From positions 1 through 41,910 of the forward strand of contig RFZL01000017.1 in assembly GCA_009920665.1 (NCBI GenBank): 41,910 nucleotides of DNA, written 5' to 3'. The notes under the pieces were generated by a model that was not told where the DNA came from, ran no database searches, and was given only the letters and a program-made list of their open reading frames with translations. The translations under genes were made by a program, and so were the position numbers. The stretch is from Alphaproteobacteria bacterium (GTDB lineage Bacteria > Pseudomonadota > Alphaproteobacteria > Puniceispirillales > Puniceispirillaceae). Shown piece by piece: positions 1 through 41,910 of the stretch; the stretch's first letter is position 1, and each line of letters begins with the position of its first letter.

Positions 1-309
1 TTCGAGGGCAACGACGCCTTCGCCGCCCATGCCGAGACCGAGTTCACGGCCTTCTACCTCACCGATTTCCTCGTGCGGCAGTTCGATGCCTTCGTCTGGC
101 GGCCGATGGGCCTCGACCGCCACCCGGAGCTTCGTGACGCCTATTTCGGGCATTACGACCGCCTCGTCTATCTCGCGCAGACCGAGGATCCCGACCTTGC
201 CGCGCGCGCCGAGGCGGCGGCCGCGCGCCTTGGTCTTGCGTATGAGCGCCGCTTTACCGGCTATGGCGACCTCGCGGCGGCGCTCGGCACGCTCTCGCCG
301 CCGGGCTAG
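1..309 (+). CDS. DUF1638-family protein, C-terminal fragment
   Basis: The frame is open from the first base and stops at 307-309, so about 102 C-terminal residues are present and the start lies outside the window. The end of the protein, with GLDRHPELRD, a YFGHYDRLVYLAQTEDP stretch and YERRFTGYGDLA, is what I recall as the conserved C-terminus of DUF1638 proteins. Their biochemical role is unknown to me. It is convergent with parA and only 6 bp away. It is about 69% GC by hand count over 1-300, with nearly every codon ending in G or C, clearly richer than parA. This suggests recent transfer or an assembly join. Family call fairly sure; function unknown. Confidence 0.7.
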   Translation, partial: FEGNDAFAAHAETEFTAFYLTDFLVRQFDAFVWRPMGLDRHPELRDAYFGHYDRLVYLAQTEDPDLAARAEAAAARLGLAYERRFTGYGDLAAALGTLSPPG

Positions 310-315
310 GGGGGG

Positions 316-1083
316 TCAGGCCGGGGCGCCGACCGCGCGCAGCGCCAGCGCGGCATAGGCCTGTGAGCCCGGGCATTTCAGATCATAGATCAGAACAGGT
401 TGACCGAAAGATGGCGCCTCCGATACCCGGACATTGCGCGGCACCACGGTATTATAGACAAGATCGCCAAAATGCGCGCGCACGTCATTCGCCACCATTG
501 CCGAGAGCTTGTTGCGGGTATCATACATCGTCAAAACGATACCCTGCATTTGCAGATCACCATTCAGACCGGCGCGCACCGCCTCGACCGTGCGCATCAG
601 CTGTGTCAGCCCTTCCAACGCATAGAATTCACACTGCAACGGCACCAGAACAGAGGTCGCAGCCGCCAGCGCATTAACCGTCAGCATGCCAAGGGATGGT
701 GGACAATCTATAATAACATACTGATATTGTTTGCTTATTTTTTTCAATGCCATCTTCAGCCTGAATTCCCGATCAGGCATGTCCGACAATTCGACTTCGG
801 CCGCGGACAGATCGACGATGGTCGGGATGATATCGAGCCTCGGTACCTGCGTCGCCTGAATCGCCGCGTCGGCGGCGCTACTGCCGGCGATGACGCTGTA
901 GCTGTTATGCGTCCTGTCCTCAATCCCGAGGCCGGTGCTGGCATTGCCCTGCGGGTCAAAATCAACAAGCAGCACCGACCGGCCGCAGGCGGCCAGCGCG
1001 GTGGCAAGATTGATCGAGGTTGTTGTCTTTCCCACACCGCCCTTCTGATTGGCGACGGCGATGATACGCTGGGCTTGCGGCAT
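316..1083 (-). CDS. parA: Chromosome partitioning ATPase ParA (Soj type)
   Basis: A 255-residue ParA/MinD-superfamily ATPase that moves ParB-bound origins to the cell poles. A deviant Walker A motif, KGGVGKTT, is at residues 14-21. It is followed by DFDPQGNAS (about 41-49) and a Walker B-like IIDCPPSLGML (about 124-133). VPRNVRVSEAPSFGQPV and YDLKCPGSQAY near the end are typical of chromosomal ParA. There is no N-terminal DNA-binding extension, as in the short chromosomal form. It is the last gene of mnmE-mnmG-rsmG-parA, 19 bp after rsmG. parB, the usual next gene, is absent here. The last dozen codons are GC-rich like the fragment beyond, unlike the rest of the gene. Confidence 0.95.
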   Translation of the reverse strand: MPQAQRIIAVANQKGGVGKTTTSINLATALAACGRSVLLVDFDPQGNASTGLGIEDRTHNSYSVIAGSSAADAAIQATQVPRLDIIPTIVDLSAAEVELSDMPDREFRLKMALKKISKQYQYVIIDCPPSLGMLTVNALAAATSVLVPLQCEFYALEGLTQLMRTVEAVRAGLNGDLQMQGIVLTMYDTRNKLSAMVANDVRAHFGDLVYNTVVPRNVRVSEAPSFGQPVLIYDLKCPGSQAYAALALRAVGAPA

Positions 1084-1102
1084 GGTCTGGCACGGCTCCG
1101 GG

Positions 1103-1702
1103 CTAGGACACCAACAGGTCTATCACAGAACCATCCGGATTGGTAAGGCTTGGATGCAGGCGCCAGGCAAGATTCGACCACGCGCCAAGCGCCTCCAGCT
1201 CGGCCTTTGCCTGCGCCCCCTTCAGGAACAGGCAGCGTGTTCCCGGACGAAGCTGCGTTTCCAGAAGTGGCAGCAGACGGTCAAGCGGCGCCAGCGCCCG
1301 CGCCGTGATGACTGACGCCTTGAGACAAGGCATATTTTCAATGCGATCATTATGCACCATGGCCATCAGCCCGCATTCGCGGATCACCGTACGAAGAAAC
1401 ACCGCCTTTTTCTGATCCGACTCGACAAGATGGCATTCGGCGTCGGTCAGGATTGCCAGCACAAGCCCGGGAAATCCGGCACCACTGCCAACATCGACAA
1501 GGCGTGGGGACCCCGGTGAGATATATGGTGCCAGCTGCGCCGAATCCCAGACATGTCGCATCCAGATATCGGGAAGGCTTGCCGGCGATACGAGATTCAC
1601 CCGCGGCTGCCATTTCTCGACAAGCGCGACATAGGTTTCAAGCTTGCGCATTGTTTCACGTGAAACATCAAGCTGCGCGGCGATGTGCGTGGGGATTGTC
1701 AT
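1103..1702 (-). CDS. rsmG: 16S rRNA (guanine-N7) methyltransferase RsmG
   Basis: A 199-residue S-adenosylmethionine-dependent methyltransferase (GidB) that makes m7G527 in 16S rRNA of the small subunit. The SAM-binding glycine loop [13 protein letters not shown] is at about residues 68-80, after the family signature NLVSP and WMRHVWDS. Length is normal for the family. Its start codon overlaps the mnmG stop as ATGA at 1699-1702, which suggests translational coupling. Residues 13-17 (VSRET) are encoded by a perfect parS palindrome, so the gene body doubles as a ParB loading site. Confidence 0.95.
1652..1667. other. parS centromere site (copy 1)
   Basis: TGTTTCACGTGAAACA is a perfect 16-bp palindrome identical to the bacterial parS consensus, lying inside rsmG. 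ParB binds such sites, spreads, and connects the origin region to ParA. The site is about 7 kb from the proposed origin, and parA is the neighbouring gene, as expected for origin-proximal parS. Confidence 0.92.
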
Positions 1703-3606
1703 CCCTGCTCTGCCACTGCACGCTCCGCCACTGCCTGATCTGTGGGGCCGTAAGACTGCGCCGTCTGCTGGCGCTTCAGATGGCGAAGTACTGCCACCAC
1801 CGCAGCAGGCGTCAGCCCCGGCAACCGGTTTGCCTGGCCAATTGTCTCAGGCCGCAACCGCCTCATCACATCACGCGCCTCGGCCGACAGACCACCAACC
1901 AGCGAATAGTCGAAATCCGCGGGAATGGTGATGGCTTCATCCCGACGCAACGCGTCGATATCCGCCTGCTGCCGGTCGATATAGCCGGCATAGCGGCAGT
2001 CAGCCTCGATCTGTGGGCGCAGCGCCAGCGGTATCCCGGCCAGTTCCGGCCACAGGCCAATTATGCGATCAAAACCAATCTCATCCAGCGCCAGCATATC
2101 GGCCGCACTGCGCACCGCACCGTCCCTTGGCGCCGGCAGACCAGCATCACGAAGGTCATTCGGGCGCGCCTTTGCGGTTTCAATCAGTTCACGGGCAGTT
2201 GCCAGCGCTGTCTTCTTTTCCTGCCAGGCTGTCTGCCGCGCCGGTCCAACACAGCCAATCCCGATCCCGCGATCAGTCAGGCGCTGGTCGGCATTGTCGG
2301 CCCGCAACAGCAGTCTGTATTCGGCCCGCGAGGTGAACATCCGGTAGGGCTCCGGCGCGCCGCGCGTGATCAGATCATCAATCATCACACCGGTATAGGA
2401 ATCGGCCCGGCCAAGGGTGAATCTATCGGTGGCACCGGAAGCCAGCAACGCTGCGTTGATGCCGGCAACAAGACCCTGCGCGGCGGCCTCTTCATAGCCG
2501 GTCGTGCCATTGATCTGGCCAGCCAGAAACAGCCCCGGCATGGCTTTCAGCGCCAGCGTCCGGGACAGCGCCCGCGGATCGATGAAATCATATTCAATGG
2601 CATAGCCATATTGCAGGATTCGCGCCTCCTCCAGCCCGGGAATGCTGGCAACAAGCGCATCCTGGACATCGCGTGGCAGGCTTGTCGAAATGCCGTTCGG
2701 ATAGACGGTATCGTCCTGCAGCCCCTCCGGCTCAAGAAAGATCTGATGCGACTCCTTGTCAGCGAAACGCTTGACCTTGTCCTCGATCGACGGACAGTAA
2801 CGCGGCCCCTGGCCTGCAATCTGGCCACTATAGACGGCAGACAGATGGATCGACGCGGCGATAATCCGGTGCGTTTCAGCGGTGGTGCGTGTAATGCCGC
2901 ATTCAATCTGCGGAACGGTGATCCGGGCTGTCATGGTCGAGAACGGCACTGGCGGATCATCGGCTGGTTGCCGCTCAAGCCTGTCCCAGTCGATGCTGCG
3001 CCCGTCAAGACGTGGCGGTGTGCCGGTCTTCAGCCTGCCAGCCGGCAGGTCGAGTGCGCGCAACCGCTGCGCCAGCATGTTCGATGGCGCCTCGCCAATG
3101 CGGCCGGCCGGCGTGATTTCCTCGCCAAGATGGATCAACCCGCCAAGAAACGTGCCTGTGGTCAGCACCACCGCACCGGCATGATGCGCGGCGCCGGATT
3201 CATCGACAATGCCGCGGCAGACTCCGTCCCTGACCAGAAGATCGCCAACCGCCGCCTCGATCACCGTCACACCTGCCTCGGCGACAAGGTGCTGTACGGC
3301 CGTGCGATACAACGCCCGGTCGGCTTGCGCGCGCGGCCCGTGGACAGCTGGGCCCCGCGACCGGTTCAGCATCCGGAACTGGATGCCGGAGGCATCGATG
3401 GCGCGGGCCATGATTCCGTCAAGAGCGTCGATCTCGCGCACCAGATGGCCCTTGCCAAGCCCGCCAATAGCCGGGTTGCAGCTCATCTCGCCAACCCTGT
3501 CGGCGCGCATCGTTACCAGTGCCACCGACGCGCCCATGCGGGCCGCGGCCGCCGCCGCCTCACAGCCGGCATGCCCCCCACCAACAATGATCACATCCCA
3601 GGTCAT
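1699..3606 (-). CDS. mnmG: tRNA uridine-5-carboxymethylaminomethyl modification enzyme MnmG (GidA)
   Basis: FAD protein that, with MnmE, installs the carboxymethylaminomethyl group on U34 of certain tRNAs. The start [18 protein letters not shown] gives the FAD-binding GGGHAG at residues 9-14. Conserved blocks [34 protein letters not shown] and [11 protein letters not shown] are all visible. I chose the ATG at 3606 (635 aa). An upstream in-frame ATG at 3627 would add seven residues not typical of the family and sits directly against a repeat hairpin without a ribosome site. The gene lies downstream of mnmE and overlaps rsmG by 4 bp. Confidence 0.95.
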
Positions 3607-3630
3607 TGGACTGTCCCGCATTTCCATCGC

Positions 3631-3708
3631 GGCGCTTTATGCGCCCTTTCAGGCTGTTTTCCCCAACAGGGCGCTTTATGCGCCCTTTCGGGCTATTTTC
3701 CAATGCAA
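3631..3708. repeat. 39-bp tandem duplication carrying two hairpins
   Basis: Two adjacent 39-bp copies (3631-3669 and 3670-3708) share almost all of their first 32 bases. Each contains GGCGC-TTTAT-GCGCC; in the second copy the stem extends to 7 bp (AGGGCGC/GCGCCCT). The second copy overlaps the last codons and TAG stop of mnmE (3693-3695); the first lies just before mnmG. The hairpins would be in the mnmE-mnmG transcript. There is no T-run after them, so they look more like mRNA processing or stability elements than an intrinsic terminator. Confidence 0.75.
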
Positions 3709-5078
3709 AAGCTGGAAAAAATGCTGTCGAGCAACTCCTCGACATCAACCTGGCCAGTCAGCCTGCCAAGGCTGTCAGCCGCCCTGCGATATTCCTCGGC
3801 GGCCAGTTCCGGCGCCGACCCGAGATCGATATTGTCCGCCGCACGAAGCGCCTCCATGGCGCGCGTCAGCGCATGGCGATGCCGGGCACGAGTGATGATG
3901 CTCTGAGTTTCCGGCCGGTTCGCCGGCACAACCAGCCCGCGCAACAGCTCCAGAACCCGCTCAAGATCGCCGCCATCGGCATCATCCTCCAGCGAGACGA
4001 GACGCGCCGCACTGGCAAGCCCGGCAAGCCCGGCCAACCCCGCCAGCACAGCAGCAGTTTCATCAGCGCCAAGACGATCACGCTTCGTCAGCAGAACAGC
4101 CTGCTTGGCGCCGGCGAGGGTCTGAAGTTGCACCAAATCGTCGTGCCATCCGGGTGTTGATGCGTCAATGACAAGGAGCGCCGCATCCGAATCGCGTGCG
4201 GCATCCCTGGCACGGCGTACCCCCTCCGCCTCGATCACATCATCGGTGTCACGGAGCCCGGCGGTATCGAGAAGCGTCACCGGCACGCCATCCAAATCGA
4301 TTCGCACACTGACAATATCGCGCGTGGTACCGGCCTGTGACGACACGATGGCGACATCACGGCCGGCCAGCCGGTTCAACAATGTCGATTTACCGGCATT
4401 GACCGGCCCGACCAGACTCACCGTCACGCCGACGCGCACCCGCTCCCCTTCATGACCATCATCCAGGACCGACTCCATCGCACCGGCAAGCGCACGCGTG
4501 TCAGCATGGATTCGCGCCTCGAGATCACCCGGCAACTCCTCATCGGCAAAATCGATCACCGCCTCGAGCTGCGCCGCCAGACGCACCAGCGCGTCGCGCC
4601 AGCCCTCAACCGGGCGATGCAGGACCCCGTCCCGCTGCCGCCAGGCCTGAAGCCGCTGCCGGTCGGTCTCGGCATCGATGAGGTCAGCCAGCGCCTCGGC
4701 GCCAAGCAGGTCGATCTTGCCATTGGCGAACATGCGGTGCGTGAACTCACCGGGCGCGGCGGGCCGGAACCCGTCCGCCTCGCCAAGTTGCCGCATGATG
4801 GCCGCGGTGACAGCCTGCGATCCATGCGCATGAATCTCGACGACATCCTCGCCCGTGCTCGATCGCGGGCCTTTCATCGCCAGCATCACCGCCTCATCCA
4901 GCCTGCTGCCTCCCGCATCGACCAGATGTGCCAGCCGGAACTGCCCGGGTGGCGGTACATCACAACCAAAGAGTGACGGCGCGGCGAAGGCGCGCCTGCC
5001 ACTGATCCGGATCACCGCGATGGCGGCCCGGCCCGGCGGTGTCGCCTGGGCAAAAATCGTATCGCTATCGTCTCGCAT
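3693..5078 (-). CDS. mnmE: tRNA modification GTPase MnmE (TrmE)
   Basis: A 461-residue GTPase, partner of MnmG in U34 tRNA modification. The N-terminal folate-binding domain starts with DTIFAQATPPGRAAIAVIR. G1 is GPVNAGKS (224-231), G2 GTTRD (250-254), G3 DTAGLRDT (271-278). The protein ends in the invariant CIGK, with the conserved cysteine at 458. The G4 motif reads TKRD (331-334) rather than the usual NKxD. A short LAGLAGLAGLA repeat follows at about 346. It begins a minus-strand operon with mnmG, rsmG and parA, divergent from ogt across about 130 bp in which I see no confident promoter. Confidence 0.96.
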   Translation of the reverse strand: MRDDSDTIFAQATPPGRAAIAVIRISGRRAFAAPSLFGCDVPPPGQFRLAHLVDAGGSRLDEAVMLAMKGPRSSTGEDVVEIHAHGSQAVTAAIMRQLGEADGFRPAAPGEFTHRMFANGKIDLLGAEALADLIDAETDRQRLQAWRQRDGVLHRPVEGWRDALVRLAAQLEAVIDFADEELPGDLEARIHADTRALAGAMESVLDDGHEGERVRVGVTVSLVGPVNAGKSTLLNRLAGRDVAIVSSQAGTTRDIVSVRIDLDGVPVTLLDTAGLRDTDDVIEAEGVRRARDAARDSDAALLVIDASTPGWHDDLVQLQTLAGAKQAVLLTKRDRLGADETAAVLAGLAGLAGLASAARLVSLEDDADGGDLERVLELLRGLVVPANRPETQSIITRARHRHALTRAMEALRAADNIDLGSAPELAAEEYRRAADSLGRLTGQVDVEELLDSIFSSFCIGK

Positions 5079-5207
5079 CCGGATAGTGCCTTTCTTTGAC
5101 AGCTGATATAGCCTGATCAGCAGCGGGCGTCTTCGTCAAATTTCATATCATGTCACGGCGACGCCGGCACCAACGCCAGGACCGACAATCACATCTGAAG
5201 GGTGATG

Positions 5208-5726
5208 ATGACCATTCACGCATCAGCGACAGGGGACTTCCACACGACCCTGCACGGTCGGCTCGGATATATGCGCGCCATCAGTGACGGCCGCCATCTG
5301 ATCCGTCTGGACTGGGATCAAAGCCCCTTTGCCGCGCCCGACAATCCGGATGATGTTTCACGTGAAACATGCCGCCAGCTTGCAGCCTATTTCGCCGGTG
5401 AACGGCGCGCGTTCACCTTGCCACTCCGCGCTGCCGGAACATCGGCATCCGGCCGGTCCTGGCTCGAGGCCATGGCACAGATTCCCTACGGGACAACGAT
5501 GAGCTATGGTGAATTTGCGGCACTTGCCGGCAAGCCAAGGGCGCCGCGCGCCGCCGGTACGGCCTGTGCGACCAACCCGCTTCCTGTAATCTATCCCTGC
5601 CACCGCGTCGTGCGAGCCGGCGGTCAGCTCGGGAATTATGGGGGTGGCAGCAGCCTGCCGCCCCAGCATCCGGATAATCTCGGCCGCAAACAGGCGCTGA
5701 TTGATCTTGAACGGCGGTTCGCCTAG
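5208..5726 (+). CDS. ogt: Methylated-DNA--protein-cysteine methyltransferase (O6-alkylguanine repair)
   Basis: Suicide repair protein that transfers the alkyl group from O6-alkylguanine to its own cysteine. The active site PCHRV has Cys131 and is preceded by the conserved NPLPVIY; the substrate-binding region [13 protein letters not shown] lies at about 92-104. A GAAGGG ribosome site at 5197-5202 is best spaced for ATG 5208; GTG 5202 and ATG 5205 are alternatives. It is the only plus-strand gene left of the origin, separating rho from mnmE. Its TAG stop overlaps the rho stop in the shared CTAG at 5723-5726. Residues 50-54 (VSRET) are encoded by the second parS site. Confidence 0.93.
5354..5369. 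other. parS centromere site (copy 2)
   Basis: A second perfect TGTTTCACGTGAAACA, inside ogt and 3.2 kb from the proposed origin. It is identical over all 16 bases to the site in rsmG although the two genes are unrelated, so the identity must come from DNA-level selection. Confidence 0.92.
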
Positions 5727-6982
5727 CTGTTCATCTGCTCGAAGAAATCGTCGTTGGTTTTCGAATGTTTCAGCTTGTCGACCAAAAACTCCATGGCATC
5801 AACCGGACCCATCTGCATCAGAATACGCCGTAACACCCACATCTTGGCAAGGGTGCCCTTGTCGACAAGAAGCTCTTCCTTGCGAGTGCCGGAGCGAGTG
5901 ATGTCGATCGCGGGGAAGGTACGCTTGTCGGAGAGCTTGCGGTCGAGGATGACCTCGCTGTTGCCGGTCCCTTTGAATTCCTCGAAAATCACCTCGTCCA
6001 TCCGCGAGCCGGTTTCGACCAGCGCCGTCGCGATGATCGTCAGCGATCCGCCTTCCTCGATGTTCCGCGCCGCGCCAAAGAAACGCTTTGGTCGCTGCAG
6101 CGCATTGGCATCAACACCGCCGGTCAGAACCTTGCCCGATGACGGCACAACGGTATTGTAGGCCCGCGCCAGCCGTGTGATCGAATCAAGAAGGATCACC
6201 ACATCGCGCTTGTGCTCAACCAGCCTTTTTGCTTTTTCAATAACCATTTCAGTGACTTGCACATGTCTGGCTGCCGGTTCGTCAAAGGTCGAGGAGATCA
6301 CCTCGCCACGAACAGAGCGCTGCATGTCGGTCACTTCTTCCGGACGTTCGTCGATCAACAGCACGATCAGATAGACTTCCGGGTGATTTTCCGAGATCGC
6401 ATGCGCGATGCTCTGCAGCATCATCGTCTTGCCGGTCCGTGGCGGTGCCACGATCAATCCCCGCTGGCCCTTGCCCATCGGCGAGACAAGATCGATCACT
6501 CGCGGGGTGTTGTCCTTCTTGTCAGGATCGAAGGGCAGTTCCAGCGTCAGCTTGTTTTCCGGATAGAGAGGCGTGAGATTGTCGAAATTGATCCGGTGCC
6601 GAACAGCGTTCGGCTCCTCGAAATTGATTGTTTCAACCTTCAGAAGGGCAAAATAGCGCTCGCCATCCTTGGGCGCACGGATTTCACCCTCGACAGTGTC
6701 ACCGGTGCGCAGCCCGAACCGCCTGACCTGGCTTGGCGACACATAGATGTCGTCTGGCCCCGGAAGGTAGTTTGATTCCGGCGCGCGAAGGAAGCCGAAC
6801 CCATCCGACAACACTTCCAACACGCCACTGCCATAGATAGCGACGTCATTCTGGGCAAGCTGCTTGAGGATCGCGAACATCATGTCCTGCTTGCGCAGGG
6901 TGCTGGCGTTCTCGATCTCCAGCTCCTCGGCATAGGCGAGGAGATCGGCAGGCGATTTCTGTTTCAGTTCCTGAAGGTGCAT
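5723..6982 (-). CDS. rho: Transcription termination factor Rho
   Basis: A 419-residue hexameric RNA helicase that ends transcription of unstructured RNA. The N-terminal Rho domain begins [15 protein letters not shown]. The RNA-binding cold-shock-like fold carries DGFGFLR (60-66). Walker [10 protein letters not shown] is at 179-187. The secondary-site region includes [22 protein letters not shown], and conserved GTRKEELL is near the end. Length equals the usual 418-422. It lies downstream of hemE-hemJ with a 132-bp gap, in the usual alphaproteobacterial origin-side order, and converges with ogt. Confidence 0.97.
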
Positions 6983-7114
6983 GGTCTCGACACGCTGGTA
7001 ACGGCGGGGAATACGGGTTGGCCCGTTGAAATATGGGGAAAGCCAGTGTCTGTCCCGAATTTATGACAGATTTTGCCGGTGCCCGTCAATCGCAATGTCG
7101 ATGCCGCCATATTT

Positions 7115-7543
7115 TCAGAACGGCTTCACGACCGCCATGACAACAATGATGATCATCAGCACTGTCGGCACCTCGTTCCAGATCCGGTAGATGCGGGCTG
7201 GACGCGGTTGCTCGTCAGCCTCCAGCTGGCGGCGCATCTTGGAAAAAATCCCGTGGCACGCCGCCATACCAAGAACGCAGACCACTTTCACCTGCATCCA
7301 GATTTCCGTCAGCAGTTGCGGCGCCAGGACAAGCATCCAGATGCCGAACAGGAAGCTTGCGATCATCGCCGGGTTCATGATCGCCTTCAGCAACCTGCGT
7401 TCCATCACCTTGAAGGTTTCCGCACGGACCGACCCGATCACGGTATCAGCATGATAGACATAGAGCCGCGGCAAATAGAGCAGCCCGGCCATCCATGCAA
7501 TGATGGAAATGACATGCAGCGCCTTGATGATCTCGTAACTCAT
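7115..7543 (-). CDS. hemJ: Protoporphyrinogen oxidase HemJ (UPF0093)
   Basis: A 142-residue membrane protein with about four hydrophobic helices that oxidises protoporphyrinogen IX to protoporphyrin IX in haem synthesis. The start YEIIKALHVISIIAWMAGL with His10, and the following YLPRLYVYH, are the family signature. It overlaps hemE by 4 bp (ATGA at 7540-7543), so two haem genes are translated together. Family assignment is firm; activity is inferred from the family. Confidence 0.92.
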   Translation of the reverse strand: MSYEIIKALHVISIIAWMAGLLYLPRLYVYHADTVIGSVRAETFKVMERRLLKAIMNPAMIASFLFGIWMLVLAPQLLTEIWMQVKVVCVLGMAACHGIFSKMRRQLEADEQPRPARIYRIWNEVPTVLMIIIVVMAVVKPF

Positions 7544-8571
7544 GACATCCGTCCTCGCACCCGGTTGACCAGATCATGCACATGCCTCTCCGGCGTTTCC
7601 GGTGTTATGCCATGACCAAGATTGAAGATATGTGGTCTGCCGTCCACAGCCTCAAGAATTGATCCAATGGCGCGGTTCATCGCCTCGCCGCCAGCGATCA
7701 GGCTGAGCGGGTCAAGATTGCCCTGCAATGTGACATGAGCTGGCAGATGCCGGGCGGCCCAGGCAATATCGACGCCATGATCAAGGCCGATGCCGTCAAT
7801 TGGTGTTTCATTACAATAGGCGACCAGCCCTTCACCAATGCCTTTTGGAAATCCGATGACCGGCTGCGTGATTCCACGTCTGCGGAGAGTTTCAATGATG
7901 CGTTTGGCTGGCTCACTTACCACGCGGCGCCTGAAATGTGCCGGCACAGCACCAGCCCAGCTGTCAAACAGCATCAGGGCATCCGCGCCAGCCTGCGCCT
8001 GGATTATGAGAAATTCGATGGTTGCCGCTGTCACAACATCAAGCAGTTCATCGAATTTGCGGTCATTGTCCCACATCCATTTTCGCGCGGTGGCAAAATC
8101 ACGTGAGGACTGGCCTTCAAGCATATAGGTGATGATCGTCCAAGGGGCGCCGGCGAAACCGATCAGTGCCTTTTCAGGTGCCAGTGTCTCCCTGCAAAGC
8201 GAGAGTGACCTCGCAACCGGTGACAATTTACCGGCAATGTGATCGAGAGAATTTTCATCGATTTCGGAAGGATCGGTAAGTGGGTCGAGCAGAGGCCCCT
8301 GTCCCGTCACAAATCTGACATTTCTGTTCATTGCCCATGGGACCAGCAGAATATCCGAGAAGATAATGGCGGCGTCAAAGCCGAATTTGTCTATCGGTTG
8401 CAGGGTGACCTCGACAGCTTTCTCCGGGTTCAGGCAAAAAGAAATGAAATCGGGCTCTGATGCGCGCACCTCTTTGTATTCGGGGAGATAGCGTCCTGCC
8501 TGGCGCATGAGCCAGACTGGCGGTATCCGGTGGGCCGTGCCGGACAATGTTTCGAGGAAGATGTTTGTCAT
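7540..8571 (-). CDS. hemE: Uroporphyrinogen decarboxylase
   Basis: Cytoplasmic enzyme converting uroporphyrinogen III to coproporphyrinogen III by four decarboxylations. The substrate-binding block LMRQAGRYLPEY is at residues 21-32. The catalytic aspartate lies in FSDILLVPWAM, and GHGITPETPE is near the C-terminus. Length is 343, as usual. Its start directly borders the proposed origin, as in Caulobacter, where the hemE promoter is part of the origin. The first codon follows an AT-rich leader. Confidence 0.97.
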   Translation of the reverse strand: MTNIFLETLSGTAHRIPPVWLMRQAGRYLPEYKEVRASEPDFISFCLNPEKAVEVTLQPIDKFGFDAAIIFSDILLVPWAMNRNVRFVTGQGPLLDPLTDPSEIDENSLDHIAGKLSPVARSLSLCRETLAPEKALIGFAGAPWTIITYMLEGQSSRDFATARKWMWDNDRKFDELLDVVTAATIEFLIIQAQAGADALMLFDSWAGAVPAHFRRRVVSEPAKRIIETLRRRGITQPVIGFPKGIGEGLVAYCNETPIDGIGLDHGVDIAWAARHLPAHVTLQGNLDPLSLIAGGEAMNRAIGSILEAVDGRPHIFNLGHGITPETPERHVHDLVNRVRGRMS

Positions 8572-8921
8572 GACGGTACTCTCTATACAATAGATAGATA
8601 TTTATAAAGGAAAGGATGGATTTGTAGGCCTTGTGGAAAAGCCATATTTCACTTTTATCCCTGACTTATCCCCATTTCTGGCAACAGGACCGATAGCGTT
8701 TGGCCAAGTCTGATCGGCGCTTTGTGGAACGATCCCCACAATTCGCCTGGTAACAGGGCAATGTAATCCGCACGGGGATGGAATCTGTCTTTGCCCCCGT
8801 TTATGCACAGGCTGCCCCCGGCATTCATGTTTCATCCCCAACAGCCGGCAACTGACTCACATCAAATCCCCAGCACGTGAAAACCCGTGACAGCCCTGAC
8901 CGGACACCCTAATTTTACCAC
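8572..8921. other. oriC: Probable chromosomal replication origin (oriC)
   Basis: A 350-bp gene-free stretch between divergent hemE and the PEP synthase/PPDK regulator, the location of the origin in Caulobacter and Rickettsia. Bases 8581-8610 are about 77% AT, a candidate unwinding element. DnaA-box-like 9-mers are TGTGGAAAA (8632-8640, reverse sense, one mismatch), TTATCCCTG (8655-8663), TTATCCCCA (8666-8674, one mismatch) and TTATGCACA (8801-8809, fits TTATNCACA). A GANTC site is at 8854-8858. Transcription is away from it on both sides, and parS sites lie 3.2 and 6.9 kb away. No TTAA-N7-TTAA CtrA sites were found. Inferred from position and motifs, not from measured replication. Confidence 0.82.
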
Positions 8922-9746
8922 ATGAATGACGCGACCCTGCATATCCATCTGGTGTCTGATTCCACAGGCGAGACCGTGCATCAGATCACCCGCGCCTGCG
9001 TTGCCCAGTTTTCGAATGTGCGGACGACAGAACATGTGTGGACACTTGTCCGCAGCCACAATCATGTCGACGCTGTGTTCGCCGGTGTCGACCGCAATCC
9101 GGGCGTGCTGTTGATGAGCGTTGTCGACGAGGATCTGCGTGCCGAGTTTGAGCGTCGCTGCACCGAGCGTGGCATCCCGCATGTGTCGGTGCTTGATCCT
9201 GTCGTCGATCTGCTTGGGCGGATCCTTGGCAAGCCGATGCGCAATCGCCCCGGTGGCCAGCGTCAGCTCGACACCGCCTATTTCGACCGGATGGCGGCGG
9301 TCGATTTCGCCGTCCGTCACGATGACGGGCTGAACATGGCCGAACTTCATGACGCAGACATCCTGCTTGTCGGGGTTTCGAGAACATCGAAGACACCGAC
9401 ATCGATGTATCTGGCGCATCGCGGCTACAAGGTGGCAAATTACGCGCTGGTCCCGGGCGTTCCCTTTCCGGCACATTATATTGACAGACTGAAGCTGTTT
9501 GTTGTTGGACTCACCAATGACCCGAAACGCCTCAGCGTTGTCCGCAAGACCCGCCAGATCGCACAATCGGATGAAAGCAATGTCACCTATACCGACCTCG
9601 AGCGGATCACCGAGGAGGTGCGTGACGCGCGCCGTCTTTTTGCTCGAAACCAATGGCCGGTGATCGATGTCACCAGACGTTCGGTCGAGGAAACCGCCGC
9701 GGCCGTCATCCAGCTTCATACCAACTGGCAGGAAGAAAATTCGTGA
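8922..9746 (+). CDS. ppsR: PEP synthase / pyruvate phosphate dikinase regulatory kinase-pyrophosphorylase (DUF299)
   Basis: A 274-residue bifunctional regulator that inactivates PEP synthase or PPDK by ADP-dependent phosphorylation and reactivates it by phosphorolysis. The start carries the conserved LVSDSTGET (10-18). The P-loop-like GVSRTSKT is at 151-158, followed by TPTSMYLAHRGYKVANYALVPG. I cannot tell from sequence whether the target is PEP synthase or PPDK. It is the first gene on the right arm of the proposed origin, and its TGA overlaps the GTG of maf. Confidence 0.93.
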   Translation: MNDATLHIHLVSDSTGETVHQITRACVAQFSNVRTTEHVWTLVRSHNHVDAVFAGVDRNPGVLLMSVVDEDLRAEFERRCTERGIPHVSVLDPVVDLLGRILGKPMRNRPGGQRQLDTAYFDRMAAVDFAVRHDDGLNMAELHDADILLVGVSRTSKTPTSMYLAHRGYKVANYALVPGVPFPAHYIDRLKLFVVGLTNDPKRLSVVRKTRQIAQSDESNVTYTDLERITEEVRDARRLFARNQWPVIDVTRRSVEETAAAVIQLHTNWQEENS

Positions 9747-10498
9747 CCGCGGAATTCGTACCCACGGAATTCGCGGCCGGGGCCGCCCCCGCCGAAGATA
9801 TGCCCGCCGTCATGTTGCCGGCCGGCCCGCTGCTGCTGGCATCGGCCAGCATGACGCGTCGACGCCTGCTTGAACGCGCCGGGTTCGAGATTGCCATCTG
9901 CGCGGCGCCGGTTGATGAACAGGCTATTCGCGGAAGCTGCGCCGAACAGGGCATTTCGCCGGGTGATGTGGCGGTCATTCTTGCCGAATTGAAGGCGCAG
10001 GCCGCCCTGGCCCGCGCGCCATCACAAATTCCATCCTATACAGGGCCCCCGTCATCTGGCGGCGCCACACCGGGCCAATTCCTTCTCGCCGCGGATCAGA
10101 TATTGGAGATTGACGGCGAGATGCTTGGCAAGCCTGCTGATCACGGCGTTGCCGCGCACCAGCTCATGCGCCTGCAGGGGAAGACGCATCATCTCCACAC
10201 CGCGGCGGTGATCATGCGCGATGGCGTGCGGATCTGGCACCATCTTGGCGTCAACGAGATGGTGATGCGGCCACTTTCGGAAGCCGAGATCGAGGTTTAT
10301 CTCGCCCGGCTTGGCGAAGCTGCACTCTGGAGCCCCGGAAGCTACCAGATCGAATCCATCGGCATGCATCTATTCTCTCGCATTGGTGGTTGTCACTACA
10401 GCATTCTGGGCCTGCCACTCCTGGAAATCACCGCCTTCCTCCGTGAACATGGGCTCCGCTTGACGCCGACCGATCCGCCCGCGGGTGACCGGCCATGA
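9743..10498 (+). CDS. maf: Maf-like nucleotide pyrophosphatase
   Basis: Member of the Maf family, which hydrolyses non-canonical or UTP/dTTP-type nucleoside triphosphates. The phosphate-contact motif LLASASMTRRRLL is at about 31-43, followed by LAADQILEIDG and GSYQIESIG. I chose the GTG at 9743, which overlaps the upstream stop as GTGA and follows a GGAAGA site. ATG 9800 is an alternative that removes the unconserved first 19 residues. Compared with typical Maf (about 190-200 aa) it has an N-terminal extension and a proline/glycine-rich insertion after residue 91. Ends in ATGA overlap with coaE. Confidence 0.85.
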   Translation: MTAEFVPTEFAAGAAPAEDMPAVMLPAGPLLLASASMTRRRLLERAGFEIAICAAPVDEQAIRGSCAEQGISPGDVAVILAELKAQAALARAPSQIPSYTGPPSSGGATPGQFLLAADQILEIDGEMLGKPADHGVAAHQLMRLQGKTHHLHTAAVIMRDGVRIWHHLGVNEMVMRPLSEAEIEVYLARLGEAALWSPGSYQIESIGMHLFSRIGGCHYSILGLPLLEITAFLREHGLRLTPTDPPAGDRP

Positions 10499-11127
10499 TC
10501 ATCATCGGACTGACAGGCGGGATTGCCTCCGGAAAATCCACCACGGCAACCATGTTCGGCGAGCGGGATATCCCGCTCCATGATGCCGATGCGGCGGTTC
10601 ATGAACTGATGGGTCCGGGTGGTGCGGCTGTCGACAGTGTGGTGGCGGCGTTCGGATGTGACGTGCTGGCACCTGACGGGTCAATCGACCGCCAGCGGCT
10701 TGGCAGTAAGGTGTTTGCCAGCCCGGACCAGCGACAATTGCTGGAATCCATCATCCACCCGCTTGTCGCGGCGGCGCGCGACAGCTTTCTTGCCAGCAAC
10801 CACAAGGCAGGCGCTCCGCTCGTTGGTCTCGATATCCCGCTGCTGTTCGAGACCGGCGGTGAGGCGATATGTGACTTTGTCATTCTGTGCAGCGTCGATC
10901 CGGATATCCAGAAACAGCGGGCACTGTCCCGGCCCGGCATGACACCGGACAAGCTTGACGCCATCCTGCAAAGCCAGATGCCGCTGGCGACGAAACGCGC
11001 CATGGCCGATGCCGTGATCGAAACGGATCATGGTCTTGATGCGGCTCGAAGATCGCTTCAGGCCATTCTTGACGGACCGGTGCGAGAGCTTGTTGAAACC
11101 GAAACACGGGGTGGGCGCGATGCGTGA
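10495..11127 (+). CDS. coaE: Dephospho-CoA kinase
   Basis: A 210-residue kinase performing the last step of coenzyme A synthesis: ATP-dependent phosphorylation of the ribose 3'-OH of dephospho-CoA. The P-loop GGIASGKST is at 8-16; HDADAAVHEL and the HPLV and DIPLLFE blocks are characteristic. It overlaps maf by 4 bp and dnaQ by 8 bp. In many alphaproteobacteria aroE sits between maf and coaE; it is absent here. Confidence 0.95.
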   Translation: MIIIGLTGGIASGKSTTATMFGERDIPLHDADAAVHELMGPGGAAVDSVVAAFGCDVLAPDGSIDRQRLGSKVFASPDQRQLLESIIHPLVAAARDSFLASNHKAGAPLVGLDIPLLFETGGEAICDFVILCSVDPDIQKQRALSRPGMTPDKLDAILQSQMPLATKRAMADAVIETDHGLDAARRSLQAILDGPVRELVETETRGGRDA

Positions 11128-11821
11128 AATTGTTCTCGATACGGAAACTACGGGCATCGATCCGGTGGCCGGCCATCGCATCATCGAGATCGGTGCGCTC
11201 GAACTCCATAACCAGACACCGACGGGCGAGCGGTTTCATGTCTATATCAACCCGGAACGTGAAATCGATGCCGGTGCGGTCAATATTCATGGGCTGACGC
11301 AGGAATTCCTGTCCGACAAACCGGTCTTTGCCGATGTTGTGGGCGGATTCATGGATTTCATCGGCGCGTCACAGCTGGTGATCCACAACGCCCCGTTCGA
11401 TATGGGTTTCATCAATGCCGAACTGGTCCGTCTCGGCATGGCGGCCTTGCCGATGGAGCGCGCTGTTGACACGCTGGCCATGGCACGCCGCAAATTCCCT
11501 GGCGCGCAGGCGAGCCTTGACGCGCTGTGCCGCCGTTTCGAGGTCGACAACAGCCATCGCGATCTTCATGGCGCACTTGTCGATGCCGATCTTCTGGCCA
11601 CTGTCTATATCGAACTTCTTGGTGGACGGCAGCGAAACCTGTCGCTGGAGACTGAAAAAACCCGGCCCGCCGCCATTGCGGTGGCGGACACCGGCGCACC
11701 TGCTTTCACACTGAATGCTGATCCGTCGAAATTCGACCGGCCCCACGCCCCGAGTGACGATGAGCTGGCGGCGCACCGGACGCTTCTCAAGCGCATCAAG
11801 GATCCGATCTGGGACCGGTGA
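11120..11821 (+). CDS. dnaQ: DNA polymerase III epsilon subunit (3'-5' proofreading exonuclease)
   Basis: Proofreading subunit of the replicative polymerase, about 233 residues from ATG 11120. The DEDDh exonuclease motifs are all visible: LDTETTGIDP with Asp7 and Glu9 (Exo I), HNAPFDMGFINAEL (Exo II), and HRDLHGALVDADLLA (Exo III). A longer upstream reading is an overlap inside coaE; MREIVLDTETTG is the family start. A variable linker follows and the last about 30 residues resemble the tail that binds the alpha subunit. Confidence 0.95.
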   Translation: MREIVLDTETTGIDPVAGHRIIEIGALELHNQTPTGERFHVYINPEREIDAGAVNIHGLTQEFLSDKPVFADVVGGFMDFIGASQLVIHNAPFDMGFINAELVRLGMAALPMERAVDTLAMARRKFPGAQASLDALCRRFEVDNSHRDLHGALVDADLLATVYIELLGGRQRNLSLETEKTRPAAIAVADTGAPAFTLNADPSKFDRPHAPSDDELAAHRTLLKRIKDPIWDR

Positions 11822-11892
11822 GACCCGCCGCTTGGGCCGACCGGTTGGCCTCGTCAATTGAAGTCGTCAGTTGACCTTATCCATCGACAAGG

Positions 11893-12405
11893 TCAGGCCT
11901 CGCCATCGGCCTCGCTTGCCGCCAGCGCTTCTTTCTGGCGCTCGATATTGGACTGATAGACAGCGACGAAATCAATTGGCTGGATGCTCAGCGGCATGAA
12001 ACCACCATCGCGTGTCATGTCCGAAATGATGGCGCGCGCAAAGGGGAACATCAGGCGCGGCGCCTCGATCATGATCAGCGGATTGAGATCATCGCGCGAT
12101 GCCCCGGGTGCCGACACGATGGCGGCATAGGTCAGTTCCGCCAGAAACAGTGCCTTGTCATCGGTTTTGGCGTTGGCGGACAGTGACAGGACCACCTCAT
12201 ACTGTTCGCTGTTCAACCCGCGCGCGCCGACATTGACGCCGATCTGCACATCGGGCTGTTGTGGCGGGTCGATCAGGATGTCGGGCGCATTCGGATTCTC
12301 GAAGGACAGATCCTTGATATATTGCGCATGAACGACAATCTGCCGGCCTGCAGCTTCTGCCTGCCCGTTGCCCTCACCCTGTGTCTCGGTGCTGTTCTCC
12401 GCCAT
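11893..12405 (-). CDS. secB: Protein-export chaperone SecB
   Basis: A 170-residue tetrameric chaperone that keeps preproteins unfolded and passes them to SecA. Signature stretches are HAQYIKDLSFENPNAP, the ITYAAIV-like region and EAPRLMFPFARAIISD, followed by GGFMPLSIQPIDF. The acidic N- and C-terminal tails are typical. It is transcribed toward dnaQ, with a 71-bp convergent gap that has only weak hairpins. Confidence 0.96.
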   Translation of the reverse strand: MAENSTETQGEGNGQAEAAGRQIVVHAQYIKDLSFENPNAPDILIDPPQQPDVQIGVNVGARGLNSEQYEVVLSLSANAKTDDKALFLAELTYAAIVSAPGASRDDLNPLIMIEAPRLMFPFARAIISDMTRDGGFMPLSIQPIDFVAVYQSNIERQKEALAASEADGEA

Positions 12406-12498
12406 GCTCTGGCCCCTTTCCTGTTCTCCGGCCCGCTGGCGCCGCCAGCCCGGGATTCATTTGAAGACGCCGCGATAGCACGCCCGGGGTCGGTGCGA

Positions 12499-13047
12499 CT
12501 AGTCTTTCCTGTCAATCGGCTTGCGATCGGTCGGCCGTTCCTCGAAGTCGCCTTCGATGATGTCGCCCGTCTCGTCGCCCATCTTGGTACCCATCCCGGC
12601 GTCTCTTGATGGCGGGCGCCGGTTGCCTGGCCGATGGCCAAACGACATCCCGCTGGCAAACGGCATTCCTCCCCCCATCATGACACTGCGACGCGCCGAA
12701 ATCCGTTTCAGGATTAGCGCGCCCATCACCGTGCGGATGCCCGGAAGAAACAGCAGCAGCCCGATGGCGTCCGTCAGATAGCCCGGGATCAGCATCAGCA
12801 CCGCGCCGACCAGAATCGACATACCACCGGCAAGCGAGGCGACAGGCGCCTCGCCGCGGGCCAATTGCGCCTGTAGCGATTCGGTGATTCGCCGCCCCTG
12901 TGATCGCAGAAGCGAGATTCCGATCATCCCGGTGACGAAAATGCCGATCAGCGTCAGCAACACACCGGCAGCGCTGCCGAGTGCGACAAACACCTCGATT
13001 TCGGCCCATATCCAGAGGATGAACCCGATTAGATAGACAATTGGCAC
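12499..13047 (-). CDS. fxsA: FxsA-family membrane protein
   Basis: A 182-residue inner-membrane protein with about four hydrophobic segments in the first 110 residues and a hydrophilic, disordered, Gly/Arg/Asp-rich tail. EIEVFVALGSAAG, the TLIGIFVTGMIGISLLRSQG stretch and LMLIPGYLTDAIGLLLFLP are the family pattern. In E. coli FxsA relieves F-plasmid exclusion of phage T7; its normal role is unclear. It is divergent from the Tim44-like gene and 93 bp upstream of secB, the standard alphaproteobacterial order. Confidence 0.9.
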   Translation of the reverse strand: MPIVYLIGFILWIWAEIEVFVALGSAAGVLLTLIGIFVTGMIGISLLRSQGRRITESLQAQLARGEAPVASLAGGMSILVGAVLMLIPGYLTDAIGLLLFLPGIRTVMGALILKRISARRSVMMGGGMPFASGMSFGHRPGNRRPPSRDAGMGTKMGDETGDIIEGDFEERPTDRKPIDRKD

Positions 13048-13088
13048 TGTTATTCCGTTCGATTCAGGAAAAAATTACCATCAGCAGC

Positions 13089-13116
13089 TTGCTGGATTCT
13101 CAAGGCAACATATGTA
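13089..13116 (+). promoter_or_regulatory. Possible sigma-70 promoter for the Tim44-like gene
   Basis: TTGCTG (13089-13094), a 16-bp spacer and TATGTA (13111-13116) lie in the fxsA/Tim44 divergent gap, about 65 bp before the GTG start. Both hexamers deviate from consensus; the call is tentative. Confidence 0.3.
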
Positions 13117-13180
13117 TCCTATATTCCTGCATTGTAAGAGGCTTTGCAGAGAACACCAAATCATCCCGCTGGGGGATCCC

Positions 13181-13813
13181 GTGCCTTTCATTGATATCAT
13201 CATTTTCGCCGTGATAGCCGTCCTGCTGGTGCTGCGCCTGCGCTCCGTTCTGGGGCAGCGTACCGGTTATGACAAACAGCCCTCACGCCGCGAGCAGATG
13301 GATAACGGGTCGGCCGAGGTTATTTCCATTGATTCGGGCAGGCGCTCCGATGCCGGTGACGGCCATGGGCTCGCCGCCCTGAAGAAGGCGGACCGGCAAT
13401 TCTCGGAGAAACAGTTTCTCAATGGCGCCGCCGGCGCGTTCGAGATGATTCTGTCCGCCTATGCAGAGGGTGACCTTGCGAAGCTGAAGCGCCTTCTCAG
13501 CTATGATCTGTTGCAGAGCTTCACACAGTCGATCCAGCAACGTTCATCGGATGGCGAAACACTGAACATCTCGCTTGATGAGCTGCGCGACCTGCGGATC
13601 ATTGATGCCAAGGTGTTCGACAATATCGCCTCAGTGACCGTTGAGTATCAAAGTACGCAGACCCGTACGCTGACCGATGGTGACGGCAATACCATCGAGG
13701 ATGAGGATACAGGAACGCGTGACCTGATCGATATCTGGACCTTCGAGCGTGACCTGACGCTTGATGACCCGAACTGGAAGCTGGCCGAAACCGAAACACC
13801 CGACGGGGAGTGA
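13181..13813 (+). CDS. Tim44-like domain protein (TimA)
   Basis: About 210 residues from GTG 13181, preceded by GGGGG at 13171-13175. An N-terminal membrane helix (FIDIIIFAVIAVLLVLRL) is followed by a charged linker and a C-terminal Tim44-like domain from LKKADRQFSEKQFLNGAAGAFE to the end. This family is the bacterial relative of the mitochondrial import component Tim44. In alphaproteobacteria it is a membrane-anchored periplasmic or peripheral protein of uncertain role. It usually precedes mltA and smr; here smr follows directly. Confidence 0.85.
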   Translation: MPFIDIIIFAVIAVLLVLRLRSVLGQRTGYDKQPSRREQMDNGSAEVISIDSGRRSDAGDGHGLAALKKADRQFSEKQFLNGAAGAFEMILSAYAEGDLAKLKRLLSYDLLQSFTQSIQQRSSDGETLNISLDELRDLRIIDAKVFDNIASVTVEYQSTQTRTLTDGDGNTIEDEDTGTRDLIDIWTFERDLTLDDPNWKLAETETPDGE

Positions 13814-13843
13814 CGCCCCGGCCGGGTTGTCGTGACTGGGGAC

Positions 13844-14398
13844 ATGACCAAACATCGTGACAATCAGACCGATGATGATGCCACTGTCTGGAAACGTCTG
13901 ACAGACGGTGTGAAGCCCTATCGTCCCGACCCGCCCGCACCTGTCCGCCCGAAAGTATCGCCGCCGGCCCCGCGCCGCGCCAGGACCGCGGTACCTGCGG
14001 CGCGATCGATCCCCGTCACATCACCGGCAAGAAACCCCGACCCGGTTGATCTTCGCGCCGGCGAACATGCAGGGATCGACAAATCGACACGCCGCCGGCT
14101 TGCCCAGGGCCAGCTGGCGATCGAATCCCGTCTCGATCTTCACGGGATGACCGCCGCACAGGCCGAACGACGCCTCTCCACCTTCATCGATTCCGCCGCC
14201 AGACTGGATCAGCGATGCGTTCTGGTGATCACTGGCAAGGGTGTTGAGGGCAACGGTGTTTTGCGCCGTCTGGTGCCGCAATGGTTGAAGGCGCCGCCGC
14301 TGGCACCGCGCGTGCTGGCAATTTCCGCGGCCCGCCCGGCTGATGGCGGTGACGGCGCGCTTTACGTTCTGCTTCGCCGCCGCCGGCAGTCACCATGA
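13844..14398 (+). CDS. Smr-domain protein
   Basis: About 184 residues. A proline/arginine-rich disordered first half leads to a C-terminal Smr (MutS2-related) domain with LDLHGMTAAQAE and VLVITGKGVEG, the LDLHG and GKG signatures. Smr domains are associated with nuclease activity in RNA or DNA metabolism; the substrate here is unknown. Start ATG 13844 chosen; GTG 13832 is an alternative with a slightly better spaced G-rich site. Overlaps the next gene by ATGA. Confidence 0.87.
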   Translation: MTKHRDNQTDDDATVWKRLTDGVKPYRPDPPAPVRPKVSPPAPRRARTAVPAARSIPVTSPARNPDPVDLRAGEHAGIDKSTRRRLAQGQLAIESRLDLHGMTAAQAERRLSTFIDSAARLDQRCVLVITGKGVEGNGVLRRLVPQWLKAPPLAPRVLAISAARPADGGDGALYVLLRRRRQSP

Positions 14399-14766
14399 CC
14401 CCGTTTGGTGAAAGAATGCGCGAACTTCGTGCCGCCCGCGGCCTGACGCAGCAGCAGCAGGCGGACCAGCTTGGCGTGTCCAAGGCCTATATATCGGCGC
14501 TGGAGACCGGTGCGCGTGGCCGTCCGTCGGCACCTTTCGTCGATCAGATATGCGCATGGCTCGGGCTGATCTGGGATGATGCCGAGGAGCTGAAGGCGCT
14601 TGCCGTGATGTCACACCCGAAGCCCGTTATAGATGCCAGCCGCTCGCACGCCGCCGCGGTCGAGCTTGCCAATCTTGTTGCCACACATATCGGTTCGCTT
14701 GATGCTGCGGCCTGTCGGCGCCTGATCACCGCGCTAGAGGATGAAGTGCAAAAACCTGGCCGGTAG
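14395..14766 (+). CDS. XRE-family helix-turn-helix regulator
   Basis: A 123-residue protein with an N-terminal helix-turn-helix (FGERMRELRAARGLTQQQQADQLGVSKAYISALETG, about 4-38). A C-terminal helical region is of unknown function. It is translationally coupled to smr (ATGA), an arrangement I recall as common downstream of smr in alphaproteobacteria. Target genes are unknown; a perfect inverted repeat 77 bp downstream could be a terminator or its operator. Confidence 0.88.
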   Translation: MTPFGERMRELRAARGLTQQQQADQLGVSKAYISALETGARGRPSAPFVDQICAWLGLIWDDAEELKALAVMSHPKPVIDASRSHAAAVELANLVATHIGSLDAAACRRLITALEDEVQKPGR

Positions 14767-14842
14767 CGGCAGGGTCGGCAGCGCACGGCGCCGGAACAGA
14801 TGGCTTTTGTGGTCGGGTATCTTGTGTTAGGACAGCGCCAAC

Positions 14843-14862
14843 AGTGACGGATGTCCGTCACT
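14843..14862 (+). terminator. Perfect inverted repeat, probable terminator (or operator)
   Basis: AGTGACGGA-TG-TCCGTCACT gives two perfect 9-bp arms separated by 2 bp, followed by CCCCTTTT. A stem of about 8 bp with a 4-nt loop and a short T-run fits a weak intrinsic terminator of the smr-XRE unit. The high symmetry also fits a dimeric regulator site. It contains the GTG at 14844, which argues against that codon as the start of the next gene. Confidence 0.55.
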
Positions 14863-14894
14863 CCCCTTTTCACCTGCCGAGGCCGCCACGTCAG

Positions 14895-15440
14895 ATGACA
14901 CCAAGGAAACTGTCCTCACATGTGCCCCGCATTTCGGTTGAAAGCCCGTCGCGGCTCAGCAGCGTCGATATCGACGAGCTGTGCGATGCGGCCGAGGGCG
15001 CCATTCTGTCGGGCGGTGGTTTCGGTTGGCTGACGCCGCCGCCACGTTCGGTGATGGAGGATTACTGGCGCGGTGTGCAGATGATCCCGGAACGCCACCT
15101 CATCGTCGCCAGGCTTGACAAGGTCATTGCCGGATCATGCCAGATTGTCAGCCCCCCCCGCAATAACGAGGCGCAGGCCTTCATGTGTCAGTTGACAACA
15201 TTCTTCGTCGCCCCCTGGGCGCGTGGCCATGGTCTGGCGCAGATGATTGTCGCCGAGGCCGAGGCGCTGGCGAAATCCAAGGGCTTCACGATGATCAGCC
15301 TTGATGTCCGCTCGACACAGGACCGCGCCATCCAGTCTTTCGAGGCCCGCGGATTTGTCCGCTATGCGGTGAACGATTATTATGCCCGCGTGGGCAATGA
15401 TTATGTGCCCGGTTTCTATTACCACAAGGAGCTGAGGTGA
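14895..15440 (+). CDS. GNAT-family N-acetyltransferase
   Basis: About 181 residues from ATG 14895. The acetyl-CoA binding region is visible in TTFFVAPWARGHGLAQMIVAEAEALAKSKGF, with the RGHGLA loop of motif A. DVRSTQDRAIQSFEARGFVRYAV is the usual C-terminal half. The substrate cannot be told from sequence. A GTG at 14844 would lengthen it, but that codon is inside a perfect hairpin. The stop overlaps the HIT gene start (TGATG). Confidence 0.85.
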   Translation: MTPRKLSSHVPRISVESPSRLSSVDIDELCDAAEGAILSGGGFGWLTPPPRSVMEDYWRGVQMIPERHLIVARLDKVIAGSCQIVSPPRNNEAQAFMCQLTTFFVAPWARGHGLAQMIVAEAEALAKSKGFTMISLDVRSTQDRAIQSFEARGFVRYAVNDYYARVGNDYVPGFYYHKELR

Positions 15441-15820
15441 TGGCCGATCACGACCAGACAGCCTATGATGACCAGAATGTGTTCGCCAGGATCCTGCGCG
15501 GCGAAATTCCCTGTAACAAGGTTGCCGAGGACGAGCACACCCTTGCCTTTGCCGACATCAACCCGGCACGCGCCGTTCATGTGCTGGTCATACCCAAAGG
15601 CGCCTATGTCGACTGGCGGGATTTCGCCGCCAACGCCGTGGCCGAGGAACAGGCTGCCTTCACCCGCATGATTGCGCATGTCGCCGAGGTGACGGGCATT
15701 GCCGAAACCGGATTCCGCGTGATTTCGAATATCGGCGTCAATGGACATCAGGAGGTGCCGCATCTCCATATGCATGTCCTTGGTGGTGAACCGGTCGGGC
15801 GCATGGTGGATCGCGGCTAA
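15440..15820 (+). CDS. HIT-family (histidine triad) nucleotide-binding protein
   Basis: A 126-residue HINT-type phosphoramidase/nucleotide hydrolase. It starts with the typical YDDQNVFARILRGEIPCNKV and carries the histidine triad HLHMHVLGG near the C-terminus, after the SNIGVNGHQEVP loop. Such proteins remove aminoacyl or amino groups from AMP adducts. AGGAG at 15427-15431 supports ATG 15440; an adjacent in-frame GTG at 15437 would add one residue. Coupled to the GNAT gene; no functional link is evident. Confidence 0.92.
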   Translation: MADHDQTAYDDQNVFARILRGEIPCNKVAEDEHTLAFADINPARAVHVLVIPKGAYVDWRDFAANAVAEEQAAFTRMIAHVAEVTGIAETGFRVISNIGVNGHQEVPHLHMHVLGGEPVGRMVDRG

Positions 15821-15901
15821 ATATCAGAAAAATCTAATAATCTTGCAGGTTTGCCGGCCACTGGCCATCATGGCTGATCCATAGGTATGGGATCGCACGC
15901 C

Positions 15902-17395
15902 ATGCATGCAAGTATCAGGACTGTGGCCTTTCGGGGCATCGACACCATTCCGGTGGATGTTCAGGTGCATGTGGCGAACGGTCTGCCATCAATGGCGATT
16001 GTCGGGCTTGCCGACAAGGCCGTTGCCGAATCGAAGGAGCGTGTTCGTGCGGCGCTGGCGTCGATCGGTCTGGCGCTGCCGCCGAAACGGATCGCGATCA
16101 ATCTGGCGCCGGCCGATGTGGTCAAGGAAGGCGCGCATTTCGATTTGCCAATCGCGCTTGGCCTGCTGGTTGCCATCGGCAGCATCCCCGGTGACGCGGT
16201 TGACGGCCATATGGTGCTTGGCGAATTGTCACTTCACGGTGCCATTGAACCTGTATCGGGCGTTCTGCCTGCTGCCATGGCGGCGGTGGCCGCCGGTCTT
16301 GACCTGATCTGTCCGGCAAGATGTGGCCCGGAGGCGGCCTGGGCAAGCGAGCTGTCGATTGTCGCCGCGCCTGATCTGATGGCGCTGCTCAATCATCTTC
16401 GCGGAGTGCAACATCTGCCACCACCAGAGGCCGAATTGCTGCCACCGGCGCATCAGGTGCCCGACCTTGCCGACCTCAAGGGCCAGGAAACGGCGCGCCG
16501 CGTTCTGGAAATTGCCGCCGCCGGTCGTCACAACCTTCTCATGATCGGGCCACCCGGCGCCGGCAAATCGATGCTGGCGGCCAGACTGCCGGGTCTGTTG
16601 CCCCCCTTGTCCGCGCGCGAGGCTCTGGATGTGACGATGCTGCATTCTATCGCTGGCCAGCTGCCGGCCGGCGGGCTGGTACAGAGCCGTCCTTTCCGGG
16701 ATCCGCATCATTCTGCCTCGATGGCGGCGCTTGTCGGTGGCGGCGCGCGGGCGCGGCCGGGGGAAATTTCCCTGGCACATGGCGGGGTGCTGTTCCTGGA
16801 TGAGCTGGCGGAATTCGCCAAGCCGGCCCTCGACGCGCTGCGCCAGCCGCTGGAGACTGGACAGGTCGTGGTGGCGCGGGCCAACCATCATGTCACATAT
16901 CCGGCGCGATTTCAGCTGATCGCCGCGATGAATCCCTGTCGTTGTGGCTATCTTGGCGATCCGGCGCGGGCCTGTACGCGGGCACCCGATTGCGGGCGCA
17001 CCTATTGCGCGCGTGTCTCGGGCCCGATGCTGGACAGGTTCGACATGGTGATCGAGGTCCCCGAGGTCAGCGGCCAGCTGCTGTTGGATCGTACCCCCGG
17101 CGAGGCCAGCCTTGACGTGGCGCGGCGGGTTGCCAGTGCGCAGGATTTCGCTATCAGGCGGGCGGCGGTGGACGGGGATTCGGATGAAATTTTCAATGTG
17201 CCGCTTCGTGATGTCAGCCCCGATGCGACATCCCTTCTCGAGGTTGCAATCGAGAAGAAATCATTGTCGGCACGCGGGTTTCATCGCGTATTGAGGGTGG
17301 CGCGGACAATCGCCGATCTGCAGCAGCAACCGGTGATTGATCGCGGGCATCTTGCCGAGGCGCTAGGCTATCGTGCCATGCCGTTGCTTGCGTGA
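15902..17395 (+). CDS. comM: Mg-chelatase-like AAA+ protein ComM/YifB
   Basis: About 497 residues. An N-terminal Lon-protease-like fold ([26 protein letters not shown]) is followed by an AAA+ ATPase domain: Walker A GPPGAGKS at 216-223, Walker [14 protein letters not shown] cysteine-rich segment is [13 protein letters not shown] with further Cys residues. ComM is a hexameric helicase promoting branch migration during natural transformation. Start ATG 15902 fits the family N-terminus; ATG 15887 is possible. Its end overlaps convergent gshB by 28 bp. Confidence 0.94.
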
Positions 17396-18336
17396 CCGGA
17401 CTTCTTGCGCTCGATCGCGTCCCAGGTCATTGCGGCGATATCGATTCCGGTCAGGCGCTGGATCTCGCGGATGCCGGTTGGCGAGGTGACATTGATCTCG
17501 GTCAGATAGTCACCAATCACGTCGATGCCGACAAACAACAGGCCGCGCCGGCGAAGTTCCGGGCCGATCATGGCGCAGATCTCCCGGTCGCGTGCGGTCA
17601 GCCCGGCGGCTTCGGCGGTGCCACCAACATGCAGATTTGAGCGCGCCTCGCCGGCCGACGGCACGCGATTGACTGCGCCGACGGGCTCGCCATCCACCAG
17701 GATGACCCGCTTGTCGCCCTGTCGGACCTCGGGCAGGTAGCGCTGGACCATTACCGGCTCGCGGGACACGGCAAGGAACATTTCCAGAAGCGCGTTCAGA
17801 TTCTGGTCATCGGGGGTGAGACGGAATACGCCGGCACCGCCATTGCCGAAAAGCGGTTTGACGATGATGTCGCGATGCCGCTCCCGAAAGGATTTAATGG
17901 CCCCGGTATCGCGGGAAATCAGTGTTGGTGGCATCAGTTCGGTAAACATCGTCACCAGAAGTTTCTCGGGTGCGTTGCGTACCTCGGCCGGATTGTTCAC
18001 CACCATGGTCGATGGTGGCAGCATCTCAAGAAGATGCGTCAGCGTGATATAGGCCATGTCGAAGGGCGGGTCCTGACGCATCAGGATCACATCGAAACCG
18101 TCGAGATTGCGACGTTCCGGGGTGCCGGCGGTGAAATGGTCGCCGGCCCTGTCACGAAGTGTGAGGCTCTGTCCAACCGCCTCGACCCGTCCTTCGTTCA
18201 GCGACAGACTGTCCGGTGTATAGTACCAGAGGGAATGTCCGCGCCGCTGCGCCTCAAGCGCCAGGGCAAAAGACGTGTCACCGGCAATGTCGATGGCGCC
18301 GATAGGGTCCATCTGGAGAGCAATGGAGAGCGGCAT
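17368..18336 (-). CDS. gshB: Glutathione synthetase
   Basis: A 322-residue ATP-grasp ligase joining gamma-glutamylcysteine and glycine to form glutathione. Diagnostic pieces are ALQMDPI at the start, [40 protein letters not shown] (the ATP-grasp loop) and [13 protein letters not shown]. Length is normal. It is the last gene of rsmI-yraN-BON-gshB, the usual alphaproteobacterial cluster, and converges with comM. Confidence 0.96.
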
Positions 18337-18345
18337 CGCCGGCTC

Positions 18346-18984
18346 CTAGTCGCGAAGATCGCTGCGAAGTGAAATGTAATTGACCACCTGCTGCGCGAAG
18401 CGAAGCTCCCGCGCATGGCTGACAACGCGGTTCATTTCCTCGGCATCGGCGGCGACACCGGAGAGATACACCGTGCCATTCACAACATCGATGTTGAAAT
18501 TCAGCGACGAGACGTCGGGATCGGCGATCAGCTTGCCGCGAAGCTGGGCACTGGCGGCGAGATCCTTGGCCACATCCTTGAGCGAGCTGCGGTCAACGAC
18601 CTGAAGCTCGTTCACCACCTCGCGGACGCCGCGCACCTCCCAGGCAAGCTTGGTGGAGAGTATCTTTTCCTCCGGCGTTTTCACCTTGCCGGTCATCAGC
18701 ACCGCGGCGTCATTCACCGACACATCAACATCGACAAACAGGCTGGCGTCATTCTGGATGAATTTGTCATTCAGCTTGGTCACGATCAGATTATCCGATA
18801 CCGAGGTCGACAGGCCCTTGTCGGTCGACGAGGCGGCAACCGCCGCCGTGCCGGCACCGATCACCGCCGGCGCGCAACTCGATGTGACAAGGCCGGCAAG
18901 GGCAATCATGGCGATTGGCAGGGCGAGCCCTGGGCGAAGACGGGGGGCGGCGCTGGAAATCCCGCCTGGCGTTGCTGCTGACAT
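18346..18984 (-). CDS. BON-domain outer-membrane lipoprotein (OsmY/DolP-like)
   Basis: A 212-residue exported protein. An unusually long N-region precedes the hydrophobic segment and a lipobox-like VTSSC at about residue 37 (threonine at -3 is uncommon). Two BON domains follow (about 62-130 and 140-207), each with the V.V.V.NG/D.V.L.G pattern; the first has DVDVSVNDAAVLMTGKV, the second NIDVVNGTVYLSGV. In related species such proteins bind envelope lipid and protect the outer membrane. It lies 9 bp upstream of gshB in the same direction. Confidence 0.85.
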   Translation of the reverse strand: MSAATPGGISSAAPRLRPGLALPIAMIALAGLVTSSCAPAVIGAGTAAVAASSTDKGLSTSVSDNLIVTKLNDKFIQNDASLFVDVDVSVNDAAVLMTGKVKTPEEKILSTKLAWEVRGVREVVNELQVVDRSSLKDVAKDLAASAQLRGKLIADPDVSSLNFNIDVVNGTVYLSGVAADAEEMNRVVSHARELRFAQQVVNYISLRSDLRD

Positions 18985-19077
18985 TCTGGGCTGTTCCCTG
19001 ATTTATGAGTGACTTTGCCTGTAGATGACGTTGGTTGTGACTAACACCATGCGGTCAATGTGCCGCCTGCTGAATCG

Positions 19078-19113
19078 ACGGTCAAGAGGTGGTGCCGCAA
19101 GGTTCTTGACCGT
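19078..19113. repeat. Inverted repeat with 10-bp arms upstream of the BON gene
   Basis: ACGGTCAAGA (19078-19087) and TCTTGACCGT (19104-19113) are perfect reverse complements separated by 16 bp. They lie in the 181-bp gap between yraN and the BON lipoprotein gene, about 95 bp before the latter's start. No T-run follows on either strand. It may be a leader hairpin or an operator; I see no other clear signal in this gap. Confidence 0.5.
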
Positions 19114-19165
19114 GAGTCCTTCTCCACGAGGCCTTTCCTCGCAACACCCTTCATTGCGGAACCTT

Positions 19166-19540
19166 TCACCCATCGCACCGCCATGCATCCTTCAAATGAC
19201 GAATTGGCAAGACACTGCCACGTAAAGGTGGCGAAATCTGGACAAGATCGAATCGCCATTCGACATTGTTGGACAAATGCCGGCGTGAGGCGAATTCCTG
19301 CGCGGCGCGGCAGATCCGGCGCCGTTGCTGCGGTGAGGGAATGCCGGTTACATCGGGCTGCCGCCGAAATTTCACTTCACAGAAAATGATCACCCGGTGG
19401 CGGTATGCCACGATATCGATCTCGCCATTCCGGCCACGCCACCGGCGGGCCAGAATACGGTGCCCGGTCAGCCGCAGCCAGATCATCGCCAAAGTCTCGG
19501 CGCCCCGCCCCTGACGCTCGGACTGGCGGCGGTCACGCAT
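19166..19540 (-). CDS. YraN-family putative endonuclease (UPF0102)
   Basis: A 124-residue protein of the restriction-endonuclease-like fold. GEIDIVAYRHRVIIFCEVKFR holds the D...E-x-K catalytic pattern. YraN proteins usually sit beside rsmI, as here, overlapping it by 8 bp. The cellular role is not well known. Length and start (MRDRRQSERQGRGAE) are typical of the family. Confidence 0.88.
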   Translation of the reverse strand: MRDRRQSERQGRGAETLAMIWLRLTGHRILARRWRGRNGEIDIVAYRHRVIIFCEVKFRRQPDVTGIPSPQQRRRICRAAQEFASRRHLSNNVEWRFDLVQISPPLRGSVLPIRHLKDAWRCDG

Positions 19541-20405
19541 TCCGGTCCGGCGCTGCGTCTGTGTCGGCGTTCAATTCCAGGGCCAGCCGATAGACCCGGT
19601 TGCGCGGCAGGCCGGTCGTCTCGACCACCGATTTCACCGCGTCACGAAGCCGCTGTCCGTCAAGCTCGGCGCGAAGCATGGCTGTTAACTGGGCATCGTC
19701 AAACGCTGGTTCATCATCCGATTTTCCCGCCACCAGCACCACGATCTCGCCCTTCAGGCGCGACATGCCGGCGATTTGTGATGTTAGCTCGGCAAGATCG
19801 CCACGCAGTACCTCCTCATGCATTTTGGTCAGTTCGCGCGCCACGACGGCCTGCCGCGGGCCCATGATGTCCGCCATGTCTGAAAGGCTCTGTGCCAGCC
19901 GCGCCGGCGTTTCGAACCAGATTGTTGTCGCCGCAAGATCGCACAATTCGGTGATCTGGCTTCGCCGCGCCCCGCCGCCGCTGGCAAGAAAGCCGGCAAA
20001 CATGAAGCGATCGCTTGGCAGTCCGGAGACAGCCAGCGCCGCGAGCACGGCGCTGGCACCCGGAACGGCCTGAACCGGGATGCCCTGTTCGCGGCAGGCG
20101 GCGACAAGCTTGTACCCGGGATCGGAGACCAGCGGCGTGCCGGCATCGCTGACAAGCGCGACAGATTTTCCCTGTTCAAGCTGCGCGATGATCCAGGGCC
20201 GCATCTCTGCCCCATTATGGTCATGATAGGGCACCATCCTTGCCATGCTGCTGGTGCCTGTCAGCCGCAACAGCTTGCGGGTCACCCGCGTGTCCTCGCA
20301 GGCGATCACCTCGACCGCCGCCAGCGTTTCGGCGGCGCGGCGCGAGAAATCACCGAGATTTCCGATCGGGGTTGCGACAAGTATGAGAGTGCCGGCGGCG
20401 GTCAT
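19533..20405 (-). CDS. rsmI: 16S rRNA 2'-O-ribose C1402 methyltransferase RsmI
   Basis: A 290-residue tetrapyrrole-methylase-fold enzyme that 2'-O-methylates C1402 of 16S rRNA. ATPIGNLGD is at 11-19; CEDTRVTRKLL, SDAGTPLVSDPG, PGASAVLAAL and RELTKMHEEV are characteristic. It is divergent from the lipoprotein gene lppC with a 104-bp gap, and overlaps yraN. Length normal. Confidence 0.96.
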   Translation of the reverse strand: MTAAGTLILVATPIGNLGDFSRRAAETLAAVEVIACEDTRVTRKLLRLTGTSSMARMVPYHDHNGAEMRPWIIAQLEQGKSVALVSDAGTPLVSDPGYKLVAACREQGIPVQAVPGASAVLAALAVSGLPSDRFMFAGFLASGGGARRSQITELCDLAATTIWFETPARLAQSLSDMADIMGPRQAVVARELTKMHEEVLRGDLAELTSQIAGMSRLKGEIVVLVAGKSDDEPAFDDAQLTAMLRAELDGQRLRDAVKSVVETTGLPRNRVYRLALELNADTDAAPDRNA

Positions 20406-20509
20406 GTCATTTCCGTCATGGCGAGCGTGCGGGTCAGAAGATATAGCCGATTAATGACTTGCGCGCAAAAACAGGTCATCATGATGTACAGGCCGAAGGG
20501 AGAGGGTGG

Positions 20510-22384
20510 ATGACAAGGTTGTGGCAGCTCGGTGTGGCGTTGGTCCTGGTGACGGGTCTGGCGGGATGCGGCGTGGCTGTGGATCAGCGCACGCTTCAGA
20601 CGACAGCCGCCCCGTCCCAGGCAAGCCGCGCCGACACGGCCATCACCCCAACTCCCGAAGCAGCACCCGAACAGGTTTCCGACGCGCCATCCGCAACGGT
20701 CACGACAGACCGGACACTTGTGCAGACCCCGGCAAGCGCTGAAATCCAGACAGATTTTGCGGCAGATACTGCCCCAGATATTGCTACAGATATCGCTACA
20801 GATGACGGCGAGGTGGACATAGCTGCCGATGAAGATGTCGAGATTGCCAGTCTTGCCCCGTCGGCGGCGGCAAGCATCGATGATCTTCTGAAATCTGAAG
20901 AACCGGCTGAAGCGCAACCCCCGCAGGTGACAACGCCGCCGCCGCCGGAGGATGCAGCAAAAGATCAGGCTGATGGTGACGGTGATCTGGATGTCAGTTC
21001 CGCCCCCGGCACGACCTTATTGCCCGCCGGTGACGCGGTCCGGGAGAATGATGGCGAAAGGGATGAAGGCCAGAAAGGTGATGGCCAGAAAGGTGATGGC
21101 CAGACAGATGATGCCGGTATAGCAGGGGATGTGGTGGGGAATATCATCTGGAATCTCGAAGCTGCCAATCGCGCACAGCCGCCGCCACCGCCGGAGCCAC
21201 AGATTCCGGTCGGCCCTGATCCGTCACTGGCAAGTGACGCGCTGGAGGCCGCCTTCGCGCAGATCGCCAGACGCGGACATTCATTGCCGGATGATGTGTT
21301 CGTGCTGCCACCAAAGGTGGCGGGCACGACCCGTATCGCGCTGTTGATCCCGGTCAGCGGCCCCCATGCCGCGCTTGGTGCCGAGCTGCAGAAAGGTGCT
21401 GAACTGGCCCTTTTCTCAGTGCGCAATCCAAAGGTCGAACTTCTTGTTTTTGATACGCATGGTGACGGGCCAGACGTTGCCGCCAGCCAGGCGGTGGTCG
21501 CCGGGGCGGATATTGTTGTCGGGCCGCTCTTCTCGGACGCTGTTGTCAGCGCCCGCAAGATTGTCAGGCAGGCCAATATTCCGATGCTGGCGCTGTCGAA
21601 CAACCTGAAGATAGCCGACAGTGGCAGCTGGCTTCTTGGCTATGTGCCGGAACAGCAGGTCGATGTTATCCTTGGCCACGCATTGACAGCGGGCGGCAAC
21701 AGGGTCGGGATTATCGCCGAGGACGCCCCGTTCGGTCAGACACTGGCCCGGCATGCGGTGGACAGGCTGGCGCAGTTCGGACTCCGCCCGGTGGACTCGC
21801 TGACGCTGACAAGCAGCATGCTGGCAGACGAGGATCAGCTGAGATCGGCGATCCGGACCTTCACCGGCTATCAGCCGCCGGCCGCCGATGAAACGGCACC
21901 GGCCTTTGCAGACTTGCCGCCGGCACGGTTTGACGCCCTGCTGTTTGCCGGAAGCGCCGATTTCGCACTACGCACCGCGCCCGTCCTTGCCTATTACGAT
22001 GCCGACCCGGAACGGGTTCTCTATCTTGGCAACGCGCAATGGAACCAACAGCGGATTCTGACCGAACCGTCGCTTCAGGGCGGTGTGTTCGTCTCGCGGC
22101 CAACCGGCCGTGATGACGCCTTCAACAGGCTCTGGTCCGACATCTGGAGGTCACGGCCGGGGGTGTTGGCACGGCTCAGTTTTGATGCCATGGCGATGGC
22201 AACGGTGCTGACCGGCCAGCAACGCCAGCTCTGGCAGGCCGCGCTGGAATCGGAATCCGGTTTCAGCGGGTTCAGCGGCGCCTACCGGTTGCTTCCCGGC
22301 GGCGGAAATCAACGCGCCTTCGAGCTTCGCCGGATCGAGAATGGCGTGTCAGCCATGTTGCAGCCGGCTCCGGATAAAATTTAG
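20510..22384 (+). CDS. LppC-family penicillin-binding protein activator lipoprotein
   Basis: About 624 residues from ATG 20510, preceded by GGGAGAGGG. The signal sequence ends in a clear lipobox LAGC (residues 16-19). A long acidic, Asp/Ala/Pro-rich disordered segment (about 20-260) contains short repeats. A periplasmic-binding-type (Peripla_BP_6/LppC) domain starts at ARRGHSLPDD / TTRIALLIPVSGPHAALGAELQKGAELAL and runs to the end. The family relates to LpoA, which stimulates peptidoglycan synthases from the outer membrane. The position beside rsmI-yraN-gshB is standard. The large linker would let it span the periplasm. Confidence 0.88.
   Translation: MTRLWQLGVALVLVTGLAGCGVAVDQRTLQTTAAPSQASRADTAITPTPEAAPEQVSDAPSATVTTDRTLVQTPASAEIQTDFAADTAPDIATDIATDDGEVDIAADEDVEIASLAPSAAASIDDLLKSEEPAEAQPPQVTTPPPPEDAAKDQADGDGDLDVSSAPGTTLLPAGDAVRENDGERDEGQKGDGQKGDGQTDDAGIAGDVVGNIIWNLEAANRAQPPPPPEPQIPVGPDPSLASDALEAAFAQIARRGHSLPDDVFVLPPKVAGTTRIALLIPVSGPHAALGAELQKGAELALFSVRNPKVELLVFDTHGDGPDVAASQAVVAGADIVVGPLFSDAVVSARKIVRQANIPMLALSNNLKIADSGSWLLGYVPEQQVDVILGHALTAGGNRVGIIAEDAPFGQTLARHAVDRLAQFGLRPVDSLTLTSSMLADEDQLRSAIRTFTGYQPPAADETAPAFADLPPARFDALLFAGSADFALRTAPVLAYYDADPERVLYLGNAQWNQQRILTEPSLQGGVFVSRPTGRDDAFNRLWSDIWRSRPGVLARLSFDAMAMATVLTGQQRQLWQAALESESGFSGFSGAYRLLPGGGNQRAFELRRIENGVSAMLQPAPDKI
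21068..21112 (+). repeat. Three 15-bp tandem repeats in the LppC linker
   Basis: GGCCAGAAAGGTGAT occurs at 21068-21082 and again exactly at 21083-21097; a variant follows at 21098-21112. It encodes the repeated pentapeptide GQKGD in the disordered linker, so copy changes would alter linker length by five residues without a frameshift. Confidence 0.85.
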
Positions 22385-22394
22385 GGGGCAGGAT

Positions 22395-23561
22395 CTAGGC
22401 GGGCATGAGATCGGCCAGAATGCCATCAAGAAGCAACCGCCCGGCGGGGGTTGCCCGAAGTTGCCCGTCGCTATTCTCCAGCATTCCGGACTCCACAAGC
22501 CGGTTCAGCGCGGTCTCGTCAAGCCATGAGGCGCGGCTTCCGAACCGGGCCTCCATGGCCGGCATCGACACCCCCTCGGCAAGACGCAACCCCATCATCA
22601 GCCATTCGGCGACGCTGTCCGCGCGTCCATCCTCGGTAATGATGTCGATGGCATGGCCGGACTCTCCGACCGCTTCCAGCCAGGCTGCCGGGCTGCGGCG
22701 CGTGGCAAGGCCCAGCCTGCCATCAGGCAGAGTGAGGCGCCCATGCGCACCGGGCCCGACGCCGAGCCAGTCCTGCGCCCGCCAATAGACCAGATTGTGA
22801 CGGCAGGCCTCGCCGGCGGCAGCATGATTGGAAATCTCATAGGCGGGAAGCCCGGCGTCGGTCATGACGTCGTTGGTCATCTCATACATCTCGGCTGCCT
22901 GATCGTCCGGCGGGATCAGTGTCTCGCCGCGACGTGTGCGGGTGTGAAAGACGGTCCCCTGCTCGATGGTCAGCTGGTATAGCGACATATGCGTCAGGCC
23001 AAGATCGAGCGCTTCGCGCAGCTCATTTACCCAGCCGGCAGCTGTCTGGCCGCGCTGTGCATAGATCAGATCGATCGAGACGCGCGCGAAATGCTGCCGC
23101 GCTGCCGAGATGGCATTACGGGCCTCATCGGCCGAGTGTTCGCGCCCGAGAAAGGCAAGCCCTTCGTCACGAAGCGACTGTACACCAAGCGAGATCCGGT
23201 TCACCCCGGCGGCGTGAAACCCCTCGAACATGGCAGCTTCACTGGAAGTCGGATTCGCCTCGGCGGTGATTTCCACATCATCGGACAGTCCGAAAAGCCG
23301 CTCAGCTTCGGCGACAATACCGGCGACCAGAGATGGCGGCATCAGGCTTGGTGTGCCGCCGCCGAAAAATATCGAGACAAGCTTGCGTCCGGCGCCGTAA
23401 TGCGCCGCCATATGCGCCATCTCGCGGTGATAGGCGGCGGCAAAGCGCGCATGATCGATATCCTGCGCGACGTGGGAGTTGAAATCGCAATAGGGGCATT
23501 TGGCGCGACAGAACGGCCAGTGGATGTAGAGCGCCAGCGGAGTTTTGCTGCTGCTGCTCAT
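22395..23561 (-). CDS. hemW: Haem chaperone HemW (radical-SAM, formerly HemN-like)
   Basis: A 388-residue radical-SAM-fold protein that binds haem and is thought to deliver it to membrane enzymes. The 4Fe-4S motif CRAKCPYC follows [18 protein letters not shown], the ANPTS stretch, GVQSLRD and [26 protein letters not shown] are as expected of HemW. True coproporphyrinogen dehydrogenase HemN has additional N-terminal residues not present here. It overlaps rdgB by 4 bp and converges with lppC, 10 bp apart. Confidence 0.93.
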
Positions 23562-24160
23562 GCAAAGCAGGCATCGACCAGCCCGGCAAAGGCGCGCGCC
23601 CGGTGCCCCATGGCCAGCTTGGTCTGCGGCTCCATCTCGCCAAAGGTGATGTCATGCCCCTCGGCAACGAAAATCGGATCATATCCGAATCCGCGGTCGC
23701 CGCGCGGCGGCCAGACAAGCTGCCCGTCGATCCGTCCCTCAAATCCTTCCTCATGGCCATCGGGCCAGCACAGCACAAGCGCGCAGATGAAATGTGCCCG
23801 CCGATCGGTGCCACCGGTGGCGGCAAGCGAGCTTTCCACTTTCTGCATTGCCAGAATGAAATCCTTGTCCGGTCCGGCCCACCGCGCCGAATAGATTCCC
23901 GGGGCACCATTCAGCGCCGGCACCACGAGGCCCGAATCATCGGCAAGTGCCGGCTTGCCAGTCGCCGCCGCGGTGGCCCGCGCCTTCAGCGCCGCGTTGC
24001 CTAGAAAGCTGTCCTCGGTTTCCTCCGGCTCGGGAAGATCATAGGTCCTTGCCGAGGTGACAAGGAACGGCCGGCCGGAGAAAAGCGCCGTGATCTCACG
24101 CAATTTGCCGTCATTGTGCGAAGCAATGACCAGCTCGTCCTCGGTGAACATCCGTGCCAT
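23558..24160 (-). CDS. rdgB: dITP/XTP pyrophosphatase (non-canonical purine NTPase)
   Basis: A 200-residue Ham1-type enzyme that removes dITP, ITP and XTP from the nucleotide pool. [11 protein letters not shown], the [14 protein letters not shown] block, [25 protein letters not shown] and GFGYDPIF with its TFGEM follow-up are all present. It sits between rph and hemW, a common alphaproteobacterial order. The start could be the methionine at residue 1 or 4. Confidence 0.96.
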
Positions 24161-24190
24161 GGGTCAGCCTGTCGTTACCGGTCCCGTCGA

Positions 24191-24916
24191 TCAGAACGCG
24201 CCGCGCACGGCGGCGGCCTGCAGCGTGAAAAGCTGCTGGCATCCGGCTTCTGCCAGATCGAGGATCCGGTTCAACTCGTCGCGGCTGAAGGGTCGTTCCT
24301 CACCTGTCGCCTGGATTTCGACTAGCCCGCCATCGGCGCTGAGAACAAAATTCGCATCAACCTCGGCGGCGCTGTCCTCGCCATAATCAAGATCGGCGAT
24401 CGGCTGGCCCTGCCAGACGCCGCAGGAAATGGCGGCGACGTGGTCGGTCATCGGCTGTCGCGTGATCGCGCCAGACAGCAGCATTTTCTCGCAGGCGATC
24501 CGCAACGCCACCCAGGCACCGGTGATGGCCGCGGTTCGCGTGCCGCCATCCGCCTGGATCACGTCGCAATCCAGCTTGATCTGATGTTCGCCAAGCGCCT
24601 CCAGATCGGTGACGGAGCGCAATGCCCGCCCGATCAGACGCTGGATTTCAAGGGTCCGCCCACCCTGCTTGCCGCGCGCCGCCTCGCGGTCGGTGCGGCT
24701 GTGTGTTGCGCGGGGCAGCATGCCGTATTCGGCCGTCACCCACCCGCGCCCGGTGTTGCGCAGGAAATGTGGAACGCGATCCTCGACCGAGGCTGTGCAC
24801 AACACATGCGTGTTGCCGAATTTTGCCAGGCAGGAGCCCTCGGCATGCAGAGAAACGCCAGCTTCAAGCGTCACGGAGCGGAGATCGGCGGCCGTGCGGC
24901 CAGAGGAACGATTCAT
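24191..24916 (-). CDS. rph: Ribonuclease PH
   Basis: A 241-residue phosphate-dependent 3' exoribonuclease trimming tRNA 3' ends. [68 protein letters not shown] and DLDYGEDS are diagnostic. ATG 24916 follows GAGGG at a spacing of 5, so the longer upstream reading is not needed. It is divergent from hrcA. Confidence 0.96.
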
Positions 24917-24955
24917 GGAACCCTCACAAAGATGTATCGGTCCGGCCCTGCCCCG

Positions 24956-24971
24956 GATGCATCTATGCATC
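24956..24971. repeat. Inverted repeat in the rph-hrcA divergent gap
   Basis: GATGCA-TCTA-TGCATC, 6-bp arms with a 4-bp centre, in the 144-bp region between divergent rph and hrcA. It is a possible operator, but could be chance. No CIRCE element or convincing promoter was seen here. Confidence 0.3.
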
Positions 24972-25060
24972 TGTTGCCACATTGCCATATTGCCGCGGCG
25001 AGGCAGGGGACGGGCAGACCGGCATTGACCCGTTATCAGGCGTTACCCTAAGCTGGAACG

Positions 25061-26116
25061 ATGAATGACGCCACCCTTCTTGGCCTGAAACCAAGGGCGA
25101 TTGAAATTTTCAATGCGCTCGTTGCCGCCTATCTCGAATCCGGCCAGCCGATCGGTTCGAAGACGCTGGCACAGCGGCTGCGTCTTGATCTGTCGCCGGC
25201 GTCGATCCGCAGCAACATGAGCGACCTCGAGGCGGCGGGGCTTTTATTCTCTCCGCATATCTCGGCCGGGCGCGTGCCGACCGAAACCGGTCTGCGGATG
25301 TTTGTCGACGGGTTGATGGAATACAGCTCCGATCTGACGGATGAGGACCGGATGTCGATCGATGGCGAATGCGCGATGCGCGGTATCTCTGTCGATGATC
25401 TTCTGGAAAAGACGACGCGCACCCTGTCCGGCCTGTCACGCTGTGCCAGCCTTGTGCTGTCCTCGAAAAGCAATGCCGAACTGCAGCATTTCGAATTCGT
25501 GCCGCTTGGCGAGAATCGGGCCCTGGCGGTACTGGTGCGGATGGATGGCCGTGTTGAGAACCGCCTGATCGATCTGCCTGCCGGTGTGCCGCAATCGGCG
25601 ATGATACGGGCCAGCAACTATATGAATGCGCGGCTGTCGGGGCGTGATCTCCTGGCTGCCACCGGGCTGATCCGGTCCGAGATCGCCGCGCACCGCGCCG
25701 AACTCGACGAAATGTCACGCCAGCTTGTCGAGGCCGGTGTTGGGCTGTGGACCGGGGGCGAGGCAGCAGAGGATGCCGTGCTGGTGATGCGGGGCCAGGC
25801 CAATCTTCTTGAGGATCTCGAGGCTGGTGATGATCTCGATACGATCAGGCAGCTGTTCTCCGAGCTCGAGGCGCGGGAAAACGCGCTGCGCCTTCTGGAG
25901 GCGACAAGCGGCGGCGACGGGGTGAAGATCTTCATCGGCGCCGAGCACCGGATGTTTGTCAATACCGGCTGCTCGCTGGTCATCGCGCCCTATCACAATG
26001 CTGACAGGAATGTCATTGGCGCCATCGGCGTTCTGGGGCCGCGTCACATGAACTATGCCAGGATCATCCCGATGGTCGATTATACCAGCCGTGCCATCGC
26101 CGCCGTCCTCAGTTGA
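25061..26116 (+). CDS. hrcA: Heat-inducible transcription repressor HrcA
   Basis: A 351-residue repressor of chaperone genes that binds CIRCE operators and depends on GroEL for folding. The N-terminal winged helix includes YLESGQPIGSKTL and LSPASIRSNMSDLEAAGLL, then SAGRVPTETGLRMFVDG. The C-terminal domain has IFIGAEHRMF and the GAIGVLGPRHMNYARIIPMVDYTS end. No CIRCE (TTAGCACTC-N9-GAGTGCTAA) is visible anywhere in the window, so its targets may be elsewhere, for instance groESL. Its end overlaps the convergent zinc-ribbon gene by 8 bp. Confidence 0.95.
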   Translation: MNDATLLGLKPRAIEIFNALVAAYLESGQPIGSKTLAQRLRLDLSPASIRSNMSDLEAAGLLFSPHISAGRVPTETGLRMFVDGLMEYSSDLTDEDRMSIDGECAMRGISVDDLLEKTTRTLSGLSRCASLVLSSKSNAELQHFEFVPLGENRALAVLVRMDGRVENRLIDLPAGVPQSAMIRASNYMNARLSGRDLLAATGLIRSEIAAHRAELDEMSRQLVEAGVGLWTGGEAAEDAVLVMRGQANLLEDLEAGDDLDTIRQLFSELEARENALRLLEATSGGDGVKIFIGAEHRMFVNTGCSLVIAPYHNADRNVIGAIGVLGPRHMNYARIIPMVDYTSRAIAAVLS

Positions 26117-26627
26117 TGTCCTGAAGATGACCGATTGATTCGGCCAGCCTCTGCTGCAGCGCCGTCAGCCAGCCATGTCCGGCAATGTTGTGGAGCGCGA
26201 TATAGCCTTGATGATGGCCCCATAGCACCACGCCTCCGATGGCAATTCCGGTACCCAGGATAATGATCGGCCAGTCCGGACGCGCCGCATCGCCGGTTCC
26301 ATGATAAGGAAAACTGACAGAGCAACAGGGACAGCTCAGGCGTAGCGGCGTGGCGGGTGATATGCGCCTGTTCCGCAGCCGTCCCGGTACCCGCAACTCC
26401 GCGTTGCAGACATGACAGACAATGAAGTGGTGGCTTTGCCGCGCCGAGACCGATCTGTCGAGGGGGTGCCGGATTTCATGCGCAGGCCTGAAATCATCAT
26501 GCGGGCCTAGCCGCTGAACGGTGAAGACATGGCGGCAATGATGACATCGCACCGGCATGTCGTAATAGCGTCGCAGGCTGTCAGGCACCGTGAGGGTTTT
26601 CTGGCAATGCGGGCATGTCAGCTGCAT
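26109..26627 (-). CDS. Membrane-anchored double zinc-ribbon protein, function unknown
   Basis: I do not recognise a named family. The 172-residue protein has four CxxC knuckles: Cys5/Cys8 with Cys28/Cys31, and Cys71/Cys74 with Cys99/Cys102. They make two zinc ribbons; the first resembles the MJ0042-type zinc-finger seen at the N-terminus of many alphaproteobacterial membrane proteins. One membrane helix (about 119-137, PIIILGTGIAIGGVVLW) and a short C-terminal tail follow. The arrangement predicts cytoplasmic zinc ribbons on a membrane anchor. It follows the next gene on the same strand and interrupts the usual hrcA-grpE adjacency. Confidence 0.72.
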   Translation of the reverse strand: MQLTCPHCQKTLTVPDSLRRYYDMPVRCHHCRHVFTVQRLGPHDDFRPAHEIRHPLDRSVSARQSHHFIVCHVCNAELRVPGRLRNRRISPATPLRLSCPCCSVSFPYHGTGDAARPDWPIIILGTGIAIGGVVLWGHHQGYIALHNIAGHGWLTALQQRLAESIGHLQDIN

Positions 26628-26746
26628 TGGTGATCGCGACCCGTTGACTGGACGGCGGGATGTGCCGTCCGCTCCTTTGTGCCGCGACAGTGACTAAAAA
26701 ATCGTTAGCAAAGTGAAAAAATAAGCCCGGTCGGTCAGGTGTCCGA

Positions 26747-27793
26747 TCAATCTTCGGATTCCGGGGCCGCGGGGGATGTCTTCGCGCGGGTGGCACTTTT
26801 TTTCCTTGCCATCTTCTTCGCCGTCCTTTTCTTGGCTGTATCACCGGCAGCGGCTTTCTTCGCGCGGGTCTTCGGCTGCGCCGCGGGAAGCTCCTGCAAT
26901 GCCTCGGCAATCGCCGCCTTGATCATCGGGCGCAGATCAGCCGCCACCACCGCCTGCAACTCGCTTCGCATCGCGGCGACAAGCTCGGCCTTCACTGAGG
27001 CGAGATCGACCGGTTCGGGCGCATCCACGGATTTCACAACAGCGGCGGCGATCTCCTGCATCGCGGCCTCCATATCCGGGTCATCATGGCCGTCGGCACT
27101 GCCGGTAGCATTGGCGGCGATGTTCCCGGATTTTCCGTTCCCGGATTTGTTGCCCGCCGGGGCATCATTACCGGCGGTGGCATCATCCGTGTCGGGCTTG
27201 TTGTCAAGGCCATCCAGGGCTTTTTCGTCTTCCCAAGCCTGCCGTACCAGTTTCTGGATGTCGGCAACATCAAGATCGGCCACCCTGTCACTGCTGGCAT
27301 CACTTTTGGCCGGTGCCGGCGGTTCGTTCGGAAGCGTCGGTGCGGACGTATTGGCCTGCCTGTCGGCATTGATGCCAGCATTGATTTTGGTGTTGATATC
27401 GTCCCCGATATCGTCGCTGTCGGGCGCTGCCGGGGTGTCTGTTAACTGGGGGGTGTCAATGGCCGGCCAGGTCTCTCCGGTATCGAAATGAACGCCCCAG
27501 CTGCCACCTGAACTGGCCGCCGCAGGATCATCCGCGGGGCCGGTCATGTCCGCGGATGGCGGCGGCGCATCACGGGGTGATGTCCGGTCCGGCATTTCAC
27601 GTTCGGCAAGGTCAAGCAAATCATCGAACCGGCGGACGATCGATGGACGTCCTTCACTCGCGGGGATCCCGAAATCCATCTCGTCCGACGTAACGGCTTC
27701 GGATTCGATCACGGCAAACATCGCCCGGCCCTCGGTGGCGGATTTCTGCGACTGCTCATAGAGCGCCATGATCGATTGTCTGACGGTTGCCAT
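26747..27793 (-). CDS. Acidic disordered protein with lysine-rich histone-H1-like tail, function unknown
   Basis: A 348-residue protein I cannot assign. Residues 1-65 look folded (TVRQSIMALYEQSQKSATEGR, RRFDDLLDLAERE). Residues 70-240 are Asp/Pro/Ala/Asn-rich and probably disordered. Residues 241-302 form predicted amphipathic helices (VKAELVAAMRSELQAVV, LRPMIKAAIAEALQEL). The last about 30 residues (308-338) carry 14 Lys/Arg among Ala/Thr, in AKK/ARK repeats like histone H1 or bacterial H1-like proteins. The helix-acidic-helix plan loosely recalls PopZ, but I do not see its conserved C-terminus. It is divergent from grpE. Confidence 0.68.
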   Translation of the reverse strand: MATVRQSIMALYEQSQKSATEGRAMFAVIESEAVTSDEMDFGIPASEGRPSIVRRFDDLLDLAEREMPDRTSPRDAPPPSADMTGPADDPAAASSGGSWGVHFDTGETWPAIDTPQLTDTPAAPDSDDIGDDINTKINAGINADRQANTSAPTLPNEPPAPAKSDASSDRVADLDVADIQKLVRQAWEDEKALDGLDNKPDTDDATAGNDAPAGNKSGNGKSGNIAANATGSADGHDDPDMEAAMQEIAAAVVKSVDAPEPVDLASVKAELVAAMRSELQAVVAADLRPMIKAAIAEALQELPAAQPKTRAKKAAAGDTAKKRTAKKMARKKSATRAKTSPAAPESED

Positions 27794-27973
27794 CGGCCTC
27801 TGTCCTGTCTGCGTGGCGGCTGTCCGGGCCGCCTGCCATCATGCCAAGTCTTGCATAATCAACGTCTGCGGACAACATGACCGGCCTTGCAAGGTCCGGC
27901 CCGTTCGGGTGTCGCCGCGCGGTATCCATCACGCAACTTCCATGCCGTTTGCGAAGATTCCGGTGCCCTTGCC

Positions 27974-28003
27974 CTTGGCTGACATCACAAATGGACCTAA
28001 ATA
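27974..28003 (+). promoter_or_regulatory. RpoH (sigma-32) type promoter for grpE
   Basis: CTTG at 27974-27977, an 18-bp spacer and CCTAAATA at 27996-28003 fit the alphaproteobacterial heat-shock pattern CTTG-N17/18-CYTATNT with small deviations. The grpE start is about 57 bp downstream. The rest of the 266-bp gap before grpE shows only a short CCTTGCAAGG palindrome. Confidence 0.55.
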
Positions 28004-28059
28004 ACGCTACGCAAAGGACGAAATGTCTGGCAGGTGCCGACTGAAATGAAGGATGGATG

Positions 28060-28761
28060 ATGGCTGGAAACAAAAAGGATGTGGCGGCGGATACCGCTCC
28101 CGACGAGGATGTGCATATGGACGCCGGGGGTGACGAGGCCGCGCAGGCAACAACCGAGGCCGCGGCGGCGGGCGAATCGGTGTCCTGGGACGCTGGGTCG
28201 CTGCCTGATGCCGGTGACGCAGCCAAGAGCAACGACATTGTCAATGATGATGCTTTCGAAGCGCTGATTGCCGAGCGTGATTCGCTGAAGGACCAGCTTC
28301 TTCGCGCGCTTGCCGATGTCGAGAATATGCGTCGCCGCACCGAGCGCGAGGTGGAGACAGCCCGTAAATACAGCCATACCGGGTTTGCCCGCGACCTGGT
28401 CGGAGCGATCGACAATCTGGCGCGCGCCATCGATGCCGCACCGGCCGCCGATGATGAATCGATCGGGGAGTCCGTGAACGCGCTGATTACCGGTCTCGAG
28501 ATGAGCTGGACCGAAATCCAGTCCACGATGGAGCGGCACGGGATCAGGCGGATCAGCCCGCTTGGCGAGAAGTTCGACTATAATTTCCACCAGGCGATGT
28601 TCGAGATGCCACATCCCGACCAGCCGCCGGGAACCGTGGTCGAGGTGGTGCAGCATGGATATGTGCTTCATGACAGGCTGCTGCGTCCGGCGATGGTGGG
28701 TGTCGCCAAGGCGGCAGACCCGGCACCCGACGCAGAAACGCCGGCTGAGGATGCCAGCTGA
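28060..28761 (+). CDS. grpE: Hsp70 nucleotide exchange factor GrpE
   Basis: A 233-residue dimeric cochaperone that releases ADP from DnaK. An acidic disordered N-terminus (about 1-65) precedes the long helix (RDSLKDQLLRALADVENMRRRTERE) and the beta domain with FDYNFHQAMFEMP, GTVVEVVQHGYVLHDRLLRPAMVGVA. A GAAGGA site at 28048-28053 is spaced 6 bp from ATG 28060; ATG 28057 directly before it is too close. It leads grpE-dnaK-dnaJ. Confidence 0.96.
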   Translation: MAGNKKDVAADTAPDEDVHMDAGGDEAAQATTEAAAAGESVSWDAGSLPDAGDAAKSNDIVNDDAFEALIAERDSLKDQLLRALADVENMRRRTEREVETARKYSHTGFARDLVGAIDNLARAIDAAPAADDESIGESVNALITGLEMSWTEIQSTMERHGIRRISPLGEKFDYNFHQAMFEMPHPDQPPGTVVEVVQHGYVLHDRLLRPAMVGVAKAADPAPDAETPAEDAS

Positions 28762-28774
28762 GGATAATGGCCAA

Positions 28775-28826
28775 GGATGCCGGGCAGGAATGCCGGGCGG
28801 GAATGCCGGGCGGGAATGCCGGGCGG
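28775..28826. repeat. Four 13-bp tandem repeats upstream of dnaK
   Basis: Units of GAATGCCGGGCGG at 28788-28800, 28801-28813 and 28814-28826 are identical; the first unit (28775-28787) differs at two positions. The array starts 14 bp after grpE and ends 20 bp before the dnaK heat-shock -35 box. It is a candidate variable-number repeat. Confidence 0.92.
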
Positions 28827-28845
28827 GAATGGTTGAGTGACCGCA

Positions 28846-28874
28846 CTTGTAACCGGAACAGCGCGTCCTATATG
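28846..28874 (+). promoter_or_regulatory. RpoH (sigma-32) type promoter for dnaK
   Basis: CTTG at 28846-28849, exactly 17 bp, then CCTATATG at 28867-28874. This matches the alphaproteobacterial heat-shock consensus CTTG-N17/18-CYTATNT. Transcription would start near 28880, giving a dnaK leader of about 120 nt. The remaining leader to 29001 shows a strong AAGGAG ribosome site and nothing else clear. Confidence 0.7.
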
Positions 28875-29001
28875 GACGGTGTAATTCAACAGCAAGAGCA
28901 TGACCTGCCAGCGCGGTGCCAAGGGCGCTACAGGGCCAAATGCCAGAACGTCACCAGGGTGTCAGTCTAGAGGAAACTGGTGGACCAGAAAGGAGCTCGT
29001 C

Positions 29002-30912
29002 ATGGGGAAAGTTATTGGAATCGACCTTGGAACGACAAATTCATGCGTCGCCGTCATGGATGGCAAGGACGCCCGGGTAATTGAAAACGCCGAAGGCGCC
29101 CGCACCACCCCGTCGATGGTGGCCTTCGCCGATGACGGTGAACGTCTTGTCGGTCAGGCCGCGAAACGTCAGGCGGTAACCAACCCGGAAAAGACCCTGT
29201 TCGCGATCAAGCGTCTGATCGGGCGCCGCCATGATGATGCGGCAACGAAAAAATTCGCCGAGCTTGTGCCCTATGAAATCACCAACGCGAAGAATGGTGA
29301 CGCCTGGGTCAAGGTCGATGGTGAGGAATATTCGCCGAGCCAGATTTCCGGCTTCACGCTTCGCAAGCTGAAGGAAGATGCCGAGGCCTATCTTGGCGAA
29401 AGCGTGACCGAAGCCGTGATCACCGTGCCGGCCTATTTCAATGACTCACAGCGCCAGGCCACCAAGGATGCCGGCAAGATTGCCGGTCTTGAGGTCCTGC
29501 GGATCATTAACGAGCCAACAGCGGCGGCGCTTGCCTATGGTCTCGACCGGCGCGAATCCGGCCTGATTGTCGTATATGACCTTGGCGGCGGCACCTTTGA
29601 TGTGTCGATCCTCGAGGTTGGCGACGGCGTGTTCGAGGTGAAGTCGACAAATGGCGACACCTTCCTTGGCGGTGAGGATTTCGACCACCAGATCATCCAG
29701 TATCTGGCCGATGAATTCAAATCGAGCGAGGGTATCGATCTGCGCAAGGACAAGCTGGCCCTGCAGCGTCTGAAGGAAGCTGCCGAGAAGGCAAAGATCG
29801 AGCTGTCCTCGGCGGTGCAGACGGATGTCAATCTGCCCTTTATCACCGCCGATGCGACCGGCCCCAAGCACCTTAATGTCAAGCTGACCCGCGCCAAGCT
29901 GGAACAGCTTGTCGAAACGCTGGTGCAGCGCACGATCAAGCCGTGCCAGGCCGCGCTGAAGGATGCCGGCGTGAAGCCGGGCGAGATCGACGAGGTCATT
30001 CTTGTCGGTGGCATGACCCGCATGCCGAAGATCATCGAGACGGTGAAGGATTTCTTTGGCGCCGAGCCACACCGGGGCGTGAACCCGGATGAGGTTGTGG
30101 CGTCCGGTGCTGCCATTCAGGCCGGTGTCCTGACCGGCGATGTGAAGGATGTCCTGCTTCTCGACGTCACCCCGCTGTCGCTGGGTATCGAGACGCTTGG
30201 CGGTGTCTTCACTCGCCTGATCGACCGCAACACGACCATCCCGACGAAGAAGAGCCAGGTGTTCTCGACCGCCGATGACAATCAGTCGGCGGTGACCATT
30301 TCGGTCTATCAGGGTGAGCGCGAGATGGCGACCGACAACAAACATCTCGGCCAGTTCAATCTGGAAGGCATCGCGCCGGCGCCGCGCGGGGTACCGCAAA
30401 TCGAGGTGACCTTCGACATCGATGCCAACGGCATTGTCAAGGTCAGTGCCAAGGACAAGGCAACCGGCAAGGAGCAGGAGATCCGTATTCAGGCCTCCGG
30501 CGGTCTTGATGACAGCGAGATCGATCGCATGGTCAGCGAGGCCGAGGCCAACGCCGAGGAAGACAAGAAACGCCGTGACGCGGTTGAGAAACGCAATCAG
30601 GGCGAGGCGCTTGTCCATGGCGCCGAGAAGGCCATCACCGATCTTGGTGACAAGGCCGACCCGGCGGCAAAGGCCGAGGTCGAGGCGGGAATCGCCGCGC
30701 TGAAGGAAGCCCTTGAGGGCGACGATATCGAGGCCATCTCTGCGAAATCGGCTGAATTGTCGCAATCGATGATGAAGATGGGCGAGGCTGCCTATCAGGC
30801 CGAACAGCCTGCGGGTGATGCCGAGGGCGGCAATGCCGGCGATGAGGAAACCGTCGTCGATGCAGAGTTCGAGGAAGTCGATGGCGACGATGCTGCCGGC
30901 GACAGGAAATAA
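29002..30912 (+). CDS. dnaK: Molecular chaperone DnaK (Hsp70)
   Basis: A 636-residue ATP-dependent chaperone. The nucleotide-binding domain opens with [19 protein letters not shown] and contains [29 protein letters not shown] and [15 protein letters not shown]. The linker region [19 protein letters not shown] leads to the substrate domain and the acidic C-terminus with [14 protein letters not shown] at 28991-28995, 6 bp before ATG 29002, fixes the start; the upstream open frame is leader. It has its own heat-shock type promoter and probably also receives read-through from grpE. Confidence 0.98.
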
Positions 30913-30930
30913 CCTTTCAAACCATGACGC

Positions 30931-30961
30931 GGGCGGACGGTGACAGCACTGTCCCCCGCCC
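30931..30961 (+). terminator. Hairpin between dnaK and dnaJ (possible attenuator)
   Basis: A nested hairpin: outer arms GGGCGG (30931-30936) and CCGCCC (30956-30961), inner GACAG/CTGTC (30942-30946/30949-30953). No T-run follows. In the 79-bp dnaK-dnaJ gap it may reduce read-through or stabilise the dnaK mRNA end, giving more DnaK than DnaJ. Confidence 0.4.
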
Positions 30962-30991
30962 TGTTCCAATGGTCAGTCTGGTGGCGAAGTC

Positions 30992-32107
30992 ATGAGCAAG
31001 CGTGATTATTATGATGTTCTCGGCGTGTCCAGGGACGCCGACGAATCCGCGCTCAAATCCGCCTATCGCAAACTGGCGATGAAGAACCATCCCGACCGGA
31101 ACCCTGATGACGAGGAAGCCGCGGAGCGGTTCCGCGAGGCCACCGAAGCCTATGAAGTTCTGAAGGATTCGCAAAAGCGTGCCGCCTATGACCGCATGGG
31201 GCATGCCGCCTTTGACAATGCTGCTGGCGGTGGTTTCGGTGGCGGTTTCGGCGGTGGCGGCTTTGCCGACATCTTTGACCAGATGTTTTCCGAATTCTCA
31301 CGTGGTGCCGGTGGGGCGCAGCCCGACCATGGTGGCAACGACCTTCGCCATGATCTGAACATCTCGCTCGAGGAGGCCTTCTCCGGCGTTCAGCGTGACA
31401 TAAATGTGACCGTGCCGGTCGGCTGTGACGAATGCAGTGGTAGCGGGTCGGCCGCCGGCGCACAGCCGCGCAATTGTGGTACCTGTGGTGGCAGCGGCCG
31501 GGTGCGGGCACAGCAGGGCTTCTTTGCTGTCGAGCGCACCTGTCACAGCTGTCAGGGTATGGGGCAGGTCATCACCGACCCCTGCGGTACCTGCGGCGGT
31601 GAAGGCCGGGTGCGGCAGAGCAAGATGCTGTCGGTTTCGGTACCGGCAGGTGTTGACAGTGGCAACCGCATCCGCCTGTCAGGCAAGGGCGAGGCCGGGT
31701 TCCGCGGCGGTCCACCGGGCGATCTCTATATCTTCATTTCGGTTGACCCGCATCCCATTCTGGTCCGTGACGGGGCGGATATCCTGACCCGCATCCCGGT
31801 ACCGATGGCAACCGCCGCGCTTGGCGGCAGTATCGATGTGCCGACGGTCGAGGGCCGGATGGCACGGCTGACCATCGAATCGGGGACACAGTCCGGGCGC
31901 CGCTTCCGCATGCGTGGCAAGGGCATGCCGGTATTGCGTCGCAACACGCGTGGCGACCAGATTGTCGAGGTGCAGGTCGAAACGCCTACCAACCTGACGA
32001 AGAAACAGAAGGACCTGCTGAAGCAGTTCGGTGAGGCGGGCGGCACCAGCCCGGAAACCGACAGTTTTTTGAAGCGGGCGCGCCGGATCTGGGCTGACGA
32101 CAGCTAG
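30992..32107 (+). CDS. dnaJ: Chaperone DnaJ (Hsp40)
   Basis: A 371-residue type I cochaperone that delivers clients and stimulates DnaK ATPase. The J-domain (RDYYDVLGVSRDA...) has HPD at 33-35. A Gly/Phe-rich linker follows (about 75-90). Four zinc-binding CxxCxGxG repeats are CDECSGSG, CGTCGGSG, CHSCQGMG and CGTCGGEG. The C-terminal domains hold GDLYIFISVDPHP and RFRMRGKGMP. Complete and typical; downstream of dnaK in the same direction. Confidence 0.98.
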   Translation: MSKRDYYDVLGVSRDADESALKSAYRKLAMKNHPDRNPDDEEAAERFREATEAYEVLKDSQKRAAYDRMGHAAFDNAAGGGFGGGFGGGGFADIFDQMFSEFSRGAGGAQPDHGGNDLRHDLNISLEEAFSGVQRDINVTVPVGCDECSGSGSAAGAQPRNCGTCGGSGRVRAQQGFFAVERTCHSCQGMGQVITDPCGTCGGEGRVRQSKMLSVSVPAGVDSGNRIRLSGKGEAGFRGGPPGDLYIFISVDPHPILVRDGADILTRIPVPMATAALGGSIDVPTVEGRMARLTIESGTQSGRRFRMRGKGMPVLRRNTRGDQIVEVQVETPTNLTKKQKDLLKQFGEAGGTSPETDSFLKRARRIWADDS

Positions 32108-32153
32108 GGTCCGCACCGATTTCATCTTGCCCTGCCGGCGCGGGCTTTATAGT

Positions 32154-32171
32154 CTCGCCGCATTCGGCGAG
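32154..32171 (+). promoter_or_regulatory. Hairpin overlapping the dapB ribosome site
   Basis: CTCGCCG-CATT-CGGCGAG, a perfect 7-bp stem with a 4-nt loop. Its right arm ends at the first G of the GGAGG that serves dapB (ATG 32185). It could modulate dapB translation; no terminator T-run follows. Confidence 0.35.
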
Positions 32172-32184
32172 GAGGGCCGCACCA

Positions 32185-32994
32185 ATGACATCCCCCATGA
32201 TCAAGATCGGCATTCCGGGCGCCGCCGGGCGGATGGGCCGCATGCTGATCCGCGAGATTGCCGCCGCGCCCGACCTTGAACTGGTTGCGGCGACGGACCG
32301 CTCCGAATCCGAAGCGCTTGGCCAGGACAGTGGGCTGCTTGCCGGCACGGGCACGAATGGTGTGCTGATCTCGGACAATCCTGAAACCCTCGCCGGCGCC
32401 GATGTGCTGATCGATTTCACCAGCCCGGCAGCAAGCATCGCCCATGCCGGCATCGCGGCAGGCCAGGGCTGTGCCATGGTGGTTGGCACCACCGGCCTGT
32501 CGGGTGATGACGAGGCTGCGCTGGCGGCGGCGGCACAATCCGTGCCGCTCGTCTATTGTGCCAATACTTCGGTTGGCGTCACGCTGCTGGCAAAGCTTGT
32601 CGAACAGGTGGCGGCGCAGCTTGTCGAGGGATGGGACATCGAAATTCTGGAAGCGCACCATCATCACAAGGTCGATGCCCCGTCCGGTACCGCGCTGGCG
32701 CTTGGCGAGGCGGCGGCACGTGGACGCGGGGTCAGGCTCGATAATGTCTCCGACATGGTCCGCCAGGGCCAGACAGGCGCACGAAGGGACGGTGATATCG
32801 GGTTCGCGGTGCTGCGCGGCGGTGATGTCACCGGGGAACATTCGGTGATATTCTTTGGCGATTCCGAACGCGTTGAAATCTCGCACAAGGCGACCGACCG
32901 CGCCATTTTTGCCCGGGGTGCGCTGCGCGCTGCACGCTTTGCCGCCAGCGCAAAAGCCGGCTTCTATGACATGAATGACGTTCTGTCCGGCTAG
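32185..32994 (+). CDS. dapB: 4-hydroxy-tetrahydrodipicolinate reductase
   Basis: A 269-residue NAD(P)H-dependent reductase of the lysine/diaminopimelate pathway. The dinucleotide-binding GAAGRMGR is near residue 12; VLIDFTSP, VVGTTGLS, and the substrate/catalytic EAHHHHKVDAPSGTAL block are diagnostic. The position after dnaJ is common in alphaproteobacteria. Its TAG stop overlaps the tdk stop in CTAG (32991-32994). Confidence 0.96.
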   Translation: MTSPMIKIGIPGAAGRMGRMLIREIAAAPDLELVAATDRSESEALGQDSGLLAGTGTNGVLISDNPETLAGADVLIDFTSPAASIAHAGIAAGQGCAMVVGTTGLSGDDEAALAAAAQSVPLVYCANTSVGVTLLAKLVEQVAAQLVEGWDIEILEAHHHHKVDAPSGTALALGEAAARGRGVRLDNVSDMVRQGQTGARRDGDIGFAVLRGGDVTGEHSVIFFGDSERVEISHKATDRAIFARGALRAARFAASAKAGFYDMNDVLSG

Positions 32995-33572
32995 TCCCCG
33001 GCCATCGTCTCCACCCAGTGACGACGGCATAGCGAGATATAGCGCTCATTGCCGCCGATCTCGACCTGCGCACCCTCACGGATCACCCGGCCTTCATCAT
33101 CCTGCCTGACAACCATCGTCGCCTTGCGCCCGCAATGGCAGATGGTGCGGATTTCCCGCAGCACATCGGCAATGGCAAGCAGGCGCGCGCTGCCGGGAAA
33201 CATGTTGCCCTGAAAATCCGTGCGGAGGCCGTAGCACATCACCGGAATGCCCATCTCGTCTGCGATGCCGGCCAACTGCCAGACCTGTGCGTCGGTCAGG
33301 AATTGCGCTTCGTCGACCATCACACAGGCAAGCGGTGCGCTGGCGTTCTCGGCCGCGACAAGCGCCGTCATGTCGGTGCTGCCATCGAACACGAAGGCGG
33401 TCGATTCCAACCCGATCCGGGACCCGATCTTGCCCTCGCCGACCCGGTCGTCAAGCCGCGCGGTCAGCAACAGCGTGCTCATCCCGCGCTCGCGATAATT
33501 GTGTGATGCCTGCAGCAGGATGGTGGATTTGCCAGCATTCATCGCGGCGTAGGAAAAATACAGCTTGGCCAT
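32991..33572 (-). CDS. tdk: Thymidine kinase
   Basis: A 193-residue type II thymidine kinase phosphorylating thymidine (and deoxyuridine) with ATP. Walker A is in SYAAMNAGKST (7-17); the Walker B-like VMVDEAQFL, the lasso region and zinc ligands CHCGRKA plus CRRH are visible. ATG 33572 follows AGAGGG at a spacing of 6, so the longer upstream reading is not used. It is divergent from upp; with upp and cdd it forms a pyrimidine salvage set. Confidence 0.95.
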   Translation of the reverse strand: MAKLYFSYAAMNAGKSTILLQASHNYRERGMSTLLLTARLDDRVGEGKIGSRIGLESTAFVFDGSTDMTALVAAENASAPLACVMVDEAQFLTDAQVWQLAGIADEMGIPVMCYGLRTDFQGNMFPGSARLLAIADVLREIRTICHCGRKATMVVRQDDEGRVIREGAQVEIGGNERYISLCRRHWVETMAGD

Positions 33573-33611
33573 CGGAACCCTCTTGGAATGGCCCGTCATA
33601 CTGCCGCCGGG

Positions 33612-33642
33612 CGCGGCTTTTGTGAATGGAAAAAGCGCCGCG
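33612..33642 (+). promoter_or_regulatory. GC-rich leader hairpin before upp
   Basis: CGCGGC (33612-33617) pairs with GCCGCG (33637-33642), and inner TTTT/AAAA tracts can extend the stem. It lies in the 114-bp tdk-upp divergent gap, about 45 bp before upp. On the plus strand it could be an attenuator or leader structure; no known riboswitch is recognised. Confidence 0.3.
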
Positions 33643-33686
33643 TTATGGGTAATGTCATCCGATATCATCTGAAGGAGCACAGCATT

Positions 33687-34331
33687 ATGAACGCGTCGCA
33701 GATACCCGGTTTGACGGTGATGGATCACCCGCTCGTCGATCACAAGCTTTCAATTCTCCGTGATCATGAGAGCCCGCCACATCGCTTCCGGCAGACGCTT
33801 CATGAACTGTCCTGGCTTCTGGCCTATCCGGCCTTTGCGGCGCTGAAGACCGAAAGCGTGGACATACAAACACCGCTTGAGGTGACAAGCTGTCAGGCGA
33901 TGCAACCCCCCTATCCCTGTCTTGTCTCGATCCTGCGTGCCGGCAATGGGCTTATCGACGGTTTCAGTCAGGTTTGCCCCGAGGCCAGTGTCGGGCATCT
34001 CGGCCTGTATCGGGATCACGACACGATGGCGCCGATCTCCTATTACAACAGCCTGCCAACGGATATCGTTCAGCGGCAGGTCATTCTTGGCGATCCGATG
34101 CTGGCCACCGGCGGCAGCGCTGTTATGGCGCTGGACACGCTTCGTGATATCGGCGTCACGGACATCGTCTTTTCATGCCTTGTGGCGGCGCCGGAAGGCG
34201 TGAGGGCGCTTCATGATGCGCATCCCGATGTGCCCATCGTCACTGCGGCGCTTGACCGCGAGCTGAATGAATCCTGCTATATCCTGCCGGGCCTCGGCGA
34301 TGCCGGCGACAGGATCTACGGCACCGGCTGA
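33687..34331 (+). CDS. upp: Uracil phosphoribosyltransferase
   Basis: A 214-residue enzyme converting uracil and PRPP to UMP. YPCLVSILRAGNGLIDGF, the PRPP loop ILGDPMLATGGSAVMALDTL and the C-terminal GLGDAGDRIYGTG are family hallmarks. ATG 33687 follows AAGGAG at about 10 bp; ATG 33645 upstream in frame is less likely. It would recycle uracil released by cytidine deamination and nucleoside hydrolysis from the adjacent operon. Confidence 0.95.
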   Translation: MNASQIPGLTVMDHPLVDHKLSILRDHESPPHRFRQTLHELSWLLAYPAFAALKTESVDIQTPLEVTSCQAMQPPYPCLVSILRAGNGLIDGFSQVCPEASVGHLGLYRDHDTMAPISYYNSLPTDIVQRQVILGDPMLATGGSAVMALDTLRDIGVTDIVFSCLVAAPEGVRALHDAHPDVPIVTAALDRELNESCYILPGLGDAGDRIYGTG

Positions 34332-34366
34332 TCCGCAGGAAGGCATGTCACGTCAGCCGGGTGACG

Positions 34367-34771
34367 CTAGTCAGCCAGATTCTCCGGCCCGAAGCTTTCC
34401 GGCAGCAGCTCGTCAAGGGTGAAACGCCGCTGCAAGCCGTCCGCGGCGCCGACAAGAACGGGCGTTTCCCCGGCACCGAACTCGCGAATGCGCTGGCGGC
34501 AGGCACCGCAAGGTGTGCACAGAAGATCGCCGTCACCGCCAGCCACGGCAATCATCGTGATCCGCTTGCCACCTGCCATCACCATCGCGGCGATGGCGCT
34601 TGCCTCGGCACAATTGCCGACCGGATAGGCGGCATTCTCGATATTCGCCCCGACATGAATGGCGTCGTTCTCATCGAGGATGGCGGCGCCGACCGGAAAG
34701 CTGGAATAGGGGGCATAGGCGCGGCCCATGGCGGCGATGGCGGCGGCCATCAGCTTTTCGTCATCCTGCAT
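34367..34771 (-). CDS. cdd: Cytidine deaminase
   Basis: A 134-residue zinc enzyme turning cytidine and deoxycytidine into uridine and deoxyuridine. The catalytic NCAEASAIAAM (Cys and Glu) and PCGACRQRIREF (two zinc Cys) are visible. Start ATG 34771 has a perfect AGGAGG at 34777-34782 with 5-bp spacing; a GTG at 34786 is possible but has no site. It is the last gene of the nucleoside transport operon and converges with upp. Confidence 0.95.
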   Translation of the reverse strand: MQDDEKLMAAAIAAMGRAYAPYSSFPVGAAILDENDAIHVGANIENAAYPVGNCAEASAIAAMVMAGGKRITMIAVAGGDGDLLCTPCGACRQRIREFGAGETPVLVGAADGLQRRFTLDELLPESFGPENLAD

Positions 34772-34797
34772 TGATGCCTCCTGCACGTTGCGCCGGA

Positions 34798-36057
34798 CTA
34801 TTCCTTGACATAGGGCTTGCCGATCGCGGCTGGCGGGCGCGCCTGCCCGACAAGCCCGGCAACCACGACAATGGTCGCGATATAGGGTGCCATCGACAGG
34901 AACTCCGATGGAATCGGGGTGTTCAGGATCGACAGTTTCTGTTGGAGCGAATCGGCAAAGCCGAAGATCAACGCCGCCGCCAGCGCGCCAAGCGGATGCC
35001 AGCGTCCGAAGATCATTGCCGCCAACCCGATGAAGCCGCGCCCGAAGGTCATGTTCTCGTCGAACCTGCCGACCGACCCGAGGGTGAACCAGGCGCCACC
35101 GAAACCGGCCACCATGCCGGCCACGATCACATGCGCATAGCGGGTCTTGATGACATCGATCCCCAGCGTGTCGGCGGCGCGTGGATGCTCGCCGACAGCG
35201 CGGGCACGCAAGCCGTGCCGCGTGTGGAAAAGGTAATAGGTCGACAGGGTCACCAGGATCAGCGCGCCGTAGACAAACAGGTTCTGGTTGAACAGGACCG
35301 GTCCGACCAGCGGGATGTCGCCAAGTACCGGAATCTTGAATGACCGGAAGGGTGACGCCTTGTTGAGCCAGCGATATTCGGCGAAGACCTGACTCGAGAC
35401 ATAGGATGTCAGACCAAGGACAAACAGGTTGATCACCACCCCGGCGATAATCTGGTCAACCCGGTAGGTGATCACCAGCGCAGCCAGCAACAGACCGAAC
35501 ACACCGCCGGTGATCATCGCGCAGATGATGCCGGCCCAGCCGCCCATCAGCGAGCCGAACATGGCGCCGGCAAAGGCGCCGGCAAGCAACATGCCCTCGA
35601 TGGCGATGTTGATCACGCCGACACGCTCACACAGGATTCCGCCAAGCGCGGCAAGCGCAATCGGTACCGCGCGCACGACGGTGGCCTGCAGCATGCCGGT
35701 CAGCGAAATGGCCTTGCCGGCTGTGGCCCAGACAAGAAAGGACAGGACCAGAACCAGCAACCCGATACCAAGCGCCAGCGCTGTCCAGCGTCCGCCCCCC
35801 TTCAGGAACAGGCGGGTGCCAAGAAAGGCCAGCAACACCGAGGCAATGACATTGAACCACTGGCTTGGCACCGTCAGATTGCCAACCGCCCATACATCGC
35901 GCGGCCGGGAAATGCGGAAGGTCGATACCGAATCCCACGGCGTGTCGAGAAAGAAGGTAACGACAAGGGCCAGTCCAATCAGAACCGCGCCTGAAATCAT
36001 GGCGCGCCAATCGGTCAGCCTCGGGGTTCCATCCTGTAGCAATGCCGGATTAGTCAT
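34798..36057 (-). CDS. Nucleoside ABC transporter permease (NupQ/YufQ type)
   Basis: About 419 residues from ATG 36057, with roughly ten hydrophobic segments. The core ALGGILCERVGVINIAIEGMLLAGAFAGA is the conserved signature of BMP-associated permeases; AVGEHPRAADTLGIDV is the cytoplasmic coupling loop. A GGAGG site is spaced 8 bp from ATG 36057 and only 2 bp from the alternative 36063. It overlaps the other permease by 8 bp and precedes cdd by 26 bp. Confidence 0.92.
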   Translation of the reverse strand: MTNPALLQDGTPRLTDWRAMISGAVLIGLALVVTFFLDTPWDSVSTFRISRPRDVWAVGNLTVPSQWFNVIASVLLAFLGTRLFLKGGGRWTALALGIGLLVLVLSFLVWATAGKAISLTGMLQATVVRAVPIALAALGGILCERVGVINIAIEGMLLAGAFAGAMFGSLMGGWAGIICAMITGGVFGLLLAALVITYRVDQIIAGVVINLFVLGLTSYVSSQVFAEYRWLNKASPFRSFKIPVLGDIPLVGPVLFNQNLFVYGALILVTLSTYYLFHTRHGLRARAVGEHPRAADTLGIDVIKTRYAHVIVAGMVAGFGGAWFTLGSVGRFDENMTFGRGFIGLAAMIFGRWHPLGALAAALIFGFADSLQQKLSILNTPIPSEFLSMAPYIATIVVVAGLVGQARPPAAIGKPYVKE

Positions 36058-37210
36058 GTTCATCACCTCCCCGACGCCGTTCACGGAACAGGGGCGGGAA
36101 AATCCGGCGCACCAGCAACGGTGCCGCGACAAAGATGATGATCAGCGCCTGCATGATCCCGATCATGTCGATCGACACGCCGGCATCGACCTGCATCTGA
36201 CGCCCGCCCGCCTCCAATGCGCCGAACAGCAGCCCGGCAAGAAGGATGCCGACAGGATGCGATCGCCCGAGAAGTGCCACTGCGATGGCGTCGAAACCGA
36301 TCCCGGCGGTAAAGCCCGGGGTGGCGCGGCCCAGCACGCCGCTGACCTGGGTCGCGCCGGCCAGACCGGCCAGCGCACCGGCGATGGCCATGGCCATGAC
36401 AATGGTCAGGCCGGCCCGGATGCCGGCATAGCGCGCGGCCCCCGGGTTTTCACCGGAGATGCGAAAGGCGAAGCCGAGTTTCGAGCGGAAGAGCAGCCAG
36501 TAGATGACCGCCACCGCCGCCAGCATGATGAAAAGCCCGGCATGAAGCCGCAGATTGCCGTCGAGGAACTCGAGGATGCGGGGCAGCTCGGCGGTTTCGA
36601 GAACCGCTTTCGAGATCGGGTCGGACCGCCCCTCCTTCTGGATGAAGGGCTGGCGAAGCATATAGTCGAGAAGGCGAATGGAAATCAGGTTGAGCATGAT
36701 CGTCGAGATGACCTCATGTGCGCCGGTCGCCGCCTTCAGAAGACCGGCGATGGCGGCATAAACCGCGCCAATGGCAAGCCCGACCAGCAGTACAAGCGGC
36801 AGATGAAGCCAGATCGACAGGCCGGTGACCGAAAAGCTGGCAATGGCGGTTGCCAGCCCGCCAACAACCATCTGTCCCTCGGCGCCGATATTGAACAGTC
36901 CGGCGCGGAAGGCCAACCCGATCCCCAGCCCGGCCAGCACCAGCGGTATGGCCGCTGTCAGGGTTTCCGAAATGGCGTGAAGCGAGCCGACAGACCCATG
37001 CGCCATGGCGATGAAGCTCTGCAGGATTGTCGCCGGTGCCACCGAGGTCGCCATCATGATCAGGGCGCCGATCAGCATGGCAAGGAACATTGCCGCCAGC
37101 GGCAGGATGAACAGCTCGCGCAAGGATGACCGGCTGTCGATGGCCGGCGCGAGAAGCGCCTTCATCTCCGGCGGCATTGCCGGGCCGGATGATTGTGCCT
37201 CGCCGCTCAT
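36050..37210 (-). CDS. Nucleoside ABC transporter permease (NupP/YufP type)
   Basis: A 386-residue integral membrane protein with about nine or ten helices. GLAFRAGLFNIGAEGQMVVGG is the signature shared with its partner, and ISGENPGAARYAGI is the coupling loop. HEVISTIMLNLI is typical of this family. It pairs with the other permease as a heterodimer. It overlaps the ATPase gene by ATGA at 37207-37210. Confidence 0.93.
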   Translation of the reverse strand: MSGEAQSSGPAMPPEMKALLAPAIDSRSSLRELFILPLAAMFLAMLIGALIMMATSVAPATILQSFIAMAHGSVGSLHAISETLTAAIPLVLAGLGIGLAFRAGLFNIGAEGQMVVGGLATAIASFSVTGLSIWLHLPLVLLVGLAIGAVYAAIAGLLKAATGAHEVISTIMLNLISIRLLDYMLRQPFIQKEGRSDPISKAVLETAELPRILEFLDGNLRLHAGLFIMLAAVAVIYWLLFRSKLGFAFRISGENPGAARYAGIRAGLTIVMAMAIAGALAGLAGATQVSGVLGRATPGFTAGIGFDAIAVALLGRSHPVGILLAGLLFGALEAGGRQMQVDAGVSIDMIGIMQALIIIFVAAPLLVRRIFPPLFRERRRGGDEHD

Positions 37211-38766
37211 GCCGCGCTCCCCCGGGTTTCATCCCGGGTTTCATCCCGGTTGATCCCCTGATTCACTCCGGCCATGGCAAGACCGATGGCGTTGCGGTCG
37301 GCGCCGCCGCCCCGGTTGTCGAATTCGGCGGCAATCCGGCCCTCGAACATCACATAGATCCGGTCCGACAGGTCGAGAATTTCATCAAGTTCGGAGGAAA
37401 TGATCAGCACTGCATTGCCGCGGTCGCGGCAGGCGATGAGCTGCTGGTGGATATATTCGATTGAACCGACATCGACGCCGCGGGTCGGTTGTGAGGCGAC
37501 AATCAGCTTGACGTCACGTTCAAGCTCGCGCGCGATAACCATCTTCTGCTGGTTGCCGCCCGACAGGCTGCCGGCGCCAAGAAAGACGCTTGGTGTGCGA
37601 ACATCATAGCTGAGGCACGCTTCGGCGGCGCGGGCATGAACCCGTCGCCAGTCGATCTGCACGCCGGTGGTGACGCTGTCATCATAATAGCTGTTGAGCA
37701 CCATGTTCTCGGCGACGGTGAAATTGCCGACCATCCCCGATTTGTGGCGATCCTCGGGAATATGCGCGATCCCCATACGGTGGCGCTGGCGGACACTGGT
37801 GCGGGTGATGTCCTGTCCGGCAAAGCCGATCTTGCCGGCGGTCGCCGGGGACAGGCCGGTGATCGCCTCGACAAGTTCGGTCTGGCCATTGCCCTGAACA
37901 CCGGCAATGCCGACAACCTCACCGCCATGCACCGACAGGTTGATGTCGACAAGGCGGGCATCCTGCGCGGCATCAAAAAGACTGACTCCGGCAAGTTCCA
38001 GCACGGTGTCGCCGGGGGTTGCCTCGGCCCGGCCAACAGAAAAGCTCACCGGCCTGCCGACCATCATCTCGGCAAGATCGGCCTCGGAAAAGCTGGCCGG
38101 ATCGCCCTGCCCGACAACCTGTCCCTGGCGCAGCACACTGACCCGATCGGCAATTTCGAGAATTTCATGAAGCTTGTGGGTGATGAAGACGATGCCCTTG
38201 CCGGCATCGCGAAGCGCCCGCACGATGGCGAAGAACTCCTCGACCTCCTGCGGGGTCAGAACCGCCGTCGGCTCATCAAGAATCAGAACATCGGCAGATC
38301 TGAAAAGAACCTTCAGAATTTCGACCCGCTGCTGGATTCCGACGGGCAGATCCTCGATCAGCGCGTCGGTCGGCACCTCCATGCCATAGCGTGTGTTGAT
38401 CTCCTGAACCTGGGCGCGTGCCGCCTCAAGGTCGAGATAATCCACGCCGGATGTCGGCTCGACGCCGAGGATCACATTCTCGACGACGCTGAATACCGGC
38501 ACCAGCATGAAATGCTGATGCACCATGCCGATGCCGCTGGCGATGCTGTCGCCGGGACCGGTGAAGACTGCCGGCATGCCATCAATCAGGATCTCGCCGG
38601 AATCCGCGCTGTAAAGCCCGGACAGAATATTCATCAGGGTCGATTTGCCGGCGCCGTTCTCACCAAGAAGGCCAAGCACCTCGCCGGCGCGGATGTCCAG
38701 GTTGATATCCTGGTTTGCCTGCACCGGGCCAAAACGCTTGCTGATTCCGCGCAGCTCGATATCCAT
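37207..38766 (-). CDS. Nucleoside ABC transporter ATP-binding protein, two fused ATPase domains
   Basis: A 519-residue sugar/nucleoside-type ATPase energising the permease pair. The first domain has Walker A GENGAGKST (35-43), signature-like LPVGIQQRVEILK and Walker B VLILDEPTAVLT. The second has a degenerate Walker A (GVQGNGQTE), signature LSGGNQQKMVIAREL and LIVASQPTRGVDVGS in place of a full Walker B. This asymmetry is normal for the family. Start ATG 38766 gives MDIELRGISKRFG; no strong ribosome site. The C-terminus has a DETR DETR repeat from a 12-bp duplication (37221-37244). Confidence 0.94.
   Translation of the reverse strand: MDIELRGISKRFGPVQANQDINLDIRAGEVLGLLGENGAGKSTLMNILSGLYSADSGEILIDGMPAVFTGPGDSIASGIGMVHQHFMLVPVFSVVENVILGVEPTSGVDYLDLEAARAQVQEINTRYGMEVPTDALIEDLPVGIQQRVEILKVLFRSADVLILDEPTAVLTPQEVEEFFAIVRALRDAGKGIVFITHKLHEILEIADRVSVLRQGQVVGQGDPASFSEADLAEMMVGRPVSFSVGRAEATPGDTVLELAGVSLFDAAQDARLVDINLSVHGGEVVGIAGVQGNGQTELVEAITGLSPATAGKIGFAGQDITRTSVRQRHRMGIAHIPEDRHKSGMVGNFTVAENMVLNSYYDDSVTTGVQIDWRRVHARAAEACLSYDVRTPSVFLGAGSLSGGNQQKMVIARELERDVKLIVASQPTRGVDVGSIEYIHQQLIACRDRGNAVLIISSELDEILDLSDRIYVMFEGRIAAEFDNRGGGADRNAIGLAMAGVNQGINRDETRDETRGSAA
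37221..37244. repeat. 12-bp direct duplication in the ATPase C-terminus
   Basis: CCCGGGTTTCAT occurs twice in tandem, with a degenerate third copy following. It encodes the repeated tetrapeptide DETR near the end of the ABC ATPase. It is a minor slippage-type duplication. Confidence 0.85.
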
Positions 38767-38780
38767 AAAAACCGGCTCAC

Positions 38781-38822
38781 AAAAAAAAGTTCCGCCGTCC
38801 CCACGCAATCAGGGGACAGCGG
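38781..38822 (-). terminator. Strong intrinsic terminator after the binding-protein gene
   Basis: Read on the minus strand: an 11-bp stem (CCGCTGTCCCC / GGGGACGGCGG, one G-U pair), a 9-nt loop and, after AAC, eight T residues. It starts 13 bp after the BMP gene stop and precedes the ATPase gene. It should end most transcripts, so the binding protein would be made in excess over the transporter core. Confidence 0.9.
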
Positions 38823-38835
38823 ATATGTTACAGGA

Positions 38836-39861
38836 TCAGCCGCCGACGTTGATCGAACCGGCGATGATGCCAGCACGGATCTCTTCCACCTCGGCCTTCA
38901 GCGCTGCCGGAACGGCGCTGTCAAAGCTGTGGTATGGCGCGATGCCGACGCCATCATTGGCAAGCGTGCCAACAATCATGCCGCCTTCGAACGTCCCGTC
39001 CATGGCCTGCTTGATGACCTGCATGACGGTTGAATCCATGCGCTTGAGAACGGAGGTCAGGTAAACACCGGGGTTGTTGGTGTCCTTGACTTCCATATCC
39101 GCGTCCACGCCGACGATCTTCAGCGCGTCAGGACCAAGCTCGGTCGCAAGCGCGGCGGATCCGAGTCCAACCGGACCGGCAACCGGCATCACGATGTCGG
39201 CACCTTCGTCATAGAGGTTCTGCGCAAAGGCGCGGCCATCATCCAGGCTCTCGAAATTGCCGGTGAAGAGACCTTCCTTGCTCTCGGGGTTCCAGCCAAG
39301 GACCTGAACATTGGTGCCCTTCTGGCTGTTATGATAGGCAACACCGTAATAGAAGCCGTCCATGAAGGCCGTCACCGGCGGGATGTTGATGCCACCAAAA
39401 GTGCCAACGACGCCTGTCTGGGACATGCCTGCCGAAATGTAGCCTGCCATGAAGGCTGCCTGGTTGGTTGCGTAGACCTGGCCGAGAACGTTTGGAATGG
39501 TCGGGTCATAGGCCATGTCGACAATCGAGAATTTCGCACCCGGATTGGCGCCCGCCGAGGTGGCGGTTGCGTCGGCCATCAGAAAGCCAACGGAAATGAT
39601 GATGTCGCATTTGGCGTCGAGGAGCGCGTTGAGGTTCGGCTCATAGTCCGTTTCGGACTGCGATTCCAGATAACGACCATCAATGCCGTAAGACTTCATG
39701 GAGTCCTGCACGCCCTTCCAGGCGGTTTCGTTAAAGCCGGAATCGTCAATGCCACCAACATCGGTTACCTGGCAGGCGGTGAAAGCCGACGCGCCGCCAG
39801 CCGAAGCAAGCATGAATGCTGCCGCGATTCCTGAAGTCAGTGCAGCCTTTTTCATAAACAT
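38836..39861 (-). CDS. BMP-family nucleoside-binding periplasmic protein
   Basis: About 341 residues. A signal peptide (KKAALTS..., hydrophobic core, cleavage near ASA-FTA at about 26) leads to a Med/BmpA domain: DVGGIDDSGFNETAWKG, CDIIISVGFLMADA, GGINIPPVTAFMDGF and VVGVDADME-type strand. BMP proteins with YufPQ-type permeases bind purine or pyrimidine nucleosides; no lipobox is seen. GGGAG at 39870-39874 is 8 bp from ATG 39861 and 2 bp from ATG 39867. A 155-bp gap separates it from the oxygenase; it holds an ATAGG-TT-CCTAT repeat (39950-39961) but no sure promoter. Confidence 0.92.
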   Translation of the reverse strand: MFMKKAALTSGIAAAFMLASAGGASAFTACQVTDVGGIDDSGFNETAWKGVQDSMKSYGIDGRYLESQSETDYEPNLNALLDAKCDIIISVGFLMADATATSAGANPGAKFSIVDMAYDPTIPNVLGQVYATNQAAFMAGYISAGMSQTGVVGTFGGINIPPVTAFMDGFYYGVAYHNSQKGTNVQVLGWNPESKEGLFTGNFESLDDGRAFAQNLYDEGADIVMPVAGPVGLGSAALATELGPDALKIVGVDADMEVKDTNNPGVYLTSVLKRMDSTVMQVIKQAMDGTFEGGMIVGTLANDGVGIAPYHSFDSAVPAALKAEVEEIRAGIIAGSINVGG

Positions 39862-40016
39862 GTTCATATCTCCCGTTTCTTTGTGGCGCATGACCCACAG
39901 CCACGCCGCCGGTATGATGAAACGCCGGACCCCGACGTTAATCACCTACATAGGTTCCTATCCTGTTTTGGCGGGACAGTCCAATTTCTTTGCGCTGAAA
40001 ACTGTCTATGTGACGC

Positions 40017-40847
40017 CTATTTCAGGCCAATCTCCCTCAGTCTCTGCTGCAGATACTGGTCCGCTGTCACATCCGGGCGCAACGGGGCGTCGGGACGTGG
40101 ATGCAGAAACATCGGCATCGAGTAGCGCGATACATTATGGCCGCTGTCAGGGTTGGTGACGCGGTGCGTTGTCGAAGGAAAATAATTGTCCGTCGCCATC
40201 GCCAGCATGTCGCCATTATTGATCGTGATCATCCCCGGGTCGCAGGCAATATCGTGCCAGTTACCATCGGCATCCTGCGCCTGCAGGCCGGGCTTCGAGC
40301 CCGAAAGCAGCAGTGTGATCAGATTGATATCCTCATGCGCCGCGGCGCGGATCGCCCCCGGCTCGGCATCCTCGACTGGCGGGTAATGCAGGATCCGCAG
40401 CAGGGACTGGTCGCTGCCCTCCATCATCTCGCCAAGCGGCATCGACAGCTTGCCGGACACACTGGTGGGCGCGCGGTTTTCAATCCAGCCAAGAAGCTCG
40501 CGCCCCAGCGATTCAAGGTCAGTATAGATCTGACGTGTCAGGTCATTCAGCTCATCGGGAAGCCGGCAGCCCGGATAGACATGGAAGAATTCCTTCAGAT
40601 CCTTCATCGGCGAATCCTTGGCGTTTTCGGACCGGAAGGCGAAATAGCCGTCATGTGCCGGCGGCTCCACCGCATAGGTGAATTTATCCTCGCCAGCAAA
40701 GAACCGCCCCCAGGCATCATAGATGGCGTCGATCCGCTCCGGTGTGATCGGGTGGTTCGCCAGCACCGCGAAACCGGTCTCGCGAAGTGATCTTTCAAGT
40801 GTCTCGGCGGCATCTGCCGCCCTGTAATCAACGGTTTCGACCTGCAT
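40017..40847 (-). CDS. 2-oxoglutarate/Fe(II) oxygenase, isopenicillin-N-synthase-like
   Basis: A 276-residue non-haem iron dioxygenase. The iron ligands are His171 and Asp173 (AAHEDINLITLL) and His228 (STTHRV); Arg241 and Ser243 (RYSMPMF) are the 2-oxoglutarate-binding RxS. The N-terminal DIOX_N-type part has TGFAVLANHPI. The substrate is unknown. The stop of the nucleoside hydrolase is 1 bp before its ATG, and GGGGG precedes it, so the two are co-expressed. Because thymine 7-hydroxylase belongs to this family, a nucleobase or nucleoside substrate is a reasonable guess; amino acid or secondary-metabolite substrates remain possible. Confidence 0.9.
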   Translation of the reverse strand: MQVETVDYRAADAAETLERSLRETGFAVLANHPITPERIDAIYDAWGRFFAGEDKFTYAVEPPAHDGYFAFRSENAKDSPMKDLKEFFHVYPGCRLPDELNDLTRQIYTDLESLGRELLGWIENRAPTSVSGKLSMPLGEMMEGSDQSLLRILHYPPVEDAEPGAIRAAAHEDINLITLLLSGSKPGLQAQDADGNWHDIACDPGMITINNGDMLAMATDNYFPSTTHRVTNPDSGHNVSRYSMPMFLHPRPDAPLRPDVTADQYLQQRLREIGLK

Positions 40848-40848
40848 G

Positions 40849-41907
40849 TCAGCCCCCTGTGACTGTTTTCCCTGAATGATGTTTTTGCCCCTGTTGTTCA
40901 TGACCCTGTTGTTCATGACCGTGAGGTTTGTGGGCATGGTGGTTGCGTCGCCGCGTGGCTACGCTGTCATCGGCGGTTGCCACCACCTGCATGAAGCGGG
41001 CGCGGGCGGCCGGCGAATCAACCTGCATCGCGACCGACACATCCCGCCTGCCTTCGCCGCCGGCGACGGTGCGCCCGATTTCGCTACCGTCGCAGATGAC
41101 CGAGATCGGCATCGTCTCGAAATCGAACAGATGTGGATCGGTGATGGCCAGAATGGCGGACGGATCATGCATGAAACAAATCCTCTCGCCAAGCTTGGCC
41201 TCGTGAAAGTCGAAATAGAATTCCGTCGCCGCCTGCAGGAACCCGCCGATGCTGGGAGACTCTGTTGCGAGGTCGGCGAAATCCTGTGGGCTGCAGCGGG
41301 TTTTCTCGGTGACATCCAGCCCGACCATGGTGACATCCCAGTCGGCGGCAAAAACAAGGTCTGCCGCGTCCGGGTCATTCCAGATATTGGCTTCGGCACA
41401 GTCGCTCACATTGCCATGGCGGGCGGCACTGCCCCCCATCACAACGACGCGTCCGGCATGTCTGGCGATTGACGGGTCATACGCCAGTGCCGCAGCCAGA
41501 TTGGTCAGCGGCCCGACCGCGCAGATGATGATCTCTCCCGGCGCGGCGGCACAGCTTTCGCACAGATAGCGTGCCGCGCTCCGTGGGTCGGCGGCGCGGT
41601 CGGGTGCCGGCGCCGGCAGGCTGCCGAACCCTTCCGGTCCATGAACAAAATCCGCCGGCGGTTCCGGGGCGCGGCGCAACGGCACCGGCGCGCCGCCGGC
41701 AATGACCGCCGGGTGTCCGGCCATCTCGGCAAGATGGAGGGCATTGCGGGTCGCCCGTGTGGCCGTGACATTGCCGAAAATCGTTGTCAGGCCGATTACC
41801 TCCAGCCGGGGGTCGGCAAAGGCCTGGTGAATGGCCATGGCATCATCAATCCCGGGATCGGTGTCGATAATGATTTTCTGCGGCGCGGCACCCGGCATCG
41901 AAATCAT
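40849..41907 (-). CDS. Inosine-uridine-type nucleoside hydrolase with His-rich tail
   Basis: About 352 residues reaching the right edge of the window; ATG 41907 is a plausible start, ATG 41898 is another, and an outside start cannot be excluded. The calcium-binding DTDPGIDDA is at 15-23, AVGPLTNLA at about 130-138, EANIWNDPDAA at about 172-182 and the ligand-bearing HDPSA at 247-251. It splits nucleosides into base and ribose. The last about 30 residues are rich in His, Gln and Gly (nine or so His in 323-344), not usual for the family, and derive partly from a 15-bp duplication. Confidence 0.9.
   Translation of the reverse strand: MISMPGAAPQKIIIDTDPGIDDAMAIHQAFADPRLEVIGLTTIFGNVTATRATRNALHLAEMAGHPAVIAGGAPVPLRRAPEPPADFVHGPEGFGSLPAPAPDRAADPRSAARYLCESCAAAPGEIIICAVGPLTNLAAALAYDPSIARHAGRVVVMGGSAARHGNVSDCAEANIWNDPDAADLVFAADWDVTMVGLDVTEKTRCSPQDFADLATESPSIGGFLQAATEFYFDFHEAKLGERICFMHDPSAILAITDPHLFDFETMPISVICDGSEIGRTVAGGEGRRDVSVAMQVDSPAARARFMQVVATADDSVATRRRNHHAHKPHGHEQQGHEQQGQKHHSGKTVTGG
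40891..40920. repeat. 15-bp direct duplication in the nucleoside hydrolase tail
   Basis: CTGTTGTTCATGACC occurs twice in tandem (40891-40905, 40906-40920). On the minus strand it encodes GHEQQ twice in the histidine-rich C-terminus. The multiple-of-three length keeps the frame. Confidence 0.95.
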
Positions 41908-41910
41908 CCC

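Follow-up and report, generated by a model that had tools for sequence, protein, structure and literature searches.

Known and predicted replication origins beside hemE

Among the described systems closest to the locus reported here, the Caulobacter crescentus origin (Cori) was located between hemE and CC0001, a member of COG1806, where a stretch of near 400 bp combines an AT-rich block with few strong DnaA boxes and weak boxes of the TCCCCA type (excerpts of PMC1914354 and PMC4285127). According to the available part of the review PMC4285127, the weak DnaA sites of Caulobacter, known as W-boxes, have TCCCCA as their consensus. The same flanking genes enclose the predicted origin of Rickettsia prowazekii, which measures 384 bp and for which CtrA and IHF sites were reported, and the hemE-COG1806 place was taken by one paper as the ancestral place of the alphaproteobacterial origin, whereby none to seven CtrA sites per origin were predicted for Wolbachia and its relatives (excerpt of PMC1914354). 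For Bacillus subtilis, the basal unwinding system (BUS) was described as a DnaA box adjoining an AT block, followed by a short spacer and at least three DnaA-trios (excerpt of PMC8287927). Among the papers listed by a literature search, none dealt with a SAR116 origin.

The DNA analysed here, referred to as the window, is a stretch of 41,910 nucleotides which constitutes one contig (C69) of a 2.69 Mb assembly (214 contigs, 99% complete), the source genome being taken as that of a SAR116-type (Puniceispirillaceae-like) alphaproteobacterium. The gene order was identified as parA, rsmG, mnmG, mnmE, a methylguanine-DNA methyltransferase gene, rho, a UPF0093 gene (presumably hemJ-like), hemE, an intergenic gap, PPSR and maf. 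To the left, the gap is bordered by hemE (uroporphyrinogen decarboxylase; 7540-8571, minus strand; Pfam PF01208, 350.5 bits), which reads away from the origin, and to the right by the gene of the PEP synthase/PPDK regulatory kinase-pyrophosphorylase, PPSR (8922-9746, plus strand; Pfam PF03618, 294.4 bits). These borders leave exactly 8572-8921, the 350 bp that a first-pass annotation of the sequence had described as gene-free, and with hemE on the minus and PPSR on the plus strand the divergent transcription noted there was likewise recovered. Its further statement that the Caulobacter and Rickettsia origins lie between hemE and this regulator gene agrees with the accessible part of PMC1914354.

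Based on its sequence and on the comparisons given below, the entire intergenic region (8572-8921) is very probably the chromosomal oriC of this SAR116-type bacterium, an assignment founded on the gap between divergent genes, on family gaps of matching size and on the skew switch in relatives; it is an origin ordinary in kind and at the usual place for its class. With Cori it shares flanking genes, size, AT-rich block, few strong boxes and TCCCCA-type weak boxes, but the CtrA sites, the TGATCCACA G-box and the IHF-consensus site are missing from the gap; the G-box is absent from all 28 family gaps compared, source included. The flanks are also those of the R. prowazekii origin, whereas CtrA and IHF sites of consensus type, as reported there, do not occur here. 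Two closed genomes of the same family (G015 and G020) possess the same flanking genes and comparable box places, G020 differing by two exact boxes versus one in this gap.

Conservation of the gap within the family and the class

Within the family, PPSR was matched in 52 of 61 genomes and 30 loci were returned, 28 of which were used: L013, whose contig ends before hemE, and L024, with an unaligned hemE start, were left out, as were L033 to L038 (repeat contigs of the same family set), while for L021, with its broken match, the beginning of hemE was set manually. In these 28 genomes, source included, the gap is 350-485 bp long and its boxes occupy matching positions, the layout from hemE onwards being AT block, reverse box 1, forward boxes, ATCCCC[AG] block and, in 27 of them, TGACA; the genomes stem from four (g1, g4, g5, g6) of 11 genera, and some are near-identical and hence not independent. 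Place, anatomy and conservation of the origin are documented at the sequence level.

Beyond the family, hemE was found divergent beside PPSR in 62 of 74 alphaproteobacterial loci (27 of 28 in a first and 35 of 46 in a second set, the 11 misses of the latter including the short fetches L141 and L164). These loci derive from 114 genomes of the class, 78 with a PPSR match: 30 had loci, two of them from the family, and of the other 48 genomes 46 were fetched, G102 and G108 being left out as fragments. L094, belonging to the same family, was excluded from the other-family motif counts. No PPSR match was obtained in 36 of the 114 genomes; 12 of the 20 listed among these are smaller than 2 Mb.

Anatomy of the gap

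The gap possesses a GC content of 0.49 as compared to 0.52-0.66 per kb across the window, and is thus richer in AT than its surroundings. Next to hemE resides an AT-rich block (8577-8613), probably the DNA-unwinding element, which contains the 30-mer with the highest AT content in the window (83%, beginning at 8584); for 8581-8610, annotated earlier as 77% AT, 76.7% was measured, and the first 60 bases of the gap are 62-78% AT in all 28 family gaps. Adjoining this element, DnaA box 1 (TTTTCCACA, 8632-8640, minus strand) deviates from the consensus TTATCCACA by one mismatch; its place is aligned across the family and reads TTATCCACA in G020. All further boxes lie on the plus strand, namely the degenerate box TTATCCCTG (8655-8663), which stands 11 bp ahead of the next box and is box-like in several relatives, the one-mismatch box TTATCCCCA (8666-8674), which includes an ATCCCCA and whose place holds TTATCCACA in nine of the 28 family gaps, the degenerate box TAATCCGCA (8764-8772) with the core ATCCGCA at 8766, reading TTATCC- in several relatives, and the exact box TTATGCACA (8801-8809), found by motif search. 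The one full box and the two one-mismatch boxes of the first-pass annotation were thus reproduced at their positions; a looser box mentioned there bears no coordinates.

Boxes with at most one mismatch number three in the gap, as compared to 0.35 on average after dinucleotide shuffling (2000 shuffles, p 0.006), and no other 350-bp stretch of the window is as dense in them, the cluster being above chance; the window overall shows no box enrichment (15 versus 11.9 expected), and the assembly holds nine exact boxes in 2.69 Mb as compared to 19 for the reversed pattern. Taken alone, the box counts are modest, the weight coming from parS, skew and conservation. The suspicion that boxes recur at intervals near 32 bp was rejected, as spacing counts gave no class-wide rule.

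Between box 1 and the AT block, a possible DnaA-trio stretch (8614-8631, minus strand) is separated from box 1 by a 4-base spacer and is weak in the window. Box, adjoining AT block, short spacer and first GAT trio correspond to the B. subtilis BUS, but unlike there the further trios of the window are irregular, the first alone being clear (3'-GAT-5', CTA on the box strand). By visual count, 20 of 28 family gaps have CTA at the offset of the first trio, and trios beyond the first are clearer in other genera of the family than in the window. At the opposite end, GTGACA (8887-8892) and TAATTT (8910-8915), 17 bases apart on the plus strand, form the probable PPSR promoter (8887-8915) within the origin; TGACA, read as the PPSR -35 element, is kept in 27 of 28 family gaps. 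As the -10-like TAATTT ends only 6 bases ahead of the PPSR ATG, the PPSR message may be leaderless.

By analogy with Caulobacter and the Bacillus basal unwinding system, DnaA would occupy an array made up of the exact box, both near boxes and, more weakly, several W-box-like ATCCCCA sites, in which box 1 alone does not face PPSR. From the reverse box 1, DnaA would then open the AT-rich block adjoining hemE, where the helicase would be loaded, and ParB acting on two parS sites 3-7 kb off would subsequently segregate the new origins. That DnaA binds here, that the steps follow in this order and that ATCCCCA sites are of weak affinity is predicted from these two model systems.

ATCCCCA sites as putative weak DnaA-binding sites

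ATCCCCA, which contains the Caulobacter W-box word TCCCCA, occurs four times in one orientation in the gap, namely at 8668 (inside the box TTATCCCCA) and, on the plus strand, at 8732-8738, 8834-8840 and 8866-8872, a number reached in none of 2000 shuffles, whereby the p values for window and family are post hoc, the motif having been chosen after viewing the family alignment. The whole window holds eight copies on both strands, half of them inside the gap; these four had escaped the first-pass annotation. The 8834 site belongs to the most conserved blocks of the gap and is kept in 28 of 28 family gaps, reading ATCCCCA in 24 and ATCCCCG in four. Together the family gaps contain 42 copies versus 2.4 expected, 40 of them pointing towards PPSR, and the density of 3.73 per kb is 36 times that of 800 kb of SAR116-family genome (0.10 per kb). 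When words were counted with no preset motif, TTATCCACA words came out on top in the class sample and, AT repeats aside, also in the family gaps.

In other families the motif is likewise abundant, with 25 copies in 16 of the 27 gaps of the first set (2.8 expected) and 30 copies in 21 of the 35 gaps of the second set (3.2 expected), which was fetched once the motif was fixed; none of 500 shuffles reaches the count in either set, and among the 62 gaps, with 55 copies versus 6 expected, 25 are devoid of any. The reversed word ACCCCTA stays at chance in both sets (0 versus 1.3 and 3 versus 1.4). This abundance of ATCCCCA, in the present gap and across alphaproteobacterial hemE-PPSR gaps, is what is new here; a literature search, which left subscription journals mostly outside its reach, retrieved no survey of W-boxes over Alphaproteobacteria.

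Single-base variants of TTATCCACA number 27, and the commonest of them in the 62 other-family gaps is TTATCCCCA (20 copies, the next variant 10), whose density amounts to 0.89 per kb in family gaps versus 0.005 in 800 kb of G015 and G020. TCCCCA lacking the preceding A is barely enriched (14 versus 7.9 and 14 versus 8.3; 25 of 500 shuffles each). From these observations, the W-box can be read as a DnaA box that carries C instead of A at position 7 and is often shortened at its left. The alternative that 8572-8921 is oriC, but that its ATCCCCA sites are bound by a protein other than DnaA, is regarded as the less probable one, without being remote: no DnaA box is as constant as the ATCCCC block at 8834, which reads TTATCCCC- in just one of the 27 family gaps with listed forms, and orientation differs by family, 37 of the 55 other-family copies pointing the opposite way, towards hemE. 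Against this stand the gradation of ATCCCCA into the top TTATCCACA variant, the near-chance frequency of TCCCCA without its A, as expected of a shortened DnaA box, and the report of TCCCCA as DnaA W-box in Caulobacter (excerpt of PMC4285127).

The class of weak DnaA sites known from Caulobacter is probably general in Alphaproteobacteria, as judged from motif counts. To the broader reading, namely that W-box-type ATCCCCA is a second, ancient type of DnaA site spread over the whole class and not a Caulobacter invention, that one such site serves as the fixed anchor of the SAR116 origin and that the class shares low-affinity sites more than CtrA, an even chance is assigned. As to whether the ATCCCCA class is specific to Alphaproteobacteria, a comparison was made with 20 stretches upstream of dnaA, one per family, from other classes in the phylum, which are presumed rather than established origins; in this small sample the ratios of TTATCCCCA to TTATCCACA (20:27 in Alphaproteobacteria versus 2:9, Fisher p 0.18) and of ATCCCCA to ATCCACA (55:64 versus 9:19, p 0.21) were obtained. 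If the W-box class is general, the role of low-affinity DnaA sites becomes testable in many isolates, and it is these conserved ATCCCCA sites that a specialist may wish to put to the test.

CtrA, its circuit and other regulatory motifs

The absence of CtrA sites claimed by the first-pass annotation was confirmed, as the gap lacks TTAA altogether and no TTAA-N7-TTAA with up to one mismatch occurs in the window. The remark made there, that timing control may therefore differ, was only half right: CtrA sites being commonly absent from alphaproteobacterial origins, their absence alone is no sign of unusual control. An exact CtrA site was found in one of 28 family gaps and in seven of 62 other-family gaps, where the eight sites nevertheless exceed chance (2.0 expected; 4 versus 0.5 and 4 versus 1.5 in the two sets). 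Assembly-wide, the exact sites match the reversed control (15 versus 16 places). CtrA sites were rejected as a feature of this origin, being absent from gap and window and rare in family gaps.

The assembly encodes seven OmpR-type regulators, one of which is CtrA-like (best match NF045991, 239.6 bits, the next family 148), its score being below the curated cut-off of 350. GcrA (PF07750) matches 54 and the CcrM-like RAMA domain (PF18755, which we take to be part of CcrM) 55 of 61 family genomes, source included in both cases; among 14 named control genomes, RAMA matches Caulobacter only, and GcrA matches Caulobacter and, oddly, Sulfolobus. The genes of the CtrA circuit have hence probably been retained while the origin itself lacks CtrA sites, in agreement with the accessible part of a review (PMC4468827) and with the low number of other-family gaps (seven of 62) that hold an exact site. 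It is very improbable that the oriC is directly controlled by CtrA through non-consensus sites, as in Caulobacter: the circuit genes are present, one loose TTWW-N7-TTWW lies at 8655-8669 and exact sites are enriched in the pooled other-family gaps, but the gap is devoid of TTAA, a single family gap holds an exact site and the assembly count equals its control.

The IHF consensus WATCAN5WTR is absent from the gap and is not enriched in the class gaps (3 versus 3.8 and 7 versus 5.3 expected). GANTC occurs twice in the gap and is absent from 21 of the 28 family gaps, its counts in the class gaps lying above those of shuffles (66 versus 53 and 85 versus 64).

Partition sites, GC skew and the position of dnaA

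Two perfect copies of the 16-mer that we take to be the parS consensus were identified by motif search, one inside rsmG (1652-1667) and one inside the methylguanine-DNA methyltransferase gene (5354-5369). Located 6.9 and 3.2 kb from the gap, they are the only parS sites of the assembly at up to one mismatch. Both lie in coding sequence and translate as VSRET in the respective gene products. The window also encodes the chromosome partition ATPase ParA (316-1083, minus strand; Pfam AAA_31, 208.5 bits), named by family and place. A perfect parS 16-mer is present in 49 of 61 family genomes and absent from 12, six of which reach 90% completeness or more with contamination not exceeding 5%. G020 carries two sites 3.9 and 7.5 kb from PPSR. 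In G015 (C1), 18 perfect sites were counted, eight clustering 3.6-8.5 kb from PPSR and the rest scattered round the chromosome, as compared to at most three in each of the other 60 family genomes searched.

GC skew was sampled in 20 stretches of 20 kb each from G015 (2,753,527 bp) and G020 (2,592,803 bp), which consist of one contig each. In G020, all 20 stretches behave as expected, being negative left and positive right of the gap; in G015, 18 of 20 do so, the exceptions being +0.014 on the left and -0.004 on the far side, and some of the sampled stretches are near zero. In G015, the switch falls between stretches whose centres lie 18.6 kb to the left and 11.4 kb to the right of the gap, in G020 between those at 10.6 kb (left) and 11.4 kb (right). 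On a contig of the same-genus genome G056, a weak switch runs in the same direction (the five stretches on the right are positive, those on the left +0.003 and -0.026), as it does in the window itself (-0.065 left, +0.009 right), whose cumulative minimum, in a source genome split into 214 contigs, lies near 15 kb and not at 8.7 kb. The dnaA gene, whose product carries the motif GGRDHTTV, which we assume to be a DnaA motif, resides on another contig of the source assembly; lying ~87 kb away from the gap in G015 and ~76 kb away in G020, it does not mark the skew switch.

That the gap is a mere divergent promoter with DnaA-regulated genes, the origin lying elsewhere, e.g., beside dnaA, is scarcely credible, since the conserved promoter-like TGACA/TAATTT pair ahead of PPSR and the location of dnaA on another contig are outweighed by closed relatives whose skew switches at the gap and not at dnaA 76-87 kb off, by parS sites found only here in the assembly and by the recurrence of the hemE-PPSR pair in 62 of 74 other-family loci. 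The oriC proposed by the first-pass annotation is thus backed by the parS pair, the skew switch of relatives, the layout common to 28 genomes and the gene pair. A skew switch elsewhere, named there as refuting evidence, is shown by neither closed relative, both switching at the gap.

With this, a probable origin is fixed for a marine lineage whose genomes were encountered here mostly in fragmented form, and growth rates could accordingly be read from metagenome coverage (peak-to-trough). More widely, for most alphaproteobacterial families with a PPSR that was found and checked, the probable origin is marked by the hemE-PPSR pair.

As to the right border of the gap, PPSR shares 99% identity with the corresponding protein of G054, but HemE just 85%. 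Recombination at the origin was considered for this contrast and rejected, and because DNA identity to G054 runs along 19.5 kb without a break, PPSR is probably merely under more constraint than HemE. Two assemblies near the source by PPSR, L033 (99%) and L034 (88%), were deposited as Rhodobiaceae and Rhodospirillaceae bacterium, respectively.
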